From positions 925,544 through 989,543 of the forward strand of contig NC_045151.1 of the NCBI RefSeq assembly GCF_008831285.2: a DNA stretch of 64,000 bases. The letters are read 5' to 3'. This document shows positions 1-64,000 of the stretch, piece by piece. Below the pieces are notes generated by a model. That model was not told where the DNA came from, made no database searches, and saw only the letters and a list, made by a program, of their open reading frames with translations. Each line of letters opens with the position of its first letter. Position 1 is the first letter of the stretch. The position numbers were made by a program, and so were the translations under genes. The stretch comes from Nymphaea colorata. Its lineage: Eukaryota > Streptophyta > Magnoliopsida > Nymphaeales > Nymphaeaceae.

Positions 1-91
1 TTTCATGACTGCCAAAGTTTCTCTTGTGAAAGATCTCATGTATGCGAAGGTGAAGGAAATTTTCACATAGCTTCTCCCTCTTTATCTCTAA

Positions 92-295
92 GGTTGTGTT
101 TGCTTCACCGCAGATCTGAGATTCATTGATTTAAGGTCAGACCTTTCCCATACCTTAAATATATGGCTTTTAACATCTAGCATAGATTTAAAACTCATAG
201 TATTGTGATCTTCAGTTTGTTTAGATTGAAGAACTTTCAAAACGCACCTTTTTATGCAATTTCGGATATAAGATCCAATACAATCAAACACAACC
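92..295. mobile_element. Tourist-like (PIF/Harbinger) MITE
   Basis: The element starts GGTTGTGTTTG and ends with the exact reverse complement CAAACACAACC. Both sides are flanked by the trinucleotide TAA (89-91 and 296-298), the target-site duplication typical of PIF/Harbinger elements. It is 204 bp long and non-coding. The open frame that spans it on the minus strand is a by-product. Confidence 0.75.
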
Positions 296-523
296 TAAAA
301 GATTTCAAATGAGAGCTTAAGGCCTTAATTTTCCACCTACAGGGTCAGCACCAACTAATCAAGTACACACACGTACGTCAGTAGTGGGACATGTATTCTT
401 GAGCACAACGGGGAGCATGCAGGCTGACCACAAGTTGCTGAGTCACAAGCACATCTACCTAAGGTCAACTTTCATAACATATATTACAAAGTTATTTTGT
501 TCCCCATATTTTAAGCAACCCGC

Positions 524-525
524 TC

Positions 526-562
<37 letters not shown>

Positions 563-589
563 GAATATATATATATATATATATATATT
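524..589. repeat. Compound (ATT)n-(TA)n microsatellite
   Basis: About 12 ATT units are followed directly by about 12 TA units. The tract produces spurious poly-Ile and Ile-Tyr open frames on both strands. Confidence 0.95.
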
Positions 590-1830
590 CTTATTGTTCT
601 TGTCAAAGAAACAATGTGGCATTATTTTGATTTCCTTGATGTGGTGGAAACAATGCCAATTTGGGGGCATTCCAAATTGTGAAGTAGAGATGAAGGACAA
701 GTTGCAAGTAGAACAGAGATTGGTCAATGCATAAAATAAGCATTGAACTTAGTTTTTGTGATTGGGATGTGGGATCCTTTTTCTGACTGTTACAAGCAAC
801 ATTGGGTCTTCAATGGTTAATAGAGATGGCATTTGAACTCCCCTAGATGAAGACTAGATTTCTAACTGGAGTCAACTATGGATCACATTCTTTAAGGAAC
901 GAACAAATTTCAGCAAATAAAAAAGAAGAAAAAAATTGCAGGGAAGCTTGTTATCTGGGCAGGTCAAATTATTATTTAATCATCCGATATGGATATTAAA
1001 TAAACTTTAATTAGTTGTTTATATCACGAGATTAAGCCCTTGTAAAAATTGGATTCGAAGGTGCCCATCATTAGGTAAGCAGGAGGACTATTTCATCCTA
1101 CCAACCAACAAGAGGGCTAAAGCCCCCACCCTTTCTGTCATCTCCTCTAGGGGACCTGTCCTGGTTTTTTGTATCTTAGAGTGATGTTCTCTATGTTTCA
1201 ACTTGCATATTGGTCCCGCTTTTTGCAATACGTACATTAGTTGAAAAATATTTTCAAATATCAAATTAAAACCTGATCTGTCTCCGTGAAAATTTAAATG
1301 GGATTTAAAACTAATACGAGATCCAAACTCTATCTGAAGTATCCAAGCAAAGGTTTAACACCAATACCCAAATCCAACCAGGGTTGCAATATTCGGTTCA
1401 TATCTGGTTTGAGGATCTTGTTAGTTTCAAGTATACTGAATCCAGTTCCGGTCTGAGATCCAATCCCTTGGCCACCATCATCCCTACTGTAAGCACCATC
1501 TCGGATCTAAAATAGCTAAAAAAATCCAGAATGCCAAGACTGATCCTACCCATTGGCGACGATTCACCCATTTGAAGTCAAGGAACTTAAAATTTTCAGA
1601 ACGTGATGTAGCATATATTTGCTGATGCAGCAAGAAATTCGACCTGAAATCTATTTTATCAAATTAATTAAGGAAATAGAGTCATGCCTAAGACCCACAC
1701 GGGAGATCCCCACTTTGCTATTTTATTTTCTCAAATGATCTGATCAAAGATAAGAAGAGGGGTTTTAAACTATGGATTCAAATATTGAAAATTTGTTGTT
1801 TCTGAGATCACATACTTGGGCAGTCAGATA

Positions 1831-1876
1831 GAGTCTCTTTCTCTCTCTCTCTCTCTCTCTTTCCCTCCCTCTCTCA
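1831..1876. repeat. (CT)n microsatellite
   Basis: A CT-rich tract with small interruptions. A TG/CA-rich stretch of mixed composition follows at about 2005-2300. Confidence 0.9.
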
Positions 1877-3261
1877 AACAGGTGTAGCATAGCTGGTCAG
1901 GTTGGAGGCATGAGATGAGGGTTTCTTTCGGTTGATTCCTGTGGGCACTACTCTTCTTTTTGGTGTTTTCTCTCTCTTTCTCTCTCTAACATGCAATCAA
2001 ATATGCATGTGCACGCAAAGCTACTTACATGCATTCACTTGTGTATTTGTTTGTATGCATGAGGAGGTATTTGTACCTGGAAGTACGTATCATTTGCTTA
2101 GGATGCGACTCTTGTGCTTGTGCTCATCTGCACATACGTATAAATACCGTCTGCGTATGTGTGTGCACTCTCCCCTGCATGTGCATGAGTCATATACACG
2201 TGTGTGTGCATGTGTATGCTTGCCTATGGCTGTGTGTGTGCATGCACGCATGCATGAGTGTAGGCACGTGCATCTGTGTAAGCATGCAGGCATTGGTGTG
2301 ATTGGTATGGGTTAACATATAACCTTCTAGGTCTTTTTATTTGAAATATGGTAATATGTTATTAGTAAATTTTGTGGCGTCTAACTTTATACATGACCTA
2401 AAAGTTTATGGAGGAAGAGATACCCGGAAGAAGCCAAAGTCCCTCACCTTTTCCTCCTGTTTCTTGGGTCTAAGGTTGTTTCGGGACCTCGGTACATAGT
2501 AGAAATCTTATGACATCTAGCATGTATGATAGGTCAAAGCACGACTGCGCCTCTCACTTGACAGTACTCGGCCTGGTTTTGACCCATCATACATAGTAGT
2601 TGTCATGAACATTCAATGTGAAGGCATGCCCTGAGGTTTTACTTAGAAGCAAATGGTGAAAGAGGGAGTAGTTAACTGATCCCCATGTTTGGTCAACTTC
2701 ATTAATGAAAAGGAGGAAAAGGAAGAAGAAAACGCCATTGACATGAATTTGAAAGGAAGAAGATGCTTCATTATTGAGTCTCCATTTGACCTGATCTTTA
2801 TGTGTCTTTTTATGTCGACTGATATCCCTCCATTGCATCCTTTCAAGTCAAAAGCTGAAGCCATACGATAAGTGATCCACGAAGGGAGGTACATGGAACA
2901 TAACATTTTGACAAACAAGATTTGGTAGCTTGGTATTATTTATTAGAAGGTTCGTCAGCAATGGCATAATTAATCTATAAATTGGACAATTAGAGGAAGT
3001 AGTGATGTGGGCATGATGAATTAAGCACTCAAGCATCAATCTGGCACGTTAATATTGAAATTCTTGACTGCCAAGATGACATGATCCATGATGTTGATCG
3101 TTCCCAAGTCAACCCTGTTCACATGAGCCCACTTGAGCCATCCATCTAAGGATGACTCATGGTCTTCATAAACCATGGGTGTGGTGAATATTTTTTTGAA
3201 GAATTCAACTCATATATGCAACATGTTTTAGGTATATACTATAATTTCTAGCATGCACATG

Positions 3262-3343
3262 TGTGTGCTTGCGTGTGTGTGTGTGTGTATGTGTATGTGT
3301 GTGTATGTGTGTGTGTCTGTGTGTGAGAGAGAGAGAGAGAGAC
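3262..3343. repeat. (GT)n-(GA)n compound microsatellite
   Basis: Imperfect GT/TGTA units pass into a pure GA tract. Confidence 0.9.
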
Positions 3344-3635
3344 TAAGGGAAGACTAAGCGCCCTTCAAAAGTCAGTGGTTGTAATTAAAAGGTGATGCAT
3401 GGCTTGACAACTGCCCAGGCTTGATAATCCATACCCACCAAAGAACTCAGACCAGGTCAATCATTTCCAAGTCGATCTATTTATCCAGTATGTGATCGGA
3501 CATAAACAAACTGAAGTGGATGCATGTGATTTGGATTGCCAATTTGGCCTGATGTCATGCGAAGGTTTTTGTCGTTTCTAGCTATACAGTATCTGATGCC
3601 AATGTATCTCAATTGAATTATCTGTTTCAGACCTC

Positions 3636-3715
3636 TATCTCTCTCTCTCTCTCTCTCTCTCTGTATGTAACACCTTGATTATCTTCAATAAAGAAAATGA
3701 GCAATACACACACAC

Positions 3716-3764
<49 letters not shown>
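3636..3764. repeat. (CT)n tract and (TA)n microsatellite
   Basis: A CT tract (about 3636-3662) and, after a short spacer, about 22 TA units (3719-3764). The TA run abuts the left end of the MITE at 3765-4093. Confidence 0.9.
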
Positions 3765-3768
<4 letters not shown>

Positions 3769-4092
3769 TGGTAAAGACCAGACACCCAGGTCAGGGATAA
3801 AAACAAGACCCATTGATTTTGATTTTCAAAGTGTTGTTCTTGCAAACTAACCCTATTGATATGGTCTTAATGGGTTGATGCAAAATATATACTAAGTTCA
3901 TTTAGACTCTAATTGTGTTTTTATAATAAGAAAAAATGAACAACTCCTAAGGCATGATAATAAAAAAGCGTCATTTTTCATAAAAACAACTTGAATCAAA
4001 GCCTGTTTTATTCTTTATAAATATAATAAGATGTTTATATTGTATTTAAAATAGTTTTTGAACAGAAAAACAATGGGTCTGGTTTTTGTCAA

Positions 4093-4093
<1 letters not shown>
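3765..4093. mobile_element. TA-associated (Micron-like) MITE, copy A
   Basis: The left end, about 3783-3812, contains the module CCAGACACCCAGGTCAGGGA followed by A-rich sequence and AGACCCATTG. The right end, about 4071-4093, is its inverted counterpart (CAATGGGTCTGG, then TTTTTGTC). The left edge sits on a long (TA)n and the right edge on a (CT)n tract. Related copies lie at 15630-16361, 16498-16877 and 27505-27715, all close to TA-rich tracts. Rice Micron MITEs are known to be flanked by (TA)n; membership of that family here is inferred. Confidence 0.6.

Positions 4094-4140
<47 letters not shown>
4093..4140. repeat. (CT)n microsatellite
   Basis: A nearly pure tract of about 23 CT units at the right edge of MITE copy A. 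Confidence 0.95.
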
Positions 4141-4142
<2 letters not shown>

Positions 4143-4983
4143 TTTGTGCAGGTGCACCTTTGAAAAGAGTGTGTTTTGTGCAGTAATGAATCCAGTTCCT
4201 TGAAACTTCATATCTTATATTTTTATGGAGTTGGCCAAACAACAGCTCTATTCACCTAGCTAGAAGATTGAATCTAAGACTTCTATCTTGAACTATTATG
4301 CTTATATGTAATTGGTTCCATAATTTATCTTAAACTATTAAATTTCAAAGTTGGTTGTGCTAATCACCAATCAGAGTCGGTTTTGCTAGCTTCTCAGATC
4401 TTACCGTATATCGCACCAAGGCCTGGCTTAACCCACATTTGGGTCACTCTGCCTTAACCTAGCCAAGTAGACCTAGTTTGCAATGAAACCAGGTCAGAGT
4501 TAAGTGAGTCCAACTTAATCAGATATTGGGCAATGTGAATCCTTGCCTAACCCATGTATTGATCATGAGAGTATTTAGAACTCACTTGAGCTTCCCTTCT
4601 TAATTTTATATCACACCATTATTGTTCTTTGTACTACTTCCTGCCATAACAAGGAGTGTCTCTCTGGGAAATGTTAACTGCTCTCACATCTTGGGCAGTA
4701 TCAAATTGTGCCTTCACACAAAATGGTTTCTATGAGGATTCTGCCATACTCATTTTCTGCAGTGAGCTAGGCCTAGGTACATGCGGATTGCCGCCGTAAC
4801 CCAACCCAAAGCTCTGATAACTGCCAACCTGATCCAGAAATCCCCATAATATCTCTTCATCCCTGTTCTCCAGATTAAATTTCATCCTTTTCCGTTCCCT
4901 CGCTCTCACAGTCTCACACATTCTGACCACCACTGCTTTCCAGGAAGGGCAGAAGATGGATCCAAAGAAGCTTCACTCTTTGA

Positions 4984-5253
4984 GGTTGCGTTTGATTCTT
5001 CACTGAGCTCAGTTCCAAGGGAATCTCAAATTCATGGTAGCTGAAAACCACAACTGCATCAAACCGTGGATTTCACTCTCGGGAGCAGAAAAAAGAAGTT
5101 TTTCGAAAACTGTAGGTTTCGGCATCCACTCTTAACATGGATTTCCAATCCACACTTTAATGTAAAAAAGCATGGATTTGAATCTGGGGAAAAGGATGAG
5201 GGTCTCGGACTTGAGAACAGCAGATCTGAAATCCTCGGTAATCAAACGTAATC
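4984..5253. mobile_element. Probable Tourist-like MITE, diverged
   Basis: The left end GGTTGCGTTTGATT and the inverted right end (reverse complement GATTACGTTTGATT) match at 12 of 14 positions. They are preceded by TGA and followed by TAA, a decayed 3-bp duplication. The terminal motif resembles the element at 92-295. No coding capacity is evident. Confidence 0.5.
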
Positions 5254-6043
5254 TAAGGGATTTGAAACCCTCTCAAAAGCACTGTACTGAATATCATGGA
5301 GAACTCTCATATGGAAAACTCTCGTATGGAAACCAGTTAGCCTCCCTGGATCCAACTAAGCTCTACCCATTGAAAGCGAAGAACAGATTTCTCATCTTTG
5401 GCAGGATACGAAGACTGGGTTTCAGTCTTCCTAACAGACGCAATGCATTCCAGAGACAGGAAGAGACTAGTACCATCCTACATTACCTCGATTTTAACAA
5501 CCCCGCTCTCTGAATTTCATTCTAAATGCACATGGCCTCGGGTTTTACATCAAACCTTTTTACAATGTAAACAAAGAGCAAAGAGATGGTCTGATTTTTG
5601 TAAACCGTGAATTTCATTGTGGATCTCTCGCCAAGTTAGTAGAGAAATGCGACATCGGATCCACGGATTTAAGATTGTTGCAGAGTCTCAAGATTGCGTA
5701 TTTGCTGGGGGTCTGGTGGCTTTGGGAGTGAAACAAACGAGCAACAAGTTGCACACGGTACCAACTGTCAATAAAATGAATCACACGGTTGAAAGACTAC
5801 ACGGGTATTGGAAGTCAAGAGACACCAGCACCAACGATGGTGGAACAAAATAGGACCCTTGCTGCACAAATAACACAACAAAACAGGAAAGATGGGAGCA
5901 GGAGAGGCTTCTCTCTATCTCTCTCTCTCCTCTCTCTCTCTTCTTTCCTTGATATGTACACATGTTGTGTTGGGTGCAGGAAATCCCATTAAAAAGAAAT
6001 GCCTGCTTCAATCTTTCGCCTGTTTCAACTGCACTTTAAGTTT

Positions 6044-9000
6044 TCAGTTGCTTTCTGCTATTCTTGGACCTCTGTAAGGTGCAAGAACAAAGGAAAAATC
6101 ATCAGGCATCTGTATCTCCTCCAGCAGCTCATAGACTCCCCCTGCGGCCAGTGCGCCTTCACCTGAACAACATAAGAAACCAACTTCCCCATCACTAAAA
6201 GGATGGAAAAATCTTATGGGAAGCAACTCCAAGGATGGATTTCTTTAAGGCATAATATCTAAAGCACCAACGGTGCCCACCTGAGGCTCTTGGACATGGC
6301 AGACTGCGGTAATATGTGCAGTCTCTGCCATCAGATTCCGAGTATGGTGGACCAAGGACATCAAGAACTGCACACGCCGTAATTGCCCGGAAAGTGTGCA
6401 AGTTACCCCAGTCGTGGGGTACAGTACAGAAGTGTCGGATTCTGCAGTAAAAATGCCATCAAAATGAACCTTTGCCAACCTAGGACCAACACTACTCGCC
6501 ATTGAGGCCACCCCCTGGACTGCCAAACAAAATGTGTGTCATCACTTCGTTCCAACATGAACATGATTAATTCTTAGTTTCTTACATTTGAAGCAGCTGT
6601 CCAGTTCAACCACAGACACAAATTCTCTCAAGCAACAAGCTGCTAATCAAACAAATGGTCGAACAGAAAAAGCCAGACTTACAGTTGGGTTGGCTTTCGG
6701 GATCGCTGCCATTAGGGATGTTAGTAACCCAATCATAAGATTTGATGTGCATTGAACCAAAAAGAAGCTTGCTGAAAACAGTCATTCCAGGGTGATTGTG
6801 AAGGGGAATGAAGGCAGCTGGAGGCAAGCAGAAGATGCAGATCTGCAAGCATGCAATGCCGAAGGGTTTCATGCATAAACAGCCAAGAAAGAGGATGAAA
6901 GAAATACATAGATAGGCATGAAAAACTGTTATGGGAGAAACTACGAGGTGCAAAGCAACTTACAGAGAACTTATCACACGCATAGATGGGCATTATTGTA
7001 ACAAAGGGGCTCAACTCAGGCACATTAACCCGAAAATATCGCATATCCTCCCTTAGGCCCAGATCTGATGCCCTCATGTTATCTGCACGAGAGAACCTGA
7101 AAGCATAAGAGGATTGGTTTTCTTTGCTGAAGAGTGCACGAGCATAAACCTCCACATGCTGATCTACGTGCACCACACACGCATTTAAAAGTAGAAAAAC
7201 TAACATCGTAATCTTATCTACAACCAAGAAACGAAGGCAGCACAAGCCTGTGTGCATTGGTCCAAAGTGACTCCAAACTTTTTTCAGTTAGGCCCCAAAT
7301 AGATATGATGTTTTTTTTAAATCTGAGCATGTAGATATGTTTCTCAATACTTATTTACTAAGAAATATACTAGGATTAAATTAGTTTAGTGAAAAAACTC
7401 TCATTTTTCCAACAGCCAAGTGTTTGTGCAATCTGAATCATTGACTTCTCCTAAATAAAGCATGATATACACATCTATGGATTTAAATTAAATATAAAAA
7501 ACACTTGTTGGTACACTTTTTGCCAGGAAGTAAAATGGCCTAAGCAATAAAAAAAAAAATGGATTATACATAGACATATATATGAAGTAAATCGATCTTA
7601 CATACTACAATCCAACAAAGCCTAGATACCACCTTTACAACACACCCCTGCCATGTCAGCACAACAGAGTCTATCCTCCCCTTCATAAAGGGGCAAGTAG
7701 GGTATGGAGAGTTTTAGTACGTAAGATTTCATTTTCCAGGAGATTCCATCCACAAAATCGAACTATATGTGAATGCATATGTGTTTGTGTGTGCGTCATG
7801 CTTCCAGTGCAGAAGTTCACAAATGTGAATAATGCACACCCAAAATGCTGTAGAGATTTCAACACATGCGGCTTAATGTATATCCAAACATGATACATGT
7901 AATTGTACAACTGCAACTGCCACAGGCTGACCCATCTAGATAAAGAAACCAAAAATGGAAAAGAAACTGCACCAATTTACATCCATCTTAGACACAGAAT
8001 TGCAAAATTCAAAATGTTTATATAGATATTTAACATACAATGCATATTTGCACAATTATGTACTGATGTCCCTGTGTGCTTCATTGCTTGTTTAGATCTC
8101 ACCACACACATGCTGATACAAAGAGTCATACTTAGGGATGTGAACGATTTGGCTCTAGAAAAGTTGAATACATTAAAAGTCAGGCCAAAGAATCGGATTC
8201 AGCAGTCAAAAAAATGAAAAATCACCCATACCCGATCCCACCATCTGCATCATGGGGCCCTAAAATTATCAGGAAATGAAAAGGATATGAGGAACCTGTA
8301 CCAATCCATGGAAGTGAAGGTTTTGAAAAATATTAAATTGAGGTCGGCAATGGAATTCATGGAAGCCAATTGGAAAAAGAGAAACGAATGTCCCGACATT
8401 GTGATATGTGCCACTATCTCTTATGGTCACATATTCTGGACGGTGAAAAGCAATGGCTGAGGCCAGTTCTGATCTTCTGCCTTTGGGGAAGAACACATGT
8501 GGCCCTGAGCATGAACACGTACAGATGCAAAAACTGCTCAAGTGGACACCTAAATTGAGAAACTGTGGGACCAGAGATATCATTAAGAGAAGCCTGGGGT
8601 CAACATCTTGAAGTTTCAGCCATGAACAAAAACGTGGTCCAGAAATGATAGCTCCCAAAAGAAGAGAAATATCTTTATCACCCACTTGAAGCCTTTCTCT
8701 CCTACAACCGAGGAGAACAACACAGGAATCCAAACCAATAAAGCTGCAACAGAACAGCATGAACAAAGGAGCCTCACATGATTCTGGGCATAAGATATTA
8801 TTAAAATATTAACGTGTAGAAATAATAAACGCAGGATCTAAGAATCAGAAGGTGCTCAGAATGACCTCGCCTAGAACAACTTCATTTCCCCATGTTTGAC
8901 GAGAATTTCCCAGCCACTTAGTTTTTCTCTTTCTCAGGAAGATTTGAATACCACAGCATGATAACAATTATTTAAATCAACATTTTATTGATTTCTCATC

Positions 9001-10037
9001 TCAGTAACTACATCCATAATCCCTCGTTATCTTATTCTCGCTAGTTTTTCTTGGTTTCTCAGGAAAAGAAAAACGGTGCCATGGTTTTCAGCTCCATGTA
9101 GTATTTCTTATTTTCTAGCATCTTTACTTATAACCTACACTCAATGTTTCCGTATAATTTAAAACATAATAATAGAATGCACAAACAATGAACGAATTCA
9201 GTTCTCAGTTCTACACATCAAAGAACATTGCTACCAAAGATACAAAAGCTTGGAAGCAGATCAATAGTACTATTAACGACACTAACATATTTACCAAATT
9301 ATTCGTTTTCCAAGTATATCAAACTGGTAAACCAACTAGAAGGCAATCTTTGCAACCACGACATCAATTTTAAACTTGTTCATATAAAAAAGACCATAAC
9401 TGGGGACCAAGAAAAAACAAATTTCCTTGAGGCCAAGACAAAACAAATTGCCTACGGCCCCATCTTCTTTGGATTACTTCAACTCATGCACAAGTTCCTT
9501 CAATTGGTAGACCACGCTATTACACATGGTGCGGTTTGCAGACAAGTGAACCTAAAATCGCATAGCCGTGGATCATTTCTTAGAAACTTATGGACAAAAA
9601 GTCTGCAGGAATTGGAGAGCAAGAAACCTCTTCTTCATTCAAAAGCAGAACTTCGACTGAGAAGGTATAAATTTTCACAGACCCAGCTCTCAATAATGAA
9701 TGACAGAAAAACAAAATAGATTGTGAAATTAGAAAACCGACTGACGAACTGACCAGCCAACTTTTCCAACTCAGTTTCCTTTATAACGGCAATTTAATAT
9801 CACATTATTTTATATAGATATAATAAAATATCAATAAGAAGGTAAACTGAAAATTTTTCTCCTCAAGTTTCATAACTCCAGCACGAGTTGAGAATTGAAA
9901 ACAAAGAGGAAAACATGTCAACGACACAAGAAACGGGTACCTAGAATAGAACGTAGCTGCTGAATAGTTTGTGGAGAAGGAATTGTTCCAGGGCCAAAGA
10001 AGGCATGTTTGCATGCCTCGTAGAGCCTTTGAAGCAT
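6044..10037 (-). CDS. PCO: Plant cysteine oxidase (PCO/ADO family), 5 exons, with frameshift
   Basis: The family uses O2 and Fe(II) to oxidise N-terminal cysteine to the sulfinic acid, marking ERF-VII factors and similar proteins for the Arg/N-degron pathway. Exons in reading order: 10037-9941, 7082-6964, 6842-6683, 6519-6281, 6162-6044 (TGA 6046-6044); junctions are GT-AG and phases fit. About 244 residues are expected, close to the usual PCO length. Exon 3 carries [19 protein letters not shown], giving two iron-ligand histidines (about residues 87 and 89); the third lies in the NLHTF motif of exon 4. Exon 4 is one base short: the frame breaks in a GGGG run (6409-6406) inside the conserved YPTTGGNLHTF stretch, and the original frame then ends at 6245. 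This is either a pseudogene or a sequencing error. The start Met is the only in-frame ATG. The frame stays open upstream (basic KKTKKNRKKQKR stretch, as in PCO1/2), so a 5' coding exon may be missing. Confidence 0.88.
6406..6409 (-). other. Frameshift site in the PCO gene
   Basis: Reading frames on both sides of this C run (G run on the coding strand) match conserved PCO sequence but differ by one base. Exon 4 is 239 nt where 240 are needed for its phases. No intron signals are present here. Confidence 0.85.
7083..9940 (-). other. PCO intron 1 (2.9 kb)
   Basis: Donor GTACCC at 9940 and acceptor TGCAG at 7083. The interior is AT-rich. Open frames at 8269-8766 (minus) and 9228-9719 (plus) show no recognisable domain. 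The motif TAGGGATGTGAACGATTTGG at 8133-8152 resembles the TIR of the hAT-type element at 24131, but no partner end was found. Confidence 0.7.
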
Positions 10038-11223
10038 TGGACGCTTCTGCTTCTTTCGGTTCTTTTTCGTCTTCTTACCGGAAACCTTCTCCACGGAAGG
10101 CTGATCGTAAAAGTCCTCCACTTTTTTACTGATTAAGCCCCCCCACAGAGAAAGCTCAAAATTGAGATCCAGTAAGAACCAACTAAATTGGCCCAAAGCA
10201 AGTTCAAGAAAACTTAGATGTGAATATTAAAAAATACCAAGGGCAGAACCACGTACCAAGAACTAATTTTCGATTGGAAAACGAAGAAATGAGATGGTTC
10301 CGGATGGACAAAAGAAAAGATAAGCAATACCAGAAACTACACCCCTGATATGGGCACCCCAAAAAAAACAGAATCCAAGAAAGAAGGGAAAAATCGAAAG
10401 AGAGAAAGGCAGCGTATGTGGGGAAAAAAAAAAGGACTTCCGGTGAAAATGGTCCACAAGAAACTATCAGAACATCAGAAATCCCAGGGCTCGGTATTAC
10501 CCAAAAATCTTAGAGAAGAAAACAGATTTCGCTTTGGAATAATCTGCAAACGCACCAAGAGGCAAAGCTTTTGTTAAAGAAGAGTAACAATACACAAAGA
10601 ACTAGGATATAGCAAAGACTCTAGAACTGGTGGCCCAACAGAAAACAGAGAAACCAAATGAAAATGGGAGAAACACCAAGGTCGGTAAAAAACTAAGTAA
10701 CTCCAATGACGAACGAAGCAGCGGAAGCTAAAAAACAGGGAGAATCCGAAGGTGGGCACGCTAGAAACTACAAAAGAAGATATTTTTCCGCTAGAGGGAG
10801 CATAGGAAGCTAAGCAACAGGAATCTGAAGATGGGCAGGCAAGCAAATGGATAAGTATGGTCCAGAAAGTTGAGAGAAAAGGCAGTAGGGGGAATTCCGC
10901 TAGGAATCCTTTCCTAGGGAGGGATTCAGGAGAGCCCAATGGCGCCTTTTCTACTGGCGCCGAGCATGAACTGTACGTATAAAAAGGGAGGAGGGGAGAG
11001 GGGGTTTCCATAAATTTAATGGAGGGAGGGAAATGAAAACCAGGGGCCGTAGAGGGGGATGGTGGTGGTGCTGGTGGTGGGAAGGGCGACAGAAAGAGCA
11101 AGAGTTGGTTTGGTGATTCCAGTGGGCTGGTGGGAGCGGAATTCTTTCCCAGAGAGGAGGACGGCAGGGAGAGAGAAAGCGAGAGGGAGAAGCTACCCAA
11201 TCAAATCTCCTGGCTCCAGCCAA
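10038..11223 (-). promoter_or_regulatory. Probable 5' leader and promoter side of PCO
   Basis: Upstream of the PCO start the coding-strand frame stays open to about 10196 without an ATG. A strong donor (G|GTACGT at 10257/10256) and acceptors (TTTAG at 10183; AATCAG near 10137) suggest a small intron in the leader or in an N-terminal extension. The stretch at 10900-11220 is more GC-rich, with pyrimidine-rich minus-strand sequence typical of plant 5' leaders. The exact transcription start cannot be seen. Confidence 0.4.
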
Positions 11224-11772
11224 ATCGGCAAAAGAAAATTGGGGAAGAAGGCATTGACGTGATTACCCTCATTCCCTTCCCCTCCCTCCTCGAAGCCCCA
11301 CCTGTCCGACACCCCAACAACTGCCTTTCGCCATGAAGGCATCAACCTTCCCATCGTTCCCTTGTCCTTTCATCTCCCCAAGAATCAAGGAGCCATATTG
11401 ATCACAGAGACACGCTTCATAAACTTGACAAGTCATTCTCGAGCAAATTGTCACTCTAATATTATATCATAGAAAGAGACGTCTCCTAGTACGCTGAAGC
11501 ATCATTCACAGAGGTGAGAGGAGCATGTTTTGTCATAGCAGCCTGAACTGGTCCTAGTGAAGAGAGAGAGAACAGATTTAGCTGCTAGAATTTATAACTT
11601 GGCCCATCTCAAATTGACACTTAATAGAGAGAGCAGGCCCGGTTTAAATTTTATAGCTTCCGCAGTCAGAAAGTGAGTGCAGATTCACTTTTGTACTTTT
11701 TTATGTGGCCGGGTCTAAGTTGTCAGTTTGGAGCAGGAAGGTTTAATTTTTATATTTAAGAGTCAAGGTGGG

Positions 11773-11774
<2 letters not shown>

Positions 11775-11838
<64 letters not shown>
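11775..11838. repeat. (TA)n-(GA)n compound microsatellite
   Basis: About 19 TA units run directly into about 11 GA units. Confidence 0.95.
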
Positions 11839-11839
<1 letters not shown>

Positions 11840-13058
11840 GCAAAGTTGCCTGGATCAAACTGAATTGGTCCAAGAAAACAGCAAAAGTTCCGAAGTCATG
11901 GGCCAGCCATGACAGAGCAATCAATCAAAGTGAACAGTTTCATGGCCTGGTCAGAAGCGCTTGATTTCTCCAACAAGTAATTAACCATTCATTACCAGAG
12001 GAGGACATGGCAGCCACCAATTGGCTTCCACCAGGATTTCTCCTTGGATGGTCCCGGTTTCCGAAGACGTGCTTGGCTCATGCTGGACCTTTGCGGGCCT
12101 CTTTTCACACTGCAGAGAAGAAAAAGGTTCCGTCTGCGGGTGTCAAAAACGGCAGGCGAGCAAGTCTGATTGGCAGATGCCGACGTCCGGCCGCCGGCGT
12201 TCGCTTCTTCCGGTAGGAGCTACCCGTGAATGCGCTCAGTTGGCCGGAGACAAAGCGAATTTGAAGCCCTGAATCTCTTCATTTTTCATTGCCAAGCTCT
12301 GTTTTGGCAGAACCTTATGAACTTTGTTCAGTTTTTTCTCTCTCCTTATGCCGAACGAACACGTACCAAGAAGACTGTAGATTGCAGATCGACGGGTTTG
12401 GAGATTTGCAGTGCCAGAAAATTGTTTTCAAGGGATATTAGTTATAAAATTTTAAGTTTTTAAGGAGCGCCAATATGCAAATAAAAAAATTACCATGAAG
12501 TATGTACATAAAAATAAATGTTTTATGTTTTCTTATGTGGACAATTGCCCACACGGTGTCTAAACCTGCCCCCGCTCCCCTGCTTAGATTCTACTTACCT
12601 CTCTCATACTTTGTTGACTATGTAGCATATTTAAACTACAAGTTATTCATTTTTTTAAAAAAAAAAGTTACTTAAAACACATCTCTTTTTGAACTACCAA
12701 TGAAGATAATCAGTAGACCTAATTTACATATATTTATGATATAAGCAGATTCTTAATCTTCAGACTGGTCAAGATCCATGAGAAACCTCAGGTCTAAGGA
12801 AATCCTGATGGTTCTCATAACGAGACATAAAATATGAGAAACTTTTAAATACAGTTCGAAAATGAGACCCCAAAATGTCTTATTTTCTTCACTCTTATTC
12901 GACTTTTCTCATTTCCTTTTTTCCTATCTCTTTGTTCTCTCTCTTTTCTCCATCAAGACCGAATGAGCCCGCTTTGGACTTTTAGGAACGAAATAATGTA
13001 TTAGAAATTTGCTTCTTATTTGGTATGATGAGTAGTTGATCGCTAGTAACATGTGGGG

Positions 13059-13083
13059 TATATATATATATATATATATATAA
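13059..13083. repeat. (TA)n microsatellite
   Basis: About 12 TA units in AT-rich intergenic DNA. Confidence 0.9.
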
Positions 13084-14469
13084 AATCATTTGGAGAGTTT
13101 AATTGTCTTTGTATGTGAAACTGATCTACAAGAAAAAAGATCATGCCGCTCTGGTTTCTAGCATGAGAAACTCATGCTAAGTCACGTAGGTATGGATATG
13201 GTGAAGCGAGTATGCATTTGAGATAATTTGGATATGGGAGTACAGCAAGTGTATTTTAAATATATACATTATACCTAATAATCCACAAGAATTTCAAAAT
13301 TAAAAACAAACGAGGAAAAATATAGAATCTTTGTGGAAGGAAAATAAAAAAGGATTGAAAAAAATCAAAATTAAAACAAAGTAAGTTTGAAAAATATAAA
13401 TTATTACGTTTTAGGTAAATCATACCCAGTTGTACCTGCGTTGTTGTACCGACATACCGACACGGGTACTTGAGCAGCTGATATGTCCCCATATGACTTA
13501 GAACTCATGCAAATTTAGTTGTACGAAAATGACAAATTAAGTTGCGCTTTTCTGGATGATGGGTTGTAATCTTCTCGCTCGCTTGAAAAACCCTAAGTAG
13601 AGAAGTTTATATCAATTATTATGATTGAAATTTAAATTTCCAAAATGATCAGTATCCAAGGTCTTGTCAATTTTATATGTACTCATTTTATCATCAGCCA
13701 GCAGCAGTTTGAGATTTTCCCCAATTTGATTCTTCTTCCTTCCTAATGACTTGGAGTGGGAAGTGATTGTACATTCTAACTGCTTTGGACCTTTTTCCAA
13801 ACACCTGTCCTTGTGTAGCACATGCCATGTTTATGGTTGGAGGTGCAGGGCGCAGGTGGGCTCGAAATCCATGGATCTGAGCTCCTCCTTAAAGTTCAGC
13901 AATCTCATATCACTGCAGATCTCAGATCCGTAGCTATAACGAATTGGAAAGCAACAACATGGATATGTATTTATTTTTTCAAGAATAATACACTTGAAGA
14001 TTTGGTGACCATAATGAATATGGTCGCCAAATGTTCGGATAACATTAAAACTGCATTCGCAACTATAATCAAAATTAATGATATGTTAATTTATGTTAAG
14101 CATGTTTGATAGTATCGGATTTGAAATCGGAGGTGATTTGATATCATCGGGAATCTCAGGTACCCCCTTGCTCCGACTTCAAATATGAAGTTTTAGTCAT
14201 AAACTAAGGATCTTAAATCTTCTTTTCATGTACCGGTAAAATTCTGTGTTTTTTTATGTTGTAGATCCCATAGATTTAAGATCACCCTAGGAACTAAGAT
14301 CCAACCTCGAAAAAAAAATATACATTTCTAACTGCAAAGTATGTCAAAAACTGAAGTACCTTACAAATTTCAAGGTGAGTGATTCATCTCCACCGCTCCA
14401 AAAGAAAGACAACAGCGTCTCCCATATGCTCATCACCTTCAGAATCCATAGCTTGCATCGAAACCTATT

Positions 14470-14580
14470 ATAGTTCAGAGGATAAGGGAACTGGGTTGTG
14501 ACAGTGACCACAGGATTTGAACCTCAAACCCCTTTGAAGTAAACTACCTTGTTGTCCAATACGCTACAACCTTTCAGGGT
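14470..14580 (-). repeat. tRNA-derived SINE-like head, truncated
   Basis: The reverse complement contains CAAGGTAGTTTACTTCAAAG followed by GGGTTTGAGGTTCAAATCC, a pol III box-B-like motif, then GTCACTGTC. The same order occurs in copies at 20585-20945 (minus) and 22140-22290 (plus). Only the 5' module is present here. Confidence 0.5.
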
Positions 14581-15629
14581 ACACACAATATCAATTTGAT
14601 GTTTGTGGGTTTGTATGAAGTTTTTTGTCCACAAATTAATCTTAAATCTGTCTTTTTTTATTTTTTTGAAAAGACTTTTAGGGTTTTATCTTTTTTTATT
14701 TATGTTTTTGAAAACTTGCATTTTTAGTCGACTACAATTGGTTCATCTAAATTGCTGAACCGTTTGACAAGTCAACAGCCCTTCTGACTAAAATTGATTC
14801 ACTTGAATTCTTTTGTAAGTGGCCAATCCTTAGGAATGGGCACCATTCAATGCACCAATTGATATATAAACCTCAAGCATCAATGCAGACCTGGACCCAA
14901 ACCCTCGATATAAAGAAAATAAGGGAGAGAAGCTTTGGCTCTCGCTTGGGCAGTGATCTTCCTTCCGCTTAGTCAAAACATTGATTTATGATTACCTTTT
15001 TTGTTTAACACAGTGTTGCCTGAAACCATTCGAGAGATAAACAGGCGACGTGCCGATTCGGATTGGCCGAGTCCAATTTGAAATAAGTAAAAGGTAGAGT
15101 ATGGATTTGTCAATAACAATAAGTCAAGAATGAATTGGTCATATTACCTACAAGTAAGGCATGGATTTGGAAATAGCCCTAGTTTGCGATAGTACAAAAG
15201 TAAATATGAACTCTCTTGGTGCACATGAAACCTATGATTCATTTCTTTAATATTTTCCTTTTACTTAGTGTTTCTCTTGAGGGCAATTTTGTGATTTTGT
15301 AATATTCTCTCTCCTTGGTCAGTGTAGTACGCGCACCACAAGTGTGGGTGGAATCACTCTCTCCAATTTTTTATTAAGGCTGAATTGGAGTTTGCATAAG
15401 AGAGGGAGTGATTTGTCGTGTTCTTAGTTCAGTCTTAGTTTGTGAATGGATGATAAAACTACTCCGGTTTAAATGTGACTCACAAACTTATACAAAAATA
15501 TGTGTACAACATTTTATTATTTTGACTATGATGTGTGATTTACAATAGCCAAATGTTGCTATAAAGGTCTGTTGTTTTATACAGAAAAATGTTTATAAGC
15601 CGTCACTTTTATATAGTATAAAGAAATTA

Positions 15630-16361
15630 ATAAAAAAACTAGACACTTAAGTCAGGGTAAAAACGAGACCCTTTAAAAAAATATTTTTAAATAAATATAA
15701 ACATTTTAATATATTTATAAAAACTGTTTTGATATACAACATGCTTTGAATAAAGTTGTTTTTACGAAAAATGCTGATTTTTTATGATTAAAATGTTGAT
15801 GCTATGAGAGTCATTCATTTTTTCTTATTATAAAAATATTATTAAAAACAAAAAAAGGATCAACTTAATATACATTTTGCATCAGCCTATCCTAAGATCA
15901 TATTATATTGTCACAAAAAACACGTTTTATTCCAAAAAATGCGTATAAAACATGCAAAACAAGTCATCCGTATAAAACGTGAAAGAAACACGTTTTAAAA
16001 AAAACATCAAAAAACAAAAAACACATATAATACTCGTATTATACCTGTTTTTTCCTTTTTTTTGCCATTTTTTCTATTTTTCATTTTTTATTAATTTTAT
16101 TTTTTATAATTTTCAAGATTTATTAAATGTTTTAAATTTTTTAAGAAATTTTTGAGATATTCCGAGATATACAACTTTGTCGTATTATACCCGAGAAATT
16201 CATAACCGTATAATATTCGTATATGTTTTTGTGACAATATCATATTAATAAGGTTAGATTTTAAAAAAAAAAAATTAAATATCACACCTAAAAGGTCTGC
16301 TTTTAACTATAACCTATTGGTATAGTTTCTACCAATCACTCGTACTGACCTAAGTGTCTGG
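15630..16361. mobile_element. TA-associated MITE, copy B, interrupted
   Basis: The left end (about 15638) carries CTAGACACTTAAGTCAGGGT, an A-rich stretch and CGAGACCC. The internal segment up to 15905 aligns by eye with copy C at 16560-16770. The right end is the inverted module GACCTAAGTGTCTGG near 16347-16361. It is interrupted by a separate 334-bp element at 15906-16239. Confidence 0.55.
15906..16239. mobile_element. hAT-type MITE nested in another MITE
   Basis: Perfect 14-bp terminal inverted repeats TATTGTCACAAAAA / TTTTTGTGACAATA, flanked by a perfect 8-bp target duplication TCATATTA (15898-15905 and 16240-16247). It is 334 bp, very AT-rich, and has no coding capacity. The 8-bp duplication points to the hAT superfamily. 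It sits inside copy B of the TA-associated MITE. Confidence 0.85.
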
Positions 16362-16475
16362 TTTCTGCACAATCACTCATACTGAGGTTTGGTTTCTACA
16401 CAATCACTCATACTGACTTAAGGGTTTGGTTTCTGCACAATCACTCGTACTGACCTAAGTGTCTGGTTTCTATAC
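16310..16475. repeat. Short tandem repeat built from a MITE terminus
   Basis: About four imperfect units of 37-54 bp, each containing CAATCACTC(G/A)TACTGA and a GTTTGGTTTCT or GTCTGGTTTCT segment. The unit includes the MITE end motif GACCTAAGTGTCTGG. Confidence 0.75.
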
Positions 16476-16497
16476 ACATATATATATATATATATAT

Positions 16498-16872
16498 TTG
16501 TAAAAACTACACACTTAAGTTATGGACAAAAACCAGAACCTTCAATTTTTGTACAAAAATATTTTAAATAAAATATAAACATCCTAATATATTTATAAAA
16601 ACTATTTTGAAATAAAAATGTTTTGAATCCTGTTGTTTTATAAAAAATGTTGATTTTTCTCATCAAAATGTTATGTTATGGAAGCCATTCATTTTTGCTT
16701 ATTATAAAAACATTATTAAAACCCAAAAAATGATCACTTTAATGTATATATTGAAATAACCTATCCTTACTATCATGTTGGTAAGGATATATTTCAAAAA
16801 AAAACTTAAAATATCATATTCAAATGGTTTGTGTATTCAAATGGTCTGTGTTTTGTCCCTGACCTATGGGTC

Positions 16873-16877
<5 letters not shown>
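16498..16877. mobile_element. TA-associated MITE, copy C
   Basis: Bounded by (TA)n on both sides (about 16477-16497 and 16878-16921). The left end has CACACTTAAGTTATGGACAA and CCAGAACC. The inverted right end has GGTCTGTGTTTTGTCCCTGA and CCTATGGGTCTGTG. The interior matches copies A and B. Confidence 0.65.

Positions 16878-16921
<44 letters not shown>
16876..16921. repeat. (TA)n microsatellite
   Basis: About 22 TA units flanking MITE copy C on the right. Confidence 0.95.
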
Positions 16922-16923
<2 letters not shown>

Positions 16924-17454
16924 TTGGTTTGCTGACCAAAGTCCAAATTTAACTTGGTGACATAATTGGAGTCTCTCTTTTGGCATAGCGTTTGAATTTA
17001 TACCTTGGAGGTTAGTTCCCCGACTTTAATGTCAATAAATGATAAAATTAATAGCCGTCTAACTTTAACTAACGCTTGAATTTAATCTTGGACGTTAGTT
17101 CCCCGACTTTAATATCCATAAATTGTAAAAATTAATAGCTGCCTAACTATAACTTTTATATTCCAACAGCCAAATTTATGCAACTTTGTAAGCTTACCAA
17201 TCAGTCAAAAGTTTGTTTTTGTCAAGACAATATCGGTCAAGTTTGTAAAAATTATTTACCTTTTTAAGAAGAATGTGAAAAATAACACAAAGTTCTGTGC
17301 ATACACCTACTTTTTCTTGCATATTTGTTTCTAGCATTAGTGAAAATAAATGTTTGCCTAATTAATATTAACAAAGAATAATTAATTTGGATTAGTTAAA
17401 CATGAAGTAGTGATATTACTTGGCATGATTGAGTTGGTTGATCACCAACAGTGG

Positions 17455-17632
17455 GGCTTTGAATTTTTCATTGTAGGGACCAAATTATAGTTTCAAAATT
17501 TTAACAAGGGTTAAAATGAAATTTTTCAAATTTTTTTGTATGAATTAAACTAAAATTTTTAAATTTTCATATATCTTTTTAAATTTTTAAAAAACTAAAG
17601 GAGGCCAAGGCCCTTGTTGGCCCCTCCCCAAT
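17455..17632 (+). repeat. Copy of a dispersed short element (GGGGCAGAGC family)
   Basis: Shares the layout of the better-defined copy at 45696-45894: a TTTTCAT start, an AT-rich body around TTTTAACAAGGG, and a GC-rich tail (GGCCAAGGCCCTTGTTGGCC). Terminal repeats are not clear in this copy. Confidence 0.45.
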
Positions 17633-18360
17633 GGGTTTAATAGGCAGAAATTTATTTATTTTACTAATAACGCAAATTTTAGGTGCGTTTTCAAGAACAA
17701 TAAAAATTATTGCACCTTTTCTATTATGACCAAACATTTAAGTGATTCTCTGAAAACTTTCTATTATAATGCTTAATTAACTTACTAAATATTTTATTTA
17801 TGAGCTTTAGCGCATACAACTTGAATGAATGTTGAAGGTAAGCTAAGACGTTTTTTCCATGCTTCTGCAACTGTTTGAATTGCATTACGCTCATACGAAG
17901 AGGGAAAAGTTTGATGATATTATGTTCAAGAGTTACTGATTTTTTTTTTCATAAAAGGACGTTCTTAAATCCTTGAAAATTTGTGCGGTTAAAAGTAAAT
18001 TCTCATAAATTTTGGGCCCCAAACTAGACAACCCAATTAACGATCATTTTGTACCCGTATCGTATCGGTATATGGGGCAGGCGATATGGATATTAAGGTT
18101 TGACTGTCACTAAAAAAAAAAGATCGATTCTTCGACGCGTGGAAAATATGACAATGGTGAAAGTCAATTTTTACCGACGTTCGGAGACAAATGTCGGTGA
18201 GTATTTCACTGACGTCCAGAAACAAATGTTAGTGAATACATGTCTTTTAAAATTTATATTTTCAAGCTCAATTTTTGTTCTTTAACTTCGATTTTTCCCT
18301 TCTTTTTTATTTCCCTTTTATCTCGATTTTATACCTTCCTCTCATTTTTTGTTAGATGTG

Positions 18361-18361
<1 letters not shown>

Positions 18362-18396
<35 letters not shown>
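18362..18396. repeat. (TA)n microsatellite
   Basis: About 16 TA units. Confidence 0.95.
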
Positions 18397-18397
<1 letters not shown>

Positions 18398-20584
18398 TTA
18401 CATACCCATATATACTGACAATTTTTATAATCTTTGTACCCATACCCGCTTTACCATACATGTACCCGAATTCATGCTCGTACCCATGTGACTCAATAAG
18501 CAATCAAATCTCCTTTAATTAATTACTGTGAAAAATGATCAAAGGACTCTTATGGTCTTTGGATGACAAATTAAGCACTTCATTGACCCACATGAGAGTT
18601 ATTCCCTTTTTCAAAAGGTTAGGATTTTTTATTTTTATATTAATAATTTTTTATGGAAACGCATGAATTTTTATTGACTTTCCATCAACTTGTTTGCGAA
18701 ACTGAGGAGGACCGACAATCTTTTTTGTATGGTCAGGACCGAGTATTGGTCAGGACAATATGTCTTTGTATTTAATTAGATTAGTTGGAAAGCCGCTTTC
18801 GTCGATTTTTCTAATTTATGAATATGTTGAAGAAAGGTCATGAGTTTGAATGTGAACAAGTGCACTTTTATTGGCGTGTGAGGGAAGATGAGCATATTGT
18901 TTATTAATGGGAGGGCCTCCATGTTTTCTTTTTAATGAAAAAGAGGCTTACATTTAACAACTAATCTCAATGGCAGAGGAGATTTTCATTTGTTCAATTA
19001 TATTTATGATAAATGCACAAGTGATCTAATTACTTGAATATTTTTTTATGTCTTTAGAAGCTTGTAATGGAATTTTGCAACCTGTGAATTCAAAAGTCGT
19101 CATTATCTTTTTCAATGGAATTTTCTCATAAGAAAACATTGATGCCATCGTAAGCTACCATTAGTATTTTACATGTAATTTTACGATAAACGATAGGTCT
19201 GAATTGAGTTTTATAAAAACTTAGTCGGAATTAGATTGCTTAAAATCTGATTAGTCAAGTTCAAAAAAGAGGCTGCATCTCATCCCAATCTGAACCATTT
19301 ACATCTCTAATTGTCCACCGTCGACTAGGATATAATCTACACATACATAGGGGGTCGTTGCGAGACAGAAACACTATATGAGTATTCCATAAACTTTTTT
19401 CAACATTTAAGACAAACGCGGAGGATACGGACAAAGTGTCTCTCATGCCGAAGGATTCTTTGGCTAATGAAACACAAGTTCATGAAACACTAATTATAGT
19501 GTTCGGCTGCAACCTTGGTGGAGATTCCCTATCCCCAAAGGAGTTGGCACCATGAATGGGGCGAGGGCTAGTAGGTAACCAGTTTTTGTTTCGAACTCTT
19601 GTGACAAACACCAACTCTTTATATTGTAAAAGTGATGGCACCAATATACAAGTAGAAGCATAGCAGAGACTTCATCTTAATATACTGAAAACATGTAGGG
19701 TACTTTTGATAAAAGAGGCTGAAAAATGTGATTGGATCCACCGTGATATTTCTTTTCAAAAATTTTGGCTATTCCAAATCTGACACAAGATTTTTTTTTT
19801 TGGATGTTTAAGAGGGCATTTGATAAGAAGAACGTTGTACTTTTATATCAAATGTTTTTCCAATGCACATCTAACAACATTATGTACTTATTCCATGAAA
19901 CATGGAGTGTTTGATAGACATTGTTCCCCAAACCAACAATCAAATTGGCCAGATTCCAAATATGTTGGATACAATCCCATTATATGCTTTGAAACAAATA
20001 GCATTTCTGTCAGGAATGTATATTTCGAGAACACAATATTCTTCATATCAAATTCTCTTTGAAATAATTTCAAAGGTTTAAACATAAACTAAATGTTTTA
20101 GATGTACGGCCCATGTTCATCAAACAAGGAACAAATAGAACACAAACGCTTTTACAACGCTCTGTGTGTTCCACCAACCAGATCTGTCCTCGTTCTGTGC
20201 CAAGCGTTCTCTTCCACGTGTCAAACGACTTCTTTTGAGCGAACTTGAGATTCTTAATTCAACTTTAATGAAAAAAAGAAAAAAAAAAATTGTCCAATCC
20301 TAAGTCATCTTGACCTTGATTTGGTCATAGATTAGCCTATTTAATCTGCTTTGTATAAAAATATATGTGCCACTACTGCATATGCTTTTCAAAAGCATCA
20401 AACACCTTTAAATTTTAAACTAATAGAGGTTCATCTTAAAAGACATGTGATCAATGAGAAGGAATCTGGATATATTTTAGTACCAGGTAACCTTTCATTC
20501 ACGGGGACCATTGGATTTTGGTGCCCTCGTTACTTGGGGAAAACCTCAGAAAGTTATATCTTTATGACATTAAGTTTCCGCTTG

Positions 20585-20945
20585 ATTTGAGGAGTAGATA
20601 GACCTACAATACATCATTCAACTTGGTTGCCGCAATTATCATCCTTTGCAGTCCAAAGAAGTAAATGTTCGGCTTCATTTGAGGACTAGATAGACCTACA
20701 GTACTTCATTCAACTTGGTTGCCGCAATTATCATCCTTTACAGTCCAAAGAAGTAAATGTTCGGCTTGATTTGAGGACTAGATAGACCTACAGTTCATCC
20801 TTCAACTTGAGTGTCGCAATTACCACCCTTTACAGTCCAAGGGAATAACACAATACAGTGCGACAATGACCATCGAATTCGAACTTCAGACCCCTTGAGT
20901 GTGAGCCACTTTGCCGCTTGGTTGCACTACACTTCTTCAGGTAAT
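20585..20945 (-). repeat. tRNA-derived SINE-like element with triplicated 3' module
   Basis: Read on the minus strand, the copy begins near 20945 with GCGGCAAAGTGGCTCACACT, then a box-B-like GAAGTTCGAATTC, then GTCATTGTCGCAC. The 3' module of about 92 bp (GACTGTAAAGG... to TCTATCTA) is present three times in tandem between 20585 and 20835. The plus-strand copy at 22140-22290 has this module once. Confidence 0.55.
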
Positions 20946-21239
20946 TTTAGCGTCCCTTGCTTCGTACTTCTTTCCCACCATTTTTCTTATTATTTGTAAA
21001 AACGAGAGCTATGTTGTATCTTTCAAATATTACGAGACAAATATTTACGCTGGCTTATGTGCATGTACATCACAAAGGGGGCTTACTTAGAGATCAATGT
21101 CATCAGAATTGGCCTGAATGGATAATTTGATTTGATGGCCAATTTAAGAGTGCCACATGTCAATTTTAACTATTTATTTTAAGAATTTTTTCTATTCTCT
21201 ACTAGAAAACTTGGTGAGAAAGCAAACTTTGGGGAGTAG

Positions 21240-21690
21240 TTGCCTTTTGCTCCACCTCTTTTTTTATTATTATTATTATTATTATTATGAACTGAATGGC
21301 CCTTATATTTTCAAATTTTTTTACTCTTCCTCTCTCTCTCCCATGTTGTCGGCAGCCAGCTGGGGTTCAACCAGAGGGAAGGGGAGCCCCGGCGGCACCA
21401 CCACCCAGCTTCAAAAAAGAGTCCCATCGCCGGGACCCGGGGCCTCTAAGGGGGTTGGGGGTGGGAAGAGAAGGCAGCCGTGGCCCCTACCAGCCCCCCT
21501 GCCAGAAGAACCCAGGGCCTTCAAGGCTTTTCGAGATTTTTTCACGGTGGCCCATTGTATCTTTTAAAATTTTTACAAAGATCAAACTAAACTTGTTGAA
21601 AAATATACCATGGCAATATTTTTCCTTTTAAATCTCAAGACAGCCATGGCCCCTGCCAGCCCCCCCTTGGCTCTACCCAAGACCGTCATT
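21240..21690. repeat. (ATT)n tract, GC-rich island and dispersed-repeat tail
   Basis: An ATT microsatellite (about 21262-21289) is followed by a GC-rich stretch (21355-21520) of unclear origin. About 21540-21690 resembles the dispersed family at 45696-45894, ending in GGCCCCTGCCAGCCCCCCCT. No gene was recognised. Confidence 0.5.
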
Positions 21691-22139
21691 GTTGTTTCTT
21701 TTCGATAATAGAGAGACCACTTTTTATGTAGGCGGAACATCGCGGCATTAACGTGCTTACGCCCGCGTCATCCACAGTATGTAATCTTCATTAGCAATAA
21801 GTGGTTTTAAGTGTATTATTTGCATAGTAGAATGTCATGTTGTTATGTTGTGTGTTTTTTCTATTTGAAGCCAAGTGGGCTTCTAATCCATAAGGTAGGT
21901 CATGGTGTGGGGGAATTCGCGTCCTTTTGTGTAGGAAATTTATCAAAGCTGCCTGGCTTTTGTCCTCCAGTCAACAGCTCAAATGGAAATGTTATAGAAC
22001 TTGTGGCAAAGTTAGAGCCTAGAGTAGCCTTGTTAAGACAACCTTTTCCAATGTTCAACTAATCTTGCTCCCCGCTAGTCATGAGCCACCATCATTGCCT
22101 TCTTTGATTTCCATTATATTGGTAAGAAAGAAAGTGTAA

Positions 22140-22290
22140 CTACCCGACAAGGCAGTCATACTCAAGGGGTTCGAGGTTCAAATTCCCAGGTAACTGTGTG
22201 TGTTACTCCTCTGAACTGCAAACGGTTACAAATGTGACACCCAAGTTAAAAGATGTATCGTATGTCTACCGAAGCCTAAAGCTCACTAGA
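22140..22290 (+). repeat. tRNA-derived SINE-like element
   Basis: Contains CAAGGCAGTCATACTCAAGG, the box-B-like GAGGTTCAAATTCC, then GTAACTGTG and the 3' module (GAACTGCAAACGG to TGTCTACCGAAGCC). The same modules in the same order occur on the minus strand at 20585-20945. No clear poly(A) or target duplication was seen. Confidence 0.55.
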
Positions 22291-22442
22291 ACTCTTAAAG
22301 GCATGTGGGTATTGGCGTTAGGGGTTTTGTGCAGCAAGTGGTTTTTCCTATGTAAATATTGAATAAAAAAAAGAGCAATTTACATATAAAAGTCTCATAT
22401 TGTAACACGACTTTACAGATGCTTGAGATACAACTAGTGCAT

Positions 22443-22619
22443 ATAGGGGCTGAGGTTGTGTTGGCTATGTGTGGGCAATTGCCAACACAGTCCAACAAAA
22501 AAGTGTCTATTTTCATATTGATATATCAAGGTAACTTTTCCCATTTACATGTTGGTGCACTTTCAAAATTGTAAAATTTTACCAGTGCCCTTTAGCCAAC
22601 GATTCCTAGCTTCGCCCCT
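22443..22619. mobile_element. Probable short hAT-type MITE
   Basis: Left end TAGGGGCTGAGG; the right end reads TAGGGGCGAAGCTAGG on the minus strand. The interior contains TGTGGGCAATTGCC, which recurs at 46187-46200; related GGACAATTGCCCACAC runs are at about 12539 and 28376. No clean 8-bp duplication. Confidence 0.45.
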
Positions 22620-23044
22620 AGACTAGTGTCATACAATGTGAATACAATAAACAGTGAAAATGGTAAATGTTAAATTCGATCAGCTGAAAATTAAGCAATG
22701 GCATTCGATGTTTTCATTGCTTTTAAAAGAAAACTATTAATAAAGCCAAACATGTAAAATTTTGAAACTTTTTTTTTGCTTATTTATTAGCTTTTTTTCA
22801 TAAGAAAACTACTGGGAGATAGACTCTTATCCCAGATATTGCTGGAAAAAGTAGGTATTAGGATGATAAGCATCAGCCATGAGAGAAAACACAGGCAACA
22901 GAACAACTGTATCCCAAAACACTAGATTTTATATTTATTTAGCTAAGAAGCCCTCAGAGACCATCCATTGATGCATAGATAAATCACAGGTTGAGCAGGC
23001 TTTTGTTTTTCTAATGTTTTTCGGTCAAAGAAATATAGTTTAAG

Positions 23045-23185
23045 GTTCTTGAGCTTTTAGCCGATGGGCGTCGCACAACTGGTTGGGTGAGGTACTGGTA
23101 AGCGGCATAAGAGTGCCCCAACTCATGATGAAGTCTCTTAGCCCGAGGTGGTTTACCCCAATCAAAAGGCCAAAAAAAAAAAAAA
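23045..23185 (+). repeat. Possible SINE with poly(A) tail
   Basis: A 120-bp GC-balanced segment beginning GATGGGCGTCGCACAACTGG and ending in a 14-A run. It looks like a tRNA-derived SINE head with tail, but target duplications are not visible. Confidence 0.35.
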
Positions 23186-23227
23186 AGTCTACTTTTGGAG
23201 GGAGCTGGTAGGTAGGGGCAATTTTTC

Positions 23228-23396
23228 ATGAGGCTAGCAGAATTAAAGTTTCTAAATTTTGATTATGGCCGAAATATCATTTTTCAAATTTTTTATATAA
23301 AACAAGTGAAATTTTTTAAACTTTACATGTAAATTTAAAAAAAAAAATTGAGGTGGGGTTAGGGTCCAAGCGGCCCCTACCTTGCCTCCACCCCTA
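23228..23396 (+). repeat. Copy of a dispersed short element (GGGGCAGAGC family)
   Basis: TTTTTCATGAGGCTAGCAGA, then an AT-rich body with GGCCGAAATATCATTTTTCA, then a GC-rich tail ending GCCTCCACCCCT. The body matches the 45696-45894 copy in inverse orientation. Confidence 0.6.
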
Positions 23397-23797
23397 TTGT
23401 TTGGCCAATGTCCACTTCAAATCTCGGAAACACTAAGTTTTTGTGCTGTAAAACCGATGTGTAAGTTGAGACATACCAAGGTGTCTTATCTTAAGTACCG
23501 AAAGCAGTCCTAAACCTTACGGGAATGGGAATTGGTGGGAGTTTCGACTTTCCTTTGGGCAGTAGGAAGAAATATTCCTCTTGTTCACACAGCATTAGAC
23601 CCAAAATTTATAGTTCTTTTGTACGCTGGACGGGCTAGCACTTAGACATTCAAATTAATTTATTTTTTAGAATGTCAAAATTTTGTTATGAAGTAAGAAT
23701 TAATACGTAAATCCTAATAAAAATCGTGAGTAGCGATTCATTGTTGCTTACTTTTTGCTCCTTTTGAAAGATGATCACAATGTGGGCCTGTTTCTAG

Positions 23798-23890
23798 AGC
23801 ACTGTTTTTTCCAAGTAGCAGTCTCTTTAACACTGTTTTTCCAAGTAGTAGTCTCTTTAACACTGCTTTTCCAAGTGCAGTCTCCTTAAC
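23798..23890. repeat. 30-bp tandem triplication
   Basis: Three consecutive units of TTTTCCAAGTAG(C/T)AGTCTC plus TTTAACACTG, with small differences. The unit length preserves an open frame, but no gene is recognised. Confidence 0.85.
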
Positions 23891-24130
23891 GTACTCAATA
23901 CATTGATTGGCCTCCACCAATAACAGAACTAAAAAGTAGAGTTGAGGTCCAGTAAAGTGTTAAAACTTGTCTAGACATTCGAAACTCTTTTCACAAAAGT
24001 TGATGTGATTTATTTGGATGATTAAATTGACTTAGACGTTTTCATTATGTTCCTTCCGTCCAATAATATGCTCCTTCAAACTATAGAATCATGGCATTTT
24101 TATTTAGCCGTGAAACTAGGCATCACTAGT

Positions 24131-24529
24131 TAGGGATGTACAATGAACCAGCGAGCTTGGCTTTCATGGCTCGAGGTCGAGGCGAGCTTTATGAGTCAAG
24201 TTCAAGCTCGACTTGGTAAACCAAATCCAAGTTTAAGCTCGACTCATTTAAGTTGGTGTCACTTAATTCATATTTTTTTCTTTCAATGAAAATGAAAATC
24301 ACAAAATGGGTGTTAAAATTCATTCAAATTATGGAAATGGTCCCAAAAATCAACAAACATGAAAGACACAAGTAGTTTAAACGAGACAAGCTAGTATGAC
24401 TCAAAACCCAGCTCATTTATAACTCGAGTTTTAGCTCAAGCTCGAACTTGGTGAGTGTAGCTTTGCGTAGACCTTACATGGATGAGCTCGAGTCGAGCAT
24501 GAGTTGGCTCAATTTGATGTACATCCCTA
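24131..24529. mobile_element. Non-autonomous hAT-type element (399 bp)
   Basis: Terminal inverted repeats of 12 bp, TAGGGATGTACA and TGTACATCCCTA. Subterminal regions are rich in GAGCTCGA/AAGCTCGA motifs on both sides. Flanking sequences (CATCACTAGT / CATCCGATAT) share only four bases, so the target duplication has decayed. Non-coding. Confidence 0.65.
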
Positions 24530-24686
24530 CATCCGATATTTTTGCAATTTGAGAGGTGATTTGCATCAAATTAATTTATATGTCATGCAATATTGGCCAA
24601 CTTGTTTTCGAGGACTCCCAAATATAAAATTTTGAGGAGGCAAAGGGTGTGAGAGAGGGAGACAGGCATGGCTGCAGATGCAAGAG

Positions 24687-24714
24687 GCAGAGAGAGAGAG
24701 AGAGAGAGAGAGCT
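24687..24714. repeat. (GA)n microsatellite
   Basis: About 12 GA units. Confidence 0.9.
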
Positions 24715-25656
24715 TGTAGACCAAGAGGGACATCAAAAAATCCGTCTTTTTTCCCTTTATATAAGAAGCCATTTGGCAACAGTAATATTACTGTCTCATG
24801 AATCTATCTTACAAAAAACACTTAGGTAGATTCATATTCTATAATAAGTGTTCTATGAATTTACCTTGTTTTTCGAAGCAGATTCATATAATAGTAATAG
24901 TGTTTCTGCTACCAAACGGCTTTTAAACTTCCCTTGGGAAAAAGTTTTATGGATTTCTCTCCCTCATATGCACACTCAAGGCTTGACCATGCCATTGATA
25001 TTTACAGATGCAAACAATTTGGATTTGGGTCGGATCGAGCCTTTACCAGATTCAACTTAATTTAGATGTAAACTCTAATTGAAGCACCACTTTCTAAAAC
25101 CAAATTCAGATCCAAACATCATAAGGTTCAATATTTATGTTTGATCAGGCAAAATTCAGATTCATTTTTAATAATCAAAGTGTTTTGTCCTAATCCAATT
25201 AATCAGATTCAACATAAAAATTTTGAAATCAAATCGAATCAGCAATTATCATCTCCCAATAACTTACCACCACGTAGACATGAAAGATCACATTGGGTGG
25301 GCCATTTTCCTTTGTTTTCTACCATTTTTTTACTCCATTTTCAAGTGGGATGCAAGTAACATGACTGTTCATCTAACATGTTTCTTCTTTTAGAAGTTAT
25401 GAAGGAACTTGTGACAGTCGCCAAATCAAACAAACAAAATAAAAAGGGTTGTTCTCATAAACGATGGATCCGTACCCTAATGGCATGTGAATGGAGCCTG
25501 CGAGTCAGTAAGGTCAAGTGCTTTCTCTGATCGAGACCATTGGAGACGATGGGAGAAGCCTCGTGGCCTCTCAACTCACTCAATTGGTGTACCTTACCTT
25601 CCTCGCTGTCCACATTCAAGAGGAATCAATCTCGGGGGAAGAAAACAATTTCATCT

Positions 25657-25657
<1 letters not shown>

Positions 25658-25707
<50 letters not shown>

Positions 25708-25779
25708 ATTATGTTTTTGCATAAGATAGTTGGTATATATAATATAATTATGTTTTTGCATAAGATAGTTGGTCGGACA
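25658..25779. repeat. (TA)n tract and 38-bp direct duplication
   Basis: About 21 TA units (25660-25702) are followed by two adjacent copies of a segment containing ATTATGTTTTTGCATAAGAT. Confidence 0.9.
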
Positions 25780-25929
25780 AGCAATATAAAAGGTACATCA
25801 TCCATTCAATTCTTTGTTTGGGAGCGCGACATTTTAATTTTCGATGCAACCCAAGACTTTTAGGGCATGAAGAATAGTGGGCATTTCAGCTTTTTTTCAA
25901 TGGTGGATTGTTAACTTCATGTTCACGTG

Positions 25930-25930
25930 A

Positions 25931-25961
<31 letters not shown>

Positions 25962-26137
25962 GATCTTATGGAAAACTTAAAACCGTGGATTATCAGTTTA
26001 TTATTTGCTTCAGCAAGAGTTACACTGATGAAGATTATATATATATTTATATATCAGAGTTGATCTTATGGAAAACTTAAAACCGTGGATTATCAGTTTA
26101 TTATTTGCTTCAGCAAGAGTTACACTGATGAAGATTT
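25930..26137. repeat. 100-bp tandem duplication beside (TA)n
   Basis: Two copies, starting at 25951 and 26051, of ATATCAGAGTTGATCTTATG through GTTACACTGATGAAGATT. They are nearly identical, so the duplication is recent. Both begin in a TA tract. Confidence 0.9.
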
Positions 26138-26193
26138 GAGATAAGTCATAGTGGATTTCAAATCCGAGGCTAAGAATGCCACATATAGTTTAA

Positions 26194-26433
26194 GGGTGTG
26201 TAGCATCGAACGTGAGATATGAGGTTGATTTGAAATCTCTTTTACATTGGATCCACAAATAAAAGCAAAAACAAAAAAAACTATAAAAATGAGGGTTTGA
26301 GATTCCAAATATGTTGCCAAACCCAGTATTTGAGGTCCAATTAGCGGGGATCAGATCTCAATCCTCATATTTGATATCCTCAATGATTTCATATCACCAG
26401 GAATTTGAAATCCCAGGGAAACAAACACGCCCG
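26194..26433. mobile_element. Possible Tourist-like MITE
   Basis: Left end TAA-GGGTGTGTAGC; the right end on the minus strand reads CGGGCGTGTTTGTTTCCC. The ends are similar but not in perfect register. Non-coding. Confidence 0.35.
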
Positions 26434-27504
26434 ATTAAGTGTATGATTCCTTCACAAGTTGGCTGTAACCGGAATGCTAGGACAATGAGATGTTTTTGTT
26501 GGTAGCTACTCTGCTTTAGATGCTCAAGTCAAATTTCGAGATATTGGAAGAACCAGGACAAGCAGTTCCCCAACCCACACCTTTTTCTCCCATCATGAAC
26601 ACACTAGTAGCAAAATCATTTACAATCTCCATATTTACTGCTGTCATTCTTCTTGAACCTCTTTTTATTTCTCTTGCCTTCAAGGTTTAGAGTTGTTGTA
26701 GATCACTGCATTGGGCATCGGATCAGCTCGAGTGGAATAAGATATTTTTAATATTATTTTTATTGATTTGATATATAATTATAATATTTTATTACAATTA
26801 ATTATATTTACATATATTATTTTCTATTAAAAATATATTTTTTTAAATTTTAACCGGATCAAACCTGAGGTTGGGTTTCAGATGTCGAGAGGAAACCTAA
26901 CTACAGTTTATCAAACCGGCCCGATGCTTAACCAAAAGCAACAGCTTCAATGTCTCGAGGTTACCAATTTAAGTGATTTTACTTTGTGGGAAAAAAAAAA
27001 AAAAAAAAAAGTGTTGTCTGCCGGATCTGGTCACGTGTATTGGAGTTGACGCCGGTCTCCGAGAAGCCAGACGTGCGTTAATGATCTTGATTTTTCTTTA
27101 TAAAACATCTGCCAGTGGACTCGATGCCGTTGAACTTTGTGGCTCAAGGAAACGTGTCCTCGTTGCTTATAGAAAATGGCAGACCATTCATGGTCTCTTC
27201 ATACAATATCTACCACTGGATCCGATACCATTTAACTTTTGTGGCTCAAAAAAACATGTCCAGTTTGTTATAGAAAATGATAAAACGAACGGCTGGTTCC
27301 TGTTGAATCCAGATTATTCAACATATGAATGGCGACAGATTTTGCCTAACATAAAACCATGGCACACAATAATTATATATATTATATATGTATGTATATA
27401 TATCATCTTCTTCAGCCCCTTGTGACCCCGGTTGTCCAATGCATTTCATGGTGCGGGCATGATTAAATACAACACCTTCCGTCCAAACCTATATATGTAT
27501 ATAT

Positions 27505-27715
27505 AAAGGACTCTTACAACATCAAATTTTTAATAGTAGAACAATCAATGTTTTTCTTAAAAGTAGCTTGAACTAGAACATATTTTATGTTGAATTAGAA
27601 TTAAACATATTAGATTGTTCATATGTTGTTTAAAATATCTTTGATCAAAGATTTAAAGGGTGTGGTTTTGGTCCCTGACCTAAGTGGTCTGGGATACACC
27701 AATTTTCTATATATA
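27505..27715. mobile_element. TA-associated MITE, degenerate copy D
   Basis: The right end GTTTTGGTCCCTGACCTAAG plus TGGTCTGGG matches the terminal module of copies A to C. TATATATA tracts lie on both sides. The left end is poorly conserved. Confidence 0.4.
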
Positions 27716-28402
27716 TGTTCTCCCTTCTTTATTTTGCAGAATGACGTAAAACCATGGTATGAAAGAATTAAATATGTTTGCTAAAGCTCCGTCTCTCTCT
27801 CTCTCTCTTCCTCTGTTTGGTTAACAACATAAAACCATGGCAAGCAAAACCTAAAGATGTTTGTCACATCTATTTCTCTCTCGCTCTCGCTCTCACAAGA
27901 TAGCCTGGCTTCTGCGGCAGCTTTCTTTTTTCACCAACTATTGTTTCATGGCCATAGCTTGCTTCAATCTGCTGCAAAATGAAACAGTAGTTGGAACGAA
28001 GTCTTTATTGCTGCATTTTCAGAACTAAAAATTGAAGTGATTTTCAGGTGAAAATTGAACATGCCGGTTTCCAGCCTACGGAGCACCTTATACACACCGT
28101 GAATGAAACAAGTACTACCTGACAGTTATTCGTATTTTTCGCTGTGTCCATCCAGAACAAGTTTATGATCGGCGACTCATCTTACTGTCTGGAATGTATA
28201 ATAATTTAACGTCGTCGCGCGCCTCTTCGCCAGGTTGAGATCACGGAGCAAACTATACGGCAGGACTGGTGAAGTCATGTGTTTGCTTCCACTTTTTCAA
28301 ACGCATTGTAGAAGCACATGCGGGAACACAAGCAACACGTTGATCCAGAAGTAGAAGCAGGCGTTGTTTACGTGTGGACAATTGCCCACACGGACCCCCA
28401 AA

Positions 28403-28680
28403 AAGTTATTACTTTTATATTGATATGTCTGAGTAACTTTTCTCATTTTCATATTGGTGCCCTTCAAAAATTTTAAATTTTATACCTAATGTCCCGTAGC
28501 TAGAATTTTCTGCTCCACCCCTGCCTTGACCAATGTGTGTGAAGTTATTACTTTTATATTGATATGTCTGAGTAACTTTTCTCATTTTCATATTGGTGCC
28601 CTTCAAAAATTTTAAATTTTATACCTAATGTCCGTAGCTAGAATTTTCTGCTCCACCCCTGCCTTGACCAATGTGTGTGT
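28403..28680. repeat. 139-bp tandem duplication
   Basis: Two nearly identical units begin at 28403 and 28542 (AAGTTATTACTTTTATATTG). The unit contains GTAGCTAGAATTTTCTGC and CCACCCCTGCC, resembling the end of the element at 22443-22619. Confidence 0.9.
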
Positions 28681-29694
28681 GACAGAGGAAGAGAGAGAGT
28701 GGTGCTTCCTGAGTTTGGTGTGTTCTGGTGTTCAGCAAGCCCAAAAAAAAAAAAACCAATGATTTCACCTGTTCTCATAGATTTAGATGCATTCAGCATA
28801 ATCTTCTCATTACAAATCTTGCGTATAATGATATTTTTTAGCAATAAAAACTTGATTTTGTAGTTTACCAAGTTTCGTTTACTGCCAATCGTCCACTTTT
28901 TATGCTGATTAACTTTATTGCCAAGTTTCGATGCACTTGAGTTATCTATTTTAATACCATCATGATTTTCCTTGCACATCTAAATGAAGGGATCTAAAGT
29001 TTGATGATCAAATAAACTATGTAGATGGCATACCAGATAATATTTTGGTCATGTAATCACGCGGTAGCTGGATAATTTTAGAACACGAAACATGGAAGTG
29101 CACTGAACTTGGGCACATTCAATTAGTCTATACAGTTTTGCTTCAAACAATTTTGTAGTTTTTTTCAAATTATTCTAGATCCCATCCTTAACGCGATCTA
29201 TAAGCTTGGTGTTATGGAAACTAGTTTTTTAATCACCGAAATCCAGCATGTATCAACTTTTTCTTTGGGTGAGAGGAAGATTAACAACCCACCACCTGAA
29301 GAAGACCCAAAGGTCCCCTCATTCTCCTTGTCTCTGGAGTCCTATATCAGAACCTGAACCTAAGTGGGATATGCTAAACCCATCAACAGTGGAATGTTCA
29401 TACCTTTTATGATACAAGAAAGTAGCACCCACAGAAATTGAACATTTCGACATACCTTCTACTTGCCCATTTGCATTTATCAAGTTTCTTCTTGTCATTC
29501 AAGAACCAACAGCTGAATATGCATCAAATCTCCTATTAATTTTTTCTTTTGGTTAACAGTAACTATTGATTATAAGTTTCACAGCACTTTTACATATTTT
29601 AGAAAAGCAAACTAGTTGAACACAAAGCTAACACTAGGAGTCGCCAATTACCAGCTTCCATTCGGGGATGCAACTAGGCGTCTTGTAGCACTGC

Positions 29695-29968
29695 TTAATA
29701 ACTGTAGCCCGTGATGCGGCCGTCTTCCGTGCAGACAAATCCAAGGTCACTCCTTGAAAAGACGAAAGAGATGTCCTTGAGCACGAAGTTGGTGTTCAGC
29801 TTAATCTATTTAAACAGGTAATTGACTGTTTCTAACCTGTAGTTGGGCCCTGTGATGGGCAGACTTATCAGAAACAGAACCACCCAAGGAACGAACATTC
29901 ACCAATTCGTATTTCACCACTTTATGCACGGCAGCAGAAAGTGTTCCGCTTATCTCATTTTGGAGAAT
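29695..29968 (-). pseudogene. Two terminal exons of an unrecognised gene, or a gene fragment
   Basis: Exon A 29968-29837 (132 nt, 44 codons) begins after a pyrimidine-rich acceptor (TTTCCTGAG) and ends at CAG|GTTAG. Exon B 29805-29695 (37 codons including TAA) follows a 31-nt gap, shorter than plant introns usually are. Both are phase 0. Joined, they encode 80 residues with features such as SLGGSVSDKSAHHRAQLQ and a sequence-like C-terminus VFSRSDLGFVCTEDG then RITGYSY. The composition looks protein-coding. I do not recognise the family, and no 5' exons were found before the WHIRLY stop codon 577 bp upstream. It could be a captured or relic 3' gene end, or part of a gene overlapping WHIRLY. 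The very short gap is a caution: the two parts may instead be one broken reading frame. Confidence 0.4.
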
Positions 29969-30544
29969 CTCAGGAAAGAAAAGAACCTTGCTGTAACTCG
30001 GCATTTACAACCATATGGAAAGGAAAAAATGAAACATGGAATATAAAAACGCCACGACTGGTTGCATCTGGTTGGCAACAATATAATAATGGAATTTTTC
30101 AAAATAATGACTTTGAAATTATCGAACTTGAATTTTCAGTATCCTCACAGCCTTTGTACTTCACCATAAATTTGCAATATTTTTCGAAAAACAAGAATCG
30201 CAACTGGCACTAAGCATGGTACGAGGTGAGAATATCCACGTGCAGCACATCGGAAGGTACGAAGAATCGAATCTCACATAGGAGCTTCACAGACCTGCTC
30301 AAGTGGCTGTATAAAAAGGCAGTAAAGTACACAAAATTTTCCTTGTGAAGACAACTTCCATGAGCATGAACTGTCCACCAGCAGAGCAGTAACTAGTTTA
30401 ATCCTTTCCATCAGTAACTTACAAAATGACATCTATGCAACATGAGCTTACAGCAGCAGCCCCATGTTTGAGATAACAAGATTCTTTCTCTTCTATTTGC
30501 TTTATCTTCGTTCTTTTACAGAAAGCCACAAGCAGACCGGTAGA
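29969..30544. other. WHIRLY 3' flank
   Basis: AT-rich sequence downstream of the WHIRLY stop codon. It probably includes the 3' UTR; nothing else was recognised. Confidence 0.5.
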
Positions 30545-33500
30545 TCACCTGTTCCATTCTAAATCAGCAGCAGGTTGCTGTTGTGAATTTGTCCAACGAA
30601 CAGAGTCCTCTGGAGAAATCGTCTCAGCAAATGCTTGCCAACCCATGAGGTATGGCAAGATAAACTGCGGTTGGGAAAGAAGTTTTTAAAGAATTGGAGA
30701 AATAAAAAAAGTCTGCAATAATACATCACCCAACACAAAGGCAAGCTGGTGCATAAAATTATCAATATTCACTATCAGTACTAGAATATCATGCATCCCA
30801 ACCCCATAAAGAAGTAAGGAGGCTAACCTCCTGACGGAACTAAAAACGACATCAACATGATTCAAAGAAATGGAAACTGGAAACTTCAGGTTAAGAACCA
30901 TGAAACAAAAAGAAATTCGCTTGTAAATGTGTGTGTCCTCAGATGCAGCTGTCTAGCTGCCTGAGTACTTTAAAGTGGCTGGTTCACTTATTTTCTGATC
31001 ATTTTCCTGCCTCCAATATCCTAATTTCTAGTGTCGACAACTAGAAATGAACTGTTTTCCAGAAAAAAAGAGGCAAGAGAAAATTCATCATTCTCCACAC
31101 CAGAATTGTTTTCCAGAATAAAAGAGGCGAGAGAAAGTTCATCAGTCTCCATGCCAGACTTGAAAATGAGGTGACCCAGGCCCATATGGCTATGGAACTG
31201 TCATCTTTGATTTCCTTTTGCTAGAGGGCAGCAATAAGCAGAAGACTTATCAGCTTGGGTATTTATGCAGAACTTAGGGGAATGACTGCAGGAATTTACA
31301 TCAAAAAATATCCAGAACCTGTTAAGTGAGCTTAATTGAGGAACCAACTTTAAAGTGCTGTCTCTGCTTAGGCTTTGTCTGTTTCCTCGAGCTTCTATCT
31401 AAGCTTACGCTTGGTTTACTTTTATTGGAGACCAAGCCTCAGGCCAAGTTTTAACTAAACCCAGCTGGAGTTAAGTTCGAGCTGGTAAGCTTTTTCTGAA
31501 TCCTTAGGCATGAAACATGGTAATAAATGACAATCATTTATCGCAAGCTAGGACCATGTTGCATACTAGTGAAGGTAATAAGACCAGCATTCTATGAGGA
31601 TAGTAAATGTCATTGCAGTCAGCTGTAAAAAGTATCAAATTAATTAACTACAACTATGACCAGTAAGAAGTTTTATTGGCAAATAATTTATCCCTGCAAT
31701 CATGCATCCAACGTAAGTAATTGCTTATACATCAAGTGTCTGTCCATACATCCAGCTGTGTATCAGTGTATGTGCACATGCATGTATCTACTTGTCTTTT
31801 GGAGGCATATGCATGCACAGAAGTTATTATGCTGGTGTGAATAAAAAAGCCTATCAGGACACTAAAGTAGCAAAAACTAAACAAATAAAGAGGTTTAAAA
31901 AGGTCAACTTGCTTACATTGCAGGCTGAAATAAGAACAGTGAACTCTGCCTTCGTTATAGGAATGTAAATGCTCTCATCCACATTCTGTAGCTTATTGGA
32001 AACACCTTCATAAAATGAAAAAGAAACCAGAGTATTACCAACGTAGTGCAACAATAGCTTAAAGAAAACAAATTGAACGTCAGGAAAGCACAAAATAGTG
32101 CGAAATAGCAGGCAATTGTGAACTACTTGCAATCCAGAGGATAACAGTGCCAATTATCATTTTGCTACAGTACCATAGCACAAGATGAAAGAGCTAGAAA
32201 AGAGGGTCACTTTCAAAAGTAGCTTTCTTGCATTTGCAACCAAAAAATACAGGATTTAGGAGTAGGCAATTTCCCAGCCTTACTTTCTGGCAGACAAACA
32301 AAAGAGAAAGGGAAAACATCTCCATAACCCTCAGAAAATTGTAAGTACTACATCCACCTATTTTCATGACTTTTCTTGCTGTAAATCTATTTTTAAGGGA
32401 TATATTTTCCAGTCCTATGACAAAATCTGCTTATGAGTATTTGATAGGTAAAGTAATTACTCAAATTAAAGAAGTAACCAGTGCCATCCGAGAAAGGCTC
32501 CACTTTTAAAACTTTTCGGATCTTTCCTTCATCACTGCAAAACATGAAATGGGGAAGTTACTGAATTAGTAAATTGGTCTACCAAAAAAGAGAAGGAAAA
32601 ATGCTCAACAGTGTAAATAGCATGAAGTTCACAACATGAAAAATGATATGATTGCCAAGATATAGACAGAAAGAGTACAAAGAAGAAACTGAAACAAAAG
32701 AAAGGAGAGTATCTTGATCGAATTACAAATTTGGTAAGTTGTGAAGTCTTTGAATGGGACTTTGTTGTGATCATTACATTACTACATCAAAGGTCCTTAG
32801 TCAGCGGCTTTCCTCTATCATTCCTTCCTGTCCTTTCTTCCTTCAACTTTCTTTATCCAATAGGGGTTTGTTGTGATCTCTATTAAGCTACACCAAGCTA
32901 TAGCCTATAGGTTGACCTATGCCATAAATAAACTCACAAATTTTAGAAATCTATTAGAAACGAGGAATAAAATCTCTTAAAGCCTAGAAAGGCTGTGCTT
33001 GGACTGGAAGCAATTTGCTTATATTATAACCCATCCCAGTTGGGGGAAGGCTTTTCACCAATAAATTGATATTACCAAAACTCTTAACTTTTTAGTTTAG
33101 GGGGCATCATCATTGAGTTAAGCTGAATTAGTAGTATCACTTCACACTCCCTAGCTCGATCTTGGTGCAGTGTCCCTACCTATAGACTCAGTCTTCGTTA
33201 GAAAGCTTCTGGTATGGTTGTAGCCTTTTAAAACATTCTCCAGCTCTTTCTTTGTGTGCTGGTTGTGCCTGCCCAATATGTGTTGATGATGAATTAAGCC
33301 TAGCAAAAAAATATGTGCACATCACTCAGCTCTCATCATCATGAAAGGCAGCCACTTAGATGGAATCAAACAGTTAAGATTAAGGATCAAATTTGCACCC
33401 AAATTTCTTATTACTTTTTATCAGAAGGACCATTGTTTATTTTATACATGAGATGCTATACTGCAATTTATGCCTTACAAGTACAATTAAGATCCAACTA

Positions 33501-35972
33501 AAATTATCATAAAAAACAATTTAGTTGCCACCACTTGCCAATGCCATGATACATATCAGGCCAACATATGAGCAATTACATTACAATTCAATAAACACTA
33601 TAATGATCATGTCATTTACTTTCCAAAATGAGAACCAGATTTGGATGGCACCTTTTCCCTTTAAAAGGATCGTGAAAAAATTCACAAGAATCCCTCATGC
33701 CAAGACTGATTAGAGTTCCAATCTCTGTGATTGAAAGTGAGAAAACCTGTACCAGAAATGAACAACAAGGACATTATGGAACAATAAAGAAACTTTGGAA
33801 AGGGAAATACAATTCCAGGTCTGCCATATGAGCATCATGCACACAAAACAAAAAGTGTCAACTGGGTTAACATAAGCAAAAAATCTTCCCTATATACCAA
33901 GAAGGCAAGCATAAATCCTAAACTTTATATCCTTGTCCACTAAGGCAATGGTACAAATTGCAGATATATCATGAAAATTTTACACATTCAGATAAAGATG
34001 CTGTTTGTTTTCCTCATACGCTTTTAAAAGCATATAATGCAATAAAAGGCAAGCTTTAAGTGTCTTGGATTCAAAGCCTTGTATATTCCAAAGCCAGGCA
34101 AACAAAGAGTCAACGTAAACCATCTTTCACACAGAGACTAATGCGAGCTCTTGAATTATAAAGCAAGATTTTCAAATTAAATGCCATGTAAATTAAAAAG
34201 CTTTTATTTGCTCCTATAGTATGATTCATGCAGCTACCATTTCCCAGTGTGCAGCCAATGGAATATCCAACTCAACTGTGATATGTTTTCTTCTTTTGTT
34301 CATAATAATCATGATGAGTTGCAATTTTGAACCAAAGAAACAAGCATCTATCAACCGCACTCAACAGAAATTAAAATTTGCAAGTCAAAGATGGTAACCA
34401 AACTAAGTTGAATTGGTTTGGCTTGTTAAATGTTTTTTTGAAGCTTGACTCCTAAATAACAATACATGAGAAACACCAGATGCGTAATCAGGTAAAACTC
34501 AAGCAACATGAAGGCTGTCATAATGTTGAACATAAAAAAAAATATCAAAAATATTTTTTAATGAACTATACCTTTTCAATGATGTGAAGATGACAAAACG
34601 CACTTAACAAAACTAAGTTGAATTGGTTTGGCTTGTTAAATGTTTTTTTGAAGCTTGACTCCTAAATAGCAATACATGAGAAACACCAGATGCGTAATCA
34701 GGTAAAACTCAAGCAACATGAAGGCCGTCATAATGTTGAACATAAAAAAAATATCAAAAATATTTTTTAATGAACTATACCTTTTCAATGATGTGAAGAT
34801 GACAAAACGCACTTAACAGAAATCAAAATTTGCAAGTCAAAGATGGTAACCAAACTAAGTTGAATTGGTTTGGCTTGTTAAATGTTTTTTTGAAGCTTCA
34901 CTCCTAAATAACAATACATGAGAAACACCAGATGCGTAATCAGGTAAAACTCAAGCAACATGAAGGCTGTCATAATGTTGAACATATAAAAAATATCAAA
35001 AATATTTTTTAATAACTATACCTTTTCAATGATGTGAAGATGACAAAACGCACTTAACAGAAATCAAAATTTGCAAGTCAAAGATGGAAACCAAACTAAG
35101 TTGAATTGGTTTGGCTTGTACTAAGTTGAATTGGTTTGGCTTGTTAAATGTTTTTTTGAAGCTTGACTCCTAAATAACAATACAAGACAAATGCCAGATG
35201 CCTCCTAATCAGGTAAAACTCAAGCAACATGAAGGCTGTCATAAGGTTGAACAAAAACAAAATCAAAAATATTTTTAATGAACTATACCATTTCAATGAT
35301 GTGAATTGACATGGATTGCTAACATGTTATTAGAAAATCACGTTTAAAGCACTCGTATTAGTGGAAATATCTGAACTCCATACAATTATCAATAACCAAG
35401 ACAACACCAATAGTACATAAGGAACCAAAACTGGGCAACTGACAGACTTACCCACTGGCATGTTCAATCTCATTTATTACCAAAGCTACAAGGAATCGCA
35501 GTGCATATCTCTAAGCGCCCGTTTGATGCCTTGGAAATATAGAAACTGAAAGAAGTTTTCACAAATTTATTTCTGGAATTGGTGAATTGGAAACAAAATC
35601 CTTATTTCCAAAACCTATTAATGTTTGATGGAATGGGATAAAGATTTCAGGCAATTTATTTATTAGTTTGATGGTCATGGATGGGGATAAGTTGAAAGAG
35701 GTGAAATGTGTGCCCTTTTTTAAATTTAATAAGAAGTTGTAGGGTGAGGATGCAATTGTTTTGAAAGCATTTCAAACTTTTCACAAATTTATTGAAATTA
35801 TTGGACTGATTTGTAAAGTTTTCATAAAGCTGAATCCCTCGTTCTTCCTCTCACTCGCCGATGTTTCCCTTTTCTCATCTCCTTGCTCTTTGTCCGACCA
35901 CTGTCTTCCGATCACCAGCGACACAATAGAGCCTGCGACTGATGACTCTCTTTTGAAGGTGAACCTCGTTCA

Positions 35973-36006
<34 letters not shown>

Positions 36007-38809
36007 ACTGAACGCCTGAAACCCTCAGACTCAATGTGTCTTCATGGCAACGATTCTCTAGCTTCTTCCTCAAGAAATTGGGCAAACAGTGGATTGGTGT
36101 ATAACGGCATGATAAGAAGGCTCCAGCAGCCAACGCATGCACTGGACATGATTCGAGGAGCAGATTCGAGGCTGGAACTGCTCACTCCCTTCTAGCCATG
36201 CTTATCTGGCTTCGTTCACTTCCAAAAAGTTGCAGGATGGGGAGGGAGGAGCTGCCATAGAGAAGCAGCACAAGAGGCTTCAACCGGCTGCCTCGTGAGA
36301 TCATTTCCGTGCAAGCCTAACAGGCATTTTTTTTCATCCAGAAAAGTTTGTTCCACCCCTTGGGGTGGAATGATATTTCCAGAAATATCATTCCGGAAAT
36401 CGATTTAACGGATCTTTTTTTCATCCCAAGTTTGTTTAGGTGGGAAATTTTTTAAAAAATTGAATTTTATTCTTTGAGCTACAGTAAATTTCCAAGGCAT
36501 CAAAAGGGCCCTAATAGATCTAACTTATTTCAAGTTCTCTTTTAACAGTTTCTCTTCCTAAACTGTAGGATAACAAGTCTGAGTTTTCATGATAGCACAT
36601 AGAAGCACACATATTCTTCTCATGATGAGGAAAGTGGAAAGAATGACACACAACCCATTGCACCGACTTCAGAACTAATCATATCTTAGGAACCACAATT
36701 TAACTGTCAAACCATTTTTCTTATTTAAAGGCATAGTCACAAATATTGCAAATTGTAGACAACAAGGTTTTTCTTGTGTATAATAAGGTAGAGTTGTTTT
36801 TCTCAGGAAAACCTCAGCAAAACAATTGAGAAAAAAAAGGAAGATCCTAAAAGTAAAATGTGAAAATAACATGTGGTAATAGAAAATGTAAAAAACGCAA
36901 ACAAAAGAACTTTTTTTTTTTGCATCATTTTCATTATGGCATTTTATCCAAAAAAATGTGTTCGTTTGCCCTTTTTCAGCTGACTCACTTTTAATGTTTT
37001 CAATGAATTTTTTCAAAAAAAAAAAAAAGCAATACGAGCAACTATGTTTAAAGGAAATCTGTGTGTTTTGTCCATATACGCATTAAAAAAATCAACACAC
37101 CACACAATAACTAAAGGGGGTATAAGGCCTGTACCAGTTCTGTGATGATACATCTATGCTGCTAAGGGAAAGATGAGGAAGGGTTGAATGCATGAAGGCT
37201 CTTAGGGCTCAATCTTCGACACTTAAGAGCACAGTAAGAAGCATCCATGCATATTCGAGGGAAAAGAGTTGGATTTTAGGTGTGAACTCATGCATGAGGA
37301 TGAGGAACTTTTACCGATATGGTAACAAGAACCTGTTTTCTTCCTGTAAAGTGCAAATAATCATTAGACTGTGAAGATTGAGGAAATCATTGTTTTGTTA
37401 TCATAGACTGATTATTCGTTTTATTATAAAAGTTAAGCATGATGGCATTCTTTTCAAATACTATGGAAAGTTTAGCATGTAAAATTATAGTTTTAAATTC
37501 TTAATTATTTCTCGTGAGATATGCATGTGATATATAGCTTCTATTTTTTATTTGTGCTTCAAATATTTTGTGCAATTCATGTGTTAGAATATCATATTAG
37601 TGGCTGATAGTTCACAAACATATATGAGTTTTTGCATTATGAACGCATGATCAGAACATGAATTTTAAAACATTGTGCCAAGAAGGACCATCCTACAAGA
37701 TTGGAATCTCCCAAGCATGTTCAACCATAGCATGTCTTACATGAATCATGATGCATAGGTAACCACAAGGAGCATTCTGAACATGATTTTCTGCCCTATT
37801 ACCAGATTTGACAACTGCATCACCTTATTTCAGAATAAACAGACTGATAATTTTAGCTAGCATGGTCAAAAAACATCAACTAACATAAATCATTTTTTTC
37901 CAATGCACGTGAATTGTACATCTGCCAGGAAAAGGTCAATTTTGCACATGAAGATATGGAAAGTTGACTGGAATCCCTACTCTGAAATAGTACCAAAATA
38001 GCAGAAAACCTGAGAGGAACTCAAAAAATATACTGACACAAACCTGAGAGGAACACAAAAAATATACTGACACATCTATACACTCATATATACACTATGT
38101 AAGAGTGAGAGAGAGGACCTGTTTCCTGTTCCAATCATATTGTCGAGTACCTACTGCAGGGGCAAATTGTAAAATAACAGAGCCTTCTCTTGAAAGTTTA
38201 AATGCTCCTGACTGGAGATTAAAATCAAGTCCAAAAAATCATTATCCACTTTTCAAGGGGAGAGAGTGAGAGACGAATATTACTTCTAGTATAGCACTTC
38301 ACAGTTCACATTGCAACTGAAAAAAACAAAGATAAAAAAGTGAAACTTCAGGAGTGAAAATAAAGATTCTCCTTGATTTAAAAATATGACTAGTTAGCCA
38401 ACTGTGCAATCAAAAAGCTGAGACATTTGCCGGCTGCTTAGTCCAAGACTATTTGTGCCTCAGCATCGTTGGGTGGGCTCCCTCCTATGTCACATGGGTG
38501 TGGGCTGAGGGTGCTGGTGTAGGGCTGTAGGCGCAGAGGCAGCAATTTTTCAAAAAATTTAGGTGCGGGTGTGGTGAATATATATATATATCATTTGTTA
38601 TTATGTTATATAGTTATTTAATTGCTTAGTACCCTTAATTATCTATATTCACATATTAACTTTTTGTATTAGAGCTAGTTTAATCAGGTGCACATCTAAA
38701 ATGCCAGTTTTGGCCCGATTCAGCTGACTGCACCAAACGTGCTGTCTCGGAGAAGCACCACAACCAGCATCGACATCGTCAGCCATTTAGGAGCATCCAT
38801 GTGATATGA

Positions 38810-38853
<44 letters not shown>

Positions 38854-41800
38854 AGTTTGTCCTTTTCCTCAGTTTGCCATCTCCCTTCCTCCCTTTTCAG
38901 TCTCCCTCAATCTTACTAAGTCCCTCCTTCTCCTTCAGTTTTGTGCTGAAACAGAGCTACACTACAGAGAAGAGCAGGAGGAATAGAAACCAGAATAGGA
39001 AGGCCTACACATTTCATTTCCTACCACTATTTATAGTCACAAAGAAGGGTACAATGTGTAAAAACAAGGAAAAGGATTAATGAATTTGCTGCTTAATAAT
39101 TGCAGATTCATGAACTGCCTAGAATGTTCTTTGTAACAGAATTGGTCCCTCACCTTTTACATGCATAGAGACATATTTTCTGCTGAGCGTAACAACCCTG
39201 ATTTGAGCTCATAACAGAAATATGCTTGTGGTCCACAACATATACAATGAAACTCCTGCATCAACCTTTCACAACTTCCCCATCCCTCTGCCCTTTGTTT
39301 ATCTTATTCCTGTATGCAATTTTTTCATACTATTTCCATGCCAATGTTTCTAATTTCCTCCTCCTTCAGTTTGCCCATTTCTTCCCTGTCTATATCTCAT
39401 TCCTGTATGCAATTTTTTCATAGTATTTCCATGCCAATCTTCCTAACTTCCTCTTTCTCTTCAGTTTGCCCATCTCTTCCCTGTCTATATCTTATTCCTG
39501 TATGCAATTTTTCATACAATTCTTCTGTATTTCTTTGTTACATGCTTGTATTTTTACCCCTGCTTCTTTTTCTGTACGTTAAGGCAATACTAATTGGTTT
39601 CACAAGCATGCAATTTCCTCTATGCATACAAAATTACAAGGGAATAGGTATTGTCGCATGTTTCTTTAAACTAGTGTTTCCCGTTCATAGTTTTATTCAT
39701 GTTTTAAGCATGATAATGTAGCTCATGTTTTCGTTTTCACCATAGCAGTTCCTGTTATGATTAGGATAATGTTTTGTGTGCTAAAATATAATTTAGCGTC
39801 ATCTTGCGTACGTTTCTGCCTATCTAATTTGATTTCTTAACCTCATCACATGTTGTAGTTTACATATTTTAACAATTTTGTGATGTCAAAGTCAGTGGGA
39901 AAGCTAGAAATGTAAACCAACAGGGACCCGGTTGTACAGATTTCTTGGAACTGGATCCATTGTGCTCCGCATAGTATGCTTATTTAATTAGACTCAATCA
40001 TTTTTATTACCATTTTTATTGTTTTATTTGAGCACTGCACCCATGTTGCAGGAAACGCATTCTGCACCAATGGAGGTGCAGCTTGCATTCAAGTGACATA
40101 ATGAGTGGGAATTGATCATCTGACACCATGCCCTTTATTCAAAATATTCAGGCTAAAGTGAGTGTGTGCCTATGTGACATGGATGCACCCTACAGGTGCT
40201 ACAACCACATTGTGTGGGTGCAGCACTCACCTACAAACAAAAACAAAAAAGAAAAGAGAAAGGATCAGGGAGAAGAAAGAGGTGAAGGAGATGAAATCAT
40301 AAAAGGAGAAGGGAGGAGGAAGAAAAAGGAATAGGGAAAGAAAAGGAAGAGGGAAAGAACATACCTACCAGTCGTGCATGGATACAAAGTTGAGAACAGC
40401 CTAAGGATTAGAGTTTTATAATTTTTTTTGCTCTAAACCTTCTTTCATTAACGTTTTCAAAAGAGGCTCAGTTTTTTTTTAATATTTAACTATTCTCCTT
40501 TTAAATTTTCTTTTATTACAATAAGAGGCTTATTACAAAAAGGCTTATTATAGAAAAATGTGTTTGCTTTTAACTTTAATGCACACATATATATAGTTAT
40601 ATATTCCCATACCCAAGTTTTCCTAAAAAATGTTGTACTGGCACCTGCACCTGCACCCATGTGACATAGGCATGCGCCAATTCTGGAGCCTATATAGCTT
40701 CACTACTGCTACACTGCATTTTACTTCATTCACTGTGTCAGAGAAATGTTCCTTGTTAATGATTTAACTAGTGTTTTATGTCTCCCAGACTCTGCCTAGC
40801 TCTGGCTAAGCCTTTTAGGGACGCTACCGACTAGCATTTTGACTTCATATAACTTGTAGTAAACCCACCAAGTCACTAAAATTTAAAGGTATGCAGATAA
40901 CCCATCCTTCTGGTTTTGTAGCATTATAGTTTGCATTTTCCTGGACTATCTTTAACAGTTTAACCAGTATCTACTATCTACTGCAGATTGACAATAAAAA
41001 TGGTCAGTTTCTTTGGTCTTATATATGGATGTAAATCGGTCAGAAAGGGTTCAGCTTTGTAGGCTTTCAATGGTCAGTTCTTTGGTCTTATATATGGATG
41101 TAAATCGGTCAGAAAAGGGTTCAGCTTTGTAGGCTTTCCATTTGGTAGCTTGTCATTTCCAATTTTTACTTGACTTTTCCATCAACTTCTCTCATTATTT
41201 AGCTCATACTTCATATAAGACAAAATAACTTTGTTAGACATATCATAAACTTCAATACTAGTTTTGTCACTCATTCAATATAATGAATTTTTTCTTAAGG
41301 CTAATGGAAGGAATATACAAAAGCTGAGAAACATAGAATCTTAGAAACTGAATTCATGAACATAAGATTCAAAAAAGCTTCTTAAGATGCTTTATGCTTA
41401 AGTTATAATAGGAAAACTTTTAGATCCCAACATAATTTTTTTTCGGCAACATAGCTCTAAGTCACCTTATACTGCAAAAGATAATGCAACAAGGCAAAGA
41501 CATTGGGGATATCCAATGCTAAGGACCATTTTTATACAAAGCAATCAGCATGACGTAACCACAAAAAAAAGAAAAAAATCAACACAACAAAAATAAAATC
41601 TACATACATCCAAAGAAGCAAATTCTGGTGCCCTTGGTTCTACTGTCAAGGCAGCTTTTCCCTTAAAAATAGAATGTCCAACAAAGACTCTTGCTAGTGA
41701 ACCTGTAAAAGAAAATTGGAAAAAAAATTATATTAAATGTTAATCAACTTGATAACATGAGAAGGGAAAAAAAAACTTGAAACATGAATGCATATGATAT

Positions 41801-43735
41801 AACATAAGAACCGGAAATTAATTGTGCCAGCAAGTTCCAGGAAAGGAGGAAAAAAGAATAACACCAAAGAACAGGATAAAGACACAAAATAATTACATTA
41901 AACCAATTTACAATAAAAGGAGGATAAGAGTATAGGTAATTATCAATTAAAATATCATGCAAGTCATTCAAATGTCAACAAGACAACCACCAACCAAAAA
42001 TAGAAAACCAAAAGAAGATATCAGAGGCAGCTTGCAGAATAAAAGAAAAGCCCATCATGTACCACATCAACATTAGATTTCTGTGGTGACTCACCAAATT
42101 CTTGATAAGGAATCTCAAAGCAATTGAACAAGACAAACTATTATATCCACAATTCTGATTTTTCCAAAAAAGCAGCTTAATTATCTACATGCTTCACCTA
42201 GATAAACTGAAAATCCAATTTTTTTAACCTATAACAAAGACAAACAGAGGAAACTTCCCCAAACTAAAGATCTTGCCAAGTGAAAGGTTAGGTGCAGCAA
42301 AGGAAACTCATAAATAAGGAAATAACTTGAATTCTAACTTTTGTTTATACATTTTAATGGCATTACGTTATTATATAACTAAATTCTCACAAATTAGATG
42401 TACAGGAATTTTCTAGTTTGTTCTAGTAATAGTCATTAAATGGACATTTGAGACAATTTAAACCAATAACAGAGAAATAATATTAAGACAGTTTACTTGC
42501 AAAGAAAATACTCGATACATTTATAGCCAAATGTCAAGTCTAGCTATAATTTATCTTATTTGGTTTAATTTGGCTTTTTTTTCTTATTTTTGTACTTGCT
42601 CTGCTTGACGCAAATGGAAGGAATGAGAAGAGGAGAAGATCAATGAACACTTTGAAGGAAACATTGATAGGCAGTATGAAGGATTATAAAGTGGCTACAA
42701 CCGCTGGTTTAGGCAGGAAGGGATGGAGAATTAGGACTCGTAACCAACCCCAAGTAGTGGTCACTTGTTATGAGGCTTGCCGATATTGGTGATGACTTCT
42801 ATTACCCTTTCCATGATATTGCTTACTAGATCGGATATCCTTCCATGAACGATAGCTTCTGGCAATGAAACCATAACTACACCTGAAAAAAGTGTCATCC
42901 GAACTTTTTTTTTCTAATGTTGGAGGCACATCCCAACATTATTGCATACTATCTACAATGGGCAGTTCTCAAGATTGAATTGTACATTGTTGATTGCTAA
43001 TGCAGAATATATATGCCCGTTGACAAATAAGCAAAAGCATTAATGCTCAATCTCAACAGAACTATGCTCTCTTGCACTGTCAAGTGTCAACCGTCACCAG
43101 CAGCAGCAACAGGAAAAGCAAAACCATTATGTTGCACGTCAAGTAAGCTGTACCATTCCTGTGACGAAGAGAATGAAAATCCATACACAACCTTGTCAGT
43201 TGTCTAATGGTGTTTCCTTATCATTCTAGAAAATGAAAAAGAAAAGAAGAATTCAACGACAAATTGCAGGATAATTTGGCGGCTTCACCTATGCGTTAGC
43301 CACTGTTTATTTCATTTCGTTCATTGCCCATCCGTCACTTTCATGTTACAAACCAGCTGATAAACGACCTATGAAGGCACAGGTCTCCTAAAAGTTTGTA
43401 ACGGGAAAGCATGATCACTAGCAGTATTCGACGAGAATTCCTTCCTCCAGTCTATTGCTTTTTTACCATTGCTCATGGAGCATGAAGTAGAAGAGTCAAA
43501 AGCCACATAGAGCTGGGAAATAAGATTAAGAATGACAAGAAGCGAAGGCAAGACCTGATGTTTGGCTTCCGGGAAGCACGTCATCGGAATCTCGTGTGAA
43601 CTTCTGCGACTCGAACGAGTCTGAACGACGGCATCTCACCGAGAAACTCTTTCTAGATGCCGCCGAAACGCCATTCAGACGGCAAGGGAGCTCTCTGTTG
43701 ATCCTCAGAGGACTGTTTAGCGTCAGACTGATCAT
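30545..43735 (-). CDS. WHY1: WHIRLY single-stranded-DNA-binding protein, plastid type, 7 exons
   Basis: WHIRLY proteins form tetramers that bind ssDNA. In plastids they stabilise the genome and nucleoid; in the nucleus they act in defence and telomere functions. Exons: 43735-43555, 41702-41608, 38211-38119, 33746-33652, 32534-32461, 32005-31917, 30664-30545 (TGA 30547-30545). All junctions are GT-AG, and lengths sum to 747 nt, exactly 249 codons (248 aa). Residues 1-60 are Ser/Arg-rich with SVRCRRSD, typical of WHY1/WHY3 plastid transit peptides. The ssDNA-binding KGKAAL motif is at 74-79. The whirly fold follows ([57 protein letters not shown]), and the C-terminus ends DLEWNR with acidic and aromatic residues usual in the family. 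The frame is intact and no inactivating change was seen. WHY1 and WHY3 cannot be separated by eye. The gene spans 13 kb because of repeat-filled introns. Confidence 0.95.
30665..33651 (-). other. WHIRLY introns 4 to 6
   Basis: Introns 32535-33651, 32006-32460 and 30665-31916, separated by exons 5 and 6. Intron 6 holds a 53-bp direct duplication (about 31045-31160, TTTTCCAGAA...AAGAGGC). Nothing else was recognised. Confidence 0.7.
34356..35308. repeat. Tandem array of a ~241-bp unit in WHIRLY intron 3
   Basis: Four units anchored at AACTAAGTTGAATTGG (34401, 34611, 34852, 35094). Each contains CAGATGCGTAATCAGG (or a variant) and TTTCAATGATGTGAA. Spacing is 210, 241 and 242 bp; the first unit has lost about 31 bp and the last is the most diverged. 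Units 1 to 3 are nearly identical, so expansion was recent. Confidence 0.92.
35515..36511. mobile_element. TIR element (~1 kb) with 3-bp TAA duplication, in WHIRLY intron 3
   Basis: The left end GCGCCCGTTTGATGCCTTGG and the inverted right end (GGGCCCTTTTGATGCCTTGG on the minus strand) match at 17 of 20 positions and extend to about 24 bp. TAA flanks both sides (35512-35514, 36512-36514), as in PIF/Harbinger elements. The interior (about 35830-36310) is GC-richer, with a CT microsatellite at 35975-36005 and open frames on both strands (35761-36195 plus). No transposase is evident. The interior may be captured host sequence, but no family was recognised. Confidence 0.75.
36660..38118 (-). other. 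Upstream part of WHIRLY intron 3
   Basis: AT-rich intron sequence with a 34-bp direct duplication (38008-38075, CCTGAGAGGAAC). No exon was recognised. Confidence 0.6.
38812..38851. repeat. (CT)n microsatellite
   Basis: About 19 CT units. Confidence 0.95.
39285..39515. repeat. ~103-bp imperfect tandem repeat
   Basis: About 2.3 units containing CCTGTATGCAATTTTTTCAT and CAGTTTGCCCAT. The unit forms open frames that are not believed to be genes. Confidence 0.85.
41001..41142. repeat. ~69-bp tandem duplication in WHIRLY intron 2
   Basis: Two adjacent copies containing TGGTCTTATATATGGATGTA and GGTTCAGCTTTGTAGGC. Confidence 0.88.
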
Positions 43736-44501
43736 CGCTCTCGCTCTCTCTCTCTCTGAGGGTTCAGGGTTTAAGGAGCGGGAAGGATAACGTGGCCTCG
43801 CGCCCTCTTTGCAAGGAGAAAGGGAGGGGTTTTCAAAACAATGGCGGCCGAGTCCCTGCCCTCGAACCGGGATCGCATTGTGTACCTGTTTGTGCCATCG
43901 AAAAATCGGTTCCAACCCGCATAAATCCGTTCCTCTCTTTCCAACGTCGTTTTGACTGGCATCCAAATTCTTTTCGGTTGGATAAAGGCTTCGGTTTTTT
44001 ATAGATGGTGAGTCTTATGTGCATTCAATCAACCTAAAGCCGTTGTAGACTGTCCTCCAATCCTGGCCACAGTTACATCCATGAACTGATGCTTGAGTTT
44101 AGTATGAGTTTTCTATGCAACAGTAGTGTAGCTACAATGCTACATGGGCAATGAGCAACAAAATTTTTATTTATTTTTACATATTTTTACATAGATTTCT
44201 TACAATTATTTACTTATTTATATAATTAGGCCCCTTCAGAAATGAGAATTTTTATATTATGCTGATATATTATCTCCTTTTAAATTTGGTTCGCCATCAA
44301 ATTTTTGATGTTACTGTTTATGCTGATATATTGTGTGTCATCTTCTCTTATGTAAGCAACTTTGTGATAATGTTTCACCTCCCAAAGGTAGTTCCCTATG
44401 TCTTTTTAATTTCAGTTGCCATCAAACACATACAACCTAATGATTAATCTTTTGAACATATATTGTTGAGGCCTTGGCGATTATATTGCTCAACATATAA
44501 T

Positions 44502-44694
44502 TAAGGGCAGAGCTATGAATTTTTCGTTGCAGAGGCTGAGCTATAGTTTTAAAATTTTAACAAGGGTAGGGTTGGAATATATTGTTTCAAATTTTTTATA
44601 TAAGATAAACTAAACTTTTTGAAATTTATATGCAATTTTTTTTTTTTTTTAAATCTGAGGAGAGGCCACGGCCCCCGCCAAGCCCCCACCCTTG
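44502..44694 (+). mobile_element. Short hAT-type MITE, GGGCAGAGC family
   Basis: Begins TAAGGGCAGAGCTATGAATT, with an AT-rich body containing TTTTAAAATTTTAACAAGGG. It ends in a GC-rich tail (GCCACGGCCCCCGCCAAGCC, then CCCACCCTT). The start equals the terminal repeat of the 45696-45894 copy. Confidence 0.6.
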
Positions 44695-45695
44695 TTTACA
44701 CTTGTGTTCGTTCAACGTTATCGAGTAGGCTATCAAAACAAGTGGCTATCTGCCCCAATTGGCATTCTAAGAGTTGTTTGGTAATTGGAATAATAACAAA
44801 CTATTAAATGACAAACTCTTCAATGAACCTGCCCCCCAAATTGTCAAATTGGGATAGATTTATGAAACATTGTAACATAGTGTTTCATGAATTTGTCTCA
44901 ATCAAATTCATATCTTTGAAGCAGATGCATCAAACAATTTGTTATTATTTCCCTTCTATAGATTGATTGAAGTCTTGAAAAAAATCTTTCATGATGTAAA
45001 TAATTATTAAAACATTAGAAATGAACCTACATAACTTCAAAATCTATTGAACATGTTTGTTTGGAAAATCTACAGAAAAATATCACCATATTACCGTGAT
45101 ATTGTCACAACATTTTCACTTTGTTGATATTTTCAGTTTTTTACATTTTTGCTTTCATGTTTATTGAGATGCTTAAAAAATATTTTACTATGGCTAGTCG
45201 AAGCTATTTTTACCAACCATGAGAGGAATTTACTACTGCATGTGGATCTGTTCAATGCTATAATTTAAGCCTGCCTTTATATAGTAAACACCAATGCATT
45301 TGATAAGTTTCATTATGTATTGACTGCTTAATATGCTTCTCCATTCCTCCATTTGTTTTGGCACATTAATGGCAAACATAATCACAGCAAGGTTTTAATA
45401 CTGATGAGGATTTTTCTAAAATATCATAAAGTTTAGATAGTGAGAACTTCTTACCTTGGGGGAAGAAAATGACATCATATGCAGGAAATGAGTGCTTCCA
45501 CTTCACGACTTAACAATTCAGTGAGAAAATGTGGTTCCTCTCCCTGGCCAGCTTGATGCTCCTCTTACATCTCTTTTTAATAAGGAAAACAAAAATACAA
45601 ATGAGGATACCTTATAGAAGGACATTTGAGTTTTATATCAGAGCTATTATTAACCAAAACTTCAAAGGGTTGAGTACATGCACATACCATTAGTA

Positions 45696-45894
45696 CAGGC
45701 GCAGAGCCAAGATAGGGTCTGCATGGACTCTGGCTCCACCCCAAAAAATAATAATAATAATAATAATTTACGTAAATTTTAAAAAAATTCACTTGTTTTA
45801 TATAAAAATGTTGAAAAATGATATTTCGGCCCTAGTCAAAATTTAGAAACTTTAATTTGGCCTACCTCATGAAAAATTTTCGGCTCTGCCCTTA
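45696..45894 (-). mobile_element. Short hAT-type MITE with 8-bp target duplication
   Basis: Ends CAGGCGCAGAGCC and (minus strand) TAAGGGCAGAGCC match at 10 of 13 positions. A perfect 8-bp duplication CATTAGTA flanks the element (45688-45695, 45895-45902). Length 199 bp, containing an ATA microsatellite. Related copies or parts lie at 17455, 21540, 23228 and 44502. Confidence 0.78.
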
Positions 45895-48182
45895 CATTAG
45901 TATCCCAACTTCTGTATGGAACTCCCCAAAAAAACTCCATTCAATTCAATATCATGCACCTTTTCTAAAGTCAGCCTTAATATTTGGCCTTTCTCAAATA
46001 CACTTTATGTTTCAAAAAGGCCCTCTAATCACTTTCTTTCATTAGTAGATGTGGTCACAAAGCCATAAATTTCTGGTCGAGGGACAGAGCCTTCAAAAAA
46101 ATCAAAGGCTGATGAGGAGGAGACCATATGTAAACATGCAAATGACTTCGGGTTTTAGTATTTAAACCAGTAATTTTTGTGGGTTTGTGTGGGCAATTGC
46201 CAGTAAAGCTCGCATATGCCTCTGCTACTTTGTAGTAAAAATAAATTCCTAGAGGAAGATGTAGATGATCGTGCAGTGGTAATTGCAGATTACTTAGGAA
46301 GTAATATTGGGATATCATGAAAACATAATAAACAGTATGAGAGCCAAATACATGGTCACTTAATTTTAGACCCTTAAAGAAAATCTTAAGAGGCATTTTG
46401 GATGACATTCCAAAACTAGGTTGTAGAACTAAAGTCTAGTTTTTGCCTTCAAATCTGGGTTTTGAAGTCTTTAGGTGATAACTTGGAGGAAAACCCAGTT
46501 TTAACAAAACCTGATTTTGTGAAAAAGAATAAAAAACTTGACCCCCTCGAGCTATTTATTAAAAAAAATCCAGGTTTTGGACATGTCATTCATATAAACA
46601 AACTTACTTTTTATAACTCATAAAAAACTTGGTTTTCATCACAAAACTATGTTAGATGAGGGTGTCATCTAATTGCCCCTTCAAACCTTTCAAATACATT
46701 ATTGAAATATGTAGTTAAATGATTGAGCGACACTATTACATAGTAAACAAATTATATGAGTCCTTGGGTAGTTGCTTGCATTTGCTTGCATGAGCCAACA
46801 CCTGGCTCCGCAAGTGATACTAATCCTATTTTGCAAACTAGATGCACATATGTCCCGAGGGGCATAGCTCAAACGGGCGGGTTGGGGAATGTTATGCAGC
46901 GTATGTTCATGTATCGTAAAAGAGGAGTAGATCTTACATGGGTGCGAGTTGAAGCACATCGAGATCTCACTGCATGGTACCAATGCAGGTCTGTAACTTA
47001 TGGAGAAGGGGAAGGAGGGACACTTCTATTCTTGCTTGGGCAGTGGGATTAATCCTTCTGGATTCTGATGAATGCCATTTGCACTTTATTGAAATTGGAA
47101 CAGGGTCGTTTTGCAGGAACAGTAAATCAAACGCCGAGCAAACACTCTCTGTGCACAATTGTGCCCTTTCAAAATTATTTGATAGTGTGTGGTGATCTTT
47201 GGAGGATGAAGTTCATCTTGTTCGCCGTGGTTCATTCGGATCACTCGGTAAATATATAAGACTAGAATACTTGGCTTCCTTCGTTTTTCCGAGAAATACT
47301 TAACAAAACCATCATGCCTTGGAAGATAATTTTTTATCTAAATTTTATAAAGATTAGCTTTTCACTTCTTAGGCAGAAACTGGAGCATGGGTTGGATGTT
47401 ATATTGATGGCTTAACAAAATCTCAAAATGATTTTATTTTCTCAGTTGTTTTTATCTGCAAATGAAGTCTCATCAAGGTTGAGAAACTAATTAGAGGAAA
47501 ACTTTAAAGTTTTCTGCTACGAAGTGAAGGTAGTGATCAATTGATAACTGTACTAGTAGTCTATTGTTCATGAATTTCTTGTTTAAATCGTTGGTCGATG
47601 GAACGCAGAATATTTCGTCCCAACTGCTCACGTGAATCAAACACTTGACAAAAGAACGTAATGAAGAAAACACTACTTTGATTTAATACAAGATTCTCGA
47701 ACAATGAATTACTTTGTCCTACAATTGATAAATTTCACTATATACAGAAATTTTGGATACTCAGTCAAACAACTCGATGAATATTAAATTATAATTTTCT
47801 CATCATAACTCAAAAAATCAGTCCTAACAAACAAAAAATTAGCCTATTTTGCATGAATAAACATGCAAATATTGGTTTTCTTTCAGGACTCGAATCGTGG
47901 ATCCAACAAAACCAAACACACTTGCAAATGGACACGCATCAACCGGATCTGGATCTGAACCATTTTAAGTGTCCAGTCCAGCAACAATCAAAATTGAACC
48001 CGGCAATTTGGACGTTTCCTTGCCACACAATCTCCCTCTCTCTCCGCCCATTGTCACAGACTCACACCACACGCCCTGCCTCCTCCTACTGTCTGTCTAC
48101 TGTCTGCCATTTACAAGCTAGAGAATCTCTGCAAGCCAAACGCATTTGATTGTGAGTGTTTCGATTTTAGAGGAAAGAAGAA

Positions 48183-51100
48183 ATGAACGTTGTTGGCCCA
48201 AAAACTGGCAGTGGTTTGATGCATCCCGTTCAACATGTGTGCCCAAAACGGGTTTCTTTGTGGAAGTGGGGACGACTGAACTTGTGGGTCTTTCTTGGGG
48301 ATGGAAGATACGAAAAGATCAGATTCGTTTCTTTGGCAATTTCGGCCTCCAGCAGCGATGGTTTTTCCCCTCAAATCGGTGACAACAAGGTCCCGCTTTT
48401 TCTTCTTCATTTTCTTCCACTTGATCTTTCTTTTGCTACTGATGCTGTGACCTAAACGAAGCAATTGATGGTTGTATGCTCCTGTAACATAGGTACAGAG
48501 TTTGGCTTCTTCTTTTGGTTACTATTAGCACGATTAGGCTGGGAAATTCTCATGCTACGTGGTGTTGATAGATGAATTTTCCTCGATTACCATTACTTCT
48601 GAAACACAGGTGGTCGAATCAAGCACTTGAAATTATATGAGAAGCGACAATAGTTTACGAGTTTGAGAATTCGTCTCGTAGTATATTTTGACTTAACAAT
48701 ACTATTTAGAAGCACTCTTAAGATAGTTGTTTGAAGGAGTCGTGCGCATGTTACTGAGTATTCTTAAATTTGATAACCTGATGAAGAAGATTCAAATTGT
48801 AAATCAACTTAAAGACGGCATAAATAGACCATTGAGATTCGTGTTATTACTCTATTCCACTGCTGAAGGCTCAAAGATACTGCATTCGCTGTATAATTTC
48901 CTGGTTTAGTCAATTACATGGCCTGATACTCCGGAATACTCTTTGCCTATGGGCTTGTCACTGTTCAGTAGGATGTCGTTGGCATAACAAGGGTTGTCCC
49001 TCGCCTTCCCACCCCACTCTCTCTCGAAGGATAAGGGCAAAAATAACTTATCATTACTTAATCCCGATACACAGTGCTATCTGGAGAGAACCTCAGTAAG
49101 CTCTACACCGATAGACATCCAGAAGATTGTTTAAACTGCATTCCACGGGATCATTTTGTTTGTACTTTACTTTGTAGAGTATGACCATGATGATAATATA
49201 AATTAATCTACTGGTACACTTCATCCTCGTCTTTGGTGCTTTTGTGAAACCTGACACAATTAAATGTCTCATGTAAAACACAGACTAGAACATTTCATGA
49301 AACAAAGTTACCATTCTCTTGCATTTTCATTTTTCCTTTTTCTTGGATGTTCATGTCTAGATGTAAGGGATTTTCTAATGGCTCTTTTCTTCAAAATTTA
49401 TGTGATTTAGCTGAAGTTCAATTTGATTTTTGGAACAGCTGAAATACAATCCGTCAGAGGACCTTTTTGGGCTTGAAGCTGATCCACAACCAAGGTTCTA
49501 TTTAGTGGCTACTTGCCAGCTGCTAGTATTTTTTTTTTTACTAAAGTATTTTGTCATCTTGGATAAGTTATCTACTGATATGTATTGTTGAATTATGATT
49601 TATGATGGATATAAGATGCTCCTAACATGTTATTCTAAGAAATCACTTCTTATGAACCCACTAAATTTTTAAGATGCCAATTCACAACTATGGAATTCCT
49701 GTTCACTATGAATATCAAGTGAATCAATGAGTATACTAAATCAAGATTTTGATCCAAACATCTAATATTGCTTAATTACATGGTCAGTTAACTTCATGCA
49801 TCCTCCTATTGCAATGTCAAGTATGCTAACAGCTAAAATCAGGTCCATCAATTTTGGAGGTAAGAGTGCATTAGAAGGTGAAAATATGTTAAAACTGCAG
49901 TTATTGCTGTCATGGGCTTTCTCTCAGCTGCATACAAGTTACAAACTCTAGTATAGAAACTCAGAGATGCTCCACAAAGCTTCTCAATCCAATCCTTAGC
50001 AGGATGTAAGTGGAATTCATCCAGGGGCCAACAGTCACGATATGCATCACCCCAGGGCTGGGTAGGCATACGAAAGGAAATTAAGAGCACACAAGGACAT
50101 ATTTGCATGAGTAGCAAAGGTGACTACTGATGCAGGTGTGATAAGGCTTAGTTTTGGAAACAATAAACTGAAGCAGCATCTGAGGTACATAGATGTCCAT
50201 GTCAAACACCGAGATTATGTTCATGCACTTATCTGTGATGACTGATATTGACTTTCTCGAGAACGCACCAATATCTTGTTACTCAAGCTTAGTTTTAATT
50301 AAAACATATTTATATTGTAAATGTGGTTGCATATTTATATAAACTAAACAAATGCAGGTGCAAATGGATGATGAATTACAAACTTGTGCCACTAATTCCT
50401 GCAGCATCATGAGAGCGTAAAGAAGGATCCAGTTCATGTTTTGTACTAACAGTTTCTATCATGACCATCTAGAAGACACATAAACTGTTGGTTATAGGAA
50501 TTCTTTTTGCATCTTTGAGTTTCTTTTGCTGATATAGTAACTATATGTGTATGTGCCAAATCTCTGATTCTCCTGATGAAATTTTCGTAGTTCACATTTA
50601 AAACAGTCTTATTCACTTCATAGTTCATATAGTCATGCAAGGTGCTATTTGAGATGCCTTGTCTTAACAGCTCTTCACATCTTATTGCTTTGGCAAATAT
50701 GAAAATAAAAGTTTGAAGATTCTCAAGGTTTTGAATGTCTGATTATTGTCACGGTTTCATAGTTTTAAATTTAAATGACATTTTCTTAGAGGCCTGAATT
50801 TATTAAATCTAGCTACCTAATGGTACCACTATAAATCTTTGATGCATTTTTGTCATACAGGAAGTTGATATTCACTGGTCCCAAGCTTAGGTCTTGGTTT
50901 GGACCAAATGGGCAGTATGTCAGGGAATTGCCATGTCCTAGTTGCAGAGGCAGAGGTTACACACCCTGTACAGAATGTGGAATTGATCGGTCTCGTTTGG
51001 ATTGTTCACAGTGCAATGGGAAGGTATTCCTTTTCTTACTGCCCTGTTCAGTAGCTGAAAGACTTGCTGGTCACCTATTTTGTCTCTGTATACATGATTC

Positions 51101-54100
51101 ACTTGGACAAAGAGAACCTTGTGGGGTAAAACTCTCGATCTCTTAGCTTGTGAGGGCCAGAATGGCTGGTTCACATGGAGGCTGGCCCTTGCACCTTAAG
51201 TTGAGTTTAAAAACAAATTGTATCTTCAAAATGTAAGTGTCTTTTCCTTGTTACTATTTGTTTTTTGTTTTCAAGACAAAAATGCTTATCTGTTAAGGCC
51301 ACAACTTCTTTTAATTGTTCATTTTTACACTTAAAAGCCCTGCACAGCATTGAATGAAGATATCTTTGTAAGATACATGGACACGGACATGTTTCAAACT
51401 TTCATGAAAGAAACAAAGGTATAACCATCTCTGTGTATGTAGTATGCAAAGAAAAGCATGAGAGGATGAAAAAATAGGAATAAGTTAAATAACTAAATGT
51501 TATAAAATATGAACATTTCATTGAGATATTATTCACACTCTAATTTATGTAGGGTGTAAGGACATGCCGGCAATGCTTTGGAGACCGTGTGATATGGGAA
51601 GAATCTATTGATGAGCGACCATGGGAAAAGGCACGTTCTAGGTATGATAAGCATGATCTGAGGATTTTAAGTGCGGAGCTGTGTCGGGATGATGTTATCT
51701 GAGATCTGGTTTCTGGATGGACATGGCAAGATGTTTGGATATGCCACATGTAAAAATGCTATAACATGTGAAACATCTCTATGTTAAACTATGTACGTTT
51801 TCAATAATGTGTTTTTTTTTCTGTAACTGCTAAAAATGTATTTGATATGTTAAAAACCAATAATATGGTTCAGCTGTTCTGTTTTTCATGAAACTTCATG
51901 TGGCTATATTGTATCTTTGGTCATGCCAGTCGTTGTTATTATAAGGGCTTCTGATAAAAGTACCTACTGAACTATTGATGGATGTTCAATTTAAGTTTTA
52001 CTTGACTTGATATGTTTTTCTCCGTCATTTTTATTTGTGTCTTGGCTTTGGTCTTATCAACTGTTGAAAATTCACTGGAGCAGTTTCTCTATCAACTGTC
52101 AAGCTAAGCTTTTTTGTAGCTTGCAATTTTTTTGTACAAACACTACCGGTACTGTACTGGAGTGCTTCACAAAGTTAGCAGCACAACCTTGGAATGAAAC
52201 GACTAAAAATGACGGTAAACCAACCTATGTAGAGGGGGAAATTCAAATAAAAAGAAAAAAATTCAGAACTGAAGTATGTTTCGGCAGTACAGATTTGAAC
52301 CATCCAATTTGTTTAGCTTGTTTGTTTGTTCCCTCATTTTTACCTAATACATATTTTAGATATGTGAGATAAGCTGTGAGTGACTTATTTATGTGAAACT
52401 ACTGAAAAATTTCAGTAATTTAGCCACCTACATTACTGAGAAATAGTTTTAAAACAAACCTTGATGCATGTAAATTGTAAACTAATGCTGTAATGGACTT
52501 GCATATATTGAATGGTAAATTTTCTGTAATTAGGGAACTTATTTTACTGAGAATTATCTTTCAAAATCCTTTTTGATTGGACTTCAGCAGTGTGAACTTA
52601 GTTAAAATATTTTTTCAGGATTTGCATCTTATCTCCTTGCTTTGTCATAATCATCACTTTTTGTCATATTATTTAACTTTTGTACCTTGGTCTCTATCCA
52701 CATGGTTAATTGCAAAAGGGACATCTCTAAAATCAATGCTCGAAATAGTTGCTGTGTTTGTTGTTTTGCTGATGCAACGACACCAGAGCTTGTCTAGGCT
52801 AGACTCTTCTTGTCTTTCCATTCTGTCTGTATAAGAATGGAACTCTTGCATGTCTTGTTCTATTTTGTTCCTTCAATATGACTATCTGGCTGACAGACAG
52901 CCTGCAACATGGCAAGTCAATCAACTTTAATGATTAAAATCTATTGTGCAGCTCTCCATTTAAGGTGAAGGAGGATGATGATGTTGACAAACTGGTAGTA
53001 AAGCTGTCTTCAAGAAGAAAACGGGTATATAAGCCAGTCTCCCCTGAAGTTGGAGAGAAGATCAGCCGCTCTCTGAGAGTTAGTGTTTTACTTGCATTTC
53101 TTAATCGTAATTGCAGTTAGAATTATTTTCTTTGTTGTTTTGGTTCATTTATTTGTTAAATGTAGACAGCCTTTCGTAAGTGCTGCATATGCTTTGTGTT
53201 TATTTGAAAAGGATTGACTTGTCTTTACTTTACACGGTGTGCCACTGTCTGACTTGCTCTAGTGGAATTGGAAGTTGCATGTGATGTTTGTAGATATACT
53301 ATCTTGCATGGTAGCAGACCATGACAATGAAATGTCTGATTTCTAAGCTTGAAACAATTAAGTGTGCTGAAGGCATGGTCCATGTTTCCTTTCATCGTCT
53401 TGTATCCCAGGATGTTCACCGTTTGCTTTTTTATTATTTCCTATGTTATCTGAACAATTCCTTGGTATGTTGATAATATACAAGCTTCCATGAGACTTTA
53501 AATTTCCGGGGCATATATATTTTGTCATGAAAGTTTAAGAAGCAGAAGCTTTGTAAGAAAATATAATCAAGTGATCATTAACAGGTTAAATATTTTTTGC
53601 AGAGTTTAAATGCTAAAACTGGAATGTTTACCAAAAGAATGAAGGATATACATTCTGATCCTGTCCTTCGTGCACAGAGGATTGCCGCAATTAAGGTTTG
53701 AATTTTAACTTCTGCTTAATTTGGGGATTGTTTTCCTTTCCAGAATTTGGAATGCTCATTGTCTCCATTTTATGTGTATAGGAGTTGACAATTGACTTCC
53801 TGTTGCTAAAAGCCTAAAACTGTGTTAGATGTATGGTTTTAGCAGAAACTGATTTTTAATCCTAAACCAAGTGTTTGACATGGTTGTAATGTCATCCAAA
53901 CAGGCCTTGCCCTCATAATAAGTAAATGACTGAGTGGGGTCATAATCTCTGAGGAGAGTTGGGTTTGAACCCGTTGGTTGGCTACCCTTAGCTATTGAAT
54001 AAAATAGTTAATTTCAGATTTGATTGCCGTTTGTGGAAATTTAAAGGATGATTTTTATTACTTATGTTTCAAATAATCATTTCAGAAAGCTAAAGGCACT

Positions 54101-57100
54101 GATGCTGCAAGAAAACGTACCTCAGAAGCTCTCAAATCTTTTTTCAGTGATCCACAAAACCGTCAAAAAAGAAGCATTAGTATGAAAGGTGAGCCACAAA
54201 AATCTACTTTGCTCTATTCATTTATTTGTTCTCTCTTAAGCTGTACAAGTTCCTCTCGTTAACTCCACAAAAGGAGGTCATTTCTCTTGCCCAAAACACT
54301 CATTATGCAAAATATGTTATTTTCCTGCACTGAGAGTTAAGAGAGAGTGTGGCATGTGTCTCTCTCCTTTCTTTTCTCTACTCGCTGCAAAAGGAGAAAA
54401 GAGGGAGAGGTCTATGTATAATTAAGCTTTCTCCTTTCTTCGCGATTTCAAGAGAAGTTTCTTTTTTTTGAAAATTTTCAAGTAAAGAATGAGTTATTGA
54501 GTTAAAATTTGATTCATTAGTAACATACATACACACACACACACACTTTTAAAAAGCTTGTCATGTCCAAGACAATTGAGTCTGGCACAACACCTGTAGT
54601 GTCCATGCAACAGTCTATTACAATGATGAATATTATTGGTTGGAGGGACATAATAAAATTCAAGTGATTTTAGACAAGTTAGCTCATCAATGTGTTCCCC
54701 TGTCAGCATTTTTTCATTGTCTAGGATGGACGACACCATCTCCTTTGAAAAATGTTAGTTGAAGCAATAGCAAAAGGTCTTGTGGAATATTTTTCACATT
54801 CCATGGAAGATTCACTTGGTTTTGCCTGGAGAGAAGTGAAAATATTTTCATAGGGGATAATGAATATGGGAAATGTGCACGTAAATTTTGTCAAGAAAAT
54901 AAAATCACAAAGTGCGCATGCAGAGGAAAATGTGTGTTTGGTAATGGGTCCTACAGAAAATGGCCCTTTTGATGTTTGTTTCACCAAGCTAGGTAAGATC
55001 ACTATTTTCCTGGCAAAATAGTAGATCTTCCATTGAGAAGTGGATGAAACAAATTGGGCCTAAATCATCTAGATGTGAGCCTTAACATATTCACATATTG
55101 ATCAGGGGGTCATAGCACAGATATAGTTCTTGGGTTTCTATTAACGATGTTTTCATTGGGTATTAATAAAAAAACTGTTTTTCCTGGAATTAAAAATATG
55201 CAAAAGAGAGTAAAAATTATGAGTTCTCTACAAAATTTCTTATAAAAACATTAAAACAAAATAAATTAACTTTAATAAAAAATAAAACAACTGTTAAATG
55301 TCTTAAAATGCTTTGTGTATACACACACACCTTTTTTTTGTCAATATTGTTGTGTGATATTTTTTTCATATTTATGACCTGTGCGTGGGATGTTTGGAGT
55401 CCATTTGATGCGAGGTGACATAGCTTGCCAGTGTCAATTACATCATATTCGATACACTTTTGTCTAATATAGGATGATCTGTCATGTGATTCATGGTCTA
55501 CTGTGATTGAATGTGATCACATATTTAGCTGCTTGGGTGTTGGGAATTTAAGCTGGAATGTTAGAGGGAGCAACTGAGCAAGTAATAATTTCCTTGGATC
55601 CTAATGACATTAAATCATCTTGCCCAAGCTCTGATTGCACTATGATTGCACCTACATTTACCTTACTGATGCAAACCAACTTGCAAATGAACGAGAACTA
55701 CTTGCAGATGAACGAAAACTACAATAAACTAAAGTACTTACACTAGAAGACAATAAAGGAAGACAACACAAGACAAAAGTAACTTTAACTTCATTCGACT
55801 TCAACTGTATACAAAATAGCTTTGCCGTCCATTTATACGGTCGTGAATAACAATGGGTCGGGTCTTGAACAAGTGCCTGAATCCAAACAAACCCACTTAG
55901 ATACAAAAATGAATATGCTAACAAAATGGATAACAAAATAACATGTAAACCAAATTTACATTTCAACCCTTGGTCCGCCTTGAGTATCTACGCAGAGGAA
56001 CCTCCTCTCGCGCAAGCTTTGGGTCCACAGGGGATCCCACGGCTGAAGGCTCAAGGACTGCACTGATGCCTGAAGGTGGAACCTGAGGCGAGGAACTGGA
56101 CCCAGGAGAGTGATGGGTCTAGTTCTGCCATGCATCATTCTCTCCTGGTTGGAGAAAAGTCGTCTCTACGAATCATTGTCACCAAAGTGGGGAAACAGAT
56201 CAGAAACATTGAAGATCGACGAAATTTGCCAATCTTCAGGAAGTTCAAGCAGATATGCATTTTTTCCTAGACGTCGACTGATACAGAAAGGGTCATATTT
56301 CCTAGGACTTAACTTACTATAGGTGCCAAGAGGACATCGCTCAGGTCGTAGGTAGACCCAAACTTGTTGACCCACTTCAAAATTAACATCTCGGCGACTC
56401 CGATCAACACGGGACTTGTAGGTTTCATAGCTCTCTTGGAGCTTTTGCTTCACCTGACTATGGACATCACACATATATTCAATAGCATCTAGTGCCGCCA
56501 GAGCATGCTCTCCAACACCTGGTACTGAGGATAAGTCAACAACATGGTTGGAGGACCGACCATACACCACTTGAAAAGGAGTCTTCCCAGTGGAACGGTT
56601 GACTGAGTTATTATATGCAAACTCAGCTTGTGGTAGCACTAAGTCCTAGGTTTTGGTATTTTTTTCTACCAGACACCTAAGCAAGTTTCCTAAAATCCTA
56701 TTGACTACTTCTGTTTGGCCATCGGTCTAGGGTTGATAAGCACTACTGAATTGAAGTTTCGTATTAAGTAGAGACCATAGGGAATGCCAAAAATGATTCA
56801 GGAACCTCGTATCTCGATCTGATGTGATGGAACGAGGAAGTCCATGAAACTGTGACACATCTTTGAAAAAGTAAGAGGCAACCAATGACGCATCTGTCGT
56901 TCTTTTGCAAGGAATGAAAACGGCCATCTTCAAAAATCTGTCTACCACAACCATGATTGAATCCACTCTACGGATCGTCTTGGGAAGCCCGACGATGAAA
57001 TCCATAGAAACATGCTCCCAGGGCCTATCTGGAATAGGTAGGGGAGTATACAAACCACTGTTTTGACTAGGGCTGGGCATCGGGCCGGGCCGCCTGTGGG

Positions 57101-60100
57101 CTGGCCCCGCCCCGCCCGGTTGCGTTGTGAATTTTTTTTGAAAATTATATTATTATAAAAGTTTTTCTGAAAAGTTTGCAAATATGGTGGACCATTCTTG
57201 TAATTTTCCAAATTTGATATAAAACTTGTCAAACCCTAAATGTTTTTTCATTTCTCGCCCGATATTCTCTCTCCTCGCGGGAGCTGCTCCAAGCGCGGCT
57301 GCTCCTTTTGTTGCGTCCTCTGCTGGTTCGTCTTTTTTCTCATCCTCCTCGCGATCGCGGCCGGCATTGCCGCCGCTGTCTTGTACTTCGTCTTGCAGCC
57401 CAAAGCACCCTCCTACTCCATCGTTTCCCTCTCCGTCAAGGGCTTTGACGTCTCGCAGGCGCTGATCGCGTCTCCCGACTTCGATGTCTCCGTCCGCGCG
57501 GAGAACCGCAGGTCCGCAACAAGAAGATTGGGATCTCCCGAGTTCGACGTCTCTGTTCACATGCTTGGGATCTGCTCCCCTCTCCCTTCTCCTCCTCCTC
57601 TCCCTCTCCACTCTCCCTCTCCGTCTCTGCTCCCGCTCCCTCTCCCTCTTCCTCTCTCGATCCCTTGAGCTGTTTTACGGTGGGTGACGGCCGGCCGTCC
57701 TGGCGGCATCTACCGGTGGCTACCCACGAAGTTGGGTGGCCTGCCGCCTACCGATGAAAGACCACCGCCCTACAGCAGGCAAGCAGTGAGTCTGTGACGG
57801 GCGGTCGAGCGCGGGTTGGACTGAACTCATTGGAGCGCGAGAAGATCCGACCCGGACCGGCCCGCCAAACGGGTCAGGCTGGGCCTGATTTTGGTGGACT
57901 CGGCCCGGCCCGGGCCAGGTTTCAGGCCTGACGGGCTGACCCGGGCCGGGTTTTAGCAGACCGGGCCAGCCCGGCCCGGCCCGATACCCACCCCTAGTTT
58001 TGACTATGCCCCTTTGCGATTTGGCAAGTACGACAACATTGAATAAACTTGATGACATCCTTCCTCATCTTGGGCCAATAGTAACGTTCATCCATCAAAG
58101 AATGTCTTTTCATGCCCAAAATGCCCTGACATTCCCTTACCATGGAGTTTTGCAATAAGTTGTAATCGTAATGAATATTGAGGGATACACAACTTATTTT
58201 CACGTAAAAAATATTGAGGGATACACAACTTATTCCCACGGAAAAGGTAGCAATTGTGAATGGAGAATTTAGAGTCCAGAGGTGCACTTGAGCACTCATA
58301 ACAAATGCGGCTGAAGTCTGGATCAACATGATACATGTCCTTGCAACTTTCAAATCCGACTACCTTCATAGACATGGACATCAGTAGGTTGTTCTTTCTA
58401 CTAAGGGCGTCTGCAACTCTATTGAGCTTTCTTGATTGATGGCGAATGGAGAAGGTGTACTCTTGCATGAAATTAACCCACTTGACGTGACGAGCACGCA
58501 TCTTCTTTTGGCTATGGAGATACTTAAGTACTTCATGATCTGTAAACAGAACAAATTCTTTGTAGATTAAATAGTGTTTCCAATATCGAAGGGTCCGCAC
58601 AACAACGTGGAACTCCAAGTCATAAGTAGAGTACTGACATTTAGCTCCACCTAGCTTCTCGCTATAGAAAGCGACTGGCCTCTTGTTTTGACTAAGCACA
58701 GCTCCAATTTCAACTTTGGAGACATCACATTCTACCTCAAATACCTTAGTGAAGTCTGGTAAAACCAATACGGGGGCATGAGTCATCCGATGGTTGATAT
58801 TGCAAAAGGCGTCCTCAGCCGCTTTGGTCCACTTAAAAGTCTCACTCTTGAGACACTCCGTGATAGGAGCCATAATGGTGCTGAAGTTTCTGATGAATCT
58901 GCGATAGAAAGTGGCTAGACCATGAAAGCTCCTTACATCGCCTATCGTTCTCGGCGTTGGTCAATCGACAATAGCTTGTACCTTAGAGGGATCAGCTTGC
59001 ACTCCTTCTGACGAAACAATGAACCCCAAAAAGACAAGGTTCGAAGTGAGGAAACTACATTTCTTGGCATTGACAAATAACTTTTCCTTACGCAAGGTCT
59101 CTAGGACTTGACGCAGGTGACCAAGGTGATCAGAACTTGTGAGGCTAAAGACCAAAATATCATCGAAGTACACTACAACAAATTTTCCAATGTATGGCCG
59201 AAGGACTTGCGTCATGACACTCATGAAGGTGCTGGGTGCATTGGACAGTCCAAATGGCATAACTAGCAACTCATAGAGTCCGTCTTGTGTTTTAAACGCA
59301 GTTTTCTATTCATCTCCTTCCCGAATTTTTATCTGATGGTATCCACTTTTCAAGTCAATCTTCGAGAATACTTGAGCTCCCGCTAACATATCTAACATAT
59401 CATCCAATCTTGGAATGGGAAAACGGTACTTAACAGTAATCTTATTAATAGCCCGACTATCCACGCACATCCGTTTCGTGCCATCTTTCTTTGGAGTTAG
59501 TAAAGCTGAAACTGCACATGGACTAACACTTTCTCGAATGTGACCCTTTTGCAACAATGCATTCACTTGCCTCTACCACTCAGCATGCTCAATGGGGTTC
59601 ATCCGATAAGTTGGTAAGTTGGGTAAACTAGCACCCGGTACAAAGTCTATAACATGTTGAACATCCTGGTTTGGTGGCAAACCTGGAGGTAGGTCGTCTG
59701 ACATAATGTCTTGAAACTCAGAAATGAGTGGCGCTACCTCTTTTGGAATGTCTGAAGAGATCAAAGACACATGTTTAACAACCAAAGCATAGCAAAATTC
59801 ATTTTCGTTACAATGATCCAAGAATTCTTTACGAGATAGTCCCACAAAACTGGATGGTTGCACTGGACGACCCACTCGTGGTGTTGTGGTCTCCTTAGTG
59901 GGTAGCAAGACAACCTTCCGGCCCTTAAATCTAAATGAATAGGTATTCTTGTGTCCATCATGAACAGTCTTTCTATCATACTGCCAAGGTCGACCAAGAA
60001 GAATGTGATAAGCATTCATTGGAACAACGTCGCACCACACCTCATCCAGGTAATGTGGCCCCATAGAAAGCTTTAGTAGGCACCGTTGGGTGACATCAAC

Positions 60101-63100
60101 TTCTTCTCCCTTTTTAAACCAAACTATCTTATAAGGTTGAGTACACTTCTCGAGCTTTAGGCCCAGGGTAGCAACTGCTTCTTGTGAAACTAGGTTCTCA
60201 CACGCACCACTGTCAATAATCACATCACAAATATATCCCTCATACTTGCATCGAGTCCTGAAAATGTTACTATACAACCATGAAGAATCTGACTTTCCCT
60301 TAGGTGCAGTCAAGACGTGACATATAGATAAAAAGTTGCTTATGTCATCACCATCAAAGTGTACAACATCATCCTGATCTGAACTTGCATCAGATGAGCC
60401 ACTCAAGACTTCCTTACCATCAGAATCTGGCGGTTCCTCTAAAGTCTCTGCTAAGTGAATTTTCTTTTGGGAATTTGGACATTTTGAAGCCAAGTGACCT
60501 AACTCATGACACCTAAAACAACGGATGGTTTGGTCAGAACTACGAGTTTTAGACCGGGTGTTATAAGCTGGACCTGATTGCTCGCCTTTACCAGAAGAAG
60601 GCGGGACGGGTCTGGACTCAATAGGTTTCGAGAAGCTAGTTCCCCTAGTTGGAAAACTTGACTTGGGGCGATGTGAGGCGTCACCCTTAGATACTTGGGT
60701 TTCATGCTTACGTTTCAAGGTTTATTCTATGTTCATTGCATAACTGCTTGCCTGATCTAGAGTATCTACTCTGGTATAATTCAATTCATCAGAAATAAAG
60801 GGACGAAGACCATAAACGTACCTGGTAACCTGTTGACGCTCAGTCTCCACAATCTGGACGCGCAGTGACAGTCGATTAAACTCTATCGTGTAACGCTACA
60901 GATCTCGAGCCCTGACGAAGATTGAGGTACTCATTGTAGGCCCTTTCAGGGTGGTCCGAAGGTACAAACTTGGCCTGCATCAGCCTCTGCATCTCGCCCC
61001 AAACCTGCACGGGTTGCTGACCGCGTCACTCATACGATCTCTGAAGCTCAAACCAGCATGTCTGTGCAAGCCCATGCAGTCTAGTCGCAACAAGTGGCAC
61101 TCTATGATGCTCTTCCACCTGGTGGTAGTCGAAGAAAAATTGGACTGCATAGACCCAGTCAAAGTACTCCTATGCGTCGAATTGTCCAACAAACTTCGGA
61201 AGGTCCAACCTCACCCCATAACTGGCGGGGCGATCTGGACGCTCTGCGGTACGCCTATGTCGATGGTCAACTGGTCCTGCTGGATGCGCACGCCAGAACT
61301 CGTCATCGTCTGAATAGGCTGAGTCGCTGTCAATATCGGTTGGCGCACGAGGTCGGTACGGCTCAACAGGAGGTGGCCTCGGGCGGGTCTGTTCTGTAAG
61401 GGGACCCATCCGCTGATGCCTCTGTGGTGGAGCCTGCGGTAGTGGCGGCTCTGTGACTGCGCACCTGCATGAAATGGAACTGGATTTGGGGCTTGGGTCA
61501 TATGGGCAGACAGATAGGGATATGGGTATGGATTTGTGAATGGATATGGGGTGTGAAAAGGATTTACATGTAGACTTGGGTATGGGTTTGTGAATGGATT
61601 TGGATAGGGGTTTGGATAAAAGTTTGGGTTGGATTGGGTTTGGATCGGGTTTGCTCCTAAACTATTTGTCGGACCCAGAGTGGTTTGGGTTGGATTATGG
61701 ATCAAGTTTTGTGGATAGAAGGCTGGATTTGAACTCGATCCAGAATCCGTAAGAGAATGGATCTGGTTTTGATTCGGTCTAGGAAACAAAATGAGAGGGT
61801 TTCGGGTCCGATTATGGTCTTGGGGCAGGTTCGAGGCTAGAATTATAGGTTTGGATCAGATTTGGGGACACTAACAGATCTAAACCGGGTTGAAATTGGG
61901 TATTTATGTAACTTGGGCCCGGATTCAGACCCATATACCCATGAGTCGGGTGGTATGGATCCGAATCGGGGCCACGTCCCGATTCGGTTCGAACCGGTCT
62001 CGTGAGAGATCGGCTCGACCCGTCCAGCCGTTCGAAAGAAGTCGAGTGGTCGGGCTCGACGTTTCCCCTTTCTGCGTGAGGCAGAGAGGGGAAACCAGCG
62101 GCAGGGGGAGGGGCGCCCACCAGCCCCCACCCGCAATGATGGTGGGCGAGCGGCGGAGGGCGACTGTCCCTCGGTCCACGATCTGCGGTGGGAGGCAGTG
62201 CGACGGGCGACGGTAGGTTGGACGGAGGCGCCACCAAGTTTTCCCTTTTTCGTCGAGTGGAATAGCTTCCAACGTCTCCACCTCCACCACCGGCCGTTAA
62301 GTTAGAAGATCGAATAAGCTTCTTTCATATTTTCACTTGATGGATCTTGCAGGAACAAGAATTTCACTGTTTTAAGCATAAATACTAAAATTACTAAATA
62401 GTAGTTTTTGGGGAACAGACTTCAGCATAAACAGTCTCACAAACGTACACTGAATAATCAGACAAACATTTCAGTCCATGCCAAGATTGTCCTGGCAGCT
62501 GTTACCTGGTTATATGATCTGCATCTCCAAAGCCATCACTGAGATGCTGGTAAGTAGAACATTAAATAACGCCCGACTGTAAAATTTATGTTTAAAACGT
62601 TTTTACGAATCCTGTCCAGTGAGACCTTTTAACAAATAAGGCCAGAAGATGGTACTACTTTTCTACTGCTACAAGATCTCTTTTTCTAGATATCAATCTT
62701 TTTGGTCTCAAATTCTTGATCGACTCACATATGAAAGAAATTAATGGCAGCCGACATATGCTTCTACCATTCCTTATTAAAATGAAAGCTCTTAAAGTTG
62801 AAAATTTCATTAAGTGCCACACCTCAGGTTCTCATTGTCCTTTGATGAACCCAGACTTGTGATTGTTTGTCCTTGTACAGGATTGAAGTTTTACTGCAGA
62901 AATTGTGGGAAGGAAGGACACAGGAGGCATTATTGTCCAGAGCGAAAAGCAGGATCTTATGACAGTCGATATAAATGCAGCGTTTGTGGAGGACGAGGGC
63001 ATAATAGGAAGACATGTGATAAGTTTAAGGGGTCAGATGAAACGAAGAAACCGGAGCCAATGGTCCATCGATGCAGGATTTGTGGTGAAGTTGGCCATAA

Positions 63101-63242
63101 TCGTAGGAGATGTCCTAAGGTTACTCAACAGAGTGGCGCTTCAGGGGCTGGCTTATTGATTTCCAAGGGAGTCGGGTCTTATTCTTGTGGTATATGTTCA
63201 AGAAAAGGGCACAATGCTAGAACATGCAGAAATAGAACTTGA
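48183..63242 (+). CDS. DnaJ-type zinc finger / NUMOD3-like / four-CCHC zinc-knuckle protein, 8 exons
   Basis: Exons: 48183-48389, 49439-49494, 50861-51023, 51553-51641, 52952-53078, 53603-53695, 54086-54188, 62881-63242 (TGA). All junctions are GT-AG, and lengths total 1200 nt, exactly 399 codons plus stop. Residues 1-69 look like an organelle presequence (few acidic residues, ISASSSDG). C113/C116, C124/C127, C136/C139 and C147/C150 form four CxxC pairs, as in the DnaJ/BSD2 zinc-binding region. Residues about 200-279 are basic with repeated [12 protein letters not shown]- and [14 protein letters not shown]-like units, resembling NUMOD3 modules. Four CX2CX4HX4C knuckles start at C285, C312, C344 and C382. 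Plant proteins annotated as 'zinc knuckle (CCHC-type) family' share the C-terminus; their function is not well established. RNA or DNA binding in an organelle is inference. The last intron is 8692 bp and holds nested transposons. The start ATG is the first in frame. Confidence 0.93.
48390..54085 (+). other. Introns 1 to 6 of the zinc-knuckle gene
   Basis: Introns: 48390-49438, 49495-50860, 51024-51552, 51642-52951, 53079-53602, 53696-54085. They are AT- and T-rich, as usual for plant introns. No further gene or clear transposon was recognised in them. Confidence 0.75.
55667..55960 (-). repeat. 3' LTR of the gypsy element
   Basis: On the minus strand it starts TGTAAATTTGG just after a purine-rich tract (CCAAGGGTTGAAA, 55973-55961) and ends TTTGCATCA at 55667, fitting TG...CA LTR ends at 294 bp. 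It contains a short internal direct repeat (TGAACGAGAACTACTTGCAG / TGAACGAAAACTAC). The LTR partner is absent. Confidence 0.65.
57068..57996 (+). mobile_element. Gene-capturing non-autonomous hAT element (929 bp)
   Basis: Terminal inverted repeats of about 25 bp, left TAGGGCTGGGCATCGGGCCG and right (minus strand) TAGGGGTGGGTATCGGGCCG, with two mismatches in the first 20. A perfect 8-bp duplication GTTTTGAC flanks it (57060-57067, 57997-58004). It is markedly more GC-rich than its surroundings. It has no transposase, but carries a plus-strand fragment of a LEA2-family gene. It lies inside the pol region of the gypsy element. Confidence 0.92.
57240..57560 (+). pseudogene. Captured LEA2 / NDR1-HIN1-like gene fragment
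   Basis: The plus-strand frame has a Cys-rich start ([11 protein letters not shown]), a hydrophobic membrane segment ([20 protein letters not shown]), then [19 protein letters not shown] and [10 protein letters not shown]. This is the arrangement of NDR1/HIN1-like (LEA_2) membrane proteins at the N-terminus. After RAEN the frame is disturbed: a short insertion, then a partial repeat of the FDVSV segment near 57540. Beyond it the sequence is pyrimidine-rich. The rest of a LEA_2 domain is absent, so this is a truncated copy. It is unlikely to make a working protein. Confidence 0.8.
58088..59566 (-). pseudogene. Reverse transcriptase and RNase H of the gypsy element
   Basis: [46 protein letters not shown] and the catalytic YFDD (about 59165). 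RNase [33 protein letters not shown]. Stops at 59306-59308 and 58961-58963 replace positions where the family normally has Trp. A 36-bp (12-residue) tandem duplication lies at 58174-58245. Confidence 0.92.
59573..60718 (-). pseudogene. Gag zinc knuckle and aspartic protease of the gypsy element
   Basis: A 381-codon frame. [14 protein letters not shown] is a CCHC knuckle (about 60520-60479). [11 protein letters not shown] is the protease active-site region (about 60215). The frame runs on into the RT N-terminus and ends at a stop (59573-59575) shortly before the RT core. Confidence 0.9.
60725..62290 (-). pseudogene. Gag and upstream leader of the gypsy element
   Basis: Conserved gag sequence ([66 protein letters not shown]) is split by stops at 61170-61172, 61026-61028 and 60722-60724 and by a frameshift near 60895. 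The upstream part (61500-61789) is Asn/Pro/Tyr-rich because of a short repeat (GGGTATGGATTTGTGAATGG). Further upstream are Pro/Arg-rich frames to 62290. Confidence 0.75.
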
Positions 63243-64000
63243 AGAACTATTTGTAGATGTTGTGCATCTCTTTCTCTCTCTCTCTCTCTCTTTCTCTCAT
63301 CTAGATTAAGTTGTTGCTTTTTGCACAAAAATTTTCAGTAGATCACCCACAGATTTTTGAAGAATTTTATCTCCACATGCTTCATAATTTTTTATGACCA
63401 AAATACTGCCATGAGGGCGTTTCGTAATAGGAATGATGCAGTCTTTGGAATGTAGTGTTCCAGACTGTTCAAATAAACGAAAGTGTTCCAAATAATACAA
63501 CATTCTTGTTATCAAACGTCTTCTATAGTACTAAGTATTGTTAAATTGGGTAAACATCAGAGTCATTTTTAAAAGTCTAAAAAACAATCACAAAAATACA
63601 AGTGCGCCTTTTCAAGCTTTAGTAAGTGAAAAGTATGATACGTAAGTGTAGAGAGAGAAAAAAAGAGAAAGGGAGGCAGAGAAACACGGTACTCAGACGA
63701 GAAGCCAAGGTTCCTCTATCTTCTGGGTTTAAAACATCTGATGGTTTTACTGGTTATCTGTCAACTACAACTAAAGTGTCACACTCACTATTATTTGTAG
63801 TCCAAAGACATAATGCCCATGAGAAATCAAATCCGCTGATGGGACTTCCACCCGACCGACTGACCATCCAGCTAACTACAGAGAGAGAGTGGTTAAACAA
63901 CTCTTTATTACAGTAAACGAATAGGTTATGTGTCCTAATTTTACCATTTTTGTCTCAACCATTTAGGCGCCCTCCTCATGACAGGACACTTTAGATAGTT
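63243..64000. other. 3' flank of the zinc-knuckle gene
   Basis: Contains a (CT)n tract at 63270-63298, probably within the 3' UTR, then AT-rich sequence. No further gene was recognised. Confidence 0.6.

Follow-up and report, generated by a model that had tools for sequence, protein, structure and literature searches.

MULEs are transposons with long terminal inverted repeats (TIRs) and target-site duplications (TSDs) of 9–11 bp. Among hAT elements, capture of gene sequences is called rare in PMC3260210, and in a first-pass annotation of the locus described here such capture was said to be less often described. It is, however, already known from maize and rice: maize Ds2 and Ds-l4 elements bear gene fragments (Du et al. 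2011, PMC3260210), and Pack-hATs have been reported from both species (PMC8903248). Template-switching models have been proposed for animal Pack-TIRs (PMC8277862). The present locus is thus a clear case of a known phenomenon, not an unprecedented one.

An element with hAT ends in a decayed gypsy pol region

Within a 64,000-nucleotide window (the whole stretch of DNA analyzed), we found a 929-bp non-autonomous hAT-type element at positions 57068–57996, exactly the limits given in the first-pass annotation, which had described hAT-like ends, a perfect 8-bp duplication and high GC content. Each of these points was borne out. GC content is 0.59, versus 0.38 for the window; the left end at 57068 reads TAGGGCTGGGCATCGGGCC and the right end at 57996 reads CGGCCCGATACCCACCCCTA; and the inverted arms (27 nt each, of which 2 nt belong to the TSD) are 93% complementary. 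The 8-bp TSD, identical at 8/8 positions, the short TIRs and the occurrence of the same ends in relatives are as expected of the hAT superfamily. Its features and those of the insertion site are as follows.

56727–57059, minus strand: host site, integrase-core part of gypsy pol, downstream of the insertion (rve, E 8.2e-9, frame 56727–57149)
57060–57067, no strand: TSD, left copy GTTTTGAC, perfect
57068–57092, plus strand: left TIR (arm 57066–57092)
57093–57117, plus strand: GC-rich left subterminal stretch, hAT family sequence (right limit approximate)
57118–57285, plus strand: captured piece 1, AT-rich segment, probably from an LTR-like repeat (boundaries approximate)
57240–57668, plus strand: 142-aa open frame that starts in the LTR-like piece, spans the LEA2 piece and enters the CT-rich part; nothing marks it as a gene
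57286–57536, plus strand: captured piece 2, LEA2/NHL gene fragment (Cys-rich, membrane-anchor and linker part; donor C1:35868447-35868689)
57506–57513, plus strand: 8-bp insertion shifting the LEA2 frame (placement ambiguous; also in the second copy)
57534–57556, plus strand: further short segment from that donor stretch (95.7% over 23 bp)
57571–57996, plus strand: CT-rich middle and right subterminal region, also in family members without LEA2
57972–57996, minus strand: right TIR (arm 57972–57998)
57997–58004, no strand: TSD, right copy GTTTTGAC, perfect
58005–58960, minus strand: host site, RNase H and integrase zinc-finger part of gypsy pol, upstream of the insertion (more than one frame)

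The element sits within a decayed Ty3/gypsy pol region, in which frame 58088–58960 matches RT_RNaseH (E 4.8e-29) and, under that profile's cut-off, Integrase_H2C2 (E 0.0059). Reconstruction of the empty site from 90 + 91 bp of flank and a single TSD copy yields an open gypsy frame. A profile search of three element frames (57240–57668 on the plus strand, 57153–57674 on the minus strand and 57449–57757 on the plus strand) revealed no hAT domain, and the element therefore resembles other Pack-TYPE transposons in having no transposase coding of its own. No Rfam match reached the gathering threshold anywhere in the window.

Two captured pieces of different origin

The first-pass annotation had named as cargo a partly duplicated and shifted LEA2/NHL fragment, and overlooked the AT-rich stretch upstream, which appears to be a second, earlier foreign piece. 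The likely source of this stretch is an LTR-like repeat belonging to a candidate LTR retrotransposon. Forty matches were scored, 33 of them outside the seven identified family loci; they include four same-strand pairs 3.3–7.3 kb apart, and one pair on C8 lies on opposite strands. The repeat edge TGTCACGACC is present in 4/5 loci, and a primer-site-like motif, GCTCTGATACCA, adjoins this edge in one of the five (L017). Four relatives (L003, L008, L010 and L012) continue the LTR-like piece colinearly and have no LEA2 sequence; the TSD matches at 6/8 positions in L008 and 7/8 in L010, and none was recognized in L012. Because the AT-rich part matches an LTR-like repeat, the cargo was probably acquired in at least two steps.

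The LEA2/NHL identity of the downstream cargo was confirmed through its donor. As a query against the 407.8-Mb genome, piece 2 produced three matches (all three candidates scored): this element, an element on C6 and one C1 gene, which aligns over 251 bp at 89% identity (E 5.1e-89). The C1 gene has an open 266-aa frame whose product matches PF03168 (LEA_2; E 5.3e-9, 36.9 bits versus a cut-off of 25.4). It is the donor of piece 2, the parent gene that the first-pass annotation had anticipated, and the element is thus a Pack-hAT, with a host-gene fragment between its TIRs and the donor elsewhere in the genome. The fragment itself has no LEA_2 match in the profile search of the element frames because it stops where that domain starts; the earlier proviso, that an absence of LEA2 similarity in a profile search would tell against the reading, holds literally for the fragment but is answered by the donor's domain. 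A PDB search returned no match for the fragment and nothing significant for the donor product. The donor gene was absent from the 29 places recovered by a genome search with PF03168 (30 first-look candidates, all scored), and this search therefore overlooks real LEA_2 genes. The GC-rich C1 gene locus also contains two weak left-end-like sites (≤5/18 mismatches) and no right end. Duplication and shifting of the captured frame were both seen, as positions 57534–57556 repeat donor sequence and 8 extra bp lie at about 57506–57513.

A second whole copy and a remnant

The composite occurs again as a whole copy on C6 (L002), with its own perfect TSD (ACGTATAG, 8/8), which indicates that it moves as a unit, as Pack-TYPE elements do. 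A remnant of the composite on C12 has no recognized TSD. In the LEA2 piece, the two whole copies have seven substitutions relative to the donor and the 8-bp insertion in common, and this sharing argues for one capture followed by copying. Nine further substitutions are confined to one copy (el1), seven of these being C to T, and six to the other (el2); these counts omit donor positions ≥455, past the junction, which removed nine of the 16 rows labeled "shared" and one of the ten labeled "el1only". The different TSDs of the C14 and C6 copies argue against one segmental duplication.

A large hAT family with varied cargo

Family-wide end patterns matched 499 right ends and 945 left ends in the genome, and reversed-pattern controls matched 0. 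Among the right ends, 100 of 499 places were listed and five of these, hand-picked, were read; the 100 of 945 left ends listed all lie on C1. A perfect 8/8 TSD accompanies 14 of 26 distinct end pairs drawn from loci selected by similarity to this element (shifted-flank control mean 0.025, maximum 1). Relatives with the same ends, which the first-pass annotation had suggested looking for, were found, and some carry different host DNA: L045 contains a fragment of a DUF7138 gene and L066 a fragment of a coding-like single locus. The L066 donor is presumably TPLATE-like; Pfam and PDB searches with 100 residues of it gave nothing significant. For the L068-type cargo there are two candidate sources, L074, which shows no clear gene, and C4:24297652-24297872 (95–97% in two pieces); query positions 517–697 of this cargo are repeated at many genome places. 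The label "CT-rich" was assigned to interiors by eye. With the donor gene located and same-ended relatives carrying different cargo, the original description as a Pack-type hAT element is well supported.

For a possible transposase source, 150 of 1,113 candidate places were scored, with end matching recounted by script. PF05699 lies 1.3–1.9 kb inside 3 of the 100 right ends listed, on the same strand (2,000 shifted controls: mean 0.04, maximum 1). One of these three right ends has a left end 5.7 kb away, and a candidate autonomous relative spans C1:22739925-22745640. Another left end, at C1:42659161, has a transposase match 4.3 kb inside it. L044 carries PF05699 and PF14372; its left end lies outside the L044 stretch examined.

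Proposed history and alternative explanations

We interpret the locus as a Pack-hAT that acquired its foreign DNA stepwise and then transposed, with a probability of about 0.92. The ends, the TSDs, the donor, the changes common to both copies, the LTR-like match and the LEA2-free relatives form the observed basis of this reading. As we infer the order of the two captures, an ancestor would first have gained approximately 170–300 bp of the LTR-like repeat, a state that L003, L008, L010 and L012 may retain. In one lineage, the downstream portion of this cargo would then have been replaced by approximately 250 bp of the LEA2/NHL gene, accompanied, within the new piece or next to it, by the repeated 23-bp donor stretch and the 8-bp insertion; the 23-bp repeat was either recopied from the donor or duplicated within the element. 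The composite would subsequently have transposed, giving the whole copies on C14 and C6, each with its own perfect TSD, and the C12 remnant. The transposase may have come from a related autonomous element, for which the C1 relative above is a candidate.

Template switching in the course of repair or replication may have brought about the capture. Microhomology at the junctions, judged by eye, amounts to only 2–4 nt. Ectopic recombination, or insertion of another mobile DNA, might instead have delivered the LEA2 piece, but we consider this unlikely: no ends or TSD are seen at the borders of the piece, and the repeated donor stretch beside it is a possible trace of template switching under the models in PMC8277862.

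It seems very improbable that the composite works as a chimeric gene in which the LTR-like piece supplies promoter and leader and the product is a short membrane peptide. No stop interrupts the frame in either whole copy (142 aa, and 137 aa in the second, which has a frame-keeping 15-bp deletion), and a TATA-like GATATAAAA and a AAACCCTAA box lie upstream. However, openness says little in a CT-rich stretch, given that a 173-aa frame is open on the other strand too; the copies differ by 6 synonymous and 8 non-synonymous changes over 48.3 and 152.7 sites, respectively, with no clear constraint; the LEA2 frame is shifted beyond about 57506; and the primer-site motif in L017 suggests that the piece lies antisense to its LTR. 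A functional gene is therefore unsupported, and the chimeric frame most probably arose as a by-product. We dismiss the idea that the segment is native to the transposon, a counter-reading raised in the first-pass annotation, and that the C1 gene gained it by exonization: gene and element do have 251 bp in common, but the segment is missing in 10 of 12 family members with a TSD and hence is not native, the gene's N-terminus and LEA_2 domain reach past the shared part on both sides, and no TSD-bearing end pair surrounds the gene.

Stepwise capture by a hAT element followed by transposition is thus the reading that we retain. On balance we also favor a broader view, in which a large hAT family of an apparently early-branching flowering plant goes on taking up host DNA, with pieces of three or more genes among its cargo, and in which survivors and donors reveal order and junctions stepwise, from hAT ends only, to addition of the LTR piece, to addition of the LEA2 piece, to copying. 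One genome here contains the donor gene, both whole composites, a remnant and relatives that resemble the earlier stage, and capture by cut-and-paste transposons can therefore be studied on its junctions instead of on isolated end products. The locus provides a clear case of transposons shuffling gene parts, in which the source gene survives intact, along with a sister copy, in the same genome. It also calls for caution in annotation, as the fragment could pass for an NHL gene.

Comparison with known systems

We found no report of this element, or of LEA2 capture by a hAT, in the titles and abstract openings of the open literature searched. Like maize and rice Pack-hATs, the element combines hAT ends and an 8-nt TSD with coding DNA from elsewhere in the genome (Gisby and Catoni 2022, PMC8903248); it differs in host, and the words "nymphaea" and "retrotransposon" are absent from the main text of that report. 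It resembles animal Pack-TIRs such as the frog Pack-hAT-N8_XT, which are multicopy composite TIR elements, often with GC-rich cargo, but whose hosts are animals (PMC8277862). Rice Pack-MULEs likewise hold host sequence between terminal repeats, and one third of them are multicopy (PMC8277862). Maize Ds2 and Ds-l4 are likewise non-autonomous hAT elements, with variable filler derived in part from genes or LTR retrotransposons and a donor gene located on another chromosome; the modal length of Ds-l4 is approximately 1 kb (PMC3260210). Unlike those elements, which have the 11-bp Ac/Ds TIR, the present family has TAGGGSTGGG-type ends, and here two whole LEA2 composites exist alongside LTR-only relatives that suggest the order of events.

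The element and its insertion site

The insertion is delimited by 27-nt inverted arms that are 93% complementary and by a perfect 8-bp target-site duplication (TSD), GTTTTGAC.

57068-57996, hAT-type element, 929 bp, with inverted arms and TSD

Profile searches placed it in the minus-strand pol region of a Ty3/gypsy element, with RNase H on one side (E = 4.8e-29) and the integrase core on the other (E = 8.2e-9). Joining short flanks and one TSD copy restored a single open frame across the insertion site, and the element therefore inserted later than the gypsy copy. Beside the insertion, gypsy pol contains a 36-bp unit twice in tandem (window 58167-58238, 89% alike). Window 61000-62500, which adjoins the gypsy gag-pol region, is GC-rich, reaching a GC content of 0.57 and a GC skew of 0.43, and contains long, mutually overlapping minus-strand open frames.

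LEA2 cargo and its donor gene

We searched the host genome (G000; 407,766,735 bases, 783 contigs) with the whole element, which gave at least 67 matches (40 of 465 candidates scored), and with the LEA2 piece alone, which gave three (3 of 3 candidates scored):

the window element
C6:20658821-20659080, within a second whole LEA2-bearing element
C1:35868447-35868689, donor gene

The C1 locus is 89% identical to the LEA2 piece over query positions 1-251 and contains a 266-aa open frame with a LEA_2 domain (E = 5.3e-9). The captured part comprises the Cys-rich, membrane-anchor and linker regions; because it ends where LEA_2 begins, a LEA_2 profile search of the fragment itself gave no match. A 23-bp donor stretch contained in the first piece occurs a second time at 57534-57556 (95.7%), and 8 additional bases at ~57506-57513 shift the frame.

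The copy on C6 measures 1,028 bp and has the TSD ACGTATAG (8/8). Counting substitutions in the captured piece only, with rows past the junction left out, both copies share seven substitutions and the 8-bp insertion relative to the donor. The window copy has nine further substitutions of its own, seven being C to T, and the C6 copy has six. These sequences indicate that the LEA2 piece was captured once and the composite then copied. On C12 a third locus has lost all but ~55 bp of the LEA2 part, and neither a left end nor a TSD was recognised there.

The chimeric frame starting at 57240 is open for 142 aa (137 aa in the C6 copy), and its opposite strand for 173 aa. The copies differ by 6 synonymous changes over 48.3 sites and 8 non-synonymous changes over 152.7 sites, too few for constraint to be demonstrable. 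We take the frame to be a by-product.

A probably earlier, LTR-like cargo

The AT-rich stretch at ~57118-57285 is also present in four other loci (L003, L008, L010 and L012), where it continues ~110 bp further without LEA2. Repeats outside the hAT family contain it too and continue colinearly. In a genome search with this piece (40 of 169 candidates scored), seven matches were family loci and 33 non-family. These 40 matches include four same-strand pairs spaced 3.3-7.3 kb apart and one C8 pair on opposite strands. The repeat edge TGTCACGACC occurs in 4 of 5 loci examined and is preceded in one, L017, by GCTCTGATACCA, which is complementary to the primer site typical of plant LTR elements. We interpret the AT-rich piece as part of an LTR, probably in antisense orientation relative to that LTR, and infer that it was acquired before the LEA2 piece. 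Adjoining the LTR-like repeat at a C9 locus (L020, 1753-2568) are about four tandem copies of a ~209-bp unit, 88-93% alike.

The hAT family and its other cargo

Genome scans for the family's ends gave 252 + 247 right-end matches with at most one mismatch and, using a degenerate 18-mer that had to match exactly, 507 + 438 left-end matches; the reversed patterns, run as controls, gave 0 in both cases. Perfect TSDs flank 14 of 26 distinct end pairs in the loci analysed, and one further unit with a perfect TSD, L066, fell outside the margins of the end-pair script. Of five hand-picked right ends, two had perfect TSDs and two had TSDs matching at 6/8 when judged by eye; the fifth had no left end. 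On C1, left-type ends form convergent pairs 0.2-1 kb apart in at least 10 places (e.g. 7141138+ / 7141855-), a pattern that suggests units with a left-type end at both sides.

Family interiors vary, being CT-rich (by eye in L018, L021, L022, L026 and both L048 units) or carrying the LTR-like piece or gene pieces. L045 (TSD CTAACCAC) has an LTR-like piece plus a 137-bp stretch that is 86% identical to a locus whose open frame bears DUF7138 (E = 3.2e-18). L066 (TSD CTCGCTTG) has two stretches, 93% and 97% identical to the coding-like locus C2:6771468-6771644, 48 bp of which it omits; we take the C2 frame to resemble TPLATE, and Pfam and PDB searches of it returned nothing significant. The L068 type has three copies, all with perfect TSDs, and its cargo matches one other locus at 92%, with no clear gene there. 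The two L048 elements (C15:1769000-1775000; 2119-3089 and 4317-4953) lie 1.2 kb apart with different perfect TSDs. Several partial copies of the L066 cargo form two clusters, C10:887923-891417 and C10:944820-945930, ~54 kb apart on opposite strands.

A probable transposase partner and comparison with known Pack-hATs

A profile search found no hAT domain in three frames of the element. In a genome-wide PF05699 search (150 of 1,113 candidates scored), 3 right ends among the 100 listed had a same-strand match 1.3-1.9 kb inside, whereas 2,000 shifted controls averaged 0.04 and never exceeded 1. One, C1:22739925, has a left end 5.7 kb off (C1:22745623-22745640), from which the transposase match lies 4.4 kb inside, in a 614-aa frame. 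Among the left ends listed, C1:42659161 has a same-strand PF05699 match 4.3 kb inside and C1:42049506 one on the opposite strand. Locus L044 matches PF05699 (E = 2e-30) and PF14372 (E = 1.5e-24). Since candidate transposase matches lie inside family ends, an autonomous partner is likely to exist. Capture may have proceeded by template switching, in line with models treated in PMC8277862 and with the proposal of repair errors in PMC3260210.

In maize, Du et al. 2011 (PMC3260210) described gene fragments in two Ds2 and nine Ds-l4 elements and termed such carriage rare for hAT, and Pack-hATs are known from maize and rice (Gisby and Catoni 2022, PMC8903248). The element belongs with these Pack-hATs and fragment-bearing hATs and is itself a new example, of value because successive stages and the donor are available together.
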